Source: Desulfurococcus sp. (GTDB lineage Archaea; Thermoproteota; Thermoprotei_A; Sulfolobales; Desulfurococcaceae). From it: a stretch of DNA of 64,000 bases. The position numbers were made by a program, and so were the translations under genes. This document shows positions 1 through 64,000 of the stretch, piece after piece (position 1 is the first letter of the stretch; each line of letters opens with the position of its first letter). The stretch covers positions 62,001-126,000 of the forward strand of contig JAPNUX010000006.1 of the NCBI GenBank assembly GCA_026626905.1, written 5' to 3'. The notes below the pieces were generated by a model that worked only from the letters and a program-made list of their open reading frames with translations, was not told where the DNA came from and did no database searches.

Positions 1-173
1 TTCTCTCAGATATGCTGAACTATCAGAAAGTGTTCATCTTCTACCCGTTCTCGGATTTCTCAGTAGCCTTAGGAGTAGCGAGGAGTAATAATCCAGTTTT
101 AAACATGCTGTTGTCGGCTGGAGCTGCTGCACTAATATACTTGAGGCTCCGAGAGCTAGGAGTTGTAGTTTAG
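1..173 (+). CDS. C-terminal end of a probable membrane protein (ABC-2 permease-like), cut by the window edge
   Basis: An open frame runs in from the left edge and stops with TAG at 171-173, giving about 56 residues. The visible part has aromatic and hydrophobic stretches (YQKVFIFYPF, then NMLLSAGAAALIYLRLRELGVVV) that look like the last membrane segment and short basic tail of an ABC-2 type permease. Only the tail is visible, so the family call is a guess from composition. It converges on the next gene with a 12-bp gap. Confidence 0.4.
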   Translation, partial: LSDMLNYQKVFIFYPFSDFSVALGVARSNNPVLNMLLSAGAAALIYLRLRELGVVV

Positions 174-185
174 CGGGAAAGAATC

Positions 186-1667
186 CTAGCTGTGTTTTCT
201 CCGAGCGACTTGACGTGAGAGTAATCCTAGTGCTACAGCTACTGTAAGTGTGACCGCTAACCCTATAGTAGCATACGTGTGGGCTTGATCACGGAGCTCT
301 CGGATTCTATTGAGTTCCTCGTTAATCCTGGTTGTATTGGCTTTAAGAAGAATATTCTCTGAGGAGCACGTGGCTAGCTTATCATTCAACTCGCTGACTG
401 TCTGGTTTAACGTTGAAATCGTGTTGTTCAACTCGTATATCTTGGTATTCAACTCTGAGATGTTAATATCTCTCTCTGAGATAGCTTTCAACACGCTACT
501 ATACCCTAGCGGGGTTATTGAGCTACTAGCTAGAAGCAGGGAGACTAGCTGGCTGCTCGTAAGCGTTAAATCCACCTGCTGTACTCCACTGCCTACTAGA
601 GCTAGATACCCGCATCCACTAGTACTACCTCCAGGATCAAATACTGCTATTAAAGCGTTCCCTCGGCTGGCTCTAACTGATGCAAGAAGCATTCTAAAGC
701 CCTCGTATACTGTATCTAAGTATTTCTGCGGTATACTCCCTCCTGTAATGCTCTTTAAGACTGATAGCTGAGGCACATACACGTGTACCACTGGCGTGCT
801 AGGATTACTTAAAGCTAGCTTTAAGACATCTATTAGAGACAGCATGGTTTGATTAAGCCACCAGGATGCTGCATCCTCAGGTAGCTCTAGGAAGAGCCTG
901 CTGTAATCTAGTACTAGATTCCATGCTACAGTGTCTGCAATAACGCTCTTTAAACCGCTACCCATGCCCACCCCGATCATAATACTACCTGGATAGAATA
1001 GAGTGATGTTCCCTTCACTTGCCTGGATCACGTAGAACGTCATAGTGTAGTTCCCAGCCTCCACTCTCCCCGTGCTGTTCTCGAGAACGTATATTCTGGG
1101 AGGTGTGAGCTCTCTACTCTGAGAGGTATTCAGCTGCCATATGTACTCTCCAACCTCTATTGTTAGCACGCCGCCAGTAAGGTTTACACGCATGCTCACG
1201 CCTATATCATCCCAGTAGATGCTTTCATTAGCTCTTAGAGTTAGGAGCCTGGGTGGAATATACTTGCCTGTGAGATTGTAGAGTGGGTTGTATGAGTATG
1301 AATTGATGGAGGGGTCTACTAGAGGATTGTTCACCATGGCAGTATTATTCCATAATACTAGTACTCTCGACTGATTGACATCCCTGTACGTGACAGTTTC
1401 TTCATGCGGCTTAACACCTGTAGTCAGCCAGTACAAGTAGTAGAGGGGGCTTAAATTCTCTTGGGGTTCCACTAGGTAGAATCCTACTGGAGTTGTGTTG
1501 CCGTATACTTCTCTTATAATGTTGAGGACTACTTGATGATTCGAGTCGGGTAGGTAAATGTATACTACAGCGCTGGGTGTGACTTGAGCTGAGACTGAAT
1601 TCCCGTAAGCGAGCACTAGTATTAGAGATAAGAGTGAAACAGCCAATATAGATTTAGCTGCACTCAT
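186..1667 (-). CDS. Secreted membrane-anchored protein with C-terminal coiled coil, unknown function
   Basis: About 493 residues. The chosen ATG at 1667 puts a signal peptide (AAKSILAVSLLSLILVLAYGNSVSA) directly at the N terminus; an upstream in-frame start at 1727 would add 20 residues before it and is less likely. The long middle region is rich in Asn-X-Ser/Thr sites and beta-type sequence, as in archaeal cell-surface proteins. Near the C terminus lies a leucine/asparagine heptad stretch (ISELNTKIYELNNTISTLNQ), followed by one transmembrane helix and a basic tail (RQVARRKHS). The topology is therefore an outward-facing protein anchored at its C terminus. I recognise no catalytic domain. Confidence 0.75.
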   Translation of the reverse strand: MSAAKSILAVSLLSLILVLAYGNSVSAQVTPSAVVYIYLPDSNHQVVLNIIREVYGNTTPVGFYLVEPQENLSPLYYLYWLTTGVKPHEETVTYRDVNQSRVLVLWNNTAMVNNPLVDPSINSYSYNPLYNLTGKYIPPRLLTLRANESIYWDDIGVSMRVNLTGGVLTIEVGEYIWQLNTSQSRELTPPRIYVLENSTGRVEAGNYTMTFYVIQASEGNITLFYPGSIMIGVGMGSGLKSVIADTVAWNLVLDYSRLFLELPEDAASWWLNQTMLSLIDVLKLALSNPSTPVVHVYVPQLSVLKSITGGSIPQKYLDTVYEGFRMLLASVRASRGNALIAVFDPGGSTSGCGYLALVGSGVQQVDLTLTSSQLVSLLLASSSITPLGYSSVLKAISERDINISELNTKIYELNNTISTLNQTVSELNDKLATCSSENILLKANTTRINEELNRIRELRDQAHTYATIGLAVTLTVAVALGLLSRQVARRKHS

Positions 1668-1938
1668 ATGTATCGCCCTTGATATATAGAATATAGGGGG
1701 TGAAGTTTTTATAGGATAGTCTACCACGCGTCGACCCTCACCCTATAGTATCTCGAACCCCGGGCTTCCTGAAGTATAGTTTTATGAGGGCTCTGAGAGC
1801 CTTCTATACGCTTAATGTAGAAGGTAGAGGACTGGTAAGAGGGCTTGGCTATCTAAGATAAACCAGATGAAATTGAAGAGTGCTTTTCAAGCCCTATATA
1901 CTCTATGAGGGTGTAGAAGGAGCTCGAGGCTGAATTAA

Positions 1939-2802
1939 TTGCATGTGCTTGTAGTCGGCTTGCTACCACAGGATTCTGGTAAAACAACTGTAGCTAGAGC
2001 TCTCGCAGGAGAGTTGAAGAAGAAGCATAAAGTCTTCTATTTCAAGCCTATAGCTGGGCACAGCGGGTGGTATCAAGCTGAAACTATATCTTTTTCTCTA
2101 GAGGCTGGGTTACTCGTCGGCCACGACGCATATGTGGTTGCACGGGAACTCGGCTTACTAGATAAGCTGCGTCTTGTAAACCCCGTGGACTTGCTGACAA
2201 TGCCCCTAGACCTGTTGAGATTCCAGGGTTCCGTGAGATTCTACGTGGATTCCATGAGTAGTGTTGTCTCGCAGGCTGTTCTACTGCGAGTAAGCCATCC
2301 GAAAAGTATTGACGAGTACTATGTTGTTAGAGACAATGTCGAGAAGCTGGGTGATTTCACCCGCCGTATCCTGGACTCCCTGATAGACAAGTTCAGCAGA
2401 GCTGAGAGTACAGTCTTCCATGAAGTAGAGAGTAGGAGTGTAGCAGGAATTCTCGGCAATACAGAACTCCACAGCGAGCTGGGTGGTATCTACGAGGATC
2501 TCGGAGACTATGATTTCGTGGTGACTGAGAGCTACAATAACTCCTCGACACCTCTGGACTCCTCGTTAAATGCTGATCTAGTCCTTGTTGTAGCACCGAC
2601 GAGACTACTATTGTACGATGGTTCAAGATACCGTCAGGCTGTTAGAGCTCTCGCATTCGGAAGGCCGGCTTGGAGCGTAGAGGTTGCCAGTGTAGTGGAT
2701 ATCTTGAAGAAACCACGCTACACGGCGAGCATACCCTACGCTTGGAGCAGCGAGTTCAATGAATTTATAAGTAGCCTAGCTGAAATTATAGGAGATCAAT
2801 AA
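1939..2802 (+). CDS. P-loop ATPase of the dethiobiotin synthetase/CobQ-like type, unknown substrate
   Basis: 287 residues from a TTG start. The N terminus begins with a beta strand and a deviant Walker A (VVGLLPQDSGKTTVARAL), the arrangement of the SIMIBI class shared by dethiobiotin synthetase and CobQ/MinD relatives. A second strand ending in a hydrophobic-acidic stretch (YDFVVTESYNN, around residue 190) and the later DLVLVVAPTR fit this fold. Nothing shows a biotin or cobalamin pathway nearby, so the substrate cannot be named. The gene lies 23 bp upstream of the eIF2B-like pair and is probably cotranscribed with it. Confidence 0.65.
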   Translation: MHVLVVGLLPQDSGKTTVARALAGELKKKHKVFYFKPIAGHSGWYQAETISFSLEAGLLVGHDAYVVARELGLLDKLRLVNPVDLLTMPLDLLRFQGSVRFYVDSMSSVVSQAVLLRVSHPKSIDEYYVVRDNVEKLGDFTRRILDSLIDKFSRAESTVFHEVESRSVAGILGNTELHSELGGIYEDLGDYDFVVTESYNNSSTPLDSSLNADLVLVVAPTRLLLYDGSRYRQAVRALAFGRPAWSVEVASVVDILKKPRYTASIPYAWSSEFNEFISSLAEIIGDQ

Positions 2803-2825
2803 TATGGAGAACTAGCTATTAGCAG

Positions 2826-3779
2826 GTGTTATACTTGCAGGGTAGCTCTGGATTTCACGGGGTAGTTCCGAGAGCCACAGGATCCGAGATTCTATTCGAG
2901 ATCGCTTCCACGCTGATGAATACTGCAGCCAGCGGGGACGAGAAACTGTTCGCCAGGATCTTCCTTGAAGTATATGAGAGTGTAGTAAGGGATAGACCGA
3001 GCTCCATGGCTCCACTAAACACTCTTAGATTAATCGGTGAATACTTCATTGAAAATGGATTGCGAGGTATTAAGGATTACATTAGTAGCCTGGTTGAAAA
3101 ATACAATGAGAGCATTACACTAGCAGCCGAGATAGCTGCTAGACGTGTTAGCGATGGGGAAGCAGTAATAACTAATAGTAATAGCTTAACTCTCAGAAGA
3201 CTCTTCGAAGCCCTCAGCCGCAACAAGACCCGCGTGAAAGTCTACGTGACTGAGTCCAGGCCCGGTCTTGAAGGCTTACTGATGGCTGAGCACCTCGAGA
3301 AACTAGGCTTTGAAGTATACCTGATAGTCGACTCAGCTGTACGCTTCTTCATGAAGAATATTAATAAAGCTGTACTAGGTGCTGAGGCTGTAGCCGCTAA
3401 TGGAGCCGTGGTCAGTAAGGTGGGTACCAGTATCATCGCCCTAGAGGCTCGCGAAGCGAGAGTTAGAGTATTCGTGGTAGCTCCGACACTAAAGTTCAGT
3501 GTTGAATCAATTTACGGAGAGCTACTCAAGCTACCTGAAGGCGACTGGAGGCTATTAATGAGTGAGGATGAGAGGAGGAAGCTTCCCGAGAACTACACAG
3601 CTCTCGCACCACTATATGATGTCACGCCGCCAGAGTACATTGATGCTATCGTGACAGAGAAAGGGTTGTTCGCTCCTCAAGCCATACCAGTAGTTATCCG
3701 TGAGATATATGGTTCTTATCCACTGATGATAAAGCCTTTTGAAAGCATAGTATCAGAGGTAAGGAGGCGGGCAAGTTGA
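2826..3779 (+). CDS. eIF2B alpha/beta/delta-like protein, paralogue of R15P isomerase without the catalytic pair
   Basis: 317 residues from a GTG start; start choice is uncertain because no strong ribosome-binding site precedes it. The fold is the eIF2B/MtnA/R15P-isomerase fold: ITNSNSLTLRR, TESRPGLEG, DSAVRFFM, GAEAVAANGAVVSKVGT and YDVTPPEYIDAIVTEKG line up block for block with the next gene. The catalytic Cys and Asp of R15P isomerase are replaced here by Ser118 (TNSNS) and Glu187 (GAEAV), so isomerase activity is doubtful. It overlaps the next gene by 4 bp. It could be a regulatory partner or a translation-factor-like protein; this is inference. Confidence 0.8.
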   Translation: MLYLQGSSGFHGVVPRATGSEILFEIASTLMNTAASGDEKLFARIFLEVYESVVRDRPSSMAPLNTLRLIGEYFIENGLRGIKDYISSLVEKYNESITLAAEIAARRVSDGEAVITNSNSLTLRRLFEALSRNKTRVKVYVTESRPGLEGLLMAEHLEKLGFEVYLIVDSAVRFFMKNINKAVLGAEAVAANGAVVSKVGTSIIALEAREARVRVFVVAPTLKFSVESIYGELLKLPEGDWRLLMSEDERRKLPENYTALAPLYDVTPPEYIDAIVTEKGLFAPQAIPVVIREIYGSYPLMIKPFESIVSEVRRRAS

Positions 3780-4780
3780 GCGAATTGAAGATCCCCGAGA
3801 GAGTCCTAGAGATAGCTGATGGAATAAAAACCATGAGGATACGCGGGGCAGGTAAGATCGGGCGTGCAGCCGCAGAGGCATTGAAGATCGCTGCTGAGGA
3901 GTACAGCGGCCCCAAGGACCTCCAGGTATTCAAGAAGTATATTGGAAGAGTGGCAGACATACTAGTGTCAACTAGGCCTACAGCTGTCAGCCTACCAAAC
4001 GCTGTAATGTATGTTCTCTCAGGCATGGCTAAGAGCTCAGATGACTTTGAGTCGGCTAGAAGCGCTATTATAGGCTCGGCTCAAAGGTTTATCGAGGAGA
4101 GTCTTAACGCTGTGAAGAAGATCAGCGAGATAGCTGCTAAGAGAATCAAGGAGAACTCTATTGTGCTAACCCACTGCCATAGTACTGTAGCCGTGAATAC
4201 TCTCACAGAAGCATACCGTCAGGGAAGAATAGTGAAAGTATACAGTACTGAGACACGGCCATTCTACCAGGGTAGGATAACAGCTACACAACTACTCAGC
4301 AACGGCGTGCCCGTCATCCAGATACCCGACAGCGCTGTGAGATACGTGATGAATGATGTAGACTATGTTGTAGTGGGAGCTGACACTGTAGCTAGTAATG
4401 GAGCAGTAGTCAATAAGATAGGCACCAGCCAGGTTGCATCTATAGCGAAGGAAGCTAGAGTACGCGTCTACGTTGTAGCTGAGTCATACAAGTTCTCGCC
4501 GGTAACACTTGTAGGAGAGCTAGTTCCAATCGAGTTCAGAGACCCCAGAGAGGTAGTCTCAGAAGAATGGCTGAAGCTCCATCCAGGCGTCAAAGTGCTG
4601 AATCCTTCATTCGATGTCACGCCGCCAGAGTACATTGATGCTATCGTGACAGAGATTGGAGTAATACCGCCTCAAGCAGCCATACTAGTGCTCATGGAGA
4701 GGCTTGGATGGGCACTAGAGAAGATTAAAGAGGGGCTAACATCATTTAGTAGCTTGAAGTGGGAGGATCTACTGGAGTAG
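3776..4780 (+). CDS. Ribose-1,5-bisphosphate isomerase
   Basis: 334 residues from a TTG start overlapping the previous stop. This enzyme converts ribose 1,5-bisphosphate to ribulose 1,5-bisphosphate in the archaeal AMP/nucleoside degradation pathway that feeds type III Rubisco. Visible hallmarks are RIRGAGKIGRAAAEAL near residue 20, the catalytic Cys134 in LTHCHSTVAV, and Asp203 in GADTVASNGAVVNKIGTSQVA; the Thermococcus enzyme uses Cys133 and Asp202. TETRPFYQGR and DVTPPEYIDAIVTEIG are also family blocks. No Rubisco or AMP phosphorylase gene is in the window. Distinguishing it from a plain eIF2B subunit rests on the Cys/Asp pair. Confidence 0.87.
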   Translation: MSELKIPERVLEIADGIKTMRIRGAGKIGRAAAEALKIAAEEYSGPKDLQVFKKYIGRVADILVSTRPTAVSLPNAVMYVLSGMAKSSDDFESARSAIIGSAQRFIEESLNAVKKISEIAAKRIKENSIVLTHCHSTVAVNTLTEAYRQGRIVKVYSTETRPFYQGRITATQLLSNGVPVIQIPDSAVRYVMNDVDYVVVGADTVASNGAVVNKIGTSQVASIAKEARVRVYVVAESYKFSPVTLVGELVPIEFRDPREVVSEEWLKLHPGVKVLNPSFDVTPPEYIDAIVTEIGVIPPQAAILVLMERLGWALEKIKEGLTSFSSLKWEDLLE

Positions 4781-4787
4781 ATAGCTT

Positions 4788-5090
4788 ATGAAAGGAGGCA
4801 TTGATGTATCCAAGTTGAAAAGAGAGATTATAGCATTAATTGATGAGTCATCCGAGCAGGTATACAAGATAGCCTTCTACTCTGACCCCAAGGTATCCTC
4901 AATTATGGATCGCTTAATCTCCGAATGGGAGCGCAACCAGCAGAAAGGAATACCGCTGGATTATGCTACTGAGGATGAAGTGAGAACCCTACACGATGTA
5001 GCAGTTAAAATTGCTAGAATACCCCCGCAGGAGCTTCAATCAATGTACCTTAGGAGGATAATGCCTGGTGGAGGTGGGTGGAGTGAGTGA
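4788..5090 (+). CDS. Small conserved-looking protein, unknown function
   Basis: 100 residues from ATG. Mostly helical and charged, with no Cys and no membrane segment; the C terminus ends in a glycine-rich tail (MPGGGGWSE). It starts 7 bp after the R15P isomerase and its last bases overlap the ribosome-binding site and start of the next gene, so the three are very likely translated from one transcript. I do not recognise the family. Confidence 0.6.
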   Translation: MKGGIDVSKLKREIIALIDESSEQVYKIAFYSDPKVSSIMDRLISEWERNQQKGIPLDYATEDEVRTLHDVAVKIARIPPQELQSMYLRRIMPGGGGWSE

Positions 5091-5442
5091 TGACTTGAAG
5101 AAGAAGGTAATCGAGGTGCTGGAGACTATAGCTGACCCTGAGATAGGAATAGATGTATACAATCTCGGATTAGTCTATAATATCGAGGTGGTGAACGAGA
5201 AGAACGTGAAGATAACGATGACTCTAACAACAATGTTCTGCCCTCTCGCCACGACACTACCATTAATGATCATAGATGCCTTAAAAGAGAAGCTTGGTGT
5301 TGACGCTGACATAAACTTAGTATATGAGCCTCCCTGGACACCTCTCATGATGACTGAGAAAGGTAGAGAGATGTTCAAGGAGAGATTCGGCTACGATATA
5401 GTAGAGGAGTACGAGAAGAGCATGCAAGAGTCTAGAGAGTAG
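5083..5442 (+). CDS. MIP18/PaaD/SufT-family iron-sulfur assembly protein
   Basis: About 119 residues. The start is taken as GTG at 5083 because GGAGGTG at 5070-5076 sits six bases before it; an in-frame GTG at 5068 would lie upstream of that site. The sequence has the DUF59 pattern: VLETIADPEIGIDVYNLGLVYNIEV, then TLTTMFCPLATTLPLMI with the single conserved Cys, and VYEPPWTPLMMTEKGREMF near the end. The family helps load or insert Fe-S clusters into target proteins. It overlaps the preceding gene by 8 bp. Confidence 0.82.
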   Translation: MSDDLKKKVIEVLETIADPEIGIDVYNLGLVYNIEVVNEKNVKITMTLTTMFCPLATTLPLMIIDALKEKLGVDADINLVYEPPWTPLMMTEKGREMFKERFGYDIVEEYEKSMQESRE

Positions 5443-5513
5443 AGTATAGAAGCATATATTTTTAAAGCAAAGAGGATACTATATTACTTCTCTAATTAGG
5501 CTGGGATCCCTCT

Positions 5514-6893
5514 ATGTCCTGGAGTATTTTAGCCTTGCTGAGAGAGAACCCGGAGAAGTTGAAAGAGCATGTTAGAAAACGGTATATTGATCCTAGCATA
5601 GTTGATGAAGCATACAAGCTGGATGCCGAGTGGCGTAAACTACTAACCGAGGTGCAGGAGCTTAGGCATAAGCATAATGTTATAAGCAGGGAGATCCCCA
5701 GGCTTCAGGAGCCTGAGAGAAGTGCTAGAGTAAGAGAAGCGAAGGAGCTTCTAGCCCAGCTAGAAGACTTGGAGAAAAAGCTAAGAGAGCTCGAGGAGCA
5801 GCGGGAGGAGGTGCTACTCAAGCTACCAAATATAGTCCACGACTCCACTCCTATAGGCCCAGACGACTCATATAATGTCCCTATTAGATTCTGGGGTAAA
5901 CCAAGAGTATGGAGAGAGTACCTTGAGCAGTTTAAGCAGCAGACTGAGAGGTACGGGTTTAAAGTAGACTACGAGCTAATAGACTGGAAGCCAGTCGGCC
6001 ACGCCGATATGCTCGAGAACGTGCTTAAGCTAGGCGATACAATTAAGGCTGGCGAGGTCGCTGGAAGTAGATTCTACTACTTGTTCGACGATATAGTATT
6101 CCTTGACATGGCTCTCTTAATGTACGCTATAGACTATCTGACAAGCAAGGGCTACAGGCTTGTCCTACCACCCTACATGCTTCGCCGCAACATCATGTCT
6201 GGAGTCATAGATCTAGCTACATTCAAGGATGCAATATACAAGATTGAAGATGAGGATCTATACTTGATAGCTACAGCAGAGCACTCTCTTGCAGCCCTCC
6301 ACGCGTTCAGCGAGATACCGGAGGATGATTTACCACTGAAGTATGCTGGTGTATCACCCTGTTTTAGGAAGGAGGCTGGTGCTGGAAGCAGGGATCTTAA
6401 AGGCATATTCAGAGTCCACCAGTTCCATAAAGTCGAGCAGTACGTTTACGCTAAACCCGAGGAGAGCTGGGATCTCATGGAGGAGTTAATTAGGAACGCT
6501 GAGGAGTTATTCCAGGGCTTAGAGTTACCCTATAGAGTTGTCAACATAGCAAGCGGGGATCTAGGGGCACCAGCAGCCAAGAAGTACGATCTGGAGACAT
6601 GGATGCCGGCTCAAGGATTATACAGGGAGATGGTTAGCTGCAGTAATACAACAGACTGGCAGTCCTATAGACTGAAGATCCGGATGGTGCGCAGGAAGGG
6701 TATGGTGAAAGAATTCGTGCATACACTTAACAGTACAGCTATAGCGAGCACGAGAACTATAACAGCCATTCTTGAAAACCACCAGAATGAGGATGGAACA
6801 GTAACCATTCCTAGAGCACTAAGAAAATACCTCGAGGTATTCAAGAAAGCTCCGAGAGACTACATTCACCCCTCTAGGAAGAAGGAGAACTAG
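5514..6893 (+). CDS. serS: Seryl-tRNA synthetase
   Basis: 459 residues from ATG. The N-terminal 110 residues form the long two-helix coiled-coil arm ([36 protein letters not shown]) that grips the tRNA-Ser long variable arm. The class II core has [15 protein letters not shown], motif 2 [28 protein letters not shown], and the C-terminal [17 protein letters not shown] motif 3 with the ATP-binding Arg. This is the common SerRS type, not the rare methanogen type. A TATA-like element (TTTTTAAAG near 5460) precedes it, so it probably starts its own transcript. Confidence 0.96.
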
Positions 6894-6945
6894 CCCTCTC
6901 TCTTTAAAACTTTTACATCATCGAGATTTCTAACGGGGGTTGCTA

Positions 6946-7317
6946 ATGAATGTTGCTGAAAAAGTAGTCAAGGTTATTGTTGAAGTACGCCTTGATTTCA
7001 GTGAGGAGAGTGATAAAGCTTTAAGAAGAGTCTTCTATGTTGCCGAGGAACTACTCGATAAATATGGCGTGTGGGTTGAAATTATTCCAGAGCACGTGTG
7101 GTTTACAGATCCATTGGAAGCTGAAGTAATGGATCTCCCGCAAATATACATTAACGGTAAGCTTAGATTCATAGGTAGAGCCCCATCCATAAGCGATCTA
7201 AAATCAGCAATAATGGAGAAAGTAGGGGTTCAGCCAGCTAAGAGAGAAGAGGCAGGAATCGTTGGCACCAAGCTCTATGATGGCGGCGGGATAGGGGACG
7301 CTGTTCTCGCATTTTAA
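6946..7317 (+). CDS. Small thioredoxin-fold-like protein without CxxC
   Basis: About 123 residues. ATG at 6946 is chosen because GGGGG lies six bases upstream; an in-frame TTG at 6940 is less likely. The middle (VMDLPQIYINGKLRFIGRAPSISDLKSAIMEKVG) has the cis-Pro-then-strand-then-helix ending typical of thioredoxin-like folds (LPQIYINGKL), but there is no redox CxxC. A glycine-rich end (DGGGIGDAVLAF) follows. Function unknown; the fold call is an inference from this one stretch. Confidence 0.6.
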   Translation: MNVAEKVVKVIVEVRLDFSEESDKALRRVFYVAEELLDKYGVWVEIIPEHVWFTDPLEAEVMDLPQIYINGKLRFIGRAPSISDLKSAIMEKVGVQPAKREEAGIVGTKLYDGGGIGDAVLAF

Positions 7318-7592
7318 GCGGTAAAACCTTACTACTATCGGAGTCTCCTTAACTTCCATGCTACGCGAGAGCCTGTAGATCAAGCTTGAGGTACTGGAGT
7401 TTAAGGCTTCACTACTGCTCGTAGAAGCGTCTAGCTCGTGGGCTGCACTCCTCCTGTCACCCGTAAAGCCAGTGTAGTAGTGTAAAGAAGGTTTAGCGAG
7501 ACGTTTGCTACTTCTAGTGCCAGTGAGAGTTAAAATGCTCTTTTAATTATTGCATTTAAACTCGTGAGTAGTGATTTCAGGGTGGTATAGGC
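7318..7592. other. 275-bp intergenic region before phoH with a TATA-like element
   Basis: No open frame of note on either strand. A TATA-like ATTTAAA at about 7554-7560 and the ribosome-binding site GGTGGT six bases before the ATG at 7593 mark the phoH promoter and leader. The remaining upstream 220 bp show no convincing RNA gene or repeat to my eye. Confidence 0.5.
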
Positions 7593-8750
7593 ATGTCTGC
7601 TGGAGTATTCAGTAAGATCTCCCCGCAGACCCCTGGCCAGGAGGAGTTCGTGAAGGCTCTAAGCGATAAGAACTATGAGATTATAGGTTTATTCGGGCCT
7701 ACTGGTACAGGTAAGAGTCTCCTAAGCATACTATACGGCTTAGACTCTGTGATGAGCGGTAGATACAAGAGGTTCATTATCTCACGTCCGGTGGTTGATG
7801 TAGTAAGTGGTAGAGAGTTAACAGCAGCAGATCTAGGCGAGGAGTACTACGAGCTGGCTTCAACGTATATTCGTGATATAACATCAGGTTTCATAGAGTG
7901 GAGCACTATCGAGGACTTAATGAAGAAGGGGATGCTGGTTATAGCGGACTCACACTACCTTAGAGGCAGGACATTCGACGACTCAATAGTTTTCCTAGAT
8001 GATGCTCAAAGCATTCCAGTAGAAGGCGCGATAGAGATAGTTATGAGGATAGGAAGGAATAGCAGGCTAATAATTGCAGGCGACCCGGTATTCCAGAGGA
8101 CAACGGGTAGCAGGGATTCAGTAAGCATGCTGAGAGAAATACTACTAGGTGAGGATACAGCCAGGGTAATAGACCTCGGCTTAAAAGATATCGTTAGACC
8201 TGGAGCTAGACGAGGAATTAAACTGCTATTGGAGTCGAAGATGAGATCCAGGGAGCTCAGTGAAGCCGAGAAAGAGATATTCAATACAGCTAAGATTAGA
8301 GCTCCCGACGCTGATCTAATTACTATAGTAGAGTTCACGGAGTTCAAGAAGCAGTATGATATCAAAAGCGAGGCTGCCCCTGATGCCCTGATAATAGTCA
8401 AAGAAGGCTTCATGGCTAGACTTATAGGTAAAGGCGGGGAGAGAATCAGCAGTATTGAGAAGGATACAGGCTACAAGCTGAGAGCAGTCGAGATGACACT
8501 AGACTTTAAACCACTGATAAAAGCTGTACACCCGGTAAGCTGGGTATACAAGCACATCCTTGATGTAGATTTCGCTGGACCAGACCTCATGGTTAAAGTA
8601 GCTAGTGAGGGATATGGAGCCTTCGTGGGGCAGAAAGGAGTGCACGTCAGATTCCTTGAAAGCGTTACTAGGAAGCTTCTAGGAGTCGGTGTTAGAGCAT
8701 TTGAGGTTGAAGCTGAGAAAGAGAAGAGTAGAAGGAGAAAGGAGAAGTAG
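7593..8750 (+). CDS. PhoH-like ATPase fused to KH RNA-binding domains
   Basis: 385 residues from ATG with GGTGGT upstream. Residues 15-200 form a PhoH-type P-loop ATPase: Walker A GPTGTGKSLLS, SRPVVDV, Walker B IVFLDDAQSIP, and the sensor stretch SRLIIAGDPVFQRTTG. Two KH-like units follow, with GxxG loops in LIGKGGERISSI (about residue 275) and FVGQKGVHVRFL (about residue 350). A basic tail ends the protein. The layout suggests an RNA-dependent ATPase or helicase acting in RNA processing. There is no PIN domain, so it is not the PINA arrangement. Its last 59 bp overlap the convergent gene on the other strand. Confidence 0.9.
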   Translation: MSAGVFSKISPQTPGQEEFVKALSDKNYEIIGLFGPTGTGKSLLSILYGLDSVMSGRYKRFIISRPVVDVVSGRELTAADLGEEYYELASTYIRDITSGFIEWSTIEDLMKKGMLVIADSHYLRGRTFDDSIVFLDDAQSIPVEGAIEIVMRIGRNSRLIIAGDPVFQRTTGSRDSVSMLREILLGEDTARVIDLGLKDIVRPGARRGIKLLLESKMRSRELSEAEKEIFNTAKIRAPDADLITIVEFTEFKKQYDIKSEAAPDALIIVKEGFMARLIGKGGERISSIEKDTGYKLRAVEMTLDFKPLIKAVHPVSWVYKHILDVDFAGPDLMVKVASEGYGAFVGQKGVHVRFLESVTRKLLGVGVRAFEVEAEKEKSRRRKEK

Positions 8751-10098
8751 CTTCCACGAGCCTTGGGAGAACCAGTAGTATAGTTAATATGAGTGCTACA
8801 GCTACCAGGAGAGCTGCTAGTACCACTATTTTGTACTGTGTTCCTGTACCTCTACTACTCCATTCACCCATGGAAGGACTGCTCGGGGATTCAAAGGTAG
8901 ATGTGGGTGGCGGCGTGAACGTAGTGCTCGAAATAGGAGTACTCTCAGTTGTCTGTGTTTGAAGCGTCTGAGTGCTTGTCTCCACTAGACCCTTGTACCT
9001 CCTAGCAAGTTCTTCTACATACCCCTGGATGCTTGAGACGGCACTCTCGCTTCTCGCAACCAGGCTTAAATACTCGCTTTCATTTAAGACTGCGAGGACC
9101 TGCACCCCATCTATCTCCTTATGCAGGTTGACTAATTCCTCAACACTTGTCTCGTTGACAAGGGTTTCACGAGTGTAACCTTCAAACACGAAGGGGTATT
9201 CAAGTAGGGAGCCGGCTAGAAAATCGAGAGACAGCCATCCGAGGCTCGGGATGTAGGCAACTGTAAATGCGTGTGGACCGTTATAGAGGAACACGTAGGT
9301 CACATTCTCTATACTAGTGGTGAATACCCCGCTCTCATTAATGTCTGGTATGTAGACGTACCCGTAAGCGATTAAAGCCGGTATATGATAGTAGTTTAAT
9401 AGCTCAACGAGAACTCTCGATAGATCATCACAGTCCCCTTGTCCTGTCGAGATGACTTCATCTATTGACCGAGGTATTGATGAACCATTATAAGTGAAGT
9501 ACTCTCGGTATACGAAGTAGGCTGCATTAACAGCTAATCCTAGACTACTTGCCGAGGAAACCGGTATCCCATGGGTTTCATTAAACCATTTCTCGAAAGC
9601 TGGTACTACAACCTCAGCAATCTTACTGTACGGTTGTCTAACATACTTCTCCACGAGATCACTCGGCATGCTTGCATTCAGGCTCGGCGAGTACATAGGG
9701 TTTCTGAATGCTAACTTATAGTATTCTAGGAGACTACTACCATCCGGGTAGCAGACTGTTATCCTAGATGTGAAGAACCCGAAGAATCCTCGGCCTATAG
9801 AGGTATTAAAAGTGAACTGCTTAGAGGAGTCATTGAAGACGACATTATATGCTAGCAGGGCTTCCACTGTCTGCTGGAATCCTTCATCTAAGGTAATATT
9901 ACCTGGAGTCTCAAGGATCAAGGTATCATTTACTGTTGAATTATAGATGTCTATGGCGTTAAGGAAGTAGAGGGTTGCACACTTAGTGTGGAGAAGACTT
10001 TGAGCCTGCTGGATTGAGGTAGAAGGTGCTGTTGTATAGAGTGCTACCACTATGACTGCTACTGCTATAAGTGCTAGTGTATCATGGTATCTCAACAT
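8692..10098 (-). CDS. Transglutaminase-like exoprotein with membrane anchor
   Basis: 468 residues from ATG. An N-terminal hydrophobic segment (LALIAVAVIVVALYTTA) acts as a signal or anchor. The core at about residues 175-290 has the transglutaminase-like Cys-His-Asp order: Cys in GQGDCDDLSRVLVELL, His in NGPHAFTVAYIPSLGWLSLD, and a following Asp. A Thr/Ser/Pro-rich linker (TPISSTTFTPPPTSTF) leads to a C-terminal membrane helix. It is likely an extracellular cysteine peptidase or crosslinking enzyme; the true substrate is unknown. It overlaps the upstream methyltransferase gene by 17 bp, suggesting translational coupling. Confidence 0.82.
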   Translation of the reverse strand: MLRYHDTLALIAVAVIVVALYTTAPSTSIQQAQSLLHTKCATLYFLNAIDIYNSTVNDTLILETPGNITLDEGFQQTVEALLAYNVVFNDSSKQFTFNTSIGRGFFGFFTSRITVCYPDGSSLLEYYKLAFRNPMYSPSLNASMPSDLVEKYVRQPYSKIAEVVVPAFEKWFNETHGIPVSSASSLGLAVNAAYFVYREYFTYNGSSIPRSIDEVISTGQGDCDDLSRVLVELLNYYHIPALIAYGYVYIPDINESGVFTTSIENVTYVFLYNGPHAFTVAYIPSLGWLSLDFLAGSLLEYPFVFEGYTRETLVNETSVEELVNLHKEIDGVQVLAVLNESEYLSLVARSESAVSSIQGYVEELARRYKGLVETSTQTLQTQTTESTPISSTTFTPPPTSTFESPSSPSMGEWSSRGTGTQYKIVVLAALLVAVALILTILLVLPRLVEATSPFSFYSSLSQLQPQML

Positions 10099-10951
10099 CT
10101 ATTACCACCTGGTGTAAGCGTGGCCCCACATTCCTGATCTTCCGTAAGCCTGTAATCCTGTACTCTCCTACCTTAAGGTTTGTTAGCCTCTCCGCGAGTA
10201 TTTCTCTAGCTTTAACCCTGTAGTCCTCGCCTTTCAACGCTTTGACATGAAGGTATACGTGTATCCAGCCTCTCCCGTCTCTTAAAGCCCTTAATGCTTT
10301 ATCAAGGTATTCGAGAGCTAGCTCCGGAAACGGCATTAAAACCCTATCACTGGAGTTAGCGAGCTTTGACTCCACGACTACAGCTGCATCCCCGAGTATG
10401 GGTTCGACGATGTCCTCCACGTGGTTCAACCTTATGTTCTCCACCATGTAGTAGTAAGCATAGGGGTTTATATCAATACTGTATACTTTCCTCGGCTTAG
10501 CGTGCTTAGCAATTATTATGCTGAATAGCCCAGCTCCAGCGAACATGTTGAGAACTACTTCGCCGGGTTTCACGAGCCTGGCAATCCTAATATGCTCGTA
10601 GTTAAGACTAGGAGAAACGTAGACTTTATTTATATCTATCTTAAATGAACAGCCATGCTCCCTGTAGAGAGTCTCACTCCTAGGCTCCCCAGCGAGTAGC
10701 ACGTGGTCTCTAAGCCTGTACTCTCCTTTAACACCTGGAATAGCAGCCCAGACACTCTTAACGAAGTTGAAGTGTTTGAGTAGCTCTTCTCCAAGAGGCT
10801 TGAGAACCTCTGGGTCTAAGCCTAACGGCACTCTAATTAATGCTAAATCTCCAATGAACTCTACTCTTCTCCATACTTTCCTCGCAGCTTCCTCTCCAAG
10901 CACTTTCCTCGCGAGCTCTTTCACCAGGGAGCCTCTGGTCATAGACTGCAC
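10082..10951 (-). CDS. Trm5-family tRNA(G37) N1-methyltransferase (or close wyosine-pathway relative)
   Basis: 289 residues. GTG at 10951 is the longest start; ATG at 10942 is an alternative. The N-terminal domain (LALIRVPLGLDPEVLKPLGEELLKHF) and central block (GCSFKIDINKVYVSPSLNYEHIRIARLVKPGEVVLNMFAGAGLFSI) match the Trm5/Tyw2 family, with SAM motif I NMFAGAGLFSI, acidic end of strand 2 (VYSIDINPYAYYYMVENIRLN), and motif DRVLMPFPELALEYL. Typical Trm5 has NLP or NPP where this has MPFP, so the exact subclade (Trm5a/b/c) and product cannot be fixed from sequence alone. It modifies position 37 of tRNAs decoding by G37. Confidence 0.82.
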   Translation of the reverse strand: MQSMTRGSLVKELARKVLGEEAARKVWRRVEFIGDLALIRVPLGLDPEVLKPLGEELLKHFNFVKSVWAAIPGVKGEYRLRDHVLLAGEPRSETLYREHGCSFKIDINKVYVSPSLNYEHIRIARLVKPGEVVLNMFAGAGLFSIIIAKHAKPRKVYSIDINPYAYYYMVENIRLNHVEDIVEPILGDAAVVVESKLANSSDRVLMPFPELALEYLDKALRALRDGRGWIHVYLHVKALKGEDYRVKAREILAERLTNLKVGEYRITGLRKIRNVGPRLHQVVIDVEIP

Positions 10952-11040
10952 TTTAAGAGTTGTTTCTCCTGGTGACGAATAGCATTGTGTGTTGAAGGAT
11001 TAAAATATTGGAGTAGCAGGCAGGTTAGAATCATAAGCTT

Positions 11041-11691
11041 TTATGCTGATCGAGTTCTACCTGTATAGCTACAGATATCTCTGAGAACGCACTTACTGCA
11101 GAGGGGGTTTCGAGCCCTGCATACTCTTCTACCATGTGTTATAAGGTAGAGGTGTAAATCAAGGTAGTTGGATGGTGAAGTATTCTCCATCCAGAATCTC
11201 GATATATCCAGGTATCTTCTACTCGAGGTGAAGCCCAGCCTGTTGGTTATCCTGGCTATATGTGTGTCCACGGGGAAAACAGGCTTGCCGAAGAAGCGTA
11301 GGAGTACTACGTCGGCTGTCTTATAGCCGACTCCTGGGAGCTTCACTAGGAGTTCCCGCGCCTTCTCAACGCTGCCTTCACGTGTAATCCTGCTGGTTAA
11401 CTCCTCGCTGAAGCCAGGCTTGCTGAAGTATTCTGCGAGCTCTTTAAGCACTCTAGCCCTCCTCCTGTGCATTCCGGCAGGCTTCAAGGAATCCTCGACG
11501 ACCTCTAGGCTCGCTGAGAGGAGTGCTGAAGGTGTTATCTTACCTCCGAGAGCTTCCCTGAGCCTGATGAGCGCTTTCACAGCGTTCTTATCACTTGTGT
11601 TCTGGCTTAGAACTACTGCAACTAGTACTTCAAATAGACTGCTTGAATCAATATTCTCGTCTGAAACCACGAACTCCTCCTGTCTGAGCAA
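11041..11691 (-). CDS. nth: Endonuclease III-like DNA glycosylase/AP lyase
   Basis: At least 216 residues from TTG at 11691. Base-excision repair enzyme of the HhH-GPD superfamily. Visible: LSQNTSDKNAVKAL near the N terminus, the helix-hairpin-helix LPGVGYKTADVVLLRF with catalytic Lys, VDTHIARITNRLGF with the catalytic Asp, and the [4Fe-4S] loop C-x6-C-x2-C-x5-C (CRARNPLCSKCVLRDIC). The reading frame stays open upstream into the end of asnS (FNARIGDLVLERLRKAH), which looks like real coding sequence, so the true start may be a non-standard codon upstream, with GGGGGAGG near 11760 as a possible ribosome-binding site. Confidence 0.9.
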   Translation of the reverse strand: MLRQEEFVVSDENIDSSSLFEVLVAVVLSQNTSDKNAVKALIRLREALGGKITPSALLSASLEVVEDSLKPAGMHRRRARVLKELAEYFSKPGFSEELTSRITREGSVEKARELLVKLPGVGYKTADVVLLRFFGKPVFPVDTHIARITNRLGFTSSRRYLDISRFWMENTSPSNYLDLHLYLITHGRRVCRARNPLCSKCVLRDICSYTGRTRSA

Positions 11692-11746
11692 GTGGGCTTT
11701 CCGCAGTCTCTCGAGGACTAGGTCTCCAATCCTAGCATTAAACTCC

Positions 11747-13042
11747 CTAGGGATAAATCCTCCCCCTATACCTTGGGAACGGTAGTGTATCTCTTATATG
11801 CTCTAAGCCCATGATCCACATGGCTACTCTCTCTACCCCGAGACCGAAGCCGCTGTGCTGTACACTCCCGTATTTCCTCAGGTCGAGGTACCACTTGTAG
11901 TCGCTGGGGTTTAAACCCTGCTCAATTATCCTATTGTAGAGTCTATCGTAGTCGTCTTCTCTTTCCCCGCCTCCTATTATCTCCCCGTAGCCTTCAGGAG
12001 CTAGAAGATCGAATCCCAAGACGACGTTAGGATTCGATGGATCAAGCTTCATATAGAAGCTTTTAATTTGCTTCGGGAAGTGCGTGATGAAGAAGGGTTT
12101 ATCGAATTCTACCGAGAGGATCTTCTCTTCGTCTGCTCCCAGGTCGTCACCCCATTTTATTTGAACCCCTTTGCTTTGGAGGATCTCGATTGCTTCATCG
12201 TATTTTATCCTCGGGTATGGTGGCTCCATTGCAGGCTTAAGCTTCTCAATATCTCTGCCTAGGTCGGTGAGCTCGCTTCTTCTTTCCTCGACAACTCTCC
12301 TGACTATGTAGGCGACTAGCTCTTCGGCAACCTTCATCATATCCTCCATGCTATACCATGCTGCCTCCGGCTCGAGATGCCAGTACTCTGCGAGATGACG
12401 GCGTGTCCTAGATTTCTCGGCTCTAAAACTAGGGGTTAAACTCCAGACTTTTTCGAGCACGTAGATTAAGGCTTCAAGGTATAGCTGCGCGCTTTGACTG
12501 AGGTAGGCTGTTTGCTCGAAGTACTGGACTGGGAAGAGTGTTGCACCCCCCTCGCAGGCTGAGGCTGTTAGTATAGGCGGGTTAACCTCCCACCAGCCGT
12601 TGGATGTAAAGTATTCTCGCCCGGCTTGAATGATTGTATGCTTAACTTTAAAGATCTTCGCGAAGCGAGGGCTTCTAAGCCATAAGTGCCTGTTATCCAT
12701 CAAGTATTCGAGTCCCTCGCCGCCTTTAATCGGGAAGTCCCTGCTGGAGCCGATGATCCTAAAGGAGTCAGCTTCTATCTCGTAGCCTCCTGGAGCACGC
12801 GGCTCCTTCTCGAGGATTCCGCATGCTGAGACACTAGCCTCTAAGCCTATGTTCTTTAACTCTCTGACGAGTTCTTCGCCGAGCTTCGAGGAGTCTACAA
12901 CCACCTGGATTACTCCAGTAGAGTCTCTAACTCTAACGAAGGCTTTCCCACCCACCACGCTCCTCCTGTATATCCAGCCTCTCACGCAGACGCGCTCACC
13001 AACCCTGCTGTCATTCATTATGCCAGCTATACTCTCAGTCAT
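11747..13042 (-). CDS. asnS: Asparaginyl-tRNA synthetase
   Basis: 431 residues from ATG. N-terminal OB-fold anticodon domain (VCVRGWIYRRSVVGGKAFVRVRD), then the class IIb core. ASACEGGATLFPVQYFEQTAYLSQSAQLYLE and the tRNA/AMP site HLAEYWHLEPEAAW favour asparagine over aspartate, since AspRS carries a different TE-Q loop. Motif 3 is GFGLGVERVAMWIMGLEHIRDTLPFPR. Its presence means Asn-tRNA is made directly. The end overlaps the extended reading frame of nth. Confidence 0.9.
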   Translation of the reverse strand: MTESIAGIMNDSRVGERVCVRGWIYRRSVVGGKAFVRVRDSTGVIQVVVDSSKLGEELVRELKNIGLEASVSACGILEKEPRAPGGYEIEADSFRIIGSSRDFPIKGGEGLEYLMDNRHLWLRSPRFAKIFKVKHTIIQAGREYFTSNGWWEVNPPILTASACEGGATLFPVQYFEQTAYLSQSAQLYLEALIYVLEKVWSLTPSFRAEKSRTRRHLAEYWHLEPEAAWYSMEDMMKVAEELVAYIVRRVVEERRSELTDLGRDIEKLKPAMEPPYPRIKYDEAIEILQSKGVQIKWGDDLGADEEKILSVEFDKPFFITHFPKQIKSFYMKLDPSNPNVVLGFDLLAPEGYGEIIGGGEREDDYDRLYNRIIEQGLNPSDYKWYLDLRKYGSVQHSGFGLGVERVAMWIMGLEHIRDTLPFPRYRGRIYP

Positions 13043-13078
13043 TCCTGTCTCACCAGTGCTCTATTAAGTCACCATTCT

Positions 13079-13687
13079 TCACGGAGAGTTATTAATTAAG
13101 ATGGCTGGAAGCCCCCGAGCCATCACGTATGCATCTTCTCCATCAAGATAGTATCCTTTCTCAATCTTCACTTTCCTGTAGCCTAGTTTCTCGTAGAGAG
13201 ATATTGCCGGCGTATTGGAAACTCTTACCTCGAGATAAGTTTCACTACACTTATAGTGGTAGTACATTGAGTGCATTGCATGAGCCATTAAAGCATAGCC
13301 GAGACCCCGTCCTCTATGCTCGCTTAGAACTGCTATACTGACTACATGGCCGCTTCTCGCTAGAAGTCTACGCGTAAAGCCAGGCTTCCACTCAATCCTA
13401 GTCATCACGTACCCCACGATCTCGCCGCTTGGAGATTCAGCAACATAGAATGCTTTACTGTAATTCTCGTAGAGGTCCATGAAGAAGCTGCGAGGATAGT
13501 GTTCAGGTAGCGACACCATGTTGATCTCTATGATTCTATCAATATCGTTTTCAACCGCGTTTCTAACTTTATAGCCTGGTGCTTCTCTCCGCAGTTTCTC
13601 AAGAGCTGTATTTAGCAGTGTATCAACGTGATATGCATGATCTTCTTTACTCATAGCTGAATCCCTGAAGTCACCCTTGAAATTCAA
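13079..13687 (-). CDS. Ard1/RimI-type protein N-alpha-acetyltransferase
   Basis: 202 residues from TTG at 13687. A GNAT enzyme that acetylates protein N termini from acetyl-CoA. SIAVLSEHRGRGLGYALMAHAM carries the acetyl-CoA loop, and ETYLEVRVSNTPAISLYEKLGYRKVKIEKGYYLDGEDAYVM closely follows the Sulfolobus Ard1 pattern as I remember it. The TTG lies 25-26 bp from a shared TATA element, which supports a leaderless mRNA; ATG at 13654 (MSKEDHAYHV) is the alternative. Divergent from coaBC. Confidence 0.88.
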   Translation of the reverse strand: MNFKGDFRDSAMSKEDHAYHVDTLLNTALEKLRREAPGYKVRNAVENDIDRIIEINMVSLPEHYPRSFFMDLYENYSKAFYVAESPSGEIVGYVMTRIEWKPGFTRRLLARSGHVVSIAVLSEHRGRGLGYALMAHAMHSMYYHYKCSETYLEVRVSNTPAISLYEKLGYRKVKIEKGYYLDGEDAYVMARGLPAILINNSP

Positions 13688-13707
13688 TCTGCAAATTATA
13701 GCAAGAT

Positions 13708-13717
13708 TATATATTAA
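13708..13717. promoter_or_regulatory. Shared TATA element for divergent leaderless ard1 and coaBC
   Basis: The 10-mer TTATATATTA sits in the middle of the 51-bp gap. Its centre is about 26 bp from GTG 13739 on the plus strand and about 26 bp from TTG 13687 on the minus strand. That is the normal archaeal TATA-to-start distance, so one AT-rich element seems to serve both directions with transcripts starting at or next to the start codons. Confidence 0.6.
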
Positions 13718-13738
13718 GTTACTCGGGGTATAAACGAT

Positions 13739-14968
13739 GTGGGATTCTCCATGGTAGAGGAGCTGCGAAGATATGCTTACCAGCCGCTACAGGGTAGGAG
13801 GATAGTCTTAGGGTTGACTGCAAGCTCCTCCATATATAAGTCCATTGATCTAGCGCGGAGACTAATACGAATGGGGGGAAGAATTAGAGCTGTAATGACT
13901 AAGAGCTCACTTAGACTAATAGGTGTTGACTTAGTTCACTGGGCGATCGGCGAGAAACCCCTCTACGAGATGAGCGGGGAGACAGAGCACATAGATCTAG
14001 CGCACTGGGGTGATGCAGTAGTTATAGCACCAGCCACTCTTAACACTATGAGTAAAATAGCCTATGGAGTACTCGACGAGCTCTTAACGCTCACAGTAGT
14101 GACAATGATGGGCTCCGGCAAGAAGACTATCTTCGTGCCAGCAATGAATATACGCTTAATGAACTCACCGCAGTATAAGCGCGCGCTTGAAATACTAGAG
14201 GAGTATGGTGCAATAGTAATACCTCCAATGATAGAGGAGGATAAAGCCAAGTTCCCCCCGGTAGACGACCTATCCCACTGCGTGGAGGCTGTAGTTAATA
14301 GAGGAGTAGACTTAAAGGGGAGAAGAATACTTGTTACAGCCGGCCCGACAAGAGAGTACTTGGATCCCGTGAGAGTCTTAACAAACCCTAGTAGTGGATT
14401 AATGGGGGTGATAGTAGCTAGAGAGCTAGCGTGCAGGGGTGCTAGAGTAGACTTAGTCCACGGGCCCCTAGCTGTCAACCCACCCTACATGGTTAACAGG
14501 ATTCCAGTTGAAACAACAGAAGATATGGCTAGAGTAGTTAGAGAGCTTACATCTAGTAGCAGGTATGATGCAGCAGTCTTTGCAGCTGCTCCAGCAGACT
14601 ATAAGCCGGCAGTGAAATCACCTGTTAAGGTATCAACCAGGGAGAACCCCGTCCTAGAGTTGAGATTAGAGGAGACACCTAAAGTCATAAAGCATGTAGC
14701 CAGTAAGCCTAGGGTGACAGTGGTTTTCGCAGCTGAGACTAGTGGAGGAGAGGATCTCATCGAGAAAACTCTGCTTAAAGCAAGAGACTACAATGCTGAT
14801 CTAGCAGTAGGCAATAATATTCTATCTGAGGGAGCAGGCTTCGGCAAGGAGCTACTAGACGTGGTTATTGCAAGCAAGGAGAAAGTAGTAGAGAAAGGCT
14901 ACAGGTTTAAGCCTGAAGTAGCCAGGCTCATAGGCGACTTCATCGCTGAGAGGCTTCGCGAGCAATAA
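13739..14968 (+). CDS. coaBC: Bifunctional phosphopantothenoylcysteine decarboxylase / phosphopantothenate-cysteine ligase (CoaBC)
   Basis: 409 residues. GTG 13739 fits a leaderless start from the shared TATA element; ATG 13751 is the alternative. The CoaC half (1-185) is an HFCD flavoprotein: GLTASSSIYKSIDLARRL, the active-site HWG (LAHWGDAVVIAPATLNTMSKIAYG), and PAMNIRLMNSPQYKR with the substrate PXMNXXMW-like loop. The CoaB half begins at LKGRRILVTAGPTREYLDPVRVLTNPSSGLMG and has FAAAPADYKP and the ATP/CTP contact AETSGGEDLIEKTLLKARDYNADLAVGNNI. It makes 4'-phosphopantetheine from 4'-phosphopantothenate and cysteine. The last 29 bp overlap the convergent gene. Confidence 0.95.
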   Translation: MGFSMVEELRRYAYQPLQGRRIVLGLTASSSIYKSIDLARRLIRMGGRIRAVMTKSSLRLIGVDLVHWAIGEKPLYEMSGETEHIDLAHWGDAVVIAPATLNTMSKIAYGVLDELLTLTVVTMMGSGKKTIFVPAMNIRLMNSPQYKRALEILEEYGAIVIPPMIEEDKAKFPPVDDLSHCVEAVVNRGVDLKGRRILVTAGPTREYLDPVRVLTNPSSGLMGVIVARELACRGARVDLVHGPLAVNPPYMVNRIPVETTEDMARVVRELTSSSRYDAAVFAAAPADYKPAVKSPVKVSTRENPVLELRLEETPKVIKHVASKPRVTVVFAAETSGGEDLIEKTLLKARDYNADLAVGNNILSEGAGFGKELLDVVIASKEKVVEKGYRFKPEVARLIGDFIAERLREQ

Positions 14969-15890
14969 TCTCGTTGAAGACCTCGAGAGGAGATCCGTAG
15001 ACTTCAAGCATCCTGCCATTATAGTTTCTCTGAGCATTCTCCAGGAATCGGAGCAAGTTATTTTTCACTGGGTAATCCATAGGTATATCCAGGGGTGCAG
15101 GCTCGTAGAAATCCACGCCTCTTAATACACTGGTAGCAAAATACCATAGAGTTTTACCTATTTTCCTTCCCTTAACAGGCGTGAGCGATACACCACTACT
15201 CGAGAAGTTCGTGTGGAGAACGTATATAGAGGATACTCTTACACCTCTGCGAAGGAGACTAGATCTCTCAGTGCTTCCAGCATCAACAACTTCATAGCCA
15301 TGCCTAGTGGTTTCGTGTGATAGTAGTTCAACCCCGTAGAGTCTTCTGACTACAGGATCGAATACCAGCGTAGAGGAACCCGACCTCACTAGTAAACCCT
15401 TCTCATCAACATCTACGATAGTGTTCTCGGTTGACAATACTGTGAAGCCTTTTGAGAATGCTATGCTTGATATCGTGCTTTTACCTGTATGAGGATAGCC
15501 TAGTAGGAGAACAGCTTCACCAGTACTAGGCAGGTATATGCTTACAGAGTCTGTTAATAGGACTTGCCCCTTAATGATGAGTCTTCGTGCAAGCGCTTGA
15601 AGAACAAAGAAAACAGGAGATTCATTAGTATATGGTTCAGCAGGCCCTCCTTCAATGATATACCTATCCGGCTGGTGAAGGAGTTCACGGCTATACCATG
15701 CAGCCAGCACGTTAAAGCCTCTTCCATCAATCCACATTACTTCTACATCAATGCTATTACAGCTATCATCTAACTCTGGGTCTGGTAGATACCGGCGGGA
15801 GAAGAGAGTTGTTAGCGAGCGGGTAACAGCGTGGACGCTGGGACCGTTGAACTCGAAGCCTACAAGCCCGGTTAACAGGCAGGTCTTCAA
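14940..15890 (-). CDS. HPr-kinase-like P-loop ATPase, unknown function
   Basis: 316 residues from TTG. The centre has an HprK-like nucleotide site: LLLGYPHTGKSTISSIAFSKGFTVLSTENTIVDVDEKG, where Walker A is followed by a strand-helix and a strand ending in an acidic cluster. Bacterial HPr kinase features beyond this are missing and there is no PTS in the window. The upstream half (IDVEVMWIDGRGFNVLAAWYSRELLHQPDRYIIEGG) is not recognised. It lies downstream of pantoate kinase and PPS on the same strand, separated from PPS by 75 bp. Role in CoA metabolism is possible but only by position. Confidence 0.65.
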   Translation of the reverse strand: MKTCLLTGLVGFEFNGPSVHAVTRSLTTLFSRRYLPDPELDDSCNSIDVEVMWIDGRGFNVLAAWYSRELLHQPDRYIIEGGPAEPYTNESPVFFVLQALARRLIIKGQVLLTDSVSIYLPSTGEAVLLLGYPHTGKSTISSIAFSKGFTVLSTENTIVDVDEKGLLVRSGSSTLVFDPVVRRLYGVELLSHETTRHGYEVVDAGSTERSSLLRRGVRVSSIYVLHTNFSSSGVSLTPVKGRKIGKTLWYFATSVLRGVDFYEPAPLDIPMDYPVKNNLLRFLENAQRNYNGRMLEVYGSPLEVFNEIIAREASQR

Positions 15891-15965
15891 GACTGTTCCC
15901 AGAAGATTATATCATGGTGAAATGAAATTAAAACTAGAGTTGAACTCATGCTATAGGGTTACAGT

Positions 15966-16751
15966 TTATGGTGTAAGTGTTAGAGTTGATGTTGAGAGTT
16001 CTCTAAGCCTCTCTAGAATGACTTTCAAGGCTTCCTGGAGCACTTTATTGTTATCGTAGTTTCCAGTAATACTTTTCAGCTCGTCTCTATTCATGCTTTT
16101 AAGTCTTCTGACCTCTCTAACTAGTAGCGGCATAGCTCTCACTACGTTATCCACTATAGTCACTGAGGCTGCACGCGCTGTCCTGGAAAGCGGGTTTAAG
16201 TCTACTGCTATAACCGTTTTCCCCATTCTTCTTAAAGCCTCTGTTCTATCCCCATCCTCTAATGGGACTAAAACTACATCTGCTATAAGTATTCCACGAG
16301 GGCTTACACGCCTCCTCTCGCTGAAGAGCTCTGGTATAGTTGCTGATGCATCACTACCAACTCCTAGTACCTCTCTAGCTCCGTGCTCTATAAGGTATTG
16401 TGCTATAGCTTCCTCTCTCTCCCTCGTCCTGTAGAAGAGATTTACCTCGATTTTAGCACATGTCTCCTCGGCTAGCTCTACTATCTCTCGTGGTGTTAAA
16501 GCCGCTGTGTTACCATTAACTGAGATCACTGGGTGCTTAGCTAGGAGCAGGAAGGCTGCAGCAGCTTCTACCGCCTTTAAAGCGAATCCATGAGTTCTCT
16601 CGCCTAGAAGGTAGTCGAAGCATTCGCCTCTACCATGAGCGATTAAGCCTTCAGGGGCGACAATCCCCTTCCTGAAGCCTTCAACCAGTCTTTCCCTTAT
16701 AAGCAGGCTTTCCCTTCTCGGGTGATTCTGAGGTATTATCAACTGTAACAC
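15966..16751 (-). CDS. 4-phosphopantoate--beta-alanine ligase (phosphopantothenate synthetase)
   Basis: 261 residues from GTG. Archaeal enzyme that joins 4-phosphopantoate to beta-alanine, replacing bacterial PanC/CoaA order. The N-terminal [46 protein letters not shown] block is characteristic, as are [19 protein letters not shown], the [25 protein letters not shown] block and GNYDNNKVL near the C terminus. Because the conserved IPQNHPR begins only six residues in, the 71-bp overlap with the upstream pantoate kinase gene is probably real; TTG at 16742 is a slightly shorter alternative. Confidence 0.93.
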
Positions 16752-17568
16752 CTCTATCAGATATCGTTGACTTGAAAACCTTTAAGCCTCTCTCCTCGAG
16801 TAGCTCTACTACGTTGCTGGCACTCTCTCTTTCAACCCACACGATTAACGCGGCCTTTTTAAGATAGTATGAGATCACGCCTCTTGCTTTTTTCAGCAAG
16901 TCATCTACAGGCTTATAGTCGAATATCCTTCTCGTAAAGACTTGAGAGTAGTGGAAGAAGTCGGCGAGATCCTCTGTCTCCACTACTCTCCTGAAGAACG
17001 TATAGGCTTCTTCGTATAAACCACTACTAATCCTAGAGAGCATCCTCCCGGTAGGCTCACTCCAGGGGAGTTCAGCTACTACTAGCAGCGGCTTCTCGTG
17101 GAGCAGGACTCTATGAGCTAACCCTATGCCTGGAGCCCCAGGCTTCAAGCGTAGAGCGAATCCACCAGTGTACTCTGAGAGAACATCTCCAAGCCCTGTA
17201 GAGTATTCTACTTCAACAACGTGTGCTTCCTGGAGAGCTTTTAGCGAGGGAAGTCTTCTCGCATGAAATGCTGCTAAAGCATGAGCTATAAGCAGGCTGG
17301 CTGACACCCCGAAGCCCTTGCCTAAGCCAACAGGGGATTGAGCTCTCACCAGGATGCTTAAACCACTATCCCTGCATATTCTCCCGGACTGCTCCTCCAG
17401 AACCCTCATGTTATTCAAGTATATTCCGCACTCTCCAATCTCAGCGTAAGCTTCCACGTATAAATCTAGGTTTAACCCGGCACCATAGCTTCCCGTCTCA
17501 ACGAGATCACGTGACTTAAAGGGTATCCATAACCCTGAAACATGAAGGGGTACAAGTATCTTCTTCAA
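16681..17568 (-). CDS. Pantoate kinase (GHMP family)
   Basis: 295 residues from TTG with GGTGGT just upstream. It phosphorylates pantoate, the archaeal step before PPS. GHMP hallmarks: N-terminal [11 protein letters not shown], the ATP loop [24 protein letters not shown], the second motif [25 protein letters not shown], and a C-terminal domain ending in [34 protein letters not shown]. It sits between apgM and PPS, overlapping PPS by 71 bp, which supports the pathway assignment. Confidence 0.92.
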
Positions 17569-17583
17569 GAAACCACCGGGCTG

Positions 17584-18864
17584 CTACTTCGAGAGGTAGT
17601 TGCCAATAATCATTGGTAGGAGAAGCCATCCATGCTCTATGATGCCGAGACTACCTCTACTACACTCCTTCTCCGTGAACCTCTTTAATCCATCGGGTTC
17701 TATACCAGGCATATAGAATGCTACTGGTACAGGGTCGTCTGTATGGGATCTAACACTAGGTGGTGTAGCGTGATCCTCTGTAACAATTAATGCGAATCTC
17801 TCTTTAAGCTCGTCGAGAAGAGGTTGCACGAAGAACCTATCTATCTCTTCAATCCTCTTAATCTTAAGTTCCCGGTCTCCATCGTGTCCTGGCTCATCAG
17901 GCCCCTTCAAGTGAACATATACTACATCGTAGTCTCTAAGAGCTCTAAGAGTTGCCTTCAACCTGGCTTCATAGTCGCTTGCAGGGTCCCCTGACGGCGG
18001 CTCCATTAGAATAGTGTCTGCTCCGAAAGCTCTTCCAATACCTACCTCCACGGGCATTTCAGCTAGCACAGCAAACCTGCAACCGTACTTCTCTGGGAGT
18101 TTAACAGCCTTCGGCAGCCTGTCGCCTGCATCCCTAAGGAGAATAGCGTTAGCTGGAGGCAGCCCTCTCCTAGTTCTCTCCAAGTTAACCGGGTGGTCTG
18201 CCAGTATCTCAACAGCCTTCCTAGAGAAGGCGTTAGCTATCTCAGCTGTAATTCTCGCTTCAACTGTGTTATCGAGAGGCTTGATCTCTTCAATTCTCCT
18301 CGAGGGAGACTGCACAGCAATGCTTACTAAACCCTGCCTTCTATACGCTGGATCATTGTTACTCACCATCCCGGAAAGCCTGCTCCTCCTGCTACCTAAT
18401 ACCACTACAGCTCTATGCCCAATGGTAGCTACAACTCTCGCGTAGCCCTCGTGGACTCCTACCTCCAATCCATCCAGTGCTCTAGCAAGCTCTCTTGCCT
18501 CCTGTGATGTAAGGCTTCTACCAACCCTTCTATCAATAATCTCCATGGTCTCAGGGTTTATGGTTGCAAAATTAGCTCTGAAAGCTACTTCGTAGCCTTC
18601 CTTGAACTCTAATCCAGCTCCAAGGGCTTCTAGAGGCCCTCTCCCAGTGTAGACTTCATGGGGGTCGTATCCTAGTATAGAGATAACGGCTTCATCGCTT
18701 TCAGGGGCTACACCCCTCCCAACAGTATACATTAAGCCGCACTTACTGTTTCTAGCCACCCAGTCTAAGCCGGGCTTCACGCTCGCCTCTAGTGTCGTCA
18801 CCGGGTCGTTTAAGCTGTCTCCAGCTCCATCTAGAACTAGGTAGAGTAGCTTGTACTTCAGCAA
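17584..18864 (-). CDS. apgM: 2,3-bisphosphoglycerate-independent phosphoglycerate mutase, archaeal type
   Basis: 426 residues from TTG preceded by GGTGGTGAG. It interconverts 3- and 2-phosphoglycerate. Alkaline-phosphatase superfamily metal ligands are visible: LVLDGAGD at residue 10, the phospho-acceptor Ser in GVAPESDEAVISILGYDP, YVHLKGPDEPGHDGD, and IVTEDHATPPSVRSHTDDPVPV near the C terminus. RGPLEALGAGLEF is typical of the archaeal ApgM group. It is 15 bp upstream of pantoate kinase, so it probably heads that operon. Confidence 0.94.
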   Translation of the reverse strand: MLKYKLLYLVLDGAGDSLNDPVTTLEASVKPGLDWVARNSKCGLMYTVGRGVAPESDEAVISILGYDPHEVYTGRGPLEALGAGLEFKEGYEVAFRANFATINPETMEIIDRRVGRSLTSQEARELARALDGLEVGVHEGYARVVATIGHRAVVVLGSRRSRLSGMVSNNDPAYRRQGLVSIAVQSPSRRIEEIKPLDNTVEARITAEIANAFSRKAVEILADHPVNLERTRRGLPPANAILLRDAGDRLPKAVKLPEKYGCRFAVLAEMPVEVGIGRAFGADTILMEPPSGDPASDYEARLKATLRALRDYDVVYVHLKGPDEPGHDGDRELKIKRIEEIDRFFVQPLLDELKERFALIVTEDHATPPSVRSHTDDPVPVAFYMPGIEPDGLKRFTEKECSRGSLGIIEHGWLLLPMIIGNYLSK

Positions 18865-18948
18865 TACTCACCACCAGGTTGTAGTAATAGCTGCTTGTAG
18901 AATATATACTGTGAGTAAAAAATTATAGGTGTTAGGAGTGGTAGTATC

Positions 18949-19683
18949 ATGAATGCCCTTCAAGTAAGCAAGCTCACAAAGATCTATGCTCACGGAAGCA
19001 TAGGAGTTAGAAGCCTAAGCTTCACTGTGAAGCCGGGTGAAGTATACGGTTTAATAGGTCCTAATGGTAGCGGTAAAACTACGACTCTCCGTATAGTAGC
19101 CACGCTACTCAAGCCTACCTCAGGCGAAGTGCTAGTATACGGGGTTAATGTTGTAAGAGAACCCTTAAAGGCTAGGAGGTTCATTAACTACCTGCCCGAG
19201 GAGGCTGGAGCATACAGAGATCTCTCAGGCCTAGATTTCATTCGCTTCATGCTATCACTACGGTTTAAGGGGAGGGAGCTCGAGGAGAGGATTGATGAAG
19301 CTGCAGAAATCTCCGGCCTCGAGGAAAGCCTTAAGAAGCCTGTGAAAACCTATAGTAAGGGCATGAAGAGAATACTAGCTTTGAGTGTCGTGCTAGCCTC
19401 CAGGCCGAAGCTCATGATCCTAGATGAGCCCACAGCAGGATTAGATGTAGAGAGAAGCATCTATGCTCGAAGCTTGATTAGAGAATACAGTAGAAAGCAT
19501 GGAGTGACAGTCCTATTAAGCAGCCATAACATGCTTGAGGTGGAGAAGCTCTGTGATAGAGTGGGGATGCTCTACAAGGGGAGATTGATAGCTGAGGGTA
19601 GCGTCGAGGAATTGAAGAACACGTATGCTGGAAGAGACCTTGAAGAAGTATTTGTAAAGCTGAAGGCTGAAGGGGAGGCTTGA
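18949..19683 (+). CDS. ABC transporter ATP-binding protein (NatA/CcmA-like), copy 1
   Basis: 244 residues from ATG. Walker A GPNGSGKTTT near residue 37, signature motif KTYSKGMKRILAL (degenerate LSGGQ), Walker B LMILDEPTAGLD, and switch His in LLSSHNMLEVEKLCDRVGML. This is the drug/sodium/polysaccharide-export type ATPase that pairs with ABC-2 permeases. The next gene starts inside its stop region (4-bp overlap). It shares a 41-bp exact match with the copy at 24355. Confidence 0.9.
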   Translation: MNALQVSKLTKIYAHGSIGVRSLSFTVKPGEVYGLIGPNGSGKTTTLRIVATLLKPTSGEVLVYGVNVVREPLKARRFINYLPEEAGAYRDLSGLDFIRFMLSLRFKGRELEERIDEAAEISGLEESLKKPVKTYSKGMKRILALSVVLASRPKLMILDEPTAGLDVERSIYARSLIREYSRKHGVTVLLSSHNMLEVEKLCDRVGMLYKGRLIAEGSVEELKNTYAGRDLEEVFVKLKAEGEA

Positions 19684-20951
19684 ACCCAGTGGTGTTAAAA
19701 CAGCTTGTTATAAGGGAGGTAAAAAGCTTCCTGAAGAACCCGGTTTTCATTGCCTCACTAGTGATATTAATGGTCTTCTATCCTTCACTAGGCAGCGTGA
19801 TCAAGACGGGAGTAGAGTCTGTGAGAGAGGCTAGCTCGCTCTCAGCAGGCCTGGTGATTGAAGAGAATACAGCTTTAGTCAGCAAGCTGGTTGACACGCT
19901 CGTAGAGTACAGTAATGGCAGCGTGAAAGTCTATAGTAGTCTACCTGAAGCACTAAAGGAGACAGGAGTCGCAGTACTAATACCACGAGGTTTCACGGAG
20001 AATGCTACATCGCCTGGAAGAGTAGCAGTATTGAAGGGTGAGGTTAGAGTAGAAGACATTTCTCCTATTTCAAGTCAAGCTAGATTACTCATCCTGCAGA
20101 ACATAGCTTCTACTATATCAGAGCTCCTACCAGTAGCAGTCGGCCAGCTATACAATATCACCATCCAGCCGGGTACACGGGTTGTAGTAGAGGGGTCTGT
20201 GATCATGTATGGTAGAGTCCTCTCAGAAGCCGAGTTCTCAACGCTAGTAGGCTTTTTCACCATGGTGCCAATGCTACTAGGTATTGTCATAGGCTTGAAC
20301 GTTACATATGCTGCCCAGGCAACTGCTGTCGAGAAGGCTGAGAAGGCCTTCGAGATGCTTCTAGCGCAGCCAATACCGCGTAGAAGCGTGGTGTTAGCGA
20401 AGATGGCTGGCGCTGTAGTAGCCTCGATTATCACCGGTGTAGTCTACATGACTGGAATGCTCTTAATGTTCTCTTCGATTGAAGGCAGTGCCCCCCTACC
20501 CGGCGGGGAAGATTCACGTGTACCATCCTTCCTGCTAGGTATCGTAGGATTAAGCGATATTCTAGTAGTGATCGCTGTGCTAGTACTAGGGTTAGTGTAC
20601 TCGGGTGCAATAGGTGTTGTGATCGGTGCGGTTATAACTGATGAAAGAGCAGCCGGCATCCTCTCCACTCCAGTAGTATTACTGTTTATGGGTATCAGCT
20701 TCGCTGCAATGTTCCTCGGGATCCCGTTGAATAGCTTGACAGCAGTACTCGCTGGTACATCCATTACTCTTATACCCCTTGTAGTAGTTAACTCAGTGCT
20801 TTCAGGCCGCTATGAGCTTGCAGTGATCTCAGTCTCTACTTCTATTGCTGCAACAGTATTCTTGATAGCTTTGGCTGTATACTTGTTTAACAGAGATGTT
20901 GTTGTGCTAGGATTGAGTATATCATTAAGGAGGAGAACTAGGTCTTCTTAG
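19680..20951 (+). CDS. ABC-2 type permease (NatB-like), copy 1
   Basis: 423 residues from TTG overlapping the ATPase gene. One N-terminal membrane helix (PVFIASLVILMVFYPSL), a large external domain of about 150 residues, then five or six helices. The coupling stretch AVEKAEKAFEMLLAQPIPRRSVVLAKMAGAVVASI before the membrane helices is typical of ABC-2/NatB exporters. Substrate unknown. Its end overlaps panB by 14 bp in convergent orientation. Confidence 0.85.
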   Translation: MNPVVLKQLVIREVKSFLKNPVFIASLVILMVFYPSLGSVIKTGVESVREASSLSAGLVIEENTALVSKLVDTLVEYSNGSVKVYSSLPEALKETGVAVLIPRGFTENATSPGRVAVLKGEVRVEDISPISSQARLLILQNIASTISELLPVAVGQLYNITIQPGTRVVVEGSVIMYGRVLSEAEFSTLVGFFTMVPMLLGIVIGLNVTYAAQATAVEKAEKAFEMLLAQPIPRRSVVLAKMAGAVVASIITGVVYMTGMLLMFSSIEGSAPLPGGEDSRVPSFLLGIVGLSDILVVIAVLVLGLVYSGAIGVVIGAVITDERAAGILSTPVVLLFMGISFAAMFLGIPLNSLTAVLAGTSITLIPLVVVNSVLSGRYELAVISVSTSIAATVFLIALAVYLFNRDVVVLGLSISLRRRTRSS

Positions 20952-21741
20952 AGTAGAAGTAGTGCTTCTCTTCAGGGAACAAGCCGCTTTTAACATCCCT
21001 TACGTAGCTGCTGACAGCGTTTACTATAATGCTTCTGAGGTCAGCGTACACTTTAGCGAATGGAGGTGGATTCTCAGTTAACCCGAGTATATCGTTCACT
21101 ACTAATACCTGGCCATCGCAGAAGGGGCCGCTCCCAATGCATATTGTCGGGATGCTTAAAGTCCTTGTGACCTCGCCGGCTACATCTGCAGCCGTATACT
21201 CTACTACTATTGAGAACGCGCCAGCCTTCTCGATCTCTCTTGCATCTTCCAGTATCTTCTCTCGCTCCTTCTCGCTTAAACCACGCTTCCTGTAGCCACC
21301 TATTAGAAATGATCTTTGAGGCGTGAGTCCTATATGCCCCATTACAGGTATGCCGGCTCTTACCAGTGCTTTCACTACGTCAGCCATCTCTGAACCCCCC
21401 TCGAGTTTCACGGCATCAGCTCCAGCCTTCATCATTAAGCCGGCGTTCCGTACAGCATCCTCGATGCTGGTCTCGTAGCTTAAGAAAGGCATGTCCCCGA
21501 TGACTAGTGCTCGAGGCCTTGCTCTCGCGACACTTGAAACATGTAGGAGCATCATATCCATTGATACAGGTATAGTTGAGTTGAAGCCGTGGACAACCAT
21601 TCCAACACTATCTCCCACCAGGATGGCGTCGACACCTGCCTGGTCTACGAGCTTAGCTGTCATGTAATCGTATGCTGTTATCATAGCTATCTTCTCCCTT
21701 CCCTTCATTTTAACGATATCCCTAACTGTCACTCGATCCAT
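20938..21741 (-). CDS. panB: 3-methyl-2-oxobutanoate hydroxymethyltransferase
   Basis: About 267 residues. ATG 21741 (MDRVTVRDIVKMKGREKI) is chosen because AGGGGTG lies about six bases upstream; ATG 21765 would add eight residues. It makes ketopantoate from 2-ketoisovalerate and methylene-tetrahydropterin. Hallmarks: AMITAYDYMTAKLVDQAGVDAILVGDSVGMVVHG, VIGDMPFLSYE, GADAVKLEGG, PVMGHIGLTPQ and TICIGSGPFCDGQVLVVNDILG. It is 63 bp downstream of panE on the same strand. Confidence 0.95.
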   Translation of the reverse strand: MDRVTVRDIVKMKGREKIAMITAYDYMTAKLVDQAGVDAILVGDSVGMVVHGFNSTIPVSMDMMLLHVSSVARARPRALVIGDMPFLSYETSIEDAVRNAGLMMKAGADAVKLEGGSEMADVVKALVRAGIPVMGHIGLTPQRSFLIGGYRKRGLSEKEREKILEDAREIEKAGAFSIVVEYTAADVAGEVTRTLSIPTICIGSGPFCDGQVLVVNDILGLTENPPPFAKVYADLRSIIVNAVSSYVRDVKSGLFPEEKHYFYSKKT

Positions 21742-21804
21742 GCAGACACCCCTGCGTGCCTTCATCGACTTTAATCTAATTATGAAGAGTTGAAATTAAA
21801 TTAA

Positions 21805-22737
21805 CTACGAGCTTGAAGTAGCCCGAGTACCCTGCTCTATTAAGTGTATTATTAGCGTGATAATCCTGTTGACTGAGAGTTCTTCTCCAAGCTCTCTAGC
21901 AATAAATCCATTAATGTAGTCTACTTCCGTTATAGAGCCTTTTAACACGTCTTGAGCCATGCTGGAGATATTATCTCCCGTTGCTCTTACACCGCTTGTA
22001 ATATGCTCGAGCAGCTTCTCCGTGTTGAACTTGTAGCCGTGCTTCTCCGCGACTCTCGTGAACTCAGCTAGAATTAGTGAAGCCAGCTCTAGCCCAGGCT
22101 TAGTGAGAACAATACTGTTCCTGGATCTAGCTATGGCTGTTATTGGATTGACGACAGCGTTTAATGCAAGCTTAAGCCACCTGTAGTAGTCTAGGTTTGA
22201 TACAACTCTGAAGTCTAATCCACTCTGCCTGAAGATCCTGTTCAACTCCATTAGCTCAGTGCAGAGTCCTAGCCTGCAGCCAGCTATAATGGTTTCCCCG
22301 CCATGGTAGACTACGTGGTTTGCGGAAACCCTCTCAGCTCCAAAGTAGACTACTCCTCCCGCAGCCCTCGACCCGAACTTCTCTTCAGCTAGTTCTAAGC
22401 TGCCGAAGCCGTTTTGGAGCATAATAATTACTCCACTACTCTCGAGGAGCCGGCTCATGAGGTCTAGTGTCTCCTGAACGCTGTAGGCTTTAACAGTATT
22501 GAGTATGAATCTGCATTTATCAATAGGTGTAGTATAGTGTCTAGGCGTCACAGGCACAACTACATCGCTTCCTCTAACTCTATCACTCACTCTAATACCC
22601 TTCTGCTCCACTATGCTGCTGACTGTATCCCAGCTCCTATAGTATACGGGTATACTGGTGACCCCCGCTCGGTAGAGGAAGTATGCTAGAGTTGCCCCGA
22701 CAGCACCTCCCCCTATAATACATATATCGCTATCCAC
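21805..22737 (-). CDS. panE: 2-dehydropantoate 2-reductase
   Basis: 310 residues from GTG. It reduces ketopantoate to pantoate with NAD(P)H. The N-terminal Rossmann loop is CIIGGGAVGATLAYFLYRAG; IIMLQNGFGSLE, the lysine block YRWLKLALNAVVNPITAIARSRNS and a C-terminal helical domain with SSMAQDVLKGSITEVDYINGFIARELGE follow, all standard PanE blocks. It overlaps the HTH-ThiN gene by 8 bp, so the two are surely cotranscribed. Confidence 0.93.
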   Translation of the reverse strand: MDSDICIIGGGAVGATLAYFLYRAGVTSIPVYYRSWDTVSSIVEQKGIRVSDRVRGSDVVVPVTPRHYTTPIDKCRFILNTVKAYSVQETLDLMSRLLESSGVIIMLQNGFGSLELAEEKFGSRAAGGVVYFGAERVSANHVVYHGGETIIAGCRLGLCTELMELNRIFRQSGLDFRVVSNLDYYRWLKLALNAVVNPITAIARSRNSIVLTKPGLELASLILAEFTRVAEKHGYKFNTEKLLEHITSGVRATGDNISSMAQDVLKGSITEVDYINGFIARELGEELSVNRIITLIIHLIEQGTRATSSS

Positions 22738-23623
22738 GTGTATCGCCTATAATGCCTAGTAATATATTCTCGAGTTTATCAAAGCTCTCCGTGAAAACGT
22801 ATACTACTGGCTCCAAGCCCTCACCTCCCAAGTCCACTATGACGTCAGGTCGTGCCTCCACCACTCTCTCAATACTTGCCCAGAAATCCTGGTGGTCCCT
22901 GTGAGGCCCTGTTAAAACGAGTTTTAACCCAATCTCCCTAAGCTTCTCGACGCGTGATGGCTTATAGCTTACAATAAATCCCACCTTTTTATCCGGGTTG
23001 AATCTGGACACCAAGCATAGGATCCTCGATAAGTGCCTGCTACCCCCGTACATGGGTTCACCTAGAGCTACAACACCCTCCAGAGTCTTAACTATCCTAC
23101 CAGTTAACCCTATTACCTCGGAGATGCCTGCGGGAGGTCTAGGAGCATACACGAGGTTCGAGCCGACCTCCGGGATTAGTTCTCGGAGACCCTTGATACT
23201 GGTTATTCTTGCTAGTGCTATCCTATAGTACTCTAAGCTTGGGTCCACGGGATGGTTCAGCCGAGATAAGCATGAAGTGAATACATCGCTATGCTTAATG
23301 CATGCTACCTGCAATGCTAGAGTATTAATTACCTGGTAGCTCACCATTTCGAATCTATCTCTAGGTGCTCTAAGAGCTAGACTGTGGAGTACGTCAACAT
23401 AGTGCTCTACAACCTCCTTGCTAACACCCATTCTCTCCAGCTCTGCATAGTATTCTTCGAGGGGCTTTCTCAAGAGCTTGTTAACCATGGGCTGGGATAC
23501 ATTGAGAACCTGGGATATCTTGTACTGGCTGAGCCCGTACTCGTTTAGCTTGTGGGCTAGGATGCCTCTTAGCACTACAGCTATCCTACATGCTGCTTCA
23601 TCTATTATCATTCTCTGATACAA
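22730..23623 (-). CDS. HTH-ThiN transcriptional regulator (ThiR-like)
   Basis: 297 residues from TTG; ATG 23611 (MIIDEAACRI) is an alternative. Residues 20-60 form an HTH (LNEYGLSQYKISQVLNVSQPMVNKLL). From about residue 150 the protein follows the ThiN thiamine-phosphate-synthase fold: IPEVGSNLVYAPRPP, GLTGRIVKTLEGVVALGEPMYGGSRHLSRILCL, and RPDVIVDLGGEGLEPVVYVF. The catalytic-type NIRY and EGG-M-W stretches of active ThiN are replaced (IVSYKPS, HRDHQDFWAS), which fits a sensor rather than an enzyme. ThiR regulators are known for thiamine genes; here the neighbour is panE. Confidence 0.78.
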   Translation of the reverse strand: MYQRMIIDEAACRIAVVLRGILAHKLNEYGLSQYKISQVLNVSQPMVNKLLRKPLEEYYAELERMGVSKEVVEHYVDVLHSLALRAPRDRFEMVSYQVINTLALQVACIKHSDVFTSCLSRLNHPVDPSLEYYRIALARITSIKGLRELIPEVGSNLVYAPRPPAGISEVIGLTGRIVKTLEGVVALGEPMYGGSRHLSRILCLVSRFNPDKKVGFIVSYKPSRVEKLREIGLKLVLTGPHRDHQDFWASIERVVEARPDVIVDLGGEGLEPVVYVFTESFDKLENILLGIIGDTRG

Positions 23624-24275
23624 CCCCTCTCGCTCTTACAGTTTCCCTTAAACTATCAGTACTCCTACCTGCATGCCTTGCATCAAGCTTCCCGGCTACT
23701 ACTTCTGCCAGCCTTATTATCTCGCTTAGAATCTTGATCTCACTAGAGAATACTTCCTCATGGTACTTCATCTCCTCGAGTATCCCAGCTATCTTCTCGA
23801 GTTCGTTGAAGACAAGCTTACGGAAAATCTCTTTCTCAGCACTATTCAGCTTCTCCTTGAGTGCAAGCCTGCGGAGGAAGTTAAGCATGCTCAACGGCTC
23901 TAGACTCCTATACTTTATCATGGTTAGCTTTAGCTTAGGCTCCTCTGATGAGTCTGCTAGTATATCTTCCTCGAGTACTTCTCTCACTGCGTCTAGATCC
24001 CTGAATCTCCACCACGTCTGATTCTTAGAGGCATAGGATTTCACTATTATCCCGTATTCTCTCTCCATGACTCTCAGGATGTTTGCTGGATTATACACGA
24101 GCCCGAGTTCCATGAGCTTTGAGACTACGTGCTTGTAGCTGAAGTCACCTAACCTGTGGTCTACGTTGGGGTCCCTAGCAATATTATAGGCTATCCGTAG
24201 AACTAGCAGAGCCCTCTCTCCATACCTCGCTAGAAAGTCGCTGATACTAGATTTAGCTTCACCACTTGAAAGCAA
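23598..24275 (-). CDS. Helical protein with winged-helix-like N terminus, unknown function
   Basis: 225 residues from TTG with AAGGTG upstream. The N-terminal half (FSYKHVVSKLMELGLVYNPANILRVMEREYGIIVKSYASKNQTWWRF) resembles a winged-helix fold, and the C-terminal half is a long charged helical region (LNSAEKEIFRKLVFNELEKIAGILEEM). Its 3' end overlaps the HTH-ThiN gene by 26 bp, making it the first gene of a run with the regulator, panE and panB. I do not recognise a named family. Confidence 0.65.
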   Translation of the reverse strand: MLSSGEAKSSISDFLARYGERALLVLRIAYNIARDPNVDHRLGDFSYKHVVSKLMELGLVYNPANILRVMEREYGIIVKSYASKNQTWWRFRDLDAVREVLEEDILADSSEEPKLKLTMIKYRSLEPLSMLNFLRRLALKEKLNSAEKEIFRKLVFNELEKIAGILEEMKYHEEVFSSEIKILSEIIRLAEVVAGKLDARHAGRSTDSLRETVRARGVVSENDNR

Positions 24276-24354
24276 GAGTAGGCACCTTAAAATCGAGATT
24301 AGAATCCTGCGAGATTAAAAACTTTGCTGAAGCTTAATAACAGCTGGGGGTTTA

Positions 24355-25080
24355 ATGGAGGCTGTTGTAGCAAGCGATATCCATAAAGTATACGATAGGG
24401 ATGTTTACGCTGTGAGAGGAGTTAGCTTCACTGTGAAGCCGGGTGAAGTATACGGTTTAATAGGCCCTAATGGTGCTGGTAAAAGCACTCTCCTGAGAAT
24501 AATCGCTGGGATAGTTAAGCCTACCCGTGGCTCTATCACTGTCTACGGCTACAACCCCTACAAGGACTTCGAGGAGACTAGAGCACTAATAGGCTATCTT
24601 CCCGAGGATGCCGGCACTTATCCACTGCTAACAGGCTTCGAGCACCTTCAATTCTACGCTAGGCTTTACAGTGGTGATGTTAAATCCATGACCGAGTACG
24701 GGGCTTGGATAACCGGGTTAGGTGACAGGCTCTACGAGAAGACCGTCAACTACAGTCACGGCATGAAGCGCCGGCTACTCCTAGGGGTAGTACTCATGAG
24801 GCGCCCGAAGCTAGCTATACTCGACGAGCCAACAAGCGGGCTCGACGTACACGCTAGTGTAGCTGTACGCAGGGTTATCAGGCAGTACGTCAGCGAGACA
24901 GGGTCAGCTGTACTATTAAGCAGCCATAACATGCTTGAAATAGAGTATCTCTGCGATAGAGTTGGATTAATATACAAGGGTAGAATAGTGGTTGAAGGCG
25001 AGCCGAGGAAGCTAATAGAGGAGTACGAGGCATCAAACCTAGAGGAGGTCTTCACTAGAATCGTAAGCGGGGAGTGGTGA
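24355..25080 (+). CDS. ABC transporter ATP-binding protein (NatA-like), copy 2
   Basis: 241 residues from ATG. Walker A GPNGAGKSTLL, signature KTVNYSHGMKRRLLLG, Walker B LAILDEPTSGLD, switch LLSSHNMLEIEYLCDRVGLIYKG. It is clearly paralogous to the ATPase at 18949, with the stretch SFTVKPGEVYGLIGPNG almost identical in DNA. It is followed 15 bp later by its permease. Confidence 0.9.
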   Translation: MEAVVASDIHKVYDRDVYAVRGVSFTVKPGEVYGLIGPNGAGKSTLLRIIAGIVKPTRGSITVYGYNPYKDFEETRALIGYLPEDAGTYPLLTGFEHLQFYARLYSGDVKSMTEYGAWITGLGDRLYEKTVNYSHGMKRRLLLGVVLMRRPKLAILDEPTSGLDVHASVAVRRVIRQYVSETGSAVLLSSHNMLEIEYLCDRVGLIYKGRIVVEGEPRKLIEEYEASNLEEVFTRIVSGEW

Positions 25081-25095
25081 GCTACGACTCCTAGC

Positions 25096-26358
25096 TTGAG
25101 TAGAGTTAAAATCCTGCTATGGAAGGAGTTGAGGGAGCTCTCAAGGGATAAAAAAGCTCTCCTAACAACAATTCTCCTCCCCTTGCTCTCACTACCTGCA
25201 ATCGGGGTTCTCGTGGTATTCCTCACAGCTCAGCAGCCAGTCTACATAGCTATAGTAGACGAGGATCAATCAACCTACACGTCGCCGCTGCTGAATATAA
25301 CGGTTAACTCGAGCAGCCTGGCAGGTATGCTGGCTGATCACCTTGAGAGACAGGGCTACACGGTATATAACTATACGAATAGGAATAGCGCTCTCGAAAA
25401 CCCAGCTATAGATCTCATCATCGTGATACCTAGAGGCTTCTCAGAGAACGCTTCAAGTGTAGATAGAGTGGCTTCAGTAGAGATTCTGAGAAGAGCTAAC
25501 GTGCAGGCGTCGCAGCAGGCTGAAAGTGTAGCAAGCGGGATTATAAGCTATTATTCAGCGCAGCTATCGTACGCGAAGCTAGAGTCTCTAGCGAGACTCG
25601 CAAACCTAAGCTATATTGAACCTGAAGCTTTCAGGAACCCTGTTGTGGTTGGTAGAGTAGTATTAGTCACTCCTAGTGGTGCACCTGCCGGCATGGAGGA
25701 GGTATTCAAGGGTTTCATAGCTCGCTTGCTGGTCCTGGGATTCTCCTTTGCTGTAACTCCAGCTGTATCATACGTTATTGACGGGATAATCGGTGAGAGG
25801 GAGAGGAAGACTATCGAAATGCTACTGGCTAGTCCAGCCCTAGTATCAGAGATCTTCTCCTCTAAGCTTCTCGCAGCTTCTGTTATAGGCTCTATAGCAT
25901 CCATAGCTGACTTAGGAGGCGTGCTGGCATGGTTTACAAGCATGGTGATAGCCTACGGGGGAAGCATGCTTATAGCAGTAGACCCGGTGCTCATAGGCCT
26001 TCATGTAGCTACAACATTCCTAACGATACTTGTGACAGTGGCTATTGCTACTCCTTTCATAGCGAGAGTTAGAGGGTTGAGGACTGCTAGTAATATAGCA
26101 GGAATAGCTTCATCAATAGGACTAGTATTCTTTATTGCCGGGTGGATCATTGATTTCCCTAAGCTTCCACCAAGTATACTCTATCCGTTAATGCTGATCC
26201 CGTATACTCATAGTATTCTAGTGATACAGAGCTATATTTACGGTGAGCCGGGGAGAGCAGTTTTAAGCATGGTAATACTTCTCCTAGTCTCGTTAATCTC
26301 GATAGCTGTTTCATTGAAGTTCATGGATAGAGAGAAGCTTCTACTAGCACGCTACTAG
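25096..26358 (+). CDS. ABC-2 type permease (NatB-like), copy 2
   Basis: 420 residues from TTG. N-terminal cytosolic stretch WKELRELSRDKKALLTTILLPLLSLPAIGVLVVF runs into the first helix, followed by a roughly 170-residue external domain with many Asn-X-Ser/Thr sites, then GERERKTIEMLLASPALVSEIFSSKLLAASVIG and five more helices. The REGE-like ERERKTIEMLL stretch is the ABC-2 coupling region. Substrate unknown; sodium or lipid/drug export are the usual guesses for this type. Confidence 0.86.
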   Translation: MSRVKILLWKELRELSRDKKALLTTILLPLLSLPAIGVLVVFLTAQQPVYIAIVDEDQSTYTSPLLNITVNSSSLAGMLADHLERQGYTVYNYTNRNSALENPAIDLIIVIPRGFSENASSVDRVASVEILRRANVQASQQAESVASGIISYYSAQLSYAKLESLARLANLSYIEPEAFRNPVVVGRVVLVTPSGAPAGMEEVFKGFIARLLVLGFSFAVTPAVSYVIDGIIGERERKTIEMLLASPALVSEIFSSKLLAASVIGSIASIADLGGVLAWFTSMVIAYGGSMLIAVDPVLIGLHVATTFLTILVTVAIATPFIARVRGLRTASNIAGIASSIGLVFFIAGWIIDFPKLPPSILYPLMLIPYTHSILVIQSYIYGEPGRAVLSMVILLLVSLISIAVSLKFMDREKLLLARY

Positions 26359-26366
26359 GCGGTTAG

Positions 26367-26375
26367 CTTAAATAT
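26367..26375 (+). promoter_or_regulatory. Putative TATA box of the alpha-glucan operon
   Basis: CTTAAATAT lies 43-51 bp before the ATG at 26418 in a short AT-rich gap; a start about 26 bp downstream would leave a leader of roughly 20 bases containing the GAGGTG ribosome-binding site at 26407-26412. No other TATA-like element of equal quality is visible inside the following six-gene run. Confidence 0.45.
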
Positions 26376-26417
26376 CTAACACTTTATAATATACAATCTT
26401 GTTGACGAGGTGTGTGC

Positions 26418-26903
26418 ATGGATAGATACTTCAAGCTCGTGGAGCTCATCGACGAGAACGGTGTGACGATCGGGGATCTCGCATCGAAGACCGGTCTTTC
26501 CACTTCCACGTTGAGAAGATATCTTAGAGAACTAGAGGCAGCAGGGCTCGTAGCCCGTCGAGACGACCTTTATGTTACCACTGAAGTAGGATTGAAACTT
26601 AAGAGGTCTATGCAGGCTCTTAGGAGGACACGTGAGGCTGAGCCATACATAGTCACTGATCCCTCAAGTGGGGTAGCAGTACCATTAAGCTTCAGGAGCT
26701 ACGAGCAGCTACTAGCTATAATTGACGGCAGACTAGTAGACGAGAAGATCCTCATGGAGCATGTTAGAAGATACCTGCCAGCATGGGCTAGAAACTCGCT
26801 TGGAGACGAGTACCTAGCATACCTGATCGAGAGTGGAGCAATAAAGAGTCTCGAAGACTTAAAGAAGTATATTAAGGCCGTGCTTGAAGCCCTAGAGGGT
26901 TAG
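26418..26903 (+). CDS. Winged-helix regulator heading the glucan operon
   Basis: About 161 residues. ATG 26418 is set by GAGGTG five bases upstream; GTG 26412 is inside that site. The N terminus is a clear winged helix (LVELIDENGVTIGDLASKTGLSTSTLRRYLRELEAAGLVARRDDLYVTTEVGLKL). The C-terminal part is helical with no recognised sugar-binding domain. Its position, five bases before the maltokinase gene, suggests it controls this operon, but no operator could be identified. Confidence 0.75.
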   Translation: MDRYFKLVELIDENGVTIGDLASKTGLSTSTLRRYLRELEAAGLVARRDDLYVTTEVGLKLKRSMQALRRTREAEPYIVTDPSSGVAVPLSFRSYEQLLAIIDGRLVDEKILMEHVRRYLPAWARNSLGDEYLAYLIESGAIKSLEDLKKYIKAVLEALEG

Positions 26904-26907
26904 TGTT

Positions 26908-28341
26908 GTGGGCTCGGTAGATGAGAGCGAGCTACTAGAATACCTGGAGAAAAACTATCTACCTCAAGCGAGATGGTGGCCCTGGAAGGGTAGCTGGAGG
27001 AGAGTGCAGGCTGTAGATAAGATTATCGCTGAAGACTTAGCAGCCTTCCTGCTCGAAGCTGAAGGCCTTATATTCCACCTCCCGCTAGCTAGAGTCAGCG
27101 GAATCCCAGACCACTTGAATACTAGAGGCTTCTGTATTAAAGGAGAGTGTTTTGTTGAAGCTGAATACCTCCCAGGATACCTATCCCTTATAGTTGAAGC
27201 CGGCTGGGCTGAAATAGAGTACATGCGGTCATCGCTGAAACCCAACTGGATCACTGATGCAAGACCACTCACCTTAGAGTCTACTAATGCTGTATGCCAG
27301 TATACAACTAGAGAAGGAGAGCGGCTGGTGGTTAAAAGCTACAGGTTAATCCCAGTAGTAAACATCGAGGAGTTGATGCTGAGAAAGCTTAGTAGTGAAG
27401 GATACAAGCATGCCCCGGAGGTACAGGCCTTCGTGAAGCATAGAGATGTTGTCACAGGCGTTGTATCCAAGTATATTGAGGGAGTGGGGGACGGAGGATA
27501 CCCATTCTACAATGCCCTCCTAGAGTATCTGAGAGGTAGTAGCAGCGTGAGAACCGGGCTGGCAGCAAAGCTTGGTGTAGTAATCTCAGGTCTCCACGAG
27601 GCTTTAAACAGGGATGGTAAAGGATTCTTTGGTGTAGAGCCTGTTACAAGCAGTGATATAGAATTGTGGAGTCACCGCGTGGAGAGAATGCTATCCGAGA
27701 GTCTTCGAAGACTCGACGAGCTAACTAGTAGTGAAGCAGGCCCACCAGGCTTAGACTACTGGAGGAGCATGCTTGATAAGAGTAGTAGTATAGTGGATAG
27801 TGCTCTCTCAGCTCTAAGCGAGTACCAGGGGCTTCTCAAGGCTAGAATACACCAGGATCTCCATTTAGCTCAGATGATATACGTTGAATCACCGAGCGAG
27901 GACTTCGTTATAACTGATTTCGAAGGCGAGCCTGGAAGAAGGATTGAAGAGAGAACTATAAAGGAGCCTGTTCTAAGGGATATAGCATCCATGGTGAGAA
28001 GCTTCCACTATCTCTCGCATGCAGCATTAATGCAGTATTCAGGTAGAAGCGTTGACGATGTCTCACGTTTAATGATAACCAGCGACCCCTCAGCTCCATG
28101 GAGGTATACTCACGTGAAGGCAATGGTGTACTCGTATCTAGCGGACGTGGATTCAGCTAGGCTTGTAGGGGTATCTAAAAGCAGTCTACTCAAAGATTTC
28201 AGGAGGCTTCTTTACCCTTGGATTGTTGAGAGAGCTGTCTATGAAGTATTTTACGAGTCTCTTTATAGGCCTGGATGGGTTTCCATACCTATAGCCGGGT
28301 TAATGGAAGCTGAGAGGTACCTGAATGAGGTGGTATTGTGA
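26908..28341 (+). CDS. Maltokinase-like kinase (aminoglycoside phosphotransferase fold)
   Basis: 477 residues from GTG. The family phosphorylates maltose to maltose 1-phosphate with ATP. Hallmarks: N-terminal cap with YLPQARWWPWKGSWR, the ATP-contact ERLVVKSYRLIP, the catalytic loop RIHQDLHLAQMIYVESPSEDFVITDFEGEPGRRIEERTIKEPVLRDIASMVRSFHY with HQDLHLAQ and DFEGEP. This block closely matches Mak1/Pep2 and the kinase half of bacterial TreS-Mak fusions. No TreS or GlgE is in the window, so the fate of maltose 1-phosphate is open. It overlaps the next gene by 4 bp. Confidence 0.85.
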   Translation: MGSVDESELLEYLEKNYLPQARWWPWKGSWRRVQAVDKIIAEDLAAFLLEAEGLIFHLPLARVSGIPDHLNTRGFCIKGECFVEAEYLPGYLSLIVEAGWAEIEYMRSSLKPNWITDARPLTLESTNAVCQYTTREGERLVVKSYRLIPVVNIEELMLRKLSSEGYKHAPEVQAFVKHRDVVTGVVSKYIEGVGDGGYPFYNALLEYLRGSSSVRTGLAAKLGVVISGLHEALNRDGKGFFGVEPVTSSDIELWSHRVERMLSESLRRLDELTSSEAGPPGLDYWRSMLDKSSSIVDSALSALSEYQGLLKARIHQDLHLAQMIYVESPSEDFVITDFEGEPGRRIEERTIKEPVLRDIASMVRSFHYLSHAALMQYSGRSVDDVSRLMITSDPSAPWRYTHVKAMVYSYLADVDSARLVGVSKSSLLKDFRRLLYPWIVERAVYEVFYESLYRPGWVSIPIAGLMEAERYLNEVVL

Positions 28342-29882
28342 CAGATGTAGTCTTCATGTTCGAGGTTCACCAGCCTTACAGGCTTAGGAGGGATATGCAC
28401 TTAAAGCTTCTCGAGAAGGCTTTAGCTGGCAGACTAGAGGTACGGGACTTAGAGGATGCCTTATTCGACAGCGAGCTTGATAAACTTGTAGTGGAGAGAG
28501 CATCCGAGAAGTGCTATATTCCAGCTACACGCATAATCCTAGAGAACCTAGAGAGGTATAAGGATGCTCCCAGGAAGTTTAAGGCTAGCTACAGCGTGAG
28601 TGGGGTCTTCATTGAGCATGTCCAACGGTGGAAGCCTGAGGTAGTAGACTTAATGAGGAAGCTGGCTGAGACAGGCCTGGTTGAGTTCATTGAACAGACA
28701 TACTATCATAGCATGGTAGCGTTCATGCCGTACTACGGGATAGAGGAGCTCGTAGACCAGGTGAACGAGCATAGAAGACTAATAGAAGAAGTTATAGGAT
28801 ACAAGCCATCTTCCATCGAGAACACAGAGTTCACGTATAGTAATGATATAGCCTGCCTCTTTGATTCAATGGGGTATAAAGTATTACTCACAGAAGGCGT
28901 GGAGAGGGTTCTCGGGTGGAGGAGCCCTAACTACTTGTACAAGGCTTACGGCTGTAACATAAAAGTATTGATGAGGAACTACCGGCTGAGCGATGATATA
29001 GGCTTTAGATTCAGTGATAGAGGATGGGATCAATACCCGCTGACAGCCGATAAGTATGCTGCATGGCTTGCAGCTACGCCAGGCGACGTATTATTCATAG
29101 CGCTAGACTACGAGACGTTTGGTGAACACCACTGGCCTGAGACGGGAATCCACGAGTTCCTTAGATGGCTTCCAGGCGAGATATTGAAGCACCAGCATTT
29201 AAGCTTCTCAACCCCAAGCGAGGTCGCCGACAAGTACCCTGCGAGAGACGTAGTAGACGTACCCCCGTGGTCTCCCATCAGCTGGGCTGATGAAAGAGAT
29301 ATCAGTGCCTGGCTGGGCAATGAAATGCAGCATAGAGCATTCGAAGCTCTCGCATCCCTTAGACCCTTCGTTAAAGCTATTGATAAACCCGAGGTGTCAA
29401 GGCTGTGGAAGCTCCTCACGATAAGTGATCACTTGTACTACATGGCGACGAAGTTCGGTTCAATAGGGGATGTACACGCATACTTCTCCCCCTATAAGAA
29501 TGCTAGTATAGCCTACGGGCTCTACATGGAGGCTCTTGGAGTACTAGCTGACGTGGTTAGACGGGAGGTTGAAGCTGATAGGAGGAGAGTTCTCGGGAGG
29601 CTGATACTACCAGATGATAAAGCCTTCTATTTTACTCTACCATCAGGTGAGTACACTGGCTTGAAAGCCCGCTCAATAAGAGAATTCATAGAGCTACTTG
29701 ACAGAGTACCCCCGGAATCACTACTACACCACTTCAATAAAGGTGATATTGAAGCATGGCTACAGGGCACTCTTGGACTCGTAGATGTCGCCGAGGACAT
29801 AAGGAATCTGCGTAGAACTGTAATGTCCTACAGCGAGATATTAGCAGCTGTTAAAAGAAGACTACTCGAACTAGTAGAGTAG
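28338..29882 (+). CDS. GH57 alpha-amylase-type glycoside hydrolase (first of three)
   Basis: 514 residues from GTG. The GH57 conserved regions can be read in order: EVHQPYRLR at residue 9, GLVEFIEQTYYHSMVAF (about 112), SIENTEFTYSND with the nucleophile Glu (about 150), and IALDYETFGEHHWPE with the acid Asp (about 255). There is no signal peptide, so it acts inside the cell on alpha-glucans. This arrangement resembles the methanogen MJ1611-type amylase group. The precise bond specificity cannot be read from sequence. Confidence 0.88.
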   Translation: MTDVVFMFEVHQPYRLRRDMHLKLLEKALAGRLEVRDLEDALFDSELDKLVVERASEKCYIPATRIILENLERYKDAPRKFKASYSVSGVFIEHVQRWKPEVVDLMRKLAETGLVEFIEQTYYHSMVAFMPYYGIEELVDQVNEHRRLIEEVIGYKPSSIENTEFTYSNDIACLFDSMGYKVLLTEGVERVLGWRSPNYLYKAYGCNIKVLMRNYRLSDDIGFRFSDRGWDQYPLTADKYAAWLAATPGDVLFIALDYETFGEHHWPETGIHEFLRWLPGEILKHQHLSFSTPSEVADKYPARDVVDVPPWSPISWADERDISAWLGNEMQHRAFEALASLRPFVKAIDKPEVSRLWKLLTISDHLYYMATKFGSIGDVHAYFSPYKNASIAYGLYMEALGVLADVVRREVEADRRRVLGRLILPDDKAFYFTLPSGEYTGLKARSIREFIELLDRVPPESLLHHFNKGDIEAWLQGTLGLVDVAEDIRNLRRTVMSYSEILAAVKRRLLELVE

Positions 29883-29893
29883 AGGGGTAGGAT

Positions 29894-31828
29894 ATGCCGA
29901 GAGTAAACTTCGTTTTCTTACTACACTTCCACCAGCCGACAGGGCAGCTTAAGTATGTGAGCGAGAGAATATTCGAAAACAGCTATAAGCTACTACTAGA
30001 GACCTTTAGATCATTCAGCGACTTGAAGTTCACTGTGCACGTGAGCGGCCCACTCCTATTATACTTAAACGAGTATCACTCCGACTGGCTTAACAATCTC
30101 TTTAAGCTAGGCGATCTAGGCGTTGTAGAGTTCGTGGCAGGCAGCCTCGGCGAGTCGATTATACCGTTGATACCTGAAAGCGATAAAGAGCTCCAGATAC
30201 GCGAGTATATTAGGGTTTTCGAGAGGCTATCAGGCTTTAAACCGCGGGGCTTCTGGCTACCAGAAAGGGTTTGGGAGCCCAGTATTCCCAGGGTGATAGG
30301 TAAGCTCGGGCTAGAATATGTTATCATCGATGACTCCACGCTACTGAAAACAGGGTACCCGCAGGAATACGCCTACTACGCTTGGAATACAGAGGATGAT
30401 GGAAGGATAGTGAAGGTGTTCTTCATTGATGCTGGGATTAGGTACGTGCTACCATGGGAGCCTCCTGAAAGAGTACTAGACTACATGGCTGGCAAGGGTA
30501 AGGAGGGGGATACAGCCAGGCTAGTGCTATGGGGTAGTGACGCAGAGAAGTTCGGTGAATGGATGGATCCGGAGCGGAGTAGGAGATGGCTTAACTCGTT
30601 TCTCGAGCTAGCTAGAAGGAGCAGGGATAGAGTGAACTTTATACATCCAAGCGAGTATCTGAGAGAGCATGGTGTTAGAGGATTAATATACTTGGACACA
30701 GGGAGCTATGATAAGATGCTGGAGTGGAGTAGAGGATTCTTTAGAAACTTCCTTGTTAAATACAGGGAGAGCAATAATATGCATAAGAAGATGCTGTGGG
30801 TTAGAGGAAAGCTGAGTAGAGTAGAAGAAATCCCCGAGAACATGTTGCTCGAATACCTTCTCTCCCAGTGTAATGATGCCTACTGGCATGGATTATTCGG
30901 AGGTATATACCTAGCACACCTAAGACAAGCAATCTACGAGAAGCTTATCAGGGTTGAAGCATGGGCTGAGGAGAACACAGGGTACTTCCATGGTACTCGA
31001 TTCAAGAAGAGTCTCATAGACTTCGACTACGATGGGGATTTAGAGCTACTCTTAGAAACCCCCAGCTTAAACCTGTATGTGAAGCCAGGCGACGGTGGCA
31101 CGCTCTTCGAGTACGATGTTAAGCTGAGAAAACTAGAGCATAACCTGCAGGATACCATGACAAGGTATAGTGAACCCTACATAAATAAGCCAGGCTTCAA
31201 CCCTGACTGGTATAGGAGAGTAAGCTGGAGGATACACTTGTGGAGCATGGATACAGGCCTCAACGACTGGATTAATAATACTCCGTTCAAGGATGCAGGC
31301 GACCTAGCACTAACTAGGTTCCATGTTTCACCAGGCTGGGAGGAAGGTGAAGTAATCCTAAGAGCCCTAGGAGGCTTCTACAGCTATGGGATACAAGTTG
31401 CAAGAGTGCTAGCTGAGAAAAAAGTAAGAGTATTAGAGGATGGACATGAGGTCACCTACAAGATCACTAATGTAAGTGGAGGAGAAATCACTACTAAAAT
31501 AGGCTTAGAGTACCATGTAGCATGGAAGATTGATAGGGAAGGCGAAAGCAAGCCCTACTACGTAGTGGAGGGTACTGGCAGAGATGTATCAGAGCCGGGA
31601 GTCTACGAGTCTAGAAGCATAGTGGTTAAATCAGCTGTCTACCCTGATGTAGTCCTCGAGATCACAGAGCCACATGAAATATGGGTTTCACAGCTTTCAA
31701 GTCTCGCTAGAACTGAGAAGGGGTTCATGGAGATGCCTCAAGGCCTCAGTGTAATGTTCATTAAACCAGTTAGCTTAAAGCCTGGTGAAGAGTACACGGC
31801 AACAGTTTCCTGGAGAATCAGGCTTTAA
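29894..31828 (+). CDS. GH57 4-alpha-glucanotransferase/alpha-amylase (second of three)
   Basis: 644 residues from ATG, the usual size of the Thermococcales 4-alpha-glucanotransferase group. GH57 regions: HFHQPTGQL, GVVEFVAGSLGESIIPLIP, GFWLPERVWEPSIP with nucleophile Glu, WGSDAEKFGEW with acid Asp, and a C-terminal beta-rich domain from about residue 395 (SLNLYVKPGDGGTLFEYDV). Likely transfers glucan segments during glycogen breakdown or remodelling. No signal peptide. Eleven bases separate it from the previous gene. Confidence 0.88.
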   Translation: MPRVNFVFLLHFHQPTGQLKYVSERIFENSYKLLLETFRSFSDLKFTVHVSGPLLLYLNEYHSDWLNNLFKLGDLGVVEFVAGSLGESIIPLIPESDKELQIREYIRVFERLSGFKPRGFWLPERVWEPSIPRVIGKLGLEYVIIDDSTLLKTGYPQEYAYYAWNTEDDGRIVKVFFIDAGIRYVLPWEPPERVLDYMAGKGKEGDTARLVLWGSDAEKFGEWMDPERSRRWLNSFLELARRSRDRVNFIHPSEYLREHGVRGLIYLDTGSYDKMLEWSRGFFRNFLVKYRESNNMHKKMLWVRGKLSRVEEIPENMLLEYLLSQCNDAYWHGLFGGIYLAHLRQAIYEKLIRVEAWAEENTGYFHGTRFKKSLIDFDYDGDLELLLETPSLNLYVKPGDGGTLFEYDVKLRKLEHNLQDTMTRYSEPYINKPGFNPDWYRRVSWRIHLWSMDTGLNDWINNTPFKDAGDLALTRFHVSPGWEEGEVILRALGGFYSYGIQVARVLAEKKVRVLEDGHEVTYKITNVSGGEITTKIGLEYHVAWKIDREGESKPYYVVEGTGRDVSEPGVYESRSIVVKSAVYPDVVLEITEPHEIWVSQLSSLARTEKGFMEMPQGLSVMFIKPVSLKPGEEYTATVSWRIRL

Positions 31829-31853
31829 GCACGCCTAGAGGGCGTGGGAGACC

Positions 31854-33365
31854 TTGAAGGTCTGGATGCTGAGTTTCGAGTCTGTCTACACTAGAAAGGT
31901 CGGTGGGCTAGCAGAAGTACCACCACGGCTGAGTGAAGCCCTCTCTAGGAGAGGGGTTGATGTAGAAGTATACACTCCCAGCCATGGTTTAAGTAGAACT
32001 ACAAGCCTTGGAGGCGAAGTCTACAGGATTGTAGTCGGCGGCGAAGAATACTCTATAAGAGAGTATAATGCCCCAGTGAAGCACTATGTGGTTACAGGCG
32101 GGGTGCTCGAAGAGCAGGTAGTATACTCCTGGAACCTGCATGTAAAGAGCTTGATCTTCGCGCGCGTTATGAGGGAATACTATGTTCACAGAGCTTTGAG
32201 AGGAGAGGCTCCTAGAGTAGTACACGGCCATGACTGGCACAGCTTTCCCGCTCTTCTAGCAATTAACGCGGAGTCCACTGAGAGAAACTTCCCCACTACG
32301 ATATTCTACCATATACATCTTCTTTCACATGAATCTATGAGACTACAGGATTTAACCAGCATAGTAGGCCTGCAGGAATCAAATAATATCCGAGGAAGCC
32401 TCGGGGTTAGAAGTCTACGTGAATACTACGAGCTCTCAGGTGGATGGATCGAGAAGCTGGCTGCTTTAACAAGTGATAAAGTATTAACTGTTAGTAGAGG
32501 CTACGCGCAGGATATCGTGAAAACCCTTGGGTTAAGCAGCGAGGAGAAAGTTGACTATGTATTCAATGCGTTAACACTGACATGGAATGAAGTTTTAGAG
32601 GTTGCTTCAAAGATCATAGGTGAACGCGACCCCTTCGAGTATGAAACACGGAGGCTTGTTAGAGAAAAACTACTGAGAGAGCTATGGCCTGCAATCAGAG
32701 TTGAAAACCCTGATCCTGAAGCAAACAGTATTGTTAATAAGCTGTTAGGAGAGTACAAGGTATCCTTTAGAGAACCCTTTAAGCGTGATGGACCACTCAT
32801 ACTACTAGTGGGTAGAGCCACTAGGCAGAAAGGCGTAGACTTCCTGCTCAAATCCATGGATAAGCTTACAGCAGAAATACCTGACGCTAGAGTTGTTCTC
32901 GCAGTAATCCCCCTCCCAGGTGTAAGGGACTTGTTAGAAGACGCCATTAAAAGCATGCTGTTATTCCCCGACAACCTGAGGGTTCTCCCAGGCTACGTGG
33001 GCCGTGAGCACCTACTACTCTTATACTATGCTGCCTCAGCTCTCCTAGCACCAAGCAGGTATGAGCCCTTCGGCCTAGTAGTCTTGGAGTCCATGGTGTC
33101 CGGAACACCCGTGGTAGCATCGAATACAGGTGGCTTCAGGGATCTAGTATTAGATGTAAGAAAGCATGGTGTAAGCGGGACAGGCGCTCTATTCACACCC
33201 TTAGATAGAGAGGATATGATTAACGCTTTAAAGAACGTAGTGGGGGTCATTGAAGCCGGCGGCGTGATCTCAGCGAAGCTTAGAAGAAGATGTGTGGATT
33301 TCGCTAAGGAGTTTACGTGGGATAAATCAGCTGAAAAGCTAGTCGGCCTTTACGGATTTAAATAG
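31854..33365 (+). CDS. Glycogen (starch) synthase-type glycosyltransferase
   Basis: 503 residues from TTG with GGGAG just upstream. GT-B fold: the N-terminal nucleotide-sugar/acceptor loop KVGGLAEVPPRLSEAL, VHGHDWHSFPALLA, and the C-terminal GRATRQKGVDFLLKSM and RYEPFGLVVLESMVSGTPVVASNTGGFRDLV with the E-x7-E motif. It extends alpha-1,4-glucan using ADP- or UDP-glucose. A long helical insertion (about residues 235-310) separates the two Rossmann halves, as in several archaeal synthases. Confidence 0.9.
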   Translation: MKVWMLSFESVYTRKVGGLAEVPPRLSEALSRRGVDVEVYTPSHGLSRTTSLGGEVYRIVVGGEEYSIREYNAPVKHYVVTGGVLEEQVVYSWNLHVKSLIFARVMREYYVHRALRGEAPRVVHGHDWHSFPALLAINAESTERNFPTTIFYHIHLLSHESMRLQDLTSIVGLQESNNIRGSLGVRSLREYYELSGGWIEKLAALTSDKVLTVSRGYAQDIVKTLGLSSEEKVDYVFNALTLTWNEVLEVASKIIGERDPFEYETRRLVREKLLRELWPAIRVENPDPEANSIVNKLLGEYKVSFREPFKRDGPLILLVGRATRQKGVDFLLKSMDKLTAEIPDARVVLAVIPLPGVRDLLEDAIKSMLLFPDNLRVLPGYVGREHLLLLYYAASALLAPSRYEPFGLVVLESMVSGTPVVASNTGGFRDLVLDVRKHGVSGTGALFTPLDREDMINALKNVVGVIEAGGVISAKLRRRCVDFAKEFTWDKSAEKLVGLYGFK

Positions 33366-33409
33366 TCTGTGATATCCTGCTGTCTGTAATGCTAGTGGAG
33401 GCGTTTTCT

Positions 33410-35284
33410 ATGTCTCTTATACCATCTAAGATCGTAAACGGAGTTGAATTATACTTAGTGTTAAATAAGCCTGTATTTAAGCCTGGTGAAGAGGCGAAAC
33501 TACATATCCTAGCTCAAGGTGAGAGAGGTAGGAAAATCCCGGTGGAAGTTATCAGCGAGAAGAACGTGGTTTTTAGCGGGGAAGTGCATGCCGATAGTGA
33601 GCTCGCCGCCAGCATAATTGTATTCAATACTCCTGAGAAGCCTGGTGTATACAAGATCACAGCTAGATCAGCAGGTTCAATAATTGATGAAGTAAGCTAC
33701 ATGGTATACTCAGGGGAGCAGCGAGCAGTTAAGAAGCTAGCGTTCGTCTGGCATAATCACCAGGCACCCAACTATCTACCGGATAACACTATTCACAGTC
33801 CATGGGCTTATACATACCTCTACAGCGACATCCTGAAGCCTTATGGTAAAGCACCCTACAGCTACCATGTTGAAATGCTTGAGAGACATGGAGACTATCA
33901 TGCAACATTTAATTTAAGCCCCAGTCTCCTCAAGCAGTGGGATGTAGCTGTAAAGCAGGGTGTAGTGTTCGAGAGCGGCGAGAGGATATCTCCAGGTGAT
34001 GAGAAGGCTACAGCTATTAAAAACGTGATCGACAGATACAGAGATGCCTTCAGAAGAGGGCAGATTGATGTCTTAACAAGTATATATGCTCACACAATAG
34101 GGGGATTCCTCATAGATGTACTAGGAATGGAGGATGTAGTACGCGATGAGGTAAAGCACGGTGTAGAGGTGACATGGGAGGTCCTCGGTGTAGAACCGCT
34201 TGGTGCATGGACTCCTGAAATGGCCTTCTCCATGAGGATGGTAGACATATACTATGATAACGAGATAGAGTACACGATCCTGGATGAAAAATGTCATTTC
34301 GAGGGTGCTGAAGGCAGGAAGGCAAGCATATACGAGCCCTACATAGCCTTGAATAAAGATAGCGGTAAGCACATAGTATCCTACTTCAGGGATAACGAGC
34401 TCAGCAATATACTTAGCTTCAAGAATAATTTTAAGAGCGAGGCTCACGCTCTGAGAAATGCTTATGAAGCTGCATTCCTGATCACGAGAAAAGCTATCTC
34501 GGCACCTGGTAGAATTATGACTCTAGCACTCGACGGTGAGAACTGGATGACTTTCTCGAGCAATCCCCCGCTTACGGCATTCTACTATGATAAGCTACTA
34601 GTATACCTTGAGACAGCTGTTGATGCAGGAATTATTAAGCTAGCAAGCCTAAGAGAAATACACGAGGAGGTACCAGCTACAAGGATACTTACTAAGATTC
34701 CAACGAACACCTGGCTGTGCTCTTTCAAAAAGTGGAGGGGAGAAAAGCCGGAGCATGAGGAGTACTGGCTGAAAGCTGTTGAAGCCTACGAGAAGATAAA
34801 GGCCTATGAATCCATGATCAATGGGAGAGATTCGTTCAGCGAGAAGGCTAGATGGGCTCTCTGGCACGCATTAGACAGCGACTACTGGTGGGCAGAGTTC
34901 TGGTCCCCTAGGATCATTGATACATGGCTGAATGAAGCCGTCAAGCATATTGAACCCAGGCTTAAGGGATTAGAGGTAAGAAACATAAGTATCCCTGGCC
35001 AGGCTTTAGCCGGCATGCCAGTGCAAGTTAAAGTAGACTTAGAGAATAAGCTTGAATCCCCGTTGAAAGTAACTGTTAAGGTTTCATGCCCGGACAGGCA
35101 GTGCTTTAATGAGAAGATTGTTGAAGTACCTGGTAATACTACAGCCAGCACTGTAGTTGAAGTAGTATTCGAGGACTACGGTCCCGCTATTCTCACAATA
35201 AGTGTTGTCTCAGCATCCTATACTCTCTACACTTTCACAAAGGAGATCACTGTGCATCCGCGTATACCTCCAAGCCCATTCTAG
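33410..35284 (+). CDS. GH57 glycoside hydrolase with flanking beta domains (third of three)
   Basis: About 624 residues. ATG 33410 is chosen because GGAGG at 33397-33401 lies eight bases upstream; ATG 33389 is the longer option. A beta-rich domain (residues 8-100, KPVFKPGEEAKLHILAQG) precedes the GH57 core: VWHNHQAPNYLP, IDVLTSIYAHTIGGFLIDVLG, GAWTPEMAFSM with nucleophile Glu, TLALDGENWMTFS with acid Asp. A second beta domain (PGQALAGMPVQVKVDLENK) closes the protein. No signal peptide is seen, so it is probably cytosolic. This is a different GH57 subgroup from the two upstream; candidate activities are amylopullulanase-like or branching-related. Confidence 0.85.
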   Translation: MSLIPSKIVNGVELYLVLNKPVFKPGEEAKLHILAQGERGRKIPVEVISEKNVVFSGEVHADSELAASIIVFNTPEKPGVYKITARSAGSIIDEVSYMVYSGEQRAVKKLAFVWHNHQAPNYLPDNTIHSPWAYTYLYSDILKPYGKAPYSYHVEMLERHGDYHATFNLSPSLLKQWDVAVKQGVVFESGERISPGDEKATAIKNVIDRYRDAFRRGQIDVLTSIYAHTIGGFLIDVLGMEDVVRDEVKHGVEVTWEVLGVEPLGAWTPEMAFSMRMVDIYYDNEIEYTILDEKCHFEGAEGRKASIYEPYIALNKDSGKHIVSYFRDNELSNILSFKNNFKSEAHALRNAYEAAFLITRKAISAPGRIMTLALDGENWMTFSSNPPLTAFYYDKLLVYLETAVDAGIIKLASLREIHEEVPATRILTKIPTNTWLCSFKKWRGEKPEHEEYWLKAVEAYEKIKAYESMINGRDSFSEKARWALWHALDSDYWWAEFWSPRIIDTWLNEAVKHIEPRLKGLEVRNISIPGQALAGMPVQVKVDLENKLESPLKVTVKVSCPDRQCFNEKIVEVPGNTTASTVVEVVFEDYGPAILTISVVSASYTLYTFTKEITVHPRIPPSPF

Positions 35285-35297
35285 TGGAAATCTCCAC

Positions 35298-35900
35298 TTA
35301 ACGCTTCTTCCTCGAAGTCTTATCTGTTCTCCGCTGGCCTGGCCTTCTAGGCATCCTCTTTAATACAGTATAGCCGATAGGTACCACGATTATAGCCACT
35401 AGCATAGTAATCACAAGTGCTTCAACCATTGTAATGCCGCTTCTAGTATTCTCGGATGGTGAAGATGGAGTGTATAGTACTAGCGTGGTGTTTATTTTCG
35501 ATGTATTCAGCATGCCGTATAACTGTGTTCCTTGGTACACGGGTATGCTCTCGCCGGGTTCAAGCGATACAAGGTTGTTTATGAATGATTCATTGAGAAC
35601 TTCACCTATAATTACAGCTGTAATCCTTCCATTCTTAACTATAAGGGTTTGCGGAACGTAACCTGGAAGCCCGGTTTCCTTAAGCCACTCCGTGAAAGCT
35701 CTACTACAGGCTTCCACAGTATCCACCTCACAGTAAGTGAAGATACCTGGATATTTTTCTCCGAGGAACGTCTTCATGTTTCTACAGTGAGGGCACCAGC
35801 TGACACCATACATGTATATTGTTACGCTTGCTGACTCGGCTACAACAAGCGCTACTATTGAGAGGAGCATAACACTAGCCGCTAAGATCACTCTGGTCAT
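35298..35900 (-). CDS. Extracytoplasmic thioredoxin-like protein with C-terminal membrane anchor
   Basis: 200 residues from ATG. Signal peptide (VILAASVMLLSIVALVVAESA), then a thioredoxin/glutaredoxin-type active site VSWCPHCRNM, a second pair of Cys (TYCEVDTVEACS), cis-Pro segment GYVPQTLIVKNGRI, a membrane helix (MVEALVITMLVAIIVVPIGYTVL) and a very basic tail. It lies 80 bp downstream of a CcdA-like gene on the same strand, the usual partner that passes electrons across the membrane. Likely keeps surface proteins reduced or isomerises their disulfides. Confidence 0.82.
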   Translation of the reverse strand: MTRVILAASVMLLSIVALVVAESASVTIYMYGVSWCPHCRNMKTFLGEKYPGIFTYCEVDTVEACSRAFTEWLKETGLPGYVPQTLIVKNGRITAVIIGEVLNESFINNLVSLEPGESIPVYQGTQLYGMLNTSKINTTLVLYTPSSPSENTRSGITMVEALVITMLVAIIVVPIGYTVLKRMPRRPGQRRTDKTSRKKR

Positions 35901-35980
35901 CAGTGATGCACCATGAGTCTAAGACACCTCATACTACAACTTCCTGTATTAAAACCTAGTGTATTCACTCTACTATAGAT

Positions 35981-36673
35981 TTAATGGTGGAAGTATATGT
36001 AAATTGCTATACCTACTGATAGTATACCCCCAGCTATTCTAGCTGCATCCTGATGTCTCAGGATCCTCTCGTAGAATGCTAGTCTTGAGAGGCCTGCGAA
36101 AGCTAGTGTAATTAATACTAGTGGCATCGTAAATACTGCAACATAGAGTATCGTGTAGGGTATCCAGAGGATTATAGGTGCCTCCCTCATCAGCACGCTG
36201 TAAACCACGTACATTCCTGCGCTACATGGCAGCAGTGTAAAGCATGCTATAAGTCCTGTTAAAGCTACGTAGACTAAGCTACCTTTCTCTATAAGGCTGC
36301 GTAAGCCTAACCTGTTAGCCAGCCTGCATTCAACCATGTCATCCCTGCAGACCGCTTCACTGGGTTTCCTCTGCTTCACATAGCTGTAGAGTCCATGGGA
36401 TATGATTATCAAACCATAGGCTGCTAGTAGTAGAGAGACATATACTGGTTTTAATGAGAATTCTCTCAGTATACTACGTAGTATGAATCCTAGAATAGAG
36501 TATCCGGTACATACCGATAGTATAAATATCATAGCTACCTTAGCCAGCCTTCTTATATCACCCATGGAGTATGATGCAAGAATACCCGTGTACAATGCGA
36601 AGAAGCAGGGGTCTATGGAGTCTGCTAGAGCCATCGCTATAATCGTGGAGGCGTCTAGAGTTAAACTATTCAA
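35981..36673 (-). CDS. CcdA/DsbD-type membrane thiol electron carrier
   Basis: About 230 residues. TTG 36673 is favoured because GGAGG lies seven bases upstream; ATG 36697 is the longer option. Six or seven membrane helices with two conserved Cys: DSIDPCFFALYTGI in the first and ACFTLLPCSAGMYVVYSV in the fourth. This family carries reducing equivalents from cytosolic thioredoxin to outside partners. A short loop with CRDDMVEC sits between helices. The neighbouring secreted thioredoxin is the obvious partner. Confidence 0.82.
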   Translation of the reverse strand: MNSLTLDASTIIAMALADSIDPCFFALYTGILASYSMGDIRRLAKVAMIFILSVCTGYSILGFILRSILREFSLKPVYVSLLLAAYGLIIISHGLYSYVKQRKPSEAVCRDDMVECRLANRLGLRSLIEKGSLVYVALTGLIACFTLLPCSAGMYVVYSVLMREAPIILWIPYTILYVAVFTMPLVLITLAFAGLSRLAFYERILRHQDAARIAGGILSVGIAIYIYFHH

Positions 36674-36745
36674 CCTTAATCCTCCCTTCCTCAGCATGCT
36701 CGAGGTGGACTGTGGAAAAAGCTATCGTGATATTCTATTACTACT

Positions 36746-37882
36746 TCACCACTCTCCTAATCTAAGTTTATCCAGGAAGCGTAGCCTCTTAGGGGTTGGT
36801 GGGTGTGTTGAGAGGTACTCCTGTATACTGCTGACCTCCTTCTTCTTCAACTCCTCTATTACTTCATCTATGTCTATATGGCTCCAGTCTACTCTCCTCG
36901 AGGGCATCCCGTAGTGGTATAGCGGGTTCGCCACGGCCTCTGTGAGAGCATATATGAATAAAGCCTTGATCTTGCTTGTTGAGATCACTTCTCTAGCGTA
37001 TGCGAATCCCTCGTAGTACACGTGGAGTTTTGCTAGTGCACGCTGCATACTGCGAGGAGATGACGCGCTCGCTCCACTCGTGTCAGCATAGTATTCTCTC
37101 AGCCTGCTGAAGGCTAAGACCAGCACCTGGATAACGAAGCTTAATACTACAGCAGCCACTCCTACCAGCAGGAGTAGGAGGCCTCCAGAGGCCCCCTCCC
37201 TCCTCCTTGATGAGAGTCTTGCTGTCGAAGATATTAAGCCGGCTCTTATGAGGAAGACTCCCATGAAGTATATTAGGCTTGGTAGTAGCCCCATGAAGAG
37301 CATTATAGCGTTATCCCTATGCAAGTGGTGTCCTAGTTCGTGTCCTATTACAGCTTCAAGCTCATCCCTGCTGAGCATTTCAGCGAGCTCCCTGGATACT
37401 GCAACGTACCTCCCCGAGATGATACTACCGTAAGCAAAGGCATTCGGAGGCGAGTTGACGATGACAGCTTTAGGTGGCTTACTGAGACCTAAGCGTGCTG
37501 AGACCTCGTTAACAATCTCCTGTAAATGTTCATCCGGCTTAGCACCATACATGAGGTTTATGAGGAAGGGGGATAGCAGGTATGATATTAGGTTGGCTAT
37601 GAGCAGGAATAGAGCCAGGGATACTATGAACCCTGATGTTAAGACTACATCAAAGCCTGCCACGCTAGCTAGGGAGTAGATTATAAGGATTAATCCCGCC
37701 AGGCCTGAGACCACTATTAGTAACCCTACAATAAGCATTGAAGCCCTGAGAGTGAACCTGCCAGCAAATCTCCACGCTACCCTCGGAGCTATGTATCCAG
37801 CAATACTCATTAATGCTACGAAGCCGATAGCGTACGCTAGTATTAAAGCGAGTAGTGTGAATGGATCATACAGCCACAGCAT
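36746..37882 (-). CDS. htpX: HtpX-like membrane zinc metalloprotease (M48)
   Basis: About 378 residues. ATG 37882 has GGGGA six bases upstream; TTG 37888 is an alternative. Four or five membrane helices, two near the N terminus; the zinc site is AVIGHELGHHLHRDNAIM, with the third ligand expected in LREYYADTSGA. The family degrades damaged membrane proteins. The C-terminal HPPTPKRLRFLDKL is a common M48 ending. Confidence 0.9.
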   Translation of the reverse strand: MLWLYDPFTLLALILAYAIGFVALMSIAGYIAPRVAWRFAGRFTLRASMLIVGLLIVVSGLAGLILIIYSLASVAGFDVVLTSGFIVSLALFLLIANLISYLLSPFLINLMYGAKPDEHLQEIVNEVSARLGLSKPPKAVIVNSPPNAFAYGSIISGRYVAVSRELAEMLSRDELEAVIGHELGHHLHRDNAIMLFMGLLPSLIYFMGVFLIRAGLISSTARLSSRRREGASGGLLLLLVGVAAVVLSFVIQVLVLAFSRLREYYADTSGASASSPRSMQRALAKLHVYYEGFAYAREVISTSKIKALFIYALTEAVANPLYHYGMPSRRVDWSHIDIDEVIEELKKKEVSSIQEYLSTHPPTPKRLRFLDKLRLGEW

Positions 37883-37968
37883 TCCCAATCCCCATTATCC
37901 AGCATCATCTATGAAATATCAGCCTTTTTAAACCACATCAGCTACGAGGAGTACGGCATTCTAGGCTA

Positions 37969-39927
37969 CTAGCCTTTCGAAGTAGTTCTTCCAGCTCTAG
38001 CAAGTCTTAACGCTATGATAGCTGAGATGACGGTGACAGCTATGAAAGCTAGGATCACGTATAGCTTGACGCCGCCTCCGGGTCTCCATGTTGACTCTCC
38101 TTCAGTGCTAGTGGCCGGGCTGCTAGAACTACCTGTCTGAACCTGCTGTGTCGGCGTGGAGACCGGACTCCCCGGGGTAGCTACCTCTGACTGCTGGGAG
38201 ATATATGTGCAACTAGTGTTCAAGACTAGCGTAGCTGTCAGGTATATCGAGGCTACTTTAGAGTAAGTGTTGAGGGCTGATGAGTAGTCGCCTAGGTTAA
38301 CCGCTTCAATACTGCTTTCAAGCAGGAGCTCTACGAGCGGCGGCTTAAATGCTCTTCCAGGTAGAGCATTTATTACCTCGGCTTGAGAGCTTACAACACT
38401 CTTGAGATTCCCTTGATCGAAGACCTTGTGGACCGCGATTACCGAGCCGGCGATAACGTTAATAGTGAAGCCTAGTAGCGCAGCTGTATCATTAGTTACC
38501 TGCATGTTGAGGAGGTTATAGTAGTCTGCAGCCTCGCTCAGCGTACTGGTATCTCCACCTGCCTCACTTATAATAGCATTGATGTAGGAGTAGACTGTAG
38601 ATGAGAGAGCTTGAAGCCCTACTACGCTCACTGTAGCTTTAAGACCCGTGTTAAACCCACTCCCGGTGGATGAGGTGGTATTAAGCATTATCTCCGCCTG
38701 CTTCAGGAATGATAGAGCGTAAGCTAGATACTCTAGTTTACTTGATTCATCGCTGGATGAGAGAGCATTAGCATAGTAGTAGCCTGCCCTGTAGTACAGT
38801 GCTTTCACGTAGGAAGCTGTGACCAGCGAGCTGGGATCCACTATACTGCCCAGGGATTCCAGCCTCCCTCCAATAGATGCGAGCGAGGTATTCACAATCC
38901 CAGCTACATCCCCGATACTAAGGCTACCTGCAAGTAGCTTGGAGAGGAGGTTGTAGTATACAGCTGAAGGATACATCTCTAGCGCGCTTGTAAAGACGTA
39001 AGCAGGGCTGGAATTCCTCAAGGACTCAAGCTTGACGAGAGTGTTCCCCACGCTCTCGAGGCCTCCTAGTAGGAGTGCTCTACGGTAAGGGTCGATTGAA
39101 CGAGTCATGCTGTACGTCTCGTTCACTAAGCCTTCTAGATCCCCTAGCACTCTACTAATGCTAGCGGCTTCTATGCTGCTGGCAGCGGAGTATGCAGGTG
39201 TAGCAGGCTTCAACGTAATGTTGGATCCTGTGAAGTACGTGTAGGCGTCTAGTATAGAGCCTACTTCAACAACAGTTACATTGATTTCTCTACCATATTC
39301 AACAAGGTCTACCCTCTCATATGCTATCCTCCTCACGATACCCCATGGATACTTCTCCTCCTGTACGACGGGGTATTGATAGTAGCGTTGACCAAGAGGT
39401 ATCAGAAATACTTTGAAGCCTGCTGATGCAGCTGCATCAAGCTTCTCCTTTAATCCTCCAACAGGCCCTACTGTGGCGTCCGGGTTTATCATTCCAGTCA
39501 TTGTGACACCTGGTGTAAGGCTAGTATTCGTTAAGAGTGAGAGGAAGCCCACTGTCATCAAGGCTCCAGCACTAGGCCCGCCTATCACTGGAACACTAGA
39601 CTCCACGACAACATAGTAGTCGTACCTCTCGAATGATATATTAGCTAGCACTGAAGCCACGTACGCGGCTACTCTAGCTGCACCCTGGGTATCTAGCTCT
39701 GTGTAAGGGAGCGCGGAGAAGAATACTCTGCCTTCACCAGGATATGCTATCGTTAAAGTAATCCTGGTTAGCACGCCTCCTCCACTACCCGATACAGCTG
39801 GCGCGTAGATGTCGATTGATTTAACATAGCTGTAGTTTAATAGCCAGGAGCTAGTGTCGGCGGAAGCTAGGGGTGTTAATGCCAGTAGTATAAGCGTTAA
39901 TATTGTAATTAGATGAGAGCCCCTCAT
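37969..39927 (-). CDS. Secreted, anchored Lon-like (S16-fold) serine protease
   Basis: About 652 residues. ATG 39927 is preferred: it has GGGGT upstream and starts the signal peptide MRGSHLITILTLILLALTPLASA; the longer ATG 39993 adds 22 residues in front. Residues 30-215 form a Lon proteolytic fold with Ser in SVPVIGGPSAGALMTVGFLS and Lys in GPVGGLKEKLDAAASAGFKVFLIP. There is no ATPase domain. A long helical region with Ser/Thr-rich tail and a final membrane helix (KLYVILAFIAVTVISAIIALRLA) follow. Resembles the archaeal COG1750 type of predicted serine protease. Substrates unknown. Confidence 0.83.
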   Translation of the reverse strand: MRGSHLITILTLILLALTPLASADTSSWLLNYSYVKSIDIYAPAVSGSGGGVLTRITLTIAYPGEGRVFFSALPYTELDTQGAARVAAYVASVLANISFERYDYYVVVESSVPVIGGPSAGALMTVGFLSLLTNTSLTPGVTMTGMINPDATVGPVGGLKEKLDAAASAGFKVFLIPLGQRYYQYPVVQEEKYPWGIVRRIAYERVDLVEYGREINVTVVEVGSILDAYTYFTGSNITLKPATPAYSAASSIEAASISRVLGDLEGLVNETYSMTRSIDPYRRALLLGGLESVGNTLVKLESLRNSSPAYVFTSALEMYPSAVYYNLLSKLLAGSLSIGDVAGIVNTSLASIGGRLESLGSIVDPSSLVTASYVKALYYRAGYYYANALSSSDESSKLEYLAYALSFLKQAEIMLNTTSSTGSGFNTGLKATVSVVGLQALSSTVYSYINAIISEAGGDTSTLSEAADYYNLLNMQVTNDTAALLGFTINVIAGSVIAVHKVFDQGNLKSVVSSQAEVINALPGRAFKPPLVELLLESSIEAVNLGDYSSALNTYSKVASIYLTATLVLNTSCTYISQQSEVATPGSPVSTPTQQVQTGSSSSPATSTEGESTWRPGGGVKLYVILAFIAVTVISAIIALRLARAGRTTSKG

Positions 39928-40146
39928 ACCTAACCCCTCACTACGCCTTCGGGAAGGGTGTTGCAGTGTATTAAAGCTTTTGCGTAGACTCACACATTCC
40001 AGCGGGAAATCCCCTACATTTATGTATCAAATTGTAGTAATAGTGGTGTTTGAGAATGCTATAAAAACTCGTGGATGCATTAAATGCTTCGATGCTGAAG
40101 CCGACATAGCCTGACTGTTGATGAAGGGTCGATTAACTGAGACCTA

Positions 40147-41043
40147 TTAAAGGGAGCAGATCAAGCCGGCTACCTTTACATCCTTAAACTCTAATACTAT
40201 GACTTCAGAGCCGTCTAGCGTGAAGCTGTCGGCATCAATCAACCCGGTTGCAGTAAGCGATTCGACAAGCCTCGGTGTTCCCGAATCAGCTGACCCGAGG
40301 TCAAGCCATGTTATTAAGCTCGCTCTATCAAGGAGTCCATGCCGCTTTACTATTGGTGAGAGATAGCTGCTTCTATCTAGTGTCACACTGACTCCTGGAT
40401 GGTAAGGTCCTGTAGCCGGCATCACTATGAGAGTACCTCCATTCTCTAAGGGTATCTTCATGAATACTGGTAGCCTAAGAGACCCCAGGCATCTTATGCT
40501 TGGATGCTCGTGACCTATTACAATGTAATCCCAGCCTGAGACTTCTACTTCACTATGGCCGTGTACTATGAGCAGTCTCCCCCCTCTAACTGCAATGTCG
40601 ATCGAGTCCACGAAGCTGACTTCAAGCTTCTCTAGAAGAGGACGTATGAAGTTATCGTGGTTGCCCCGCACAACCTCAATTTCCCTGATACCCATGCTCC
40701 GTGCCTCAGCAACGAGTGCTGCCACCTCGCTCTTCTCCTGTTTAAGCAGCCTGTCGAATGCATGCTTTAAGTCGCCGTTGACAACTAGTCTCTCGACAGG
40801 TATACGAGACGTAGTCCTCCTAAGGTATTCTAAGGCACGCTTTAATTGAATGCGAGGGAGGAAGACGCCGGCGTAGCTGCTGCCACCCCTAGCACTATAA
40901 GTCAACCCTCTTGCCGCAGCCTCTTCAAACCCCAGGTGAAGATCAGCCATTACTAGCATCCTGTATTCCTGCACGTATATAAAGGGTGCTCCGGCAACAA
41001 TGTACAGGCCTATATCTAGTTCCTTCACCAATGGCCTCAACAC
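40147..41043 (-). CDS. Calcineurin-like metallophosphoesterase
   Basis: 298 residues from GTG. Five metal motifs in order: VMADLHLGFEEA, VVNGDLKHAFD, EVVRGNHDNF, LLIVHGHSEVE and VIGHEHPSIRC. This matches the archaeal COG1407-type phosphoesterases, whose substrates are mostly unknown; nuclease or cyclic-nucleotide activity are possible. One of the two 24-bp repeats lies 10 bp upstream of the start. Confidence 0.82.
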   Translation of the reverse strand: MLRPLVKELDIGLYIVAGAPFIYVQEYRMLVMADLHLGFEEAAARGLTYSARGGSSYAGVFLPRIQLKRALEYLRRTTSRIPVERLVVNGDLKHAFDRLLKQEKSEVAALVAEARSMGIREIEVVRGNHDNFIRPLLEKLEVSFVDSIDIAVRGGRLLIVHGHSEVEVSGWDYIVIGHEHPSIRCLGSLRLPVFMKIPLENGGTLIVMPATGPYHPGVSVTLDRSSYLSPIVKRHGLLDRASLITWLDLGSADSGTPRLVESLTATGLIDADSFTLDGSEVIVLEFKDVKVAGLICSL

Positions 41044-41052
41044 AATTAAACC

Positions 41053-41118
41053 CTTTCAGTCTTTTCTGATTGCTTCGATATATTAGATGTCAAACTTTCA
41101 GTCTTTTTTGATTGCTTC
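41053..41118. repeat. Two 24-bp CRISPR-like direct repeats, 18 bp apart
   Basis: The segments 41053-41076 and 41095-41118 both read CTTTCAGTCTTTT-like at the left and TGATTGCTTC at the right, with a single mismatch (C or T at the fourteenth base). On the minus strand they end in GACTGAAAG, close to the ATTGAAAG ending common in crenarchaeal 24-25-bp CRISPR repeats. Only two copies are present and the gap is 18 bp, much shorter than a normal spacer. No cas gene is in the window. Confidence 0.5.
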
Positions 41119-41262
41119 TAGTCGTTGATTCTCACTATAGGGTTTATTAAGCTTTACTCTTAGAGCCTGGAAAACCATGAAGCCCATTGAAGGATCAACC
41201 ATTAAATAGTGTTTGAACAGGCTGAGAGACTAGAGATGGCTATGGAGGAATTAGGAGGAATG

Positions 41263-41336
41263 CGGGCCCGCCGGGATTTGAACCCGGGTCCTACGGGTTA
41301 AGAGCCCGCCGCTCTACCAGGCTGAGCTACGGGCCC
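41263..41336 (-). tRNA. tRNA-Lys (anticodon CTT)
   Basis: On the minus strand a 74-nt cloverleaf reads from GGGCCCGTAGCTCAGCC to its acceptor partner CGGGCCC. The D stem is GCTC/GAGC, the anticodon stem GCGGG/CCCGT encloses CTCTTAA (anticodon CTT), and the T stem CCGGG/CCCGG encloses TTCAAAT. The discriminator is G and CCA is not encoded. There is no intron. Confidence 0.95.
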
Positions 41337-41370
41337 TTCTTCAGGCTTCAAAGCCATATAGGTGGAAGCC

Positions 41371-41380
41371 AGTTTATAAA
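41371..41380 (-). promoter_or_regulatory. TATA box of tRNA-Lys
   Basis: On the minus strand TTTATAAACT lies about 37-45 bp upstream of the tRNA 5' end, giving an expected transcript start roughly 10 bases before the mature end. This is normal spacing for a crenarchaeal tRNA gene. Confidence 0.5.
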
Positions 41381-41460
41381 TTCTATCATCTATTTTTCTT
41401 CAAGTGTGCCTGTAGCAGGGGGTTCTGGAAGCTCGCTTCTCGCATTAAAGTGGAGGGAGG

Positions 41461-42144
41461 ATGAGTTCAAGCGTGCCGGAGGGTGGCCGGAGGATCCGTA
41501 ATAGAAGGCTCGTGGACTACATGCAGTCTAAGAGTAGCCAGGATGCTAACACTAGAGTAGCTGAGAAGAAAGCTGTTTCAGAGGAGGCTAAGAAACCTGA
41601 GAGTAGTGTTAGCGGGGAAGGGGATATAGATGAGATAAGAGAGATTCTTTTAAGGAAGAGCAGGGAGGCTAAGGGCGGAAGGGAAGCTACTGAGGGTTCA
41701 CCAAGTCAGTCTCCAGCCGAGGCTTCAAGCAGTAGAGTAACTGTGGATGCAACGAGTACATCAAGAATTATTGAATCTATTGTTTCATCTAAAAGCGTTA
41801 AGATTATCGAGTGTAATCAGCATGGAGTATGCATGGATGGAAAGAGGATAGGGGAGATCTTTGTTGACGAGTATGGTATTAAACGTCAGAGAGGATATGT
41901 TAATACAACACGCCTGCCAATATTCCTTGATTTCGCTGTAGAGGAGGCTGAAGTAAAACCTGTCCTTAAGAAGGCTCTCATTGTTAGAACGGAGAAGGGG
42001 TCGCTAGCCTTAGTGCCCGAGGACTTTATATGCGAGCTTAGCTCTAGGTACGGTATTCTTCTATCAATAGAGAAGTGTAATGAGAGCAAAAATAAAAACA
42101 TGTCTTTAAAGGGCATTGCATCCAAGAGGGGTAGGTCTAGCTGA
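41461..42144 (+). CDS. Hypothetical protein with disordered N terminus
   Basis: 227 residues from ATG with GTGGAGGGAGG directly in front. The first 110 residues are low-complexity and rich in Ser, Glu, Lys and Arg (KKAVSEEAKKPESSVSGEG). The C-terminal half is a compact domain (VKIIECNQHGVCMDGKRIGEIFVDEYGIKRQRGYVNTTRLPIFLDFAVEEA) with three Cys. I do not recognise it. The clean start and strand-consistent composition support it being expressed. Confidence 0.6.
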   Translation: MSSSVPEGGRRIRNRRLVDYMQSKSSQDANTRVAEKKAVSEEAKKPESSVSGEGDIDEIREILLRKSREAKGGREATEGSPSQSPAEASSSRVTVDATSTSRIIESIVSSKSVKIIECNQHGVCMDGKRIGEIFVDEYGIKRQRGYVNTTRLPIFLDFAVEEAEVKPVLKKALIVRTEKGSLALVPEDFICELSSRYGILLSIEKCNESKNKNMSLKGIASKRGRSS

Positions 42145-42149
42145 CTACT

Positions 42150-42494
42150 CTAAGGTGCAACCCTGTAGAGGACTCCTCCGGAGTCCGTATCCATTAATCT
42201 TGGCATTCTTCTGCGTCTTCTACGCTTTACACCCGTCGGCTCCCACTTCATGTCAGGTGTTCCAAGGCTTCCATCAGGAAACTCTACGATCCTTCTCAAT
42301 GCTAATAGATGGTTTACAGCTCTACGCATTCTATCTTCGCCTGCTATACCGCTAAACTCCTTCACCAGCTCCTGGAAGAATACCGGGCGACCTTTTCTCT
42401 TAATAGCCTCGTACACGGCTTCCGGTAGTTCAGCATCTCTAGGTGCTATCTCAACTACTATATCCTCGTCTTCATATATCTTCCTTCTAACCAT
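42150..42494 (-). CDS. Small winged-helix-like protein, paralogue of the protein at 47521
   Basis: About 114 residues. ATG 42494 is set by GGGTGA six bases upstream; GTG 42503 overlaps that site. Core: IYEDEDIVVEIAPRDAELPEAVYEAIKRKGRPVFFQELVKEFSGIAGEDRMRRAVNHLLALRRIVEFPDG, which looks like a winged helix where SGIAGEDRMRRAVNHLL is the recognition region. A basic patch KRRRRRRMPR follows. Probably a DNA- or RNA-binding protein. It converges on the previous gene with a 5-bp gap. Confidence 0.62.
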   Translation of the reverse strand: MVRRKIYEDEDIVVEIAPRDAELPEAVYEAIKRKGRPVFFQELVKEFSGIAGEDRMRRAVNHLLALRRIVEFPDGSLGTPDMKWEPTGVKRRRRRRMPRLMDTDSGGVLYRVAP

Positions 42495-42613
42495 TTCTCT
42501 CACCCATTATACCTTATAGTGGGATACTAAGATATAAATCTTTTCGCGGCTTGAATCCCACTGGACAGCGTGCCGGGCTCTTAGACTCTAGCTTAAATAG
42601 ATATATATACTTG

Positions 42614-42620
42614 TATAAAT
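42614..42620 (+). promoter_or_regulatory. Putative TATA box of iorA (leaderless)
   Basis: TATAAAT is centred about 28 bp before the iorA ATG at 42645, the distance expected for a leaderless archaeal mRNA. No ribosome-binding site is visible before that ATG. A second AT-rich element CTTAAATA at 42592-42599 is an alternative. Confidence 0.45.
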
Positions 42621-42644
42621 TGTATGTAAATATTGTGATTCCCT

Positions 42645-44558
42645 ATGAGCTACCTGCTCGCTAGTAGAGGAGAGAAGGTATTACTAATGGGTAACGAGGC
42701 GATTGCAAGAGCATCTCTCGAAGCAGGCATATGCCTGGCGGCAGCTTACCCGGGTACGCCTTCAACGGAAATACTGGAGGCTTTAAGTGAGGTGGCTGGC
42801 GAGTGCGGTATCTACGTGGAGTGGAGTGTTAACGAGAAGGTGGCATTTGAGACAGCCTACGCGGCTGCAATAAGTGGTGTTAGAAGCCTTGTAGCAATGA
42901 AGCATGTGGGAGTTAACGTTGCATCAGATATACTGATGAGCAGCGCGTACTCAGGGGTTAAAGAAGGCTTTGTAGTAGTTTCAGCCGACGACCCCGGCAT
43001 GCACAGCAGTCAGAACGAGCAGGATAATAGATGGTATGGGATGCTAGCGCACATCCCTGTCGTAGAGCCGAGTAGCGTGAGAGACACCTACCGGTTGACG
43101 AGAGCAGCATTCGAGCTTAGCAGCAAGTACAGTCATCCAGTGATTCTTAGATCAACAACTAGAATCAGCCATACAAGACAACCGGTGGAGATTGAGGCTG
43201 ATATACCCTACGAGAAGAAGTGCAGGGGGGTCTTCGATAGGAGAATCGAGAGATGGGTTCTTATACCTGCATTCGGGAGAAAGCTGAAGGCTCGGATGAT
43301 GCATGTATGGGATGAAGTAAGGAGAAACGAGGGTAGGGAGCCATTCATACGCGTGGTAAACCCCGGCGGGAGGAAAGCCATTATAGCTAGTGGAATAAGC
43401 TTCTCGCATGTAGAAGAAGCTCTCAGCTTAATGGGTATGCCTAGTGATGTAACACTTGTTAAGGTGTCGCTCCCAGTACCCCTGCCCTTCAAGCCTATAG
43501 TTGACGTCCTCAGAGATGCAAGAGAAGTCCTAGTAGTAGAGGAGTTAGACCCTGTAGTCGAGACTCAAGTTAAGGATATAGTCGTAGATGAAGGCTTAGA
43601 GGTAAGAGTTCACGGTAAAAACATGGTGCCAGGCGACGGAGAGCTCTCAGTTGAAAGGGTATTTAAGCCTATAGCCGACTTCCTAGGTGTCAGCATAGCT
43701 CCTCCATGGCAGAGTATCGGTGAAGCCGTGCTTGAACCCCCGATACCTCCGCGTCCTCCTGTCCTTTGCCCGGGGTGTCCTCACAGGAGTACGTTCTACA
43801 TTGTTAAGACAGCTCTCAACAAAGCCGGCATACGCAATGTAGTGTTCACGGGGGATATTGGGTGCTATACGCTTGGATACCAGAAGCCCTTTGAAACGCA
43901 GATGACTTCATTCGAGATGGGTGGCAGCCTAGGGGTAGCCCATGGATTCGGGAAGGTGCTTGACGACCCAGTGATAGCTGTCATCGGTGACTCGACATTC
44001 TTCCATGCTGGGATACCTCCAGCTGTAAACATAGTCTACAATAACTCGAAGGTCATACCTCTAGTACTAGATAACTCTGTGACAGCGATGACAGGACATC
44101 AGCCCCACCCAGGCTCTGGTATTACAGCAACTGGCGCTGAGACCAGGAGGATCCTGCCTGAGGAGGTACTAGAAAGCCTGGGATTCAAGACTATCACCAT
44201 TAATCCACTGAATGTCAAGGAGTCTATAAACCAGCTCGCACAGGCATTCAAAGACTACTTGAAAGGGGAGAGGATAGCGATAGTATCGAGAATGAAGTGT
44301 GCTCTAGTCGTGTTGAGGGAGGCTAGGAGAGCAAAGGTTACACTACCAGTATACACTATTATTGAGGATAAGTGTACTGGATGCATGGCCTGCGTCAATC
44401 TTACAGCCTGCCCGGCTCTCGTAGTGCCACCTGGATCCAGGAAGCCTATTATACTAGAAGACTTGTGCGCTGGGTGCGGTCTATGTGCATCGATATGCCC
44501 CTTCAACGCTATAGTTATAGGAAACAAGCCCAGCCCTGAATGGGTTAAACTATGGTGA
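42645..44558 (+). CDS. iorA: Indolepyruvate ferredoxin oxidoreductase, alpha subunit
   Basis: 637 residues from ATG. It oxidatively decarboxylates aryl pyruvates to aryl-CoA and reduces ferredoxin, with IorB. The N-terminal PP domain has AYPGTPSTEILEAL; the ThDP-binding region is PPRPPVLCPGCPHRSTFYIVKTAL through GDIGCYTLGYQKPFETQMTSFEMGGSLGVAHGF and GDSTFFHAGIPPAVNIVYNNS. The C terminus carries two ferredoxin-like clusters (CTGCMACVNLTACP, CAGCGLCASICPF). The first cluster has an insertion, as is usual in IorA. iorB follows after 6 bp. Confidence 0.95.
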   Translation: MSYLLASRGEKVLLMGNEAIARASLEAGICLAAAYPGTPSTEILEALSEVAGECGIYVEWSVNEKVAFETAYAAAISGVRSLVAMKHVGVNVASDILMSSAYSGVKEGFVVVSADDPGMHSSQNEQDNRWYGMLAHIPVVEPSSVRDTYRLTRAAFELSSKYSHPVILRSTTRISHTRQPVEIEADIPYEKKCRGVFDRRIERWVLIPAFGRKLKARMMHVWDEVRRNEGREPFIRVVNPGGRKAIIASGISFSHVEEALSLMGMPSDVTLVKVSLPVPLPFKPIVDVLRDAREVLVVEELDPVVETQVKDIVVDEGLEVRVHGKNMVPGDGELSVERVFKPIADFLGVSIAPPWQSIGEAVLEPPIPPRPPVLCPGCPHRSTFYIVKTALNKAGIRNVVFTGDIGCYTLGYQKPFETQMTSFEMGGSLGVAHGFGKVLDDPVIAVIGDSTFFHAGIPPAVNIVYNNSKVIPLVLDNSVTAMTGHQPHPGSGITATGAETRRILPEEVLESLGFKTITINPLNVKESINQLAQAFKDYLKGERIAIVSRMKCALVVLREARRAKVTLPVYTIIEDKCTGCMACVNLTACPALVVPPGSRKPIILEDLCAGCGLCASICPFNAIVIGNKPSPEWVKLW

Positions 44559-44564
44559 TGCAGC

Positions 44565-45167
44565 ATGAAGACTAAGTTCAACGTACTGTTAACTGGTGTA
44601 GGCGGGCAGGGCTTGATAACACTGGGCAGGCTTATAGGTCTCGCAGTAATGCGTAGAGGTCTAAATGTCACAATAGCGGAGGTACACGGGTTAAGCCAGA
44701 GGGGAGGTAGTGTCACAGTGCACGTGAGAATAGGGGAAGGCGATAGCCCTGTAATACCCTCCGGGGGAGCTCATGTAATCATAGCTATGGAGATGCTTGA
44801 AGGAGCTAGAAGTCTTACTTACGCTAACAGGAATACTACAATTGTATTGAATGATGTACTCCTACCGCCACCTCTCTCAAAGTATCCAACCCGTGAGAGC
44901 ATTGCCGCTGAGTTGTTGAGGAAAGGAGTGAGATACTTCCTCTATAATGCTGATAAAGCGAGCATTGAGGTTGTAGGCTCCAGTATATCCTCTAATGTAG
45001 CACTACTAGGGTATGCTCTCGCAGTTGATAGAGAGCTCTCCCAATATATAGGATTAGATGATGTCGAGTACGCTATTGAGAAGACCTTTAAAGGGCGCTT
45101 GGTAGAAGTAAACAAAATATTGCTCAGGAAGTCGTATGAGGATGGATTAAGAGATGCAGGAGGATAG
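44565..45167 (+). CDS. iorB: Indolepyruvate ferredoxin oxidoreductase, beta subunit
   Basis: 200 residues from ATG with GGTGATG upstream. Gamma/beta-type domain of 2-oxoacid oxidoreductases: LLTGVGGQGLITLGRLIGLAVMRRGLNVTIAEVHGLSQRGGSVTVHVRIG is the hallmark N terminus. It completes the IorAB enzyme for aromatic amino-acid fermentation or ATP yield through aryl-CoA. Overlaps the next small gene by 14 bp. Confidence 0.94.
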   Translation: MKTKFNVLLTGVGGQGLITLGRLIGLAVMRRGLNVTIAEVHGLSQRGGSVTVHVRIGEGDSPVIPSGGAHVIIAMEMLEGARSLTYANRNTTIVLNDVLLPPPLSKYPTRESIAAELLRKGVRYFLYNADKASIEVVGSSISSNVALLGYALAVDRELSQYIGLDDVEYAIEKTFKGRLVEVNKILLRKSYEDGLRDAGG

Positions 45168-45354
45168 CGTCCTCGAAGTGCTGGAGGAAGCCTTAGATAT
45201 AATCAACAGGCTGGAGGAGAGGGTTCGCCTACTGAAGCCTAGAAGCGAGCTGTCACCTGGAGTACTCTACCAGCTATACACGGATTTACTCCTGCTGAGA
45301 GAAAAAGTAATTACTGCTAGAATGAAGGTCTCTAAGTATAGTGAGCAGCCTTAA
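45154..45354 (+). CDS. Small helical protein coupled to iorAB
   Basis: 66 residues from ATG, starting inside the end of iorB and preceded by GAGGATGG. The sequence is a helical hairpin with heptad leucines (VLEVLEEALDIINRLEERVRLLKPRSE, LYQLYTDLLLLREKVITARMKV). The overlap suggests coupled translation, so it may be a small partner of IorAB; nothing more can be said. Confidence 0.55.
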   Translation: MQEDSVLEVLEEALDIINRLEERVRLLKPRSELSPGVLYQLYTDLLLLREKVITARMKVSKYSEQP

Positions 45355-45830
45355 GAGTATTTACTGCTTTCCACGCCGGGCTCCTCATACCCGTAGACTA
45401 CTCTATCCAAGTTTTCTACTTCAATGATGTAGACATGGGGATCCATGAATACTACTGTATTAACACTGGCTCTTCCAACACTACTTTGCGTTGATGAAAC
45501 CCATTCTCCGGAAACAAGCCTTCTTATAATAGCTTTAAATGTATAGGTTTTCCCGGCCTTCAAGTACTTGACTACTACTGGGTGAGGGCCACCTACCACT
45601 ACTGCAACCCCGCAGTAAAGGGCTTCAATGAATATAGGGCCACCTTCACTCGTAATAATACACTCTCTACCTGAAGCCAGCTTAATTCTACCTCTACCGT
45701 TAACTATGATCACGTCTCCTACAGCCAATCCAATTGAGAACTCGCCGTTTACAACTATATTATCTGCTCTCACAACATCCTCGCGTATAAATCCAACAAG
45801 AATCCTGGTATCTTGACCCTCATGCTCCAA
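45351..45830 (-). CDS. Beta-rich hypothetical protein
   Basis: 159 residues from TTG; start not well supported by a ribosome-binding site. The sequence is almost all beta strands with short turns (NIVVNGEFSIGLAVGDVIIVNGRGRIKLASGRECIITSEGGPIFIEALYCGVAVVVGG), which suggests a beta-sandwich or barrel. A GGP-rich loop and KAGKTYTFKAIIRRLVSGE follow. No recognisable family. Its stop overlaps that of the preceding small gene by 4 bp in convergent orientation. Confidence 0.55.
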   Translation of the reverse strand: MEHEGQDTRILVGFIREDVVRADNIVVNGEFSIGLAVGDVIIVNGRGRIKLASGRECIITSEGGPIFIEALYCGVAVVVGGPHPVVVKYLKAGKTYTFKAIIRRLVSGEWVSSTQSSVGRASVNTVVFMDPHVYIIEVENLDRVVYGYEEPGVESSKYS

Positions 45831-46039
45831 GCTTAATCAACTCTCACTGCATCATAGCTGGAGATGGCCATACTATACCAGAGGGTCTAGGCTTAGATAC
45901 ATTAATTTCTCTTCACTAGTGAACTTAAATAAGGCTACTCGTGAATGCTGCTTAACTAATCTTTTAGAATACCATTAGTCATGAATGCTCTTTAACCACC
46001 AGGGTTTATTTAAATTCCAGGTTAGCAGGGGATGGTTTC

Positions 46040-46993
46040 ATGGAGATCCTAGGAATTGATACAGCAGTAGTAGATAGGGTTTCAAGAGTCTTAAAGAACA
46101 ATAAGGAGAAGCTTGAAACCCTCGACCTCTGTGATACGAGATTCTATCCTCCATGCAACGAGAGCACTGAGAATGTTTTAAGATATTTTACTGTCATGGT
46201 AGCCATGGATCACAGGTTAAGCAGGCCTGGAAGACCCTATGAAGCCGAGTTAGAGGATGGATTCTACCATGGGGCTGACTTACTCTACAGGCTTGGAGCA
46301 AGAAAATTCAGCGAGGATCCTGGATTCTTCGATCCAGCTCGTCTAGCTAGCATTAGGCTCGAAGAGGTTGAATCATGGCTTAGTGTTGGAGGTGCACGGC
46401 CACCTGACCTCGAGGTTAGAACACTCCTGCTCAGGGATCTAGGCTTAAAGATCACTAGGCTCTATGGGGGTGAAGTGAAGAGAATACTCGAGGAGTCGAA
46501 GGGGAGACTCTATGGTACGATGAGCGAGCCTGGATTAATAGATCTACTGAGAGTCTTCAGAGCCTTCGAGGACCCTGTTGAAAAGAAGTCTCTGCTTCTA
46601 GCAAAGTTTCTCGCTAGAAGGGGGATCCTCAATACAGCGGGTAGGCTGGGGATTCCAGTAGATAATCATCTCTCCAGGATAGCGTATAGGCTTGGAATAG
46701 TCATGGTGTCAGGTAGTCTATGGGGCAAGATTAGAAGCGGGGTTGAAGTTACACGGGAAGAGGATATTCTCCTCAGGATGGCTGTGAGAAGAGGATACGA
46801 GCTGATATCAGAGAAATCAGGAGTAGACCCCAGTATTGTAGACGACTACTTCTGGCTTATGGGTAGAAGAGTATGCTTAAGAGACGGGGAGCCAAAGTGT
46901 GATCAATGCTTGTTTAAAGGGTTCTGTAGAGCTAGACGGAATAGGAGCTTCATGGTTAGAGAGCACAGCTACTATAATACATGGTACTACTAG
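46040..46993 (+). CDS. HhH-GPD-like iron-sulfur protein lacking a canonical helix-hairpin-helix
   Basis: 317 residues from ATG with GGATGG upstream. The C terminus has an endonuclease III-like cluster loop, C-x7-C-x2-C-x5-C (VCLRDGEPKCDQCLFKGFC), and PVDNHLSRIAYRLGIV matches the VDTH block holding the catalytic Asp. The helix-hairpin-helix LPGVGxKTA of true glycosylases is replaced by ARRGILNTAGRLGI, so no catalytic Lys is seen. The N-terminal half (MDHRLSRPGRPYEAELEDGFYHGADLLYRLG) is family-specific. It is either a monofunctional glycosylase with unusual substrate or a structural relative acting on nucleic acids or nucleosides. Confidence 0.68.
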   Translation: MEILGIDTAVVDRVSRVLKNNKEKLETLDLCDTRFYPPCNESTENVLRYFTVMVAMDHRLSRPGRPYEAELEDGFYHGADLLYRLGARKFSEDPGFFDPARLASIRLEEVESWLSVGGARPPDLEVRTLLLRDLGLKITRLYGGEVKRILEESKGRLYGTMSEPGLIDLLRVFRAFEDPVEKKSLLLAKFLARRGILNTAGRLGIPVDNHLSRIAYRLGIVMVSGSLWGKIRSGVEVTREEDILLRMAVRRGYELISEKSGVDPSIVDDYFWLMGRRVCLRDGEPKCDQCLFKGFCRARRNRSFMVREHSYYNTWYY

Positions 46994-47021
46994 CGTAGCC
47001 TGTAGTAGAGGCTGATGAACG

Positions 47022-47381
47022 ATGACTTCGCCAGCCAATCCTCCCGAGTTGAGGGAACTCAGCAGACTTGAGAGACTAGTCTTAAGCTACTTCCTCAAGC
47101 ATATAAGTGTAGGTGAAATTATAGCAATAGTGGATCTACGCGAGGAGATTAAGAGAAGGATTAGAGAAGGGGAGAGAGACCTGGTTCCTGGGGTAGAGGA
47201 TCCCGCGGAGCTTGAAAGAGAGATAATACGTGTCCTCATAGAATTAGTTAAAAAGAATATACTGTACTACAGGAATGGAGCATACAGCCTGTCACCATGG
47301 TTGATGAAGCGTGTTCAAGAGAAGTATAAGAGCCTGCAGCCAGGCAGCCCTAAACCCCTCGAGAAAATCCTCGAGGAGTAG
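47022..47381 (+). CDS. Small winged-helix-like protein
   Basis: 119 residues from ATG, 28 bp after the previous gene. Helical N terminus (LSRLERLVLSYFLKHISVGEIIAIVDLREEIKRRI) then a short helix-wing end (IIRVLIELVKKNILYYRNGAYSLSPWLMKRVQEKY), the usual shape of a small winged helix. Likely cotranscribed with the HhH-GPD-like gene. Family not recognised. Confidence 0.55.
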   Translation: MTSPANPPELRELSRLERLVLSYFLKHISVGEIIAIVDLREEIKRRIREGERDLVPGVEDPAELEREIIRVLIELVKKNILYYRNGAYSLSPWLMKRVQEKYKSLQPGSPKPLEKILEE

Positions 47382-47463
47382 TCCCCGCCTAGAGACCACA
47401 GATAGTGTAGCTAGCCTTATACCCACTCGCCTCTAGAATGCAGGAGAGTTTTATTTAAGAGGG

Positions 47464-47472
47464 TATAAAATA
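47464..47472 (+). promoter_or_regulatory. TATA box for the small winged-helix gene at 47521
   Basis: TATAAAATA lies 49-57 bp before ATG 47521 in an otherwise unexplained 130-bp gap; a transcript start about 26 bp downstream would give a leader of roughly 25 bases. It is one of the clearest TATA boxes in the window. Confidence 0.5.
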
Positions 47473-47520
47473 CCTTAGAGTGACTGTTATCAGAAACCAC
47501 CAGCTACGGGATTGAGAGTC

Positions 47521-47823
47521 ATGTCACGCCAGAAGATTAATTCGAATAGTTTAACCGAGGATGAAATTGAAGAGCTTTCAAGAAGAGTGAGATTAAAGAT
47601 CCTTCACGAGGATGACGAAGTAGTCCTTATGACAGCTCCAAACGAAGATCAACTAGAGGAGATAATCAGGGAGCTGATTAGCTATAAGCCTATGAATCTC
47701 CGCGAGATACACTTGATTCTCTCGGGAATAGCCAGTGAGGATAAGATTAGAAGAGCATTAAACTCTCTGATGAATGATGGGAAAGCGTATATGACAGATG
47801 ACGGTAAGTATATCAGCATCTAA
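47521..47823 (+). CDS. Small winged-helix-like protein, paralogue of the protein at 42150
   Basis: About 100 residues; ATG 47521 is chosen, with an in-frame TTG at 47512 as alternative. Core: VRLKILHEDDEVVLMTAPNEDQLEEIIRELISYKPMNLREIHLILSGIASEDKIRRALNSLMNDGKAYMTDDGKYISI, aligning with the 42150 protein over SGIA-x-ED-x-x-RRA-x-N-x-L. This shape suggests nucleic-acid binding. Its last 11 bp overlap the convergent HAD gene. Confidence 0.62.
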   Translation: MSRQKINSNSLTEDEIEELSRRVRLKILHEDDEVVLMTAPNEDQLEEIIRELISYKPMNLREIHLILSGIASEDKIRRALNSLMNDGKAYMTDDGKYISI

Positions 47824-48487
47824 TAGTCTCCTTGATCACAGGAATCCACTGGAGCACCTCCAAGAGGTTTTTAACTACTATTCCTGAGCCACTAGCTTTT
47901 AACAGCATACTCCTGTAATCATCTAAGCTTACACCTATGAATGGAATCCCAAGCTTCCTGCAACTGTATAGGTCTGTTGTAAAATCCCCTATGCAGAGAG
48001 CATTACAGGGTTTCAACCCATGCCTTCCCAGTATATACGAGATAAGCCATGATTTATCGAAAAGGTATTCTTCGAAGCCGCCCAGTCGCTCTATATCCAG
48101 CGAGGTGTATACTTCGTCAACGTAGTCATCTAATCCTAGTACTCTTAGATCCCTCCATATATACTCGCTGCTGGTTTCACGCCCTGAGACAACAGTAATT
48201 TTAACTGATAAGGCTTTAAGTAGTCTTAGAAGATCACTTGCCCCCGGCATTTGATATGGATGCCTTGAAACATATATCCTTCTAAAGTAACGCCAGAATT
48301 CCTCTTCTTGGACTCCAGTCGGAATCCGCTCTGAGAGCCTGTTACTATTAAGGAGGTAGAGGAACTCGCTGAAAGATATAGAGCCTCCTTCATATTTTTC
48401 CAGCGCGCCTGTGTAGGCTTCATAGAAATCCATTAAATTATAGACTAGGGTTAAATCATAGTCCAGTAAGACGAGCCTCAGACTCAT
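47813..48487 (-). CDS. HAD-superfamily hydrolase
   Basis: About 224 residues. ATG 48487 is set by GGTGG five bases upstream; ATG 48499 overlaps that site. Motif I is LVLLDYDLTLVYN (DxDxT), motif II KITVVSGRETS, the conserved Lys would be in FDKSWLISYIL and motif III is CIGDFTTDLYSCRKLGIPFIGVSLDD. A helical cap lies between motif I and II. Likely a small-molecule phosphatase; substrate unknown. Confidence 0.8.
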   Translation of the reverse strand: MSLRLVLLDYDLTLVYNLMDFYEAYTGALEKYEGGSISFSEFLYLLNSNRLSERIPTGVQEEEFWRYFRRIYVSRHPYQMPGASDLLRLLKALSVKITVVSGRETSSEYIWRDLRVLGLDDYVDEVYTSLDIERLGGFEEYLFDKSWLISYILGRHGLKPCNALCIGDFTTDLYSCRKLGIPFIGVSLDDYRSMLLKASGSGIVVKNLLEVLQWIPVIKETIRC

Positions 48488-48576
48488 AAAGCCCACCATG
48501 GCTACCCGTTAGCTTTAGAGCACTAGCTTACTTCGTCTGTTGAAATGGAGGAGTACTTCTGGGTTAATATTGTTTT

Positions 48577-48634
48577 CTCAGTTTTCGGGAGATACCTCAT
48601 CTAGGCTACGGTATTCGGCAATATCATCATCAGT
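48577..48634 (-). ncRNA. Candidate C/D box sRNA (weak)
   Basis: On the minus strand an ATGATGA (C box) is followed 27 bases later by TAGATGA (possible C') and then by CTGA (D box) 15 bases further. The C-to-C' distance is typical of archaeal C/D guides, but the D' box before TAGATGA is poor. It lies in a 216-bp gap between divergent genes. No guide target was identified. Confidence 0.28.
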
Positions 48635-48672
48635 TAATACTACTCTATGAGGCCTTATTTAAGCTATCTTGA

Positions 48673-48679
48673 TTTAAAC
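48673..48679 (+). promoter_or_regulatory. TATA-like element for the gene at 48704
   Basis: TTTAAAC is centred about 28 bp upstream of GTG 48704, as expected for a leaderless transcript; no ribosome-binding site of normal spacing precedes that GTG. Confidence 0.4.
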
Positions 48680-48703
48680 TAGACTAGCCCTACTGCTGTA
48701 AAG

Positions 48704-49243
48704 GTGTTTGAGGAGTTGGATACTATAGAGGTATGCATTCCCTTAGATAGTGGCTCCTGCAGGGAGGCTAGGTATAGGCTTGAAGGTAATGTGGTATACT
48801 TCGATGAAGAAGAGCCGTTCGTATTATTCAAGCACGCAGCTTCACTAAGAGTACTGTGCGAGGGGAGCTCAATGCAGGTTTTCCACTGGGCTGGCGTTAA
48901 CTACACTTTATGGAGGATCACGCCTAGAGGTAAGTGTATAGTTCTTCCAGGAAGCCTAGAGGACCGCGGTGACCACTATGTGCATCGCAGCCAGGAGGCT
49001 CCAGGAGAGTTAGAGTTAAGGGGGTATGCTAAGCTGTTAATCCTCCTATTAAGGCTGAAAGGATACACTCCAATCGTAGTGGAGAACACAGAGACTGCAT
49101 CAAAGCTAGTGAATCTAGTATACCCTGCAAGCGACGAGTTAAATAAAGCGAAGATAAGCCTGCTTCTAAATATACCTGAAAACAGGCTCCAGGAGGAATT
49201 CATCAGCATAATGATCAAGCTACTCGAAGGTGATAAGCATTGA
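48704..49243 (+). CDS. Hypothetical protein upstream of tatD-like gene
   Basis: 179 residues from GTG, probably leaderless. A beta-rich N-terminal half (IEVCIPLDSGSCREARYRLEGNVVYFDEEEPFVLFKHAASLRVLC) is followed by a helical C terminus (RLQEEFISIMIKLLEGDKH). Its stop overlaps the TTG of the TatD-like gene, so the two are coupled. No known family is recognised. Confidence 0.6.
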   Translation: MFEELDTIEVCIPLDSGSCREARYRLEGNVVYFDEEEPFVLFKHAASLRVLCEGSSMQVFHWAGVNYTLWRITPRGKCIVLPGSLEDRGDHYVHRSQEAPGELELRGYAKLLILLLRLKGYTPIVVENTETASKLVNLVYPASDELNKAKISLLLNIPENRLQEEFISIMIKLLEGDKH

Positions 49244-49956
49244 TTGTTGACATGCACATCCACTGCCACGAGATCAGCGAGGATATCCTTACAGGATACC
49301 TCGGTAAGTATATTCTTGTATGCGTTTCCGACGACCCGGAGTCCAGCAGAAGGACCCTCGAGCTGAGAGAAAGATATGAAGGCGTAGAACCCTGTGTTGG
49401 AGTACACCCATGGGTCGCTGATAATTATGGAGTTGACGAGCTTAAAACCCTAGTAGAAGAAGCTGTGAGGAGAGATGTAAGGTGTCTCGGCGAGGTTGGA
49501 TTAGACAAGCGGTTTACCGCTGGGACATTTAACAAGCAGTTAGAGCTCTTTAGAGTAATAGTAGATTACGCTAGAGAGTACGAGCTAGTATTAAATCTCC
49601 ATGCAGCTGGTGCTTGGAGAGAAGTCTTCAACGAAGTGTACAAGCGGGACATTGAGAAAGCCTACTTCCACTGGTATACGGGTCCCACGGACGTATTAAA
49701 TAGCATTATTGAAGCCGGCTACTATATTGGTTTAAACCCTGCTTGGAGAATTCAAGCTAAGCATCGAGATATAATCAGTTTATCACCCCTGGACAATATT
49801 CTAACAGAGAGTGATGCACCCTACGAGTACCATGGGTTAAAGCTTACCCCAGAGATGATACCCGAGTCAATAAAGCTCCTGGCGTCAATGCTGGAAAAGA
49901 GTACGAGTGAAGTCGAGGAAGCCGTCTGGAGGAACTATATGAAAATATTCTCGTAG
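49240..49956 (+). CDS. TatD-like metal-dependent hydrolase
   Basis: 238 residues from TTG. Amidohydrolase-superfamily ligands are present: DMHIHCHE at residue 4, PCVGVHPWVADN, the Glu of CLGEVGLDKRF, NLHAAGAWREVF, FHWYTGP, and the Asp in ILTESDAPYEYHG. The set and spacing match TatD nucleases, although this protein is short (usual about 260). It may act as a DNase in repair. Confidence 0.82.
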   Translation: MIVDMHIHCHEISEDILTGYLGKYILVCVSDDPESSRRTLELRERYEGVEPCVGVHPWVADNYGVDELKTLVEEAVRRDVRCLGEVGLDKRFTAGTFNKQLELFRVIVDYAREYELVLNLHAAGAWREVFNEVYKRDIEKAYFHWYTGPTDVLNSIIEAGYYIGLNPAWRIQAKHRDIISLSPLDNILTESDAPYEYHGLKLTPEMIPESIKLLASMLEKSTSEVEEAVWRNYMKIFS

Positions 49957-49957
49957 G

Positions 49958-50230
49958 CTAGGCTGAGGCTTCAGCTTCACTTTTCAGCGTGACAACTAGG
50001 AGGTTCCCGGTTTCCCCGCGCCCAATCATTAGTGTGAATTCATCTGTCTCCACGCTTACGTTTTTCACGCTGTGTAAGCCAAGACGCTCGAATGCTAGTA
50101 TCTGGATTCTAGCTATGTCTACAGCCTTGGATAGAATAGTATTGAACTTTCTGGAATCTATTCTAGTAGCGTTAGTTGTATAGTCAACGACTCTTCCACT
50201 TCTATCCATTTTAACTATAACGACACTCAA
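49958..50230 (-). CDS. Small protein with roadblock-like look, unknown function
   Basis: 90 residues from TTG with GGGG upstream. The pattern MDRSGRVVDYTTNATRIDSRKFNTILSKAVDIARIQILAFERLGLHSVKNVSVETDEFTLMIGRGETGNLLVVTLKSEA has strand-helix-strand-strand-strand order like a Roadblock/LC7 domain, including ETDEFTLMIGRGETGNLLVVTL for the final hairpin. The fold call is tentative. Confidence 0.5.
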   Translation of the reverse strand: MSVVIVKMDRSGRVVDYTTNATRIDSRKFNTILSKAVDIARIQILAFERLGLHSVKNVSVETDEFTLMIGRGETGNLLVVTLKSEAEASA

Positions 50231-50284
50231 TTAAACCCCATAATACTCCTTGATTACAATCATGTTAAAAAGTAAGGGTTCCAG

Positions 50285-50298
50285 TGATACCGGTATCA
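50285..50298. terminator. 14-bp perfect palindrome, terminator- or operator-like
   Basis: TGATACCGGTATCA is fully self-complementary. On the minus strand it lies 14 bp beyond the TAG at 50313-50315 and is followed about 15 bases later by a T-run. It could end the HTH/coiled-coil transcript or be an operator for the next gene at 50230. Its position favours the idea that the real end of the upstream gene is 50313, not 50532. Confidence 0.4.
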
Positions 50299-50312
50299 AG
50301 CTTCACTCTTCT

Positions 50313-50531
50313 CTAGCCGAGGGATTTCTCCAGCTCCTCTAGGATGCCTTGAATACTTCCTGAAAGCTCGCTCACAGCATCTCTGAGAGCTTTAACACTA
50401 TCCTCGAGAGCTTTTAGTTTATCTTCTAGTCTTGACCTGACTCCCTGGATCTCCTCGCTTCTCCGCTTAACTTGATCCTGGAGTTCTTTCACCTTGGCTT
50501 CGAGGGCTTGAACTGCATCCTTGTACTTACT
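50313..50531 (-). pseudogene. In-frame coiled-coil continuation of the HTH gene beyond its TGA
   Basis: Directly after the TGA at 50532-50534, the same frame stays open for 72 codons to TAG: SKYKDAVQALEAKVKELQDQ, then VKRRSEEIQGVRSRLEDKL, then KALEDSVKALRDAVSELSG, then SIQGILEELEKSLG. The heptad pattern continues that of the upstream C terminus (YEDQVKALEEMLEKHKERIKELESALSE). No ATG lies in this frame and the first GTG is internal to a heptad with no ribosome-binding site, so it is not an independent gene. Likely explanations are a nonsense mutation, a base-call error or stop readthrough. Confidence 0.7.
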
Positions 50532-51029
50532 TCATTCACTTAGAGCTGACTCGAGCTCCTTGATCCTCTCCTTATGCTTCTCTAGCATCTCCTCTAACGC
50601 TTTTACTTGATCCTCGTATCCTGCTGCAGGAGCTTTGATGAACGGTGCTACTAGTTTCAGCTCTCCTTTCCTGAGCTTCTCGTACGTCTCGTGAACTAGT
50701 TTTCCTGCCTTCGTCTTCATGGTTAAGTGTCCTCTAATTGCTGCCTCACTTCTCCCTAATTCCTCGGCGATCTGCCCTACAGTGAGGCCGGCCTTCATTC
50801 TCGCGTATGCTTTAGCAGCTACAGCAAGACTGTCAACCCATGTGGACCTCTCCACTGGATCTCTGATCAACTCGATGATTTCAGGTCTGTAGAGGGTGCC
50901 TATTATAAGCGCCATCTCAAGCTGGCTTATCTCTCGTTTACCTATTGGTTTTAACGGTATATTTGATAAATCAACTATAATCTCCTCCATGCTTTCTTCA
51001 CGGGTTTCTCCTTCTTTAGGAGCCTCCAT
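50532..51029 (-). CDS. HTH protein with C-terminal coiled coil, apparently truncated by an in-frame TGA
   Basis: 165 residues from ATG with GGTGGT upstream. Residues 95-125 form an HTH (AGLTVGQIAEELGRSEAAIRGHLTMKTKAGKLVHETYEKLRKGEL), preceded by a helical region (LEMALIIGTLYRPEIIELIRD). The coiled coil starting at about residue 137 is cut by TGA but continues in frame for 72 more codons (see the neighbouring entry), so the intact protein would be about 238 residues. Probably a DNA-binding regulator that oligomerises by its coiled coil. It lies downstream of the KaiC-like gene on the same strand. Confidence 0.75.
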   Translation of the reverse strand: MEAPKEGETREESMEEIIVDLSNIPLKPIGKREISQLEMALIIGTLYRPEIIELIRDPVERSTWVDSLAVAAKAYARMKAGLTVGQIAEELGRSEAAIRGHLTMKTKAGKLVHETYEKLRKGELKLVAPFIKAPAAGYEDQVKALEEMLEKHKERIKELESALSE

Positions 51030-51088
51030 TATACCACCAGTCTAGTATATAATATGCACACCTGCTAATTAATCTTACGTTAATGGTG

Positions 51089-51162
51089 GGTTAACAAGTA
51101 AACCAACTGCAACGTCTAGAGCCTGTATGCAGGTTATAGTTAAACCAGCTTACCTGGTTTAA
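51089..51162. repeat. Inverted repeats between KaiC-like and HTH genes
   Basis: 51140-51162 is a perfect 9-bp inverted repeat (TTAAACCAG and CTGGTTTAA) around a 5-base loop. At 51089-51104 a related element has arms GGTT and AACC around 8 bases. Further short pairs CCTGTATGCAGG (51122-51133) and CCCTTGTACAGGG (51164-51176) flank it. No T-run follows on the minus strand, so operator sites for the HTH gene fit better than a terminator. Confidence 0.45.
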
Positions 51163-51245
51163 TCCCTTGTACAGGGGAACTAGTCGTATTTAAGGATTAA
51201 AATAGGCTGGTGAGTAAAGTGGAGGCTAAGCTCGAGGATTCCATG

Positions 51246-51992
51246 TTATTCTTCTCCTACGCTTCTTCTAGCCTTGAAGACTTTATCGTGGTGGATGATT
51301 ACACCCTTATCAGTTATCTCCATTAGATGCCTCTTCATACTGTGGCTTGTACCCCTCATCTTCCATATTATTATGCTTCTAACGAGTTCTCCATCTACTT
51401 CATCCAAGTCTAGTCTTATGATGCCATCGGCCGCGTGCTCTACGCCTGGCCCGCCGAATCCTCTCTCTGTCACCGAGACCTGTGAGACTAGGAGGCTTGT
51501 TGTCCCCATGCCTGAGAGAACCTTCTTGAGCTGTAGGACAACGTTTCTAGCTATGGATGGTTTAAGCAGGTATAGCGTTGAAACACTGTCTATAACTACC
51601 CTCTGAGCATTTACTTCTCTTATAGCTGTCCTCAACACGTCTACTAACTCTTCAACGCTGTCGGGATCCCTTACCACGTACTTCTCGCGTTTAGCCGCCT
51701 CACCTACACCTCCTGTGAACGCGTCTATGATCGCGAATCTACCCTCTTGTTCATGTTGTCTTACATCCCAGCCGAAGTTCCTCATGTTGATGCGTATCTG
51801 CACTGGGTGTTCTTCTAGCGCTACGTATATGCCTGGCTCACCAAGCTGCAGTCCACCCCACAGGAATTGTGTAGCCATGATACTTTTACCTGTGCCGGGT
51901 CCACCGCTTAATAGTACTACATTCCTCTTAGGTATACCGCCATTCAGGATCTCGTCGAGTCCTGGTATACCTGTCTTAACTCTCTCAACCAT
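51246..51992 (-). CDS. KaiC-like RecA-superfamily ATPase
   Basis: About 248 residues. ATG 51992 is preferred with GGTGGT upstream; ATG 52004 is an alternative. N-terminal [66 protein letters not shown] is the KaiC hallmark with Walker A GGPGTGKS and catalytic Glu pair EE; Walker B is [13 protein letters not shown]; the C-terminal end has [24 protein letters not shown]. Single KaiC domain proteins of this kind are common in archaea and may act in signalling; no role can be read from sequence. Confidence 0.88.
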
Positions 51993-52097
51993 TAATACCA
52001 CCATATTAAATAACTTAGCAGGCCGCTTTAATAATCTTACAATCAGACTCGTTTATTAGCATGCCACTACATAGCTGAATACTAGAAGGGGGTTAGC

Positions 52098-54338
52098 ATG
52101 AGCAGCCAGAGGAAAGCTGAAAAGTCTGTTAAGCTTAGAGTAGGTGAGGCTAAGCAGAGAGATGTAGGTAGAAAGATAGCTAGGATTGATAGAGGAGTTA
52201 TGGAGAAGCTAGGGATAACACCAGGAGACTTCGTTGAGATTATAGGGCCGAAGGGAAGCGAGATCGTGAAAGCCTGGCAGGCGTACCCGGAGGACGAGGG
52301 ATCCGGGCTTGTAAGGGTCGACGGCTACGTGAGAGGGAAGATCGGGGTTTCACTAGGAGACTACGTGACTGTAAGACCCATCTCGGTGGAGCCTGCTACT
52401 AGGGTAGTCCTCGCCCCCGTCCACAAGTTGTTTGTTTACGGGGATTTAACATACTATGTTAGAGAGAAGATACTAGGTCAGCCGGTTAAGAGAGGAGATA
52501 TAGTAGAGATCCCGGTTTACGGAATGCTTATAAGGTTCTCTGTAATCAACACTCAGCCTTCAACAGTAGTATACGTCACAGAGCGCACGCAGATCGATGT
52601 TAGAAACGAGCCTGTCAGCCCTGGAGTGCTCACTGAAGGTATCCCAAGGGTTACATGGGAGGATATAGGAGACCTCGAGGAGGTTAAACAGAAGATAAGA
52701 GAGATAGTAGAGCTCCCCATGAAGTACCCGGAGCTCTTCGAGCATCTCGGTATCGAGCCGCCGAAGGGTATACTACTCTACGGGCCACCAGGCACAGGTA
52801 AGACACTGCTAGCTAAAGCCCTAGCAAACGAGATAGGAGCATTCTTTGTTACAATTAATGGCCCGGAGATAATGAGTAAGTTCTACGGGGAATCCGAGGA
52901 GAGGTTAAGAAAGATATTCGAGGAGGCTCAAGCGAATGCTCCTGCAGTAATATTCATTGATGAAATAGATAGCATAGCACCTAAACGCGAGGAGGTGACA
53001 GGCGAGGTTGAGAAGAGAGTTGTAGCCCAGCTGCTCACTCTAATGGATGGATTAAAGGAGAGAGGGAGAGTTATAGTCATTGGAGCTACGAATAGACCTG
53101 ACGCTCTAGACCCGGCTTTAAGAAGACCTGGTAGATTCGATAGAGAGATAGAGATACCAATGCCTGATAAACGAGCTAGGAGAGAGATACTAGCTGTACA
53201 CACAAGGAACATGCCGCTAGCTGAGAACGTCGACTTAGATAAGATAGCTGAGATGACCCATGGATACACCGGCGCAGACATCGCAATGCTAGCTAAGGAG
53301 GCTGCAATGTACGCTTTAAGGAGATTCATGAGAGAAGAAGGCGTGGAAATTGAGAAGGGACAGCTACTACCAGCCGAGAAGCTTGAGAAGTTAAAGGTGA
53401 CAATGGAGGACTTCATGGCTGCAATGAGAGATGTCCAGCCTTCACTCATCAGAGAGGTCCTCGTAGAAGTCCCTAATGTACGCTGGGATGACATAGGCGG
53501 CTTAGAGGAGGTTAAGCAGGAGCTACGTGAAGCGGTTGAGTGGCCTATGAAGTATCCTCAAGTATTCGAGAAGATGAATGTAGAGCCACCTAAAGGCATA
53601 CTTCTATTTGGCCCGCCAGGCACAGGTAAAACACTACTAGCTAAAGCAGTTGCCACCGAGAGCGGCGCTAACTTCATAGCTATCAGGGGGCCCGAGGTGC
53701 TAAGCAAGTGGGTTGGAGAGTCGGAGAAAGCTATTAGACAGATATTCAGGAGGGCTAGAATGGTTGCTCCATCAGTTGTATTCTTCGATGAAATAGACAG
53801 CATAGCTAGTAGTAGAGGAGTAGACCCCAGCGGCGTCATAGACAGGATCGTCAACCAGCTGCTGACAGAACTAGATGGCATCCAGCCTTTAAGGAAAGTC
53901 GTGGTTCTCGCTGCAACTAATAGACCCGACCTACTCGACCCAGCACTACTAAGGCCGGGTAGATTCGACCGCTTAATCTACGTGCCGCCACCAGACCAGA
54001 GGACCAGGCTCAATATATTCAAAGTACACACTAGAAAAATGCCGTTAAGTGAAGACGTGAACCTCGAGGAGCTAGCAAGGAAGACTGAAGGGTATACTGG
54101 TGCTGACATAGCAGCAGTCTGCAGGGAGGCTGCAATGATAGCTTTAAGAGAGAAGTACGCTGAGTCAGGAAGCCTTGAAGCCGTTAAGGTAAGCTACAAG
54201 CACTTCCTGAAAGCACTTGAGAAGATACCTCCATCACTAAGCAGGAGCGATATAGAGATGTATGAGAATCTAGCTAGAGAGCTGAAGAGGATCAGTGGAA
54301 GCGGGCCCTATAGGAAGGTATCCCTGACGTACGGGTAG
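52098..54338 (+). CDS. Cdc48/VCP-type AAA ATPase (VAT-like)
   Basis: 746 residues from ATG. Substrate-unfolding ATPase that feeds proteins to the proteasome. N-terminal double-psi barrel ([29 protein letters not shown]), D1 with [17 protein letters not shown] (about residue 230) and [16 protein letters not shown]2 with [18 protein letters not shown] (about 505) and [14 protein letters not shown], each with arginine-finger blocks ([29 protein letters not shown]). The C-terminus SLTYG lacks a HbYX ending, so proteasome docking by that motif is not supported. Confidence 0.95.
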
Positions 54339-54444
54339 CCACTGTACACTAGACTAGTTTATAGTATAGCAGGCCCCCATATACCTTTCTATATTGACTT
54401 AGAGTACTCGGAGACAGCTTAGATAAGTATTGAAGGTGATGTAG

Positions 54445-56892
54445 TTGGGTAAAACATCTATTCCAGCATCGTTTCTAAAGTTTCTCACACAGCTTGGTAG
54501 AGTTGAAGAATTACTCTTAAGGTACCGTATAAGGGGAATGGTGGTTATATCAGGGTCCAACCCAAAGAAGCTTGCAGCCCTTACAGTAAGACTTATATCT
54601 TTCTACGTTAAGAGGAGGCGTAAGCTCACTAACAGTAGAGAGGAGATCACAGGGCTCTACGTATACCACGATGAATTCAATGATGCAGTTGAACTACGCA
54701 GTATCGTGGAGAACGGGGTTAAAGACTTAAAGAACGTGGACTTCCAGTTCACAGTATACGAGAAGAGCGACAGGTATCTGGGCACTACAGTCTCTATTCT
54801 AGTCATGGATTTAACACACGACTTAAAGCCAAACGACCTTGGAAGGCTGGTAGGTATAGTAGAAGGAGGAGGACTAGTAATCTTTCTCACGCCTCCATGG
54901 GATGAATGGGATACTGCAAAGACGATCTTCAAGATGAATCTTACTGTACCACAATACCCTGAACCCCGCCACATCTTCATTAAATGGGTTAAAAAGCACC
55001 TACTGGAGTTCGAGGGCATTGGAATCTACGATTCAGATAAAGATAAAGTCCTGAAGAGAATAGAGTTGAAGAGCGAGTACAAGCCTTATGAGAGAAGTAT
55101 AACCCTGCCAAAGGATACCTTTTTCCCTAGAGAGGTATACGAGCATGCTTTAACCATGGATCAAGTTAGTGTACTAGGGATCATGGAGAAGCTGTACGAG
55201 AAGCCTGAGCCAGGTAAGAAGAGAGTCTTCGTCCTCACAGCTGACAGGGGGAGAGGTAAGAGCTGCGCTATAGGTATAGGTGCTGTTGGATTAGTGCACT
55301 TACTGAGAAGAGTTAAGCCTAAGCCGCGCGTGCTGGTGACAGCGCCTGAACCAAGTAATATCCAGTCTCTTATGACGCTCGCCATGAAGGTTCTAGATAA
55401 GCTGGGATACAAGTACGAGGTGATCAAGAAAGGAGGAGATATAATAGAGCTAAGAGGAGAACGATTTAGCATTGAGTACTGGGAGCCAATAGCTATACCT
55501 AAGATTAAAGGTGATATAGTAGTAGTAGATGAAGCAGCCGGTATACCCGTGCCATTACTATATAAGATCTGGGAATCCCATAGAAGACTAGTCTTCTCTT
55601 CAACAATACACGGATATGAGGGGGCTGGAAGAGGCTTCTCTGTAAGATTCCTTAAGAGAATTAAGAGTGATGCAAATACGATTCTATACGAGTATGAAAT
55701 GAAGGAGCCTATAAGATACAACTACAATGACCCTATTGAGAACTGGCAGTTCAAGACACTACTCTTAGACGCCGAGCCAGCGGAGTTAGATGAAGCAGAC
55801 TTGGAGAGTGTTAGAAAAGGGGATCTAATCTACGTGAAATACGAGCCCGAGGATCTCTTTAACAGAGAGGAGGAGCTTAGACAGCTCTTCGGAATATATG
55901 TTCTAGCACACTACCGTAATGAACCTGATGATTTAGGCATGATAGCAGACGCCCCCCACCACGTTGTTAGAGCAGTGAAGACTAGGACGGGTAAAATAGT
56001 ATGCGCGGTTCAAATAGCTTTCGAGGGACCTATTGAGAGGGAGGTGGCAGTAGAGTTACTAAAAGGGTCAAGGATCCCTGGTAACATTATACCGGATAGA
56101 TTCCTCAAGCATTTAAGATACGTGGATTTCGCTGAAACTAGAGGATGGCGTATAGTTAGGATTGCAACACATCCAGCTGTCCAAGGAATGGGTATTGGTA
56201 GCTGGGCTTTAAGCAGGATTAAGGAGGAAGCGATGGAACTAGGATTAGACTGGGTTGGCTCAGGATTCGGGGTTAGCGGGCAACTACTGAAGTTCTGGGT
56301 TAAAAACGGGTATATACCAGTTCACATAAGTCCTGATAGAAACCCTGTTAGCGGCGAGTACACTATACTAGTACTCCAGCCGATCAGCGAGAAAGCGAGA
56401 GAGATGGTTGAGAAGGCTAGAGGGGAGTTTAAGCTTAAGCTGCTTAACAGTCTCTTCATAAATTACAGGGAGCTTGAACCTGAGATAGCATTGATACTCC
56501 TGGATACCGAGCCCTTCTTATACCGTGAGAAGCCTAAAGGCTTTCTAACACCAGTGGCATTAGACCGCTTGTGGACCTACTGCCTTGGACCTATGACATT
56601 CGAAGCTGCACCCGACTTAATGTTCAAGATAGCGAGACTCCACTGGCTGCTAAGCCCTGAAGCGAGGCCAAAGCTGACTAGACAGCAGGAGATAGTGCTG
56701 CTCACCAGGGCACTGCAGTCACTCTCATGGGATGAAATCCATGAGATAACACGTATACCGGTAAAAGAACTCCAGAGAGAAGGCCATGAGATCGCCTGTA
56801 TATACTTCAGGTATCTGACCGGCTTAGACCCCGATGAGTACACTCCAGGTGTCACCGACTACCATTATGAATTAAATGAAAGCAGCCTTTAA
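54445..56892 (+). CDS. tmcA: tRNA(Met) cytidine acetyltransferase (TmcA)
   Basis: 815 residues from TTG with GGTGAT upstream. It forms N4-acetylcytidine in tRNA or rRNA, stabilising RNA at high temperature. Domains in order: N-terminal accessory (about 1-230), RNA helicase-like ATPase with Walker A TADRGRGKSCAIGIG (about 270) and VVVDEAAGIPVPLLYKIWESHRRLVFSSTIHGYEGAGRGFS, and the GNAT domain with RIATHPAVQGMGIGSWALSRIKEEA (about 575) followed by DWVGSGFGVSGQLLKFWVKNGY. Length and domain order are those of the family. Confidence 0.95.
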   Translation: MGKTSIPASFLKFLTQLGRVEELLLRYRIRGMVVISGSNPKKLAALTVRLISFYVKRRRKLTNSREEITGLYVYHDEFNDAVELRSIVENGVKDLKNVDFQFTVYEKSDRYLGTTVSILVMDLTHDLKPNDLGRLVGIVEGGGLVIFLTPPWDEWDTAKTIFKMNLTVPQYPEPRHIFIKWVKKHLLEFEGIGIYDSDKDKVLKRIELKSEYKPYERSITLPKDTFFPREVYEHALTMDQVSVLGIMEKLYEKPEPGKKRVFVLTADRGRGKSCAIGIGAVGLVHLLRRVKPKPRVLVTAPEPSNIQSLMTLAMKVLDKLGYKYEVIKKGGDIIELRGERFSIEYWEPIAIPKIKGDIVVVDEAAGIPVPLLYKIWESHRRLVFSSTIHGYEGAGRGFSVRFLKRIKSDANTILYEYEMKEPIRYNYNDPIENWQFKTLLLDAEPAELDEADLESVRKGDLIYVKYEPEDLFNREEELRQLFGIYVLAHYRNEPDDLGMIADAPHHVVRAVKTRTGKIVCAVQIAFEGPIEREVAVELLKGSRIPGNIIPDRFLKHLRYVDFAETRGWRIVRIATHPAVQGMGIGSWALSRIKEEAMELGLDWVGSGFGVSGQLLKFWVKNGYIPVHISPDRNPVSGEYTILVLQPISEKAREMVEKARGEFKLKLLNSLFINYRELEPEIALILLDTEPFLYREKPKGFLTPVALDRLWTYCLGPMTFEAAPDLMFKIARLHWLLSPEARPKLTRQQEIVLLTRALQSLSWDEIHEITRIPVKELQREGHEIACIYFRYLTGLDPDEYTPGVTDYHYELNESSL

Positions 56893-56916
56893 CATTCAAC
56901 TTAAGGGATGGCTACC

Positions 56917-57981
<1,065 letters not shown>

Positions 57982-57999
57982 CTAACGCCCTCTCCACGT

Positions 58000-58293
58000 T
58001 CACACTGTCAAGGCAGGTTTCAGGAAAACTCTTCTTACAGTGTACTCAGGTAGGTGTTTTCTTAGTACTCCCTCAATAGTATCCGCGATTACTGAGGCTG
58101 AATTCGAACTAGCATCTATAAGCCTTAGGACAGCTTCGTTGAACCCTGGATATAAGTGTAGTGAAGCCACGAATACCTCTTTATTCATTACCCTAATACT
58201 GTACGAGTGTCTTTCAGCCCAGAAGCCTTTCTCCCTTAACTCGCTAACCAGCTTATTTAATCGTTTAACTGGAATACCCTTCACGTAGAGCAA
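58000..58293 (-). CDS. Small conserved-looking protein, unknown function
   Basis: 97 residues from TTG. A mixed alpha/beta pattern (RLNKLVSELREKGFWAERHSYSIRVMNKEVFVASLHLYPGFNEAVLRLIDASSNSASVIADTIEGVLRKHL) with no Cys or membrane segment. It converges on sua5. Not recognised. Confidence 0.55.
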   Translation of the reverse strand: MLYVKGIPVKRLNKLVSELREKGFWAERHSYSIRVMNKEVFVASLHLYPGFNEAVLRLIDASSNSASVIADTIEGVLRKHLPEYTVRRVFLKPALTV

Positions 58294-58399
58294 GGCTTAG
58301 CCCCATTATTTTTAAGTGGCTGAAGCCTATATAATCCGTGACGATGATAGGGCTCGAAAGGCCTGATCTCGTGATGAGCCCGCGCAGGATTGAGGAGTA

Positions 58400-58993
58400 A
58401 TGCCTGACCCCTCATTGATCGTAGCTTTAACCGGTGCCAGCGGCATTATCTACGCTTTAAGACTCCTCGAGAACATAGAGCTAGCTAGAAGCAGGTATAG
58501 AATGGTTTACGTAGTATATACTTCTAGTGCTGAAGAAGTCGCTTTGATAGAAGAGAACGTGGATTTAAAAGCCTACCTTAAGAGCGTGAAGGGTGTTAAC
58601 GCTGTATTTCATGAGAGCGAGTTATCCTCTGAAATAGCTAGCAGCAGCAACCTAGTGAATGCGAGTATGGTTATTGTTCCTGCATCAATGAATACTGTAA
58701 GTAAGATAGCTAATGGTATCCAGGATAATCTTGTGACTAGAGTAGCCAATGCTGTAATCCGCTTGAGAAACAGGCTGATAGTAGTCTTTAGGGAGACACC
58801 TCTCTCCGCAATAGACCTCTTCAACCTCTACAAGCTATCGGTACATGGTGCCATAATCCTCCCTGCATCACCCGGCTTCTACATTAAGCCTAGAAGTATA
58901 GATGACCTAGTGAACTTCATTGTAGGAAAGATATTTGATGCCCTGGGTGTTGAGCACAATCTCTACAGGAGGTATACGAGGGAGACTACCTGA
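58400..58993 (+). CDS. UbiX-like flavin prenyltransferase
   Basis: 197 residues from ATG with GAGGAG upstream. It is a flavoprotein that makes prenyl-FMN, the cofactor of UbiD decarboxylases. Hallmarks: LIVALTGASGIIYALRLLENI, VIVPASMNTVSKIANGIQDNLVTRVANAVIRLRNRLIVVFRETPLSAIDLFNLYKLSVHGAIILPASPGFYIKPRSIDDLVNFIVGKIFDALGV, where the RETPLS stretch and PASPGFY are typical of UbiX rather than CoaC. No UbiD is in the window. Confidence 0.9.
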   Translation: MPDPSLIVALTGASGIIYALRLLENIELARSRYRMVYVVYTSSAEEVALIEENVDLKAYLKSVKGVNAVFHESELSSEIASSSNLVNASMVIVPASMNTVSKIANGIQDNLVTRVANAVIRLRNRLIVVFRETPLSAIDLFNLYKLSVHGAIILPASPGFYIKPRSIDDLVNFIVGKIFDALGVEHNLYRRYTRETT

Positions 58994-59480
58994 TAAACTC
59001 GTGGGCATCGTAGTCTTCTATCCGCTTGATCTCTTTGAACATATCCTCATCGCTTAAATGCCTTGCCTTTTTCTCCAGGGCTTTAGCACACCTGCCGTCG
59101 GGTAGTAGGACGTTAAGCCTACAGGAAGCGTACTGGCATTCACCGCCAATACACTCCTCCCCTGTAAGCCTGCATACAGCAACCCTGAGGGTTCTACCCC
59201 TTACAGGCTTAAATGTCACCATTAATGCATTCCTAGTGCAAGTGAAGAGAGGGCATAGAGGATTACACTTCTCACCTATTGGCTGTGGTTCAACACGCCT
59301 CTCCTCATACCGCTGGGTGCTGCTCCCCCTGGGTTTATCATGGTGGTGGAAGCCTTCACGTCTAGGTGGATAGCTGTGGTCCTGGTGCTCGCTCCTTGAA
59401 CGCCTATCACTGTAGTTCAAAGAGATACACCCATAGTAGCTATGCTTGGGAACACTTTTAAGGTTGTATTCCACTTCCAT
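58986..59480 (-). CDS. Cysteine-rich hypothetical protein
   Basis: 164 residues from ATG. The N-terminal 60 residues are highly charged with His and Arg (RSRSEHQDHSYPPRREGFHHHDKPRG), probably flexible. The middle has eight Cys in a short span (EKCNPLCPLFTCTRNALMV, VAVCRLTGEECIGGECQYASCRLN) and one later (GRCAKAL), which suggests metal or Fe-S binding. The C-terminal helix is acidic. It converges on the UbiX-like gene with an 8-bp overlap. Function unknown. Confidence 0.6.
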   Translation of the reverse strand: MEVEYNLKSVPKHSYYGCISLNYSDRRSRSEHQDHSYPPRREGFHHHDKPRGSSTQRYEERRVEPQPIGEKCNPLCPLFTCTRNALMVTFKPVRGRTLRVAVCRLTGEECIGGECQYASCRLNVLLPDGRCAKALEKKARHLSDEDMFKEIKRIEDYDAHEFIR

Positions 59481-59570
59481 GTAGCTTACTTAATCCCTCT
59501 TTTAGGCTGGAGGTAACGTTCATGCTGATATTAGACAGTGATAATTGCAGTGATGCTTATGCTTAAATTC

Positions 59571-59577
59571 TTAAATA
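59571..59577 (+). promoter_or_regulatory. TATA-like element for the PhoU-like gene
   Basis: TTAAATA is centred about 25 bp before TTG 59599, the distance expected for a leaderless transcript. The preceding 90 bp contain no gene. Confidence 0.42.
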
Positions 59578-59598
59578 CCCTTCATTTGATGGATTTAA

Positions 59599-60291
59599 TT
59601 GAGTCAGCGTGGTGAGGAAGGGATGAGCGAGGAGCCAGCAGCAGGCTCGATTGCCGAGTTAACAGCTATGGAGCAGTTGAGTAACATGGTGCTCTTGATC
59701 AGAGAGCAGGTTTCAATGCTTGCATCAATGCTTGAACACTACGGCGGGGACTCAAACCTCGAGGAAACGTATGAGGAGATGAGGCTGAATAAGCATAAGG
59801 GTGAAGAAATGAAGATAATGCTAATGGAGTACTTGGTAAGGAACAGCGAAGTCATGATGTACTCAAGGAGCTATATTGAAATGGTTAGAGTCGCAGATAG
59901 ATTCATCCAGCACGCTGACAGCGTTGCCTACAGGCTACTTGTAGCATACAAGAACAACGTGAAGATAAATAGTCATCTCCTGGAAACCCTACGCTCAATG
60001 ATACAGGATATTAGGCAGCAGGTAGAGCTGGCGAGAAGCGCGTTCGCAAAGCTCCCCTCGTACCCCAGGAAGGCCATAGAGGATGTTGAAGGCATATTGA
60101 AGCTCGAGGAAGATGTTGACAGGATATTCAGGGAGTCTATATTCAAGGTTTACGAGGAGTATTCAAGCTCAGTGTCAGGATTAATGGTTCTAAAAGACCT
60201 GATCGAGTATGTTGAAGAGCTCAGCGACCTCTTAAAGTATCTAGGTGAGGAGATACGATACCTGGCTCTAGTGAAGACAGCACTGAAGTAA
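59599..60291 (+). CDS. PhoU/DUF47-like helical protein
   Basis: 230 residues from TTG 59599, which fits a leaderless start; ATG 59623 with GGTGAGG upstream is a good alternative. All-helical pattern with heptads (LSNMVLLIREQVSMLASMLEHYGG, DRFIQHADSVAYRLLVAY, KLEEDVDRIFRESIFKVYEEYS, LIEYVEELSDLLKYLGEEIRYLALV) as in the DUF47 phosphate-transport regulator relatives. No phosphate transporter is nearby in this window, so the role is open. Confidence 0.68.
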   Translation: MSQRGEEGMSEEPAAGSIAELTAMEQLSNMVLLIREQVSMLASMLEHYGGDSNLEETYEEMRLNKHKGEEMKIMLMEYLVRNSEVMMYSRSYIEMVRVADRFIQHADSVAYRLLVAYKNNVKINSHLLETLRSMIQDIRQQVELARSAFAKLPSYPRKAIEDVEGILKLEEDVDRIFRESIFKVYEEYSSSVSGLMVLKDLIEYVEELSDLLKYLGEEIRYLALVKTALK

Positions 60292-60301
60292 ATCCTCTTG
60301 A

Positions 60302-60836
60302 ATGCCGAGGCTACGTCCTTTATAATCGTGTTGTAATCCCAGACTTCTCCTGTGCTAGAAAAATCTACTGGAACGGCTACTACGGTTCATTCCTAGGTGT
60401 CTCCAAGCCTAGGGATGAAAGCATCACGGCACCCTTAGAGCTCTCACTCATAGAAGCCCTCTACCTAGTTGAGGAGAAGCGGTTAAAAGTACTGTATGAG
60501 GGGTCTATTCTTAACGCTGAAGACGTCCGCCGGCTGGGTGTTGAGAGAGTCCCGAGATTCATAGAACTCTACGCTGTCTACAGGGATCTACGTGAGAAGA
60601 AGCTTATACCTCGGAGAGGACTGAAGTTCGGATGTGACTACCTAGTTTACAGGCGGGGGCCCGGCGTAGATCATGCACCATTCGGGGTTCAAGTCTACAG
60701 GGCTGAAGAACACGTGGATCCCATAGAGCTTGTTAGAATGGGGAGGCTTCTACACTCTGTGCGAAAGAACCTCGTGATAGCTATCTATACTGGTAGCAGC
60801 GTGCTCTACCACATGCTTGAATGGTGGAAGCCTTAG
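60302..60836 (+). CDS. endA: tRNA-splicing endonuclease (EndA) with no canonical start in frame
   Basis: The frame ending at TAG 60834 encodes about 178 residues of a clear EndA: RGYVLYNRVVIPDFSCARKIYWNGYYGSFLGVSKP, then LELSLIEALYLVEE, YAVYRDLREKKLIPRRGLKFGCDYLVYRRGPGVDHAPFGV with the expected catalytic Tyr and His, and SVRKNLVIAIYTG with catalytic Lys. It removes tRNA introns at bulge-helix-bulge sites. No ATG, GTG or TTG occurs in this frame before the conserved start. An ATG at 60302 is followed by one extra base; deleting one C at 60305-60306 would give M-RGYVLYNRVV, exactly where homologues start. The coordinates here assume that start. Confidence 0.82.
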
Positions 60837-60870
60837 GGCTAACCACTGGTTTCTAACCATTGGTGTCTAA

Positions 60871-62460
60871 ATGCGGATACTAGTTGTAGATGCTTTAGCT
60901 AGATCCACTGGTAGAAGGTACTCTACTTTCGATGCAGTGGGGGCTGGGCCTAGAGTTATTGCAGGCATGCTTCAAGAGAGATATGATTCCATGCTTCTAC
61001 CCTACGAGAGAGTTATGGCTGATAAAAGCATTCTAGCTGGATTCGACTACGTTTTTGTATCTGTGATGAGCAGCGATATCGGAGCCTTATGGAAGCTTGT
61101 AAAGCGTGCTAAATCAGCTAATCCATCAGTAAAGATCACGGTTGGAGGGCCTGCTAGCTTCGAGTACTCGAGACTCCTCGATATTAGTGGAGTCGACTAC
61201 GTTATAGTTGGTGAAGCCGAGATACCGTTAAAACAGTTCATGGAATGCGTGATGGAGGATAAATGTAGTGCGAGGAGTGTTCCAGCTCTCGCTTTTAAAG
61301 ATAGTGGTGTAGCATACCTAACAAGCAGTCATGTACACACTCCCAGAGATGTACTCTCAAGCGTGAAGCCCTGGGTCATGGTTGACAAGAGCTTAGAGCA
61401 CCCTCAAATCTACAGGATATATGTTGAAGTAGTAAGAGGATGCAGCAACTACTCGAGACCCATGGTAAGAAGCTACGGCTTAAACTGTATTTTCTGTGGC
61501 AACTGCAGGAGCACCGATAACTTAAAGCGCTTAGAGTGCCCTGCGAACATACCACCTGGATGCGGGTTCTGTAGTGTTCCATCAATGTTCGGGCCAGCTA
61601 GATCCAGAAGCATCTCTAGCATTGTAGAGGAGATTGAAGAACTCCTAGAGCATGGCGCGCGAAGAATAGTTTTGAGTGCCCCTGACTTCCTGGACTATGG
61701 AAGAGACCTGCTGGTGAAAGAACCGCTCACTAATCCTTGCAACCCGCCAGCTAATGTAGAAGCTATCGAGGATCTACTCTCGAGTCTTCAAGGATTGAAG
61801 AAGGTCTCTGAGGGTAGAGCTGTAGTCATGATCGAGAACATTAAAGCTTGCCTTGTCAGTGAGGAGGTTGCCGAAGTATTAGGCAGGTATTTGAAGGATA
61901 CCACAGTACATATAGGCTTAGAGACAGGTAATGATGTCTATAACTCCAGGGTGCTAGGAAAGCCTATAAGTGTAGCACACGTACTAAACGCTGTTAGACT
62001 TCTAAGGAGACACGGTCTAAGACCATACGTATACTTAATGCACAGCCTACCTCTAGCTAGCAGGAAGGTTTACGAGGATACAATTAAGGTTGTCGGGGAG
62101 CTCGAAGAGAGCGGTGTTGAGAAGGTGACACTCTACAAGTATACGCCACTACCGCATACAGCGTTCTCAGGTATCCCGCCTAGTACTAGGGGTGTTGAAG
62201 AATACATTGAGAGATTGAAGGAGGTTGTAGCTAGACTAAACAGGAGAACTAAAGAGAAGATGCTGGGAGCTCATATTGAAGCATACATCATGTTAAGTGA
62301 AGGCAGGCTCTACGGGTATCCTGTAAGACACGGCCCTGTGGTCTTCCTCGGGCCGGCGAGAAGACCGGGCTTGAATGGGTGTCTGGCCGTGGTTGAGGTG
62401 ATAGGTACAGGCGAGAGATACGTGAAGGGGAAGATTGTAAGGATTAAAGAGTGTCCTTAA
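60871..62460 (+). CDS. B12-binding radical SAM protein with split cluster motif
   Basis: 529 residues from ATG. Residues 1-125 look like a B12-binding domain (ILVVDALARSTGRR, VSVMSSDIGALWKLVKRAK, ITVGGPASFEYSR, GVDYVIVGEAEIPL). The radical SAM cluster Cys are split: Cys191 in VVRGCSNY and Cys231/Cys234 in PPGCGFCSVP, separated by a 39-residue insert with Cys206, 209, 212 and 223 (CIFCGNC and later C). The TIM-barrel follows (SISSIVEEIEELLEHGARRIVL, HIGLETGNDVYNSRVLGKP) and a TRAM-like C-terminal domain (VVEVIGTGERYVKGKIVRI). Function unknown; the set resembles archaeal COG1031/MJ1487-type proteins. Confidence 0.8.
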   Translation: MRILVVDALARSTGRRYSTFDAVGAGPRVIAGMLQERYDSMLLPYERVMADKSILAGFDYVFVSVMSSDIGALWKLVKRAKSANPSVKITVGGPASFEYSRLLDISGVDYVIVGEAEIPLKQFMECVMEDKCSARSVPALAFKDSGVAYLTSSHVHTPRDVLSSVKPWVMVDKSLEHPQIYRIYVEVVRGCSNYSRPMVRSYGLNCIFCGNCRSTDNLKRLECPANIPPGCGFCSVPSMFGPARSRSISSIVEEIEELLEHGARRIVLSAPDFLDYGRDLLVKEPLTNPCNPPANVEAIEDLLSSLQGLKKVSEGRAVVMIENIKACLVSEEVAEVLGRYLKDTTVHIGLETGNDVYNSRVLGKPISVAHVLNAVRLLRRHGLRPYVYLMHSLPLASRKVYEDTIKVVGELEESGVEKVTLYKYTPLPHTAFSGIPPSTRGVEEYIERLKEVVARLNRRTKEKMLGAHIEAYIMLSEGRLYGYPVRHGPVVFLGPARRPGLNGCLAVVEVIGTGERYVKGKIVRIKECP

Positions 62461-62815
62461 GGTTCTCGAAGCCTGCTAGAAGAACATGCATTCTCGCTGA
62501 AACCCCCTGCTCTAGGTTCGAATCCTGCAGTGTCTCCTTCATAAGGTCGATGAGGTACCTGATGCTAACATACTTTATCATCCTGTAGTATGTTGAGATG
62601 TGTTTTACGAGTACATCGCTAGAGCTATAGGAGCCAGCAACAGCTTTAGCTTCAGGTAGAATGCTCTTTGATGCCTGCAGCAGAGTAGTAGCTTCACTAA
62701 TGAATACCTCGTACCTTCCTCTGTCTGCTCCCTTAAGAGCTATAGCCTTGTCTATTAGCTTCTCGTAGTCGTCGACAAGCTTTTTCATTGATGTTGCAAG
62801 CCTGGCGAGATCCAT
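62444..62815 (-). CDS. Small helical-bundle protein, unknown function
   Basis: 123 residues from ATG with GGAGTG upstream. All-helical with regular hydrophobic positions (MKKLVDDYEKLIDKAIALKGADRGRYEVFISEATTLLQASKSIL, STYYRMIKYVSIRYLIDLMKETLQDSN). It overlaps the radical SAM gene end by 17 bp on the other strand. Probably cotranscribed with the AbrB-like gene upstream of it. Confidence 0.6.
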   Translation of the reverse strand: MDLARLATSMKKLVDDYEKLIDKAIALKGADRGRYEVFISEATTLLQASKSILPEAKAVAGSYSSSDVLVKHISTYYRMIKYVSIRYLIDLMKETLQDSNLEQGVSARMHVLLAGFENLKDTL

Positions 62816-62827
62816 TACTGTTCACTC

Positions 62828-63220
62828 CTAACTAGAGGATCTCCTCACTGTTGCAATACTGTTGTCTGCAACCCCGCTCCTTAGTACTTCAATGTTGTTA
62901 AGGTCTCTGGGAGCTACGTGAACCACGTTTTCATCCTGGGATTCGAATACTGTAGCCTTGAAAGTGAACTTCCGCCTGCCTGCTACAACTACCTCTACTA
63001 CATCTCCCTCTCTTATCCCGAGCATTGAGGTCAGTGCTGAGGGTATGCGGGCTACCGGGTCCTTAAGAGACTGATCGATCCTGACTCTAACTCTTTTCTC
63101 GCTCAGCTTCTTCTCTTTTTTCATCAGTTCCGAAGCCGGGGGGATTATGGAGACTAGCTTGGATATATCAACTTTCTTCTCTTCCTTTCCCTCTGCTCCA
63201 CTACCCTGGCTCATAGCCAT
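62828..63220 (-). CDS. AbrB/SpoVT-like swapped-hairpin protein
   Basis: About 130 residues; start among several close codons (GTG 63223, ATG 63220, ATG 63211) cannot be decided. The middle VRVRIDQSLKDPVARIPSALTSMLGIREGDVVEVVVAGRRKFTFKATVFESQDENVVHVAPRDL has the looped-hinge barrel pattern: a Pro-containing turn (RIPSALTSMLGIREGDVVEVVV). Members are DNA-binding or double-psi barrel proteins. A charged N-terminal extension precedes it. Regulatory role is a guess. Confidence 0.66.
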   Translation of the reverse strand: MAMSQGSGAEGKEEKKVDISKLVSIIPPASELMKKEKKLSEKRVRVRIDQSLKDPVARIPSALTSMLGIREGDVVEVVVAGRRKFTFKATVFESQDENVVHVAPRDLNNIEVLRSGVADNSIATVRRSSS

Positions 63221-63278
63221 CACTATTCATGAATACTATTAGGCTAGCTGGCTTAAAAATGAGAGAAGCGGGTTCAAG

Positions 63279-64000
63279 TTAAGGTAGGCTGACTGCAGAA
63301 GTATACTTGCTTAGAAGGTATTCTTCAAGCTTCTCTATTTTAACTCTCTCCTGGAGTGTTGTATCACGATCCCTTACTGTTACACTTCCATCCTCTAGTG
63401 TCTGATAGTCTACTGTGATCGCGAAGGGGACACCTATCTCATCAATCCTAGCGTACCTTCGACCTATACTACCCTCTTCATCGTATACTACCCTAAAGCC
63501 TTTTCTTACAAGCTTCCTGTATATTTCTCTAGCAATCTCAGTGATCTTAGCATGCTCCGGCTTACTGCCTGATACAAGCGGGAAGACAGCTACATGGTAG
63601 GGTGCTATGTTTAGTGGAAGCCTTAAGACTGTTTTCCCTTCTCTTACAGTATAGCTGTTCTCTAGAACCACGTAGAGGAGTCTTTCGACGCCGAAGGAGG
63701 GTTCAACAACATGCGGAGTAATCCTTTCCCCATGGATTTTCTCTACTTCCCGCTTAACTATGAATGCATCGCCAGGTATCTTTAACCCCTCTACCTCTAC
63801 ATAGCCTTTCTCCTCTAGCTCTCTGTAAATAGCCTCCGGGCTCATTTTGCTGAGGGCTTCTAGGATTCTTCCTTTAATATCACTGTAGAGCTCAGATATC
63901 CTAGCTGGATTCGGATATGCTTTTAGAACAGTTTTCTCAATGGGCTTCTCGTACTTCTTGAAAACTGTTAAGTCTGCTTTACTATACTGCATGTGCCTAG
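63279..64000 (-). CDS. glyS: Glycyl-tRNA synthetase, C-terminal part (cut by the window end)
   Basis: The frame runs past the right edge (RHMQYSKADLTVFKKYE continues upstream), so at least 240 residues of the alpha2-type GlyRS are present. Class II motif 3 is TPHVVEPSFGVERLLYVVLE, and the C-terminal anticodon-binding domain reads PYHVAVFPLVSGSKPEHAKITEIAREIYRKLVRKGFRVVYDEEGSIGRRYARIDEIGVPFAITVDYQTLEDGSVTVRDRDTTLQERV. This block is strongly conserved in archaeal and eukaryotic GlyRS. N-terminal catalytic parts are outside the window. Confidence 0.92.
   Translation of the reverse strand, partial: RHMQYSKADLTVFKKYEKPIEKTVLKAYPNPARISELYSDIKGRILEALSKMSPEAIYRELEEKGYVEVEGLKIPGDAFIVKREVEKIHGERITPHVVEPSFGVERLLYVVLENSYTVREGKTVLRLPLNIAPYHVAVFPLVSGSKPEHAKITEIAREIYRKLVRKGFRVVYDEEGSIGRRYARIDEIGVPFAITVDYQTLEDGSVTVRDRDTTLQERVKIEKLEEYLLSKYTSAVSLP

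Follow-up and report, generated by a model that had tools for sequence, protein, structure and literature searches.

Is a stop codon in the middle of a coiled coil part of the normal expression of a gene, or the trace of a recent accident? This question is raised by a locus of Desulfurococcus sp. lying in a 64,000-nucleotide stretch of contig JAPNUX010000006.1 (the window). On the minus strand, a gene for a helix-turn-helix (HTH) protein starts at position 51029 and runs for 165 codons until a TGA at 50532-50534. This short open reading frame (ORF; 50532-51029) encodes an HTH regulator with a near_KaiC domain and the first part of a coiled coil. Past the TGA, the same frame stays open for 72 sense codons (50316-50531), up to a TAG at 50313-50315. 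An earlier note, made from the letters of the window, had described a TGA inside the coil followed by these open codons, and this arrangement is confirmed. The heptad pattern does continue beyond the TGA, as the note stated, but its register is broken once close to the stop.

The note also held that the extension has no start codon of its own. This is true for ATG but not for GTG, which is present in frame at 50490-50492 and opens a 59-aa ORF downstream of the TGA. The gene could have been split in two, with the GTG beginning a coiled-coil peptide of its own beside a short regulator. However, no ribosome-binding site is evident ahead of the GTG in the sequence, no relative carries a split gene, and within the coil the codon makes natural sense as valine. 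Such a split is extremely unlikely, and nothing supports the GTG as an internal start.

The encoded protein belongs to the archaeal HTH regulators associated with KaiC and has its coiled coil at the C-terminus. Its N-terminal part matches NCBIfam TIGR03879 (near_KaiC_dom) over residues 50-121 (profile positions 1-90 of 91; E = 1.1e-17), with a score of 64.3 bits that falls just below the curated cut-off of 65.1 bits. TIGR03879 is a domain of probable regulatory role that occurs in the vicinity of KaiC homologues; a literature search returned no mention of it. A Pfam search of the protein gave weak HTH matches. An alignment of three sequences served to build a structure model, in which tryptophan was put at the TGA solely to permit folding. 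The model has a helical domain predicted with confidence as far as about residue 120, and a single long helix at residues 138-237, which is interrupted by the TGA at residue 166. The best match of the fold search against the PDB only reached E = 0.45, and DNA-binding HTH domains (DnaA, Trp repressor, sigma region 4) account for several of the weak matches. A search of the PDB by sequence mainly yielded coiled coils of a generic kind. Elsewhere in the genome, a distant paralogue of the HTH protein (G000:C7:3977-4450; 26% identity) is encoded by an uninterrupted open frame of 172 aa.

Directly upstream of the HTH gene lies a gene for a KaiC-like ATPase (PF06745; 51246-52004, minus strand), a likely functional partner by family association. 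The same order is found in G002, one of the two other genomes of the genus sample, which comprises three genomes including this one. In the other, G001 (stretch 9924-19103 of L039), about 7.5 kb separate the HTH gene from the closest KaiC-like orthologue, which is 87% identical and lies on the other strand; hence, the pairing with KaiC is not strictly kept within the genus. The gene downstream (49958-50230, minus strand) starts with TTG and encodes 90 aa without a clear Pfam family. It adjoins the HTH gene in both same-genus genomes, with 50-58% identity.

The 72 codons beyond the TGA are evidently not a chance open frame, judging from three properties of the sequence. Their GC content by codon position (0.65/0.32/0.47) resembles that of protein-coding DNA and is near the values of the neighboring genes; a run of 72 open codons would arise by chance with a probability of about 1.5-2%; and in a global alignment to the coil ends of G001 and G002, only 2 of 2000 shuffles made with the hydrophobic pattern retained do as well. 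No further stop or frameshift is present in the extension. A coding-like, homologous extension fits an ancestral coil that was recently cut. It fits readthrough of the TGA equally well, so this property does not separate the two.

In both same-genus genomes, the gene is uninterrupted and about 238 codons long. In the codon alignment, the position of the TGA, a core position of the coil, is occupied by a leucine codon in the four nearest relatives: TTA in G001, CTC in G002, CTA in G020 and CTC in G008. Their coils end at the place corresponding to the TAG of the window, and the frame downstream of the TGA is homologous to these coil ends, which in the relatives belong to one ORF. This is the check that the earlier note had suggested for the locus in close relatives, and it yields a sense codon opposite the TGA with a homologous frame downstream. 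A scan of genome contigs added only two relatives, both more distant. An order-wide search gave at least one match in 118 of 197 genomes, some of them only generic coiled-coil matches. Among the orthologues that were read individually (29, two and eight in three partly overlapping sets), none shows coil sequence resuming after a stop. The apparent stops inside other orthologues are, for those read individually (the more distant ones not all among them), ordinary terminal stops crossed by the alignment. Since the same-genus orthologues and the others inspected are uninterrupted, and since the extension shares homology with the ends of the relatives' coils, the long form is ancestral and the stop is private to this genome among those compared.

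The TAG is the ancestral stop. A perfect 14-bp palindrome, TGATACCGGTATCA, does lie just beyond it, at 50285-50298, between the HTH gene and the next gene. The idea that it marks the normal end of the transcript finds no support: the window contains 12 perfect palindromes of this length, folding at the site is no better than that of shuffled sequences (z = 0.32), and the single further exact copy in the genome is situated within a nitroreductase-like ORF. This location in a coding frame also led to the rejection of the palindrome as a shared operator. No evidence points to a function for it. By a simple estimate, about 4 perfect 14-bp palindromes would be expected in 64 kb, fewer than the window contains.

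A leucine codon in the four closest relatives, together with the lack of any other inspected orthologue having a stop and then more coil, bears out the first explanation offered by the earlier note, a recent nonsense change or a sequence error. If the stop were an error of sequencing or assembly, the genome would truly contain a sense codon and the protein would be full length. The stop is indeed seen in one draft genome only (8 contigs), and the extension shows no decay. However, the rest of the window argues against an error. ORFs were taken from the parts of G001 and G002 that are syntenic with it and matched against the window only; 118 of them have a homologue there at 45% identity or more, many window genes being covered twice. 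The HTH gene is the only truly interrupted gene among the window genes that can be compared: three other flagged stops are upstream of start codons, and one match with three stops (window 6894-7271) looks like an antisense frame. It follows that the sequence is not generally error-prone and, also, that TGA is not generally read as sense. An error is considered rather unlikely, and less likely than a real nonsense change.

Readthrough, the second explanation of the earlier note, assumes that most ribosomes halt at the TGA while others put in an amino acid and carry on, so that the regulator would be made in two lengths. The intact, coding-like frame downstream agrees with this, and the absence of an added stop or frameshift would also be expected from continued translation. 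Nevertheless, the idea does not withstand the conservation check that the note itself had put forward, as the TGA is absent even from the other members of the genus, nor was recoding machinery or a stimulatory RNA structure found. In the genome search, SepSecS gave no match, and the best candidate for tRNA-Sec scored 39.4 bits against a cut-off of 47 and overlaps ordinary serine and leucine tRNAs; selenocysteine was rejected on these grounds. No tRNA with a UCA anticodon is among the tRNAs identified, although the expected Trp, Cys and His types are not among them either. The RNA around the TGA forms no stimulatory structure and is less structured than shuffled sequences (z = +1.53). Moreover, a review of recoding in Archaea reports readthrough there only for selenocysteine and pyrrolysine (PMC8211752). 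Overall, readthrough is very unlikely. Conserved readthrough producing two forms was rejected, as the stop is private to this genome. A leaky, species-specific readthrough is possible but finds no support here. In such a case, this species alone would read the TGA in a context-dependent manner, without selenocysteine, and make a minor long, strongly dimerizing form of the regulator beside the major short one; this is even less likely.

The explanation that most probably applies is a recent and real nonsense change: an HTH-regulator gene with a long C-terminal coiled coil would have gained an in-frame TGA at a core leucine in the lineage of this genome only, and its product would be truncated. 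The TGA may have originated by one substitution or together with a net 12-base deletion that is found just after it, relative to G001 and G002, and beside the register break in the heptads. The predicted product is a protein of 165 aa in which the DNA-binding domain is retained, whereas most of the coil is gone, its length falling from about 100 to about 28 residues. It would probably still bind DNA, but dimerize or bind a partner less well.

The cost of such a loss could be tolerable, as coil length varies freely in this family. The open frames of the orthologues in the order range from about 146 to 277 aa, and short-coil orthologues occur elsewhere in it, for example with open frames of 151 aa (L027) and 165 aa (L029), which suggests that the short product may still work. 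Against the preferred explanation, all complete orthologues within the same family as this genome exceed the 165 aa of the short form. The annotation should present this locus as an orthologue, in truncated form, of a conserved regulator, rather than as a possible case of recoding. A real stop would make it a natural truncation, from which one could learn how much of the coiled coil this KaiC-associated regulator requires.

In comparison with known systems, the locus shares with programmed readthrough genes (selenocysteine or pyrrolysine in Archaea) a stop within the frame, beyond which the frame is open and coding-like. Unlike in those genes, the stop is not conserved, SepSecS was not found and no RNA structure is present at the stop, whose position holds no catalytic residue but a coiled-coil leucine in the relatives. 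The TIGR03879 proteins of Thermoproteota share with the present protein its HTH domain, the neighboring KaiC-like gene, the C-terminal coil and the presence of close orthologues across the order; the present protein differs from them by a score slightly below the 65.1-bit cut-off and by the in-frame TGA breaking its coil, which is absent from every other orthologue inspected. The locus also resembles ordinary lineage-specific nonsense mutations and truncated pseudogenes: the stop occurs in one lineage, the nearest relatives have a sense codon, and the downstream sequence is still recognizable as homologous. No difference from these is evident, and the product here keeps its whole DNA-binding domain and may still be functional.
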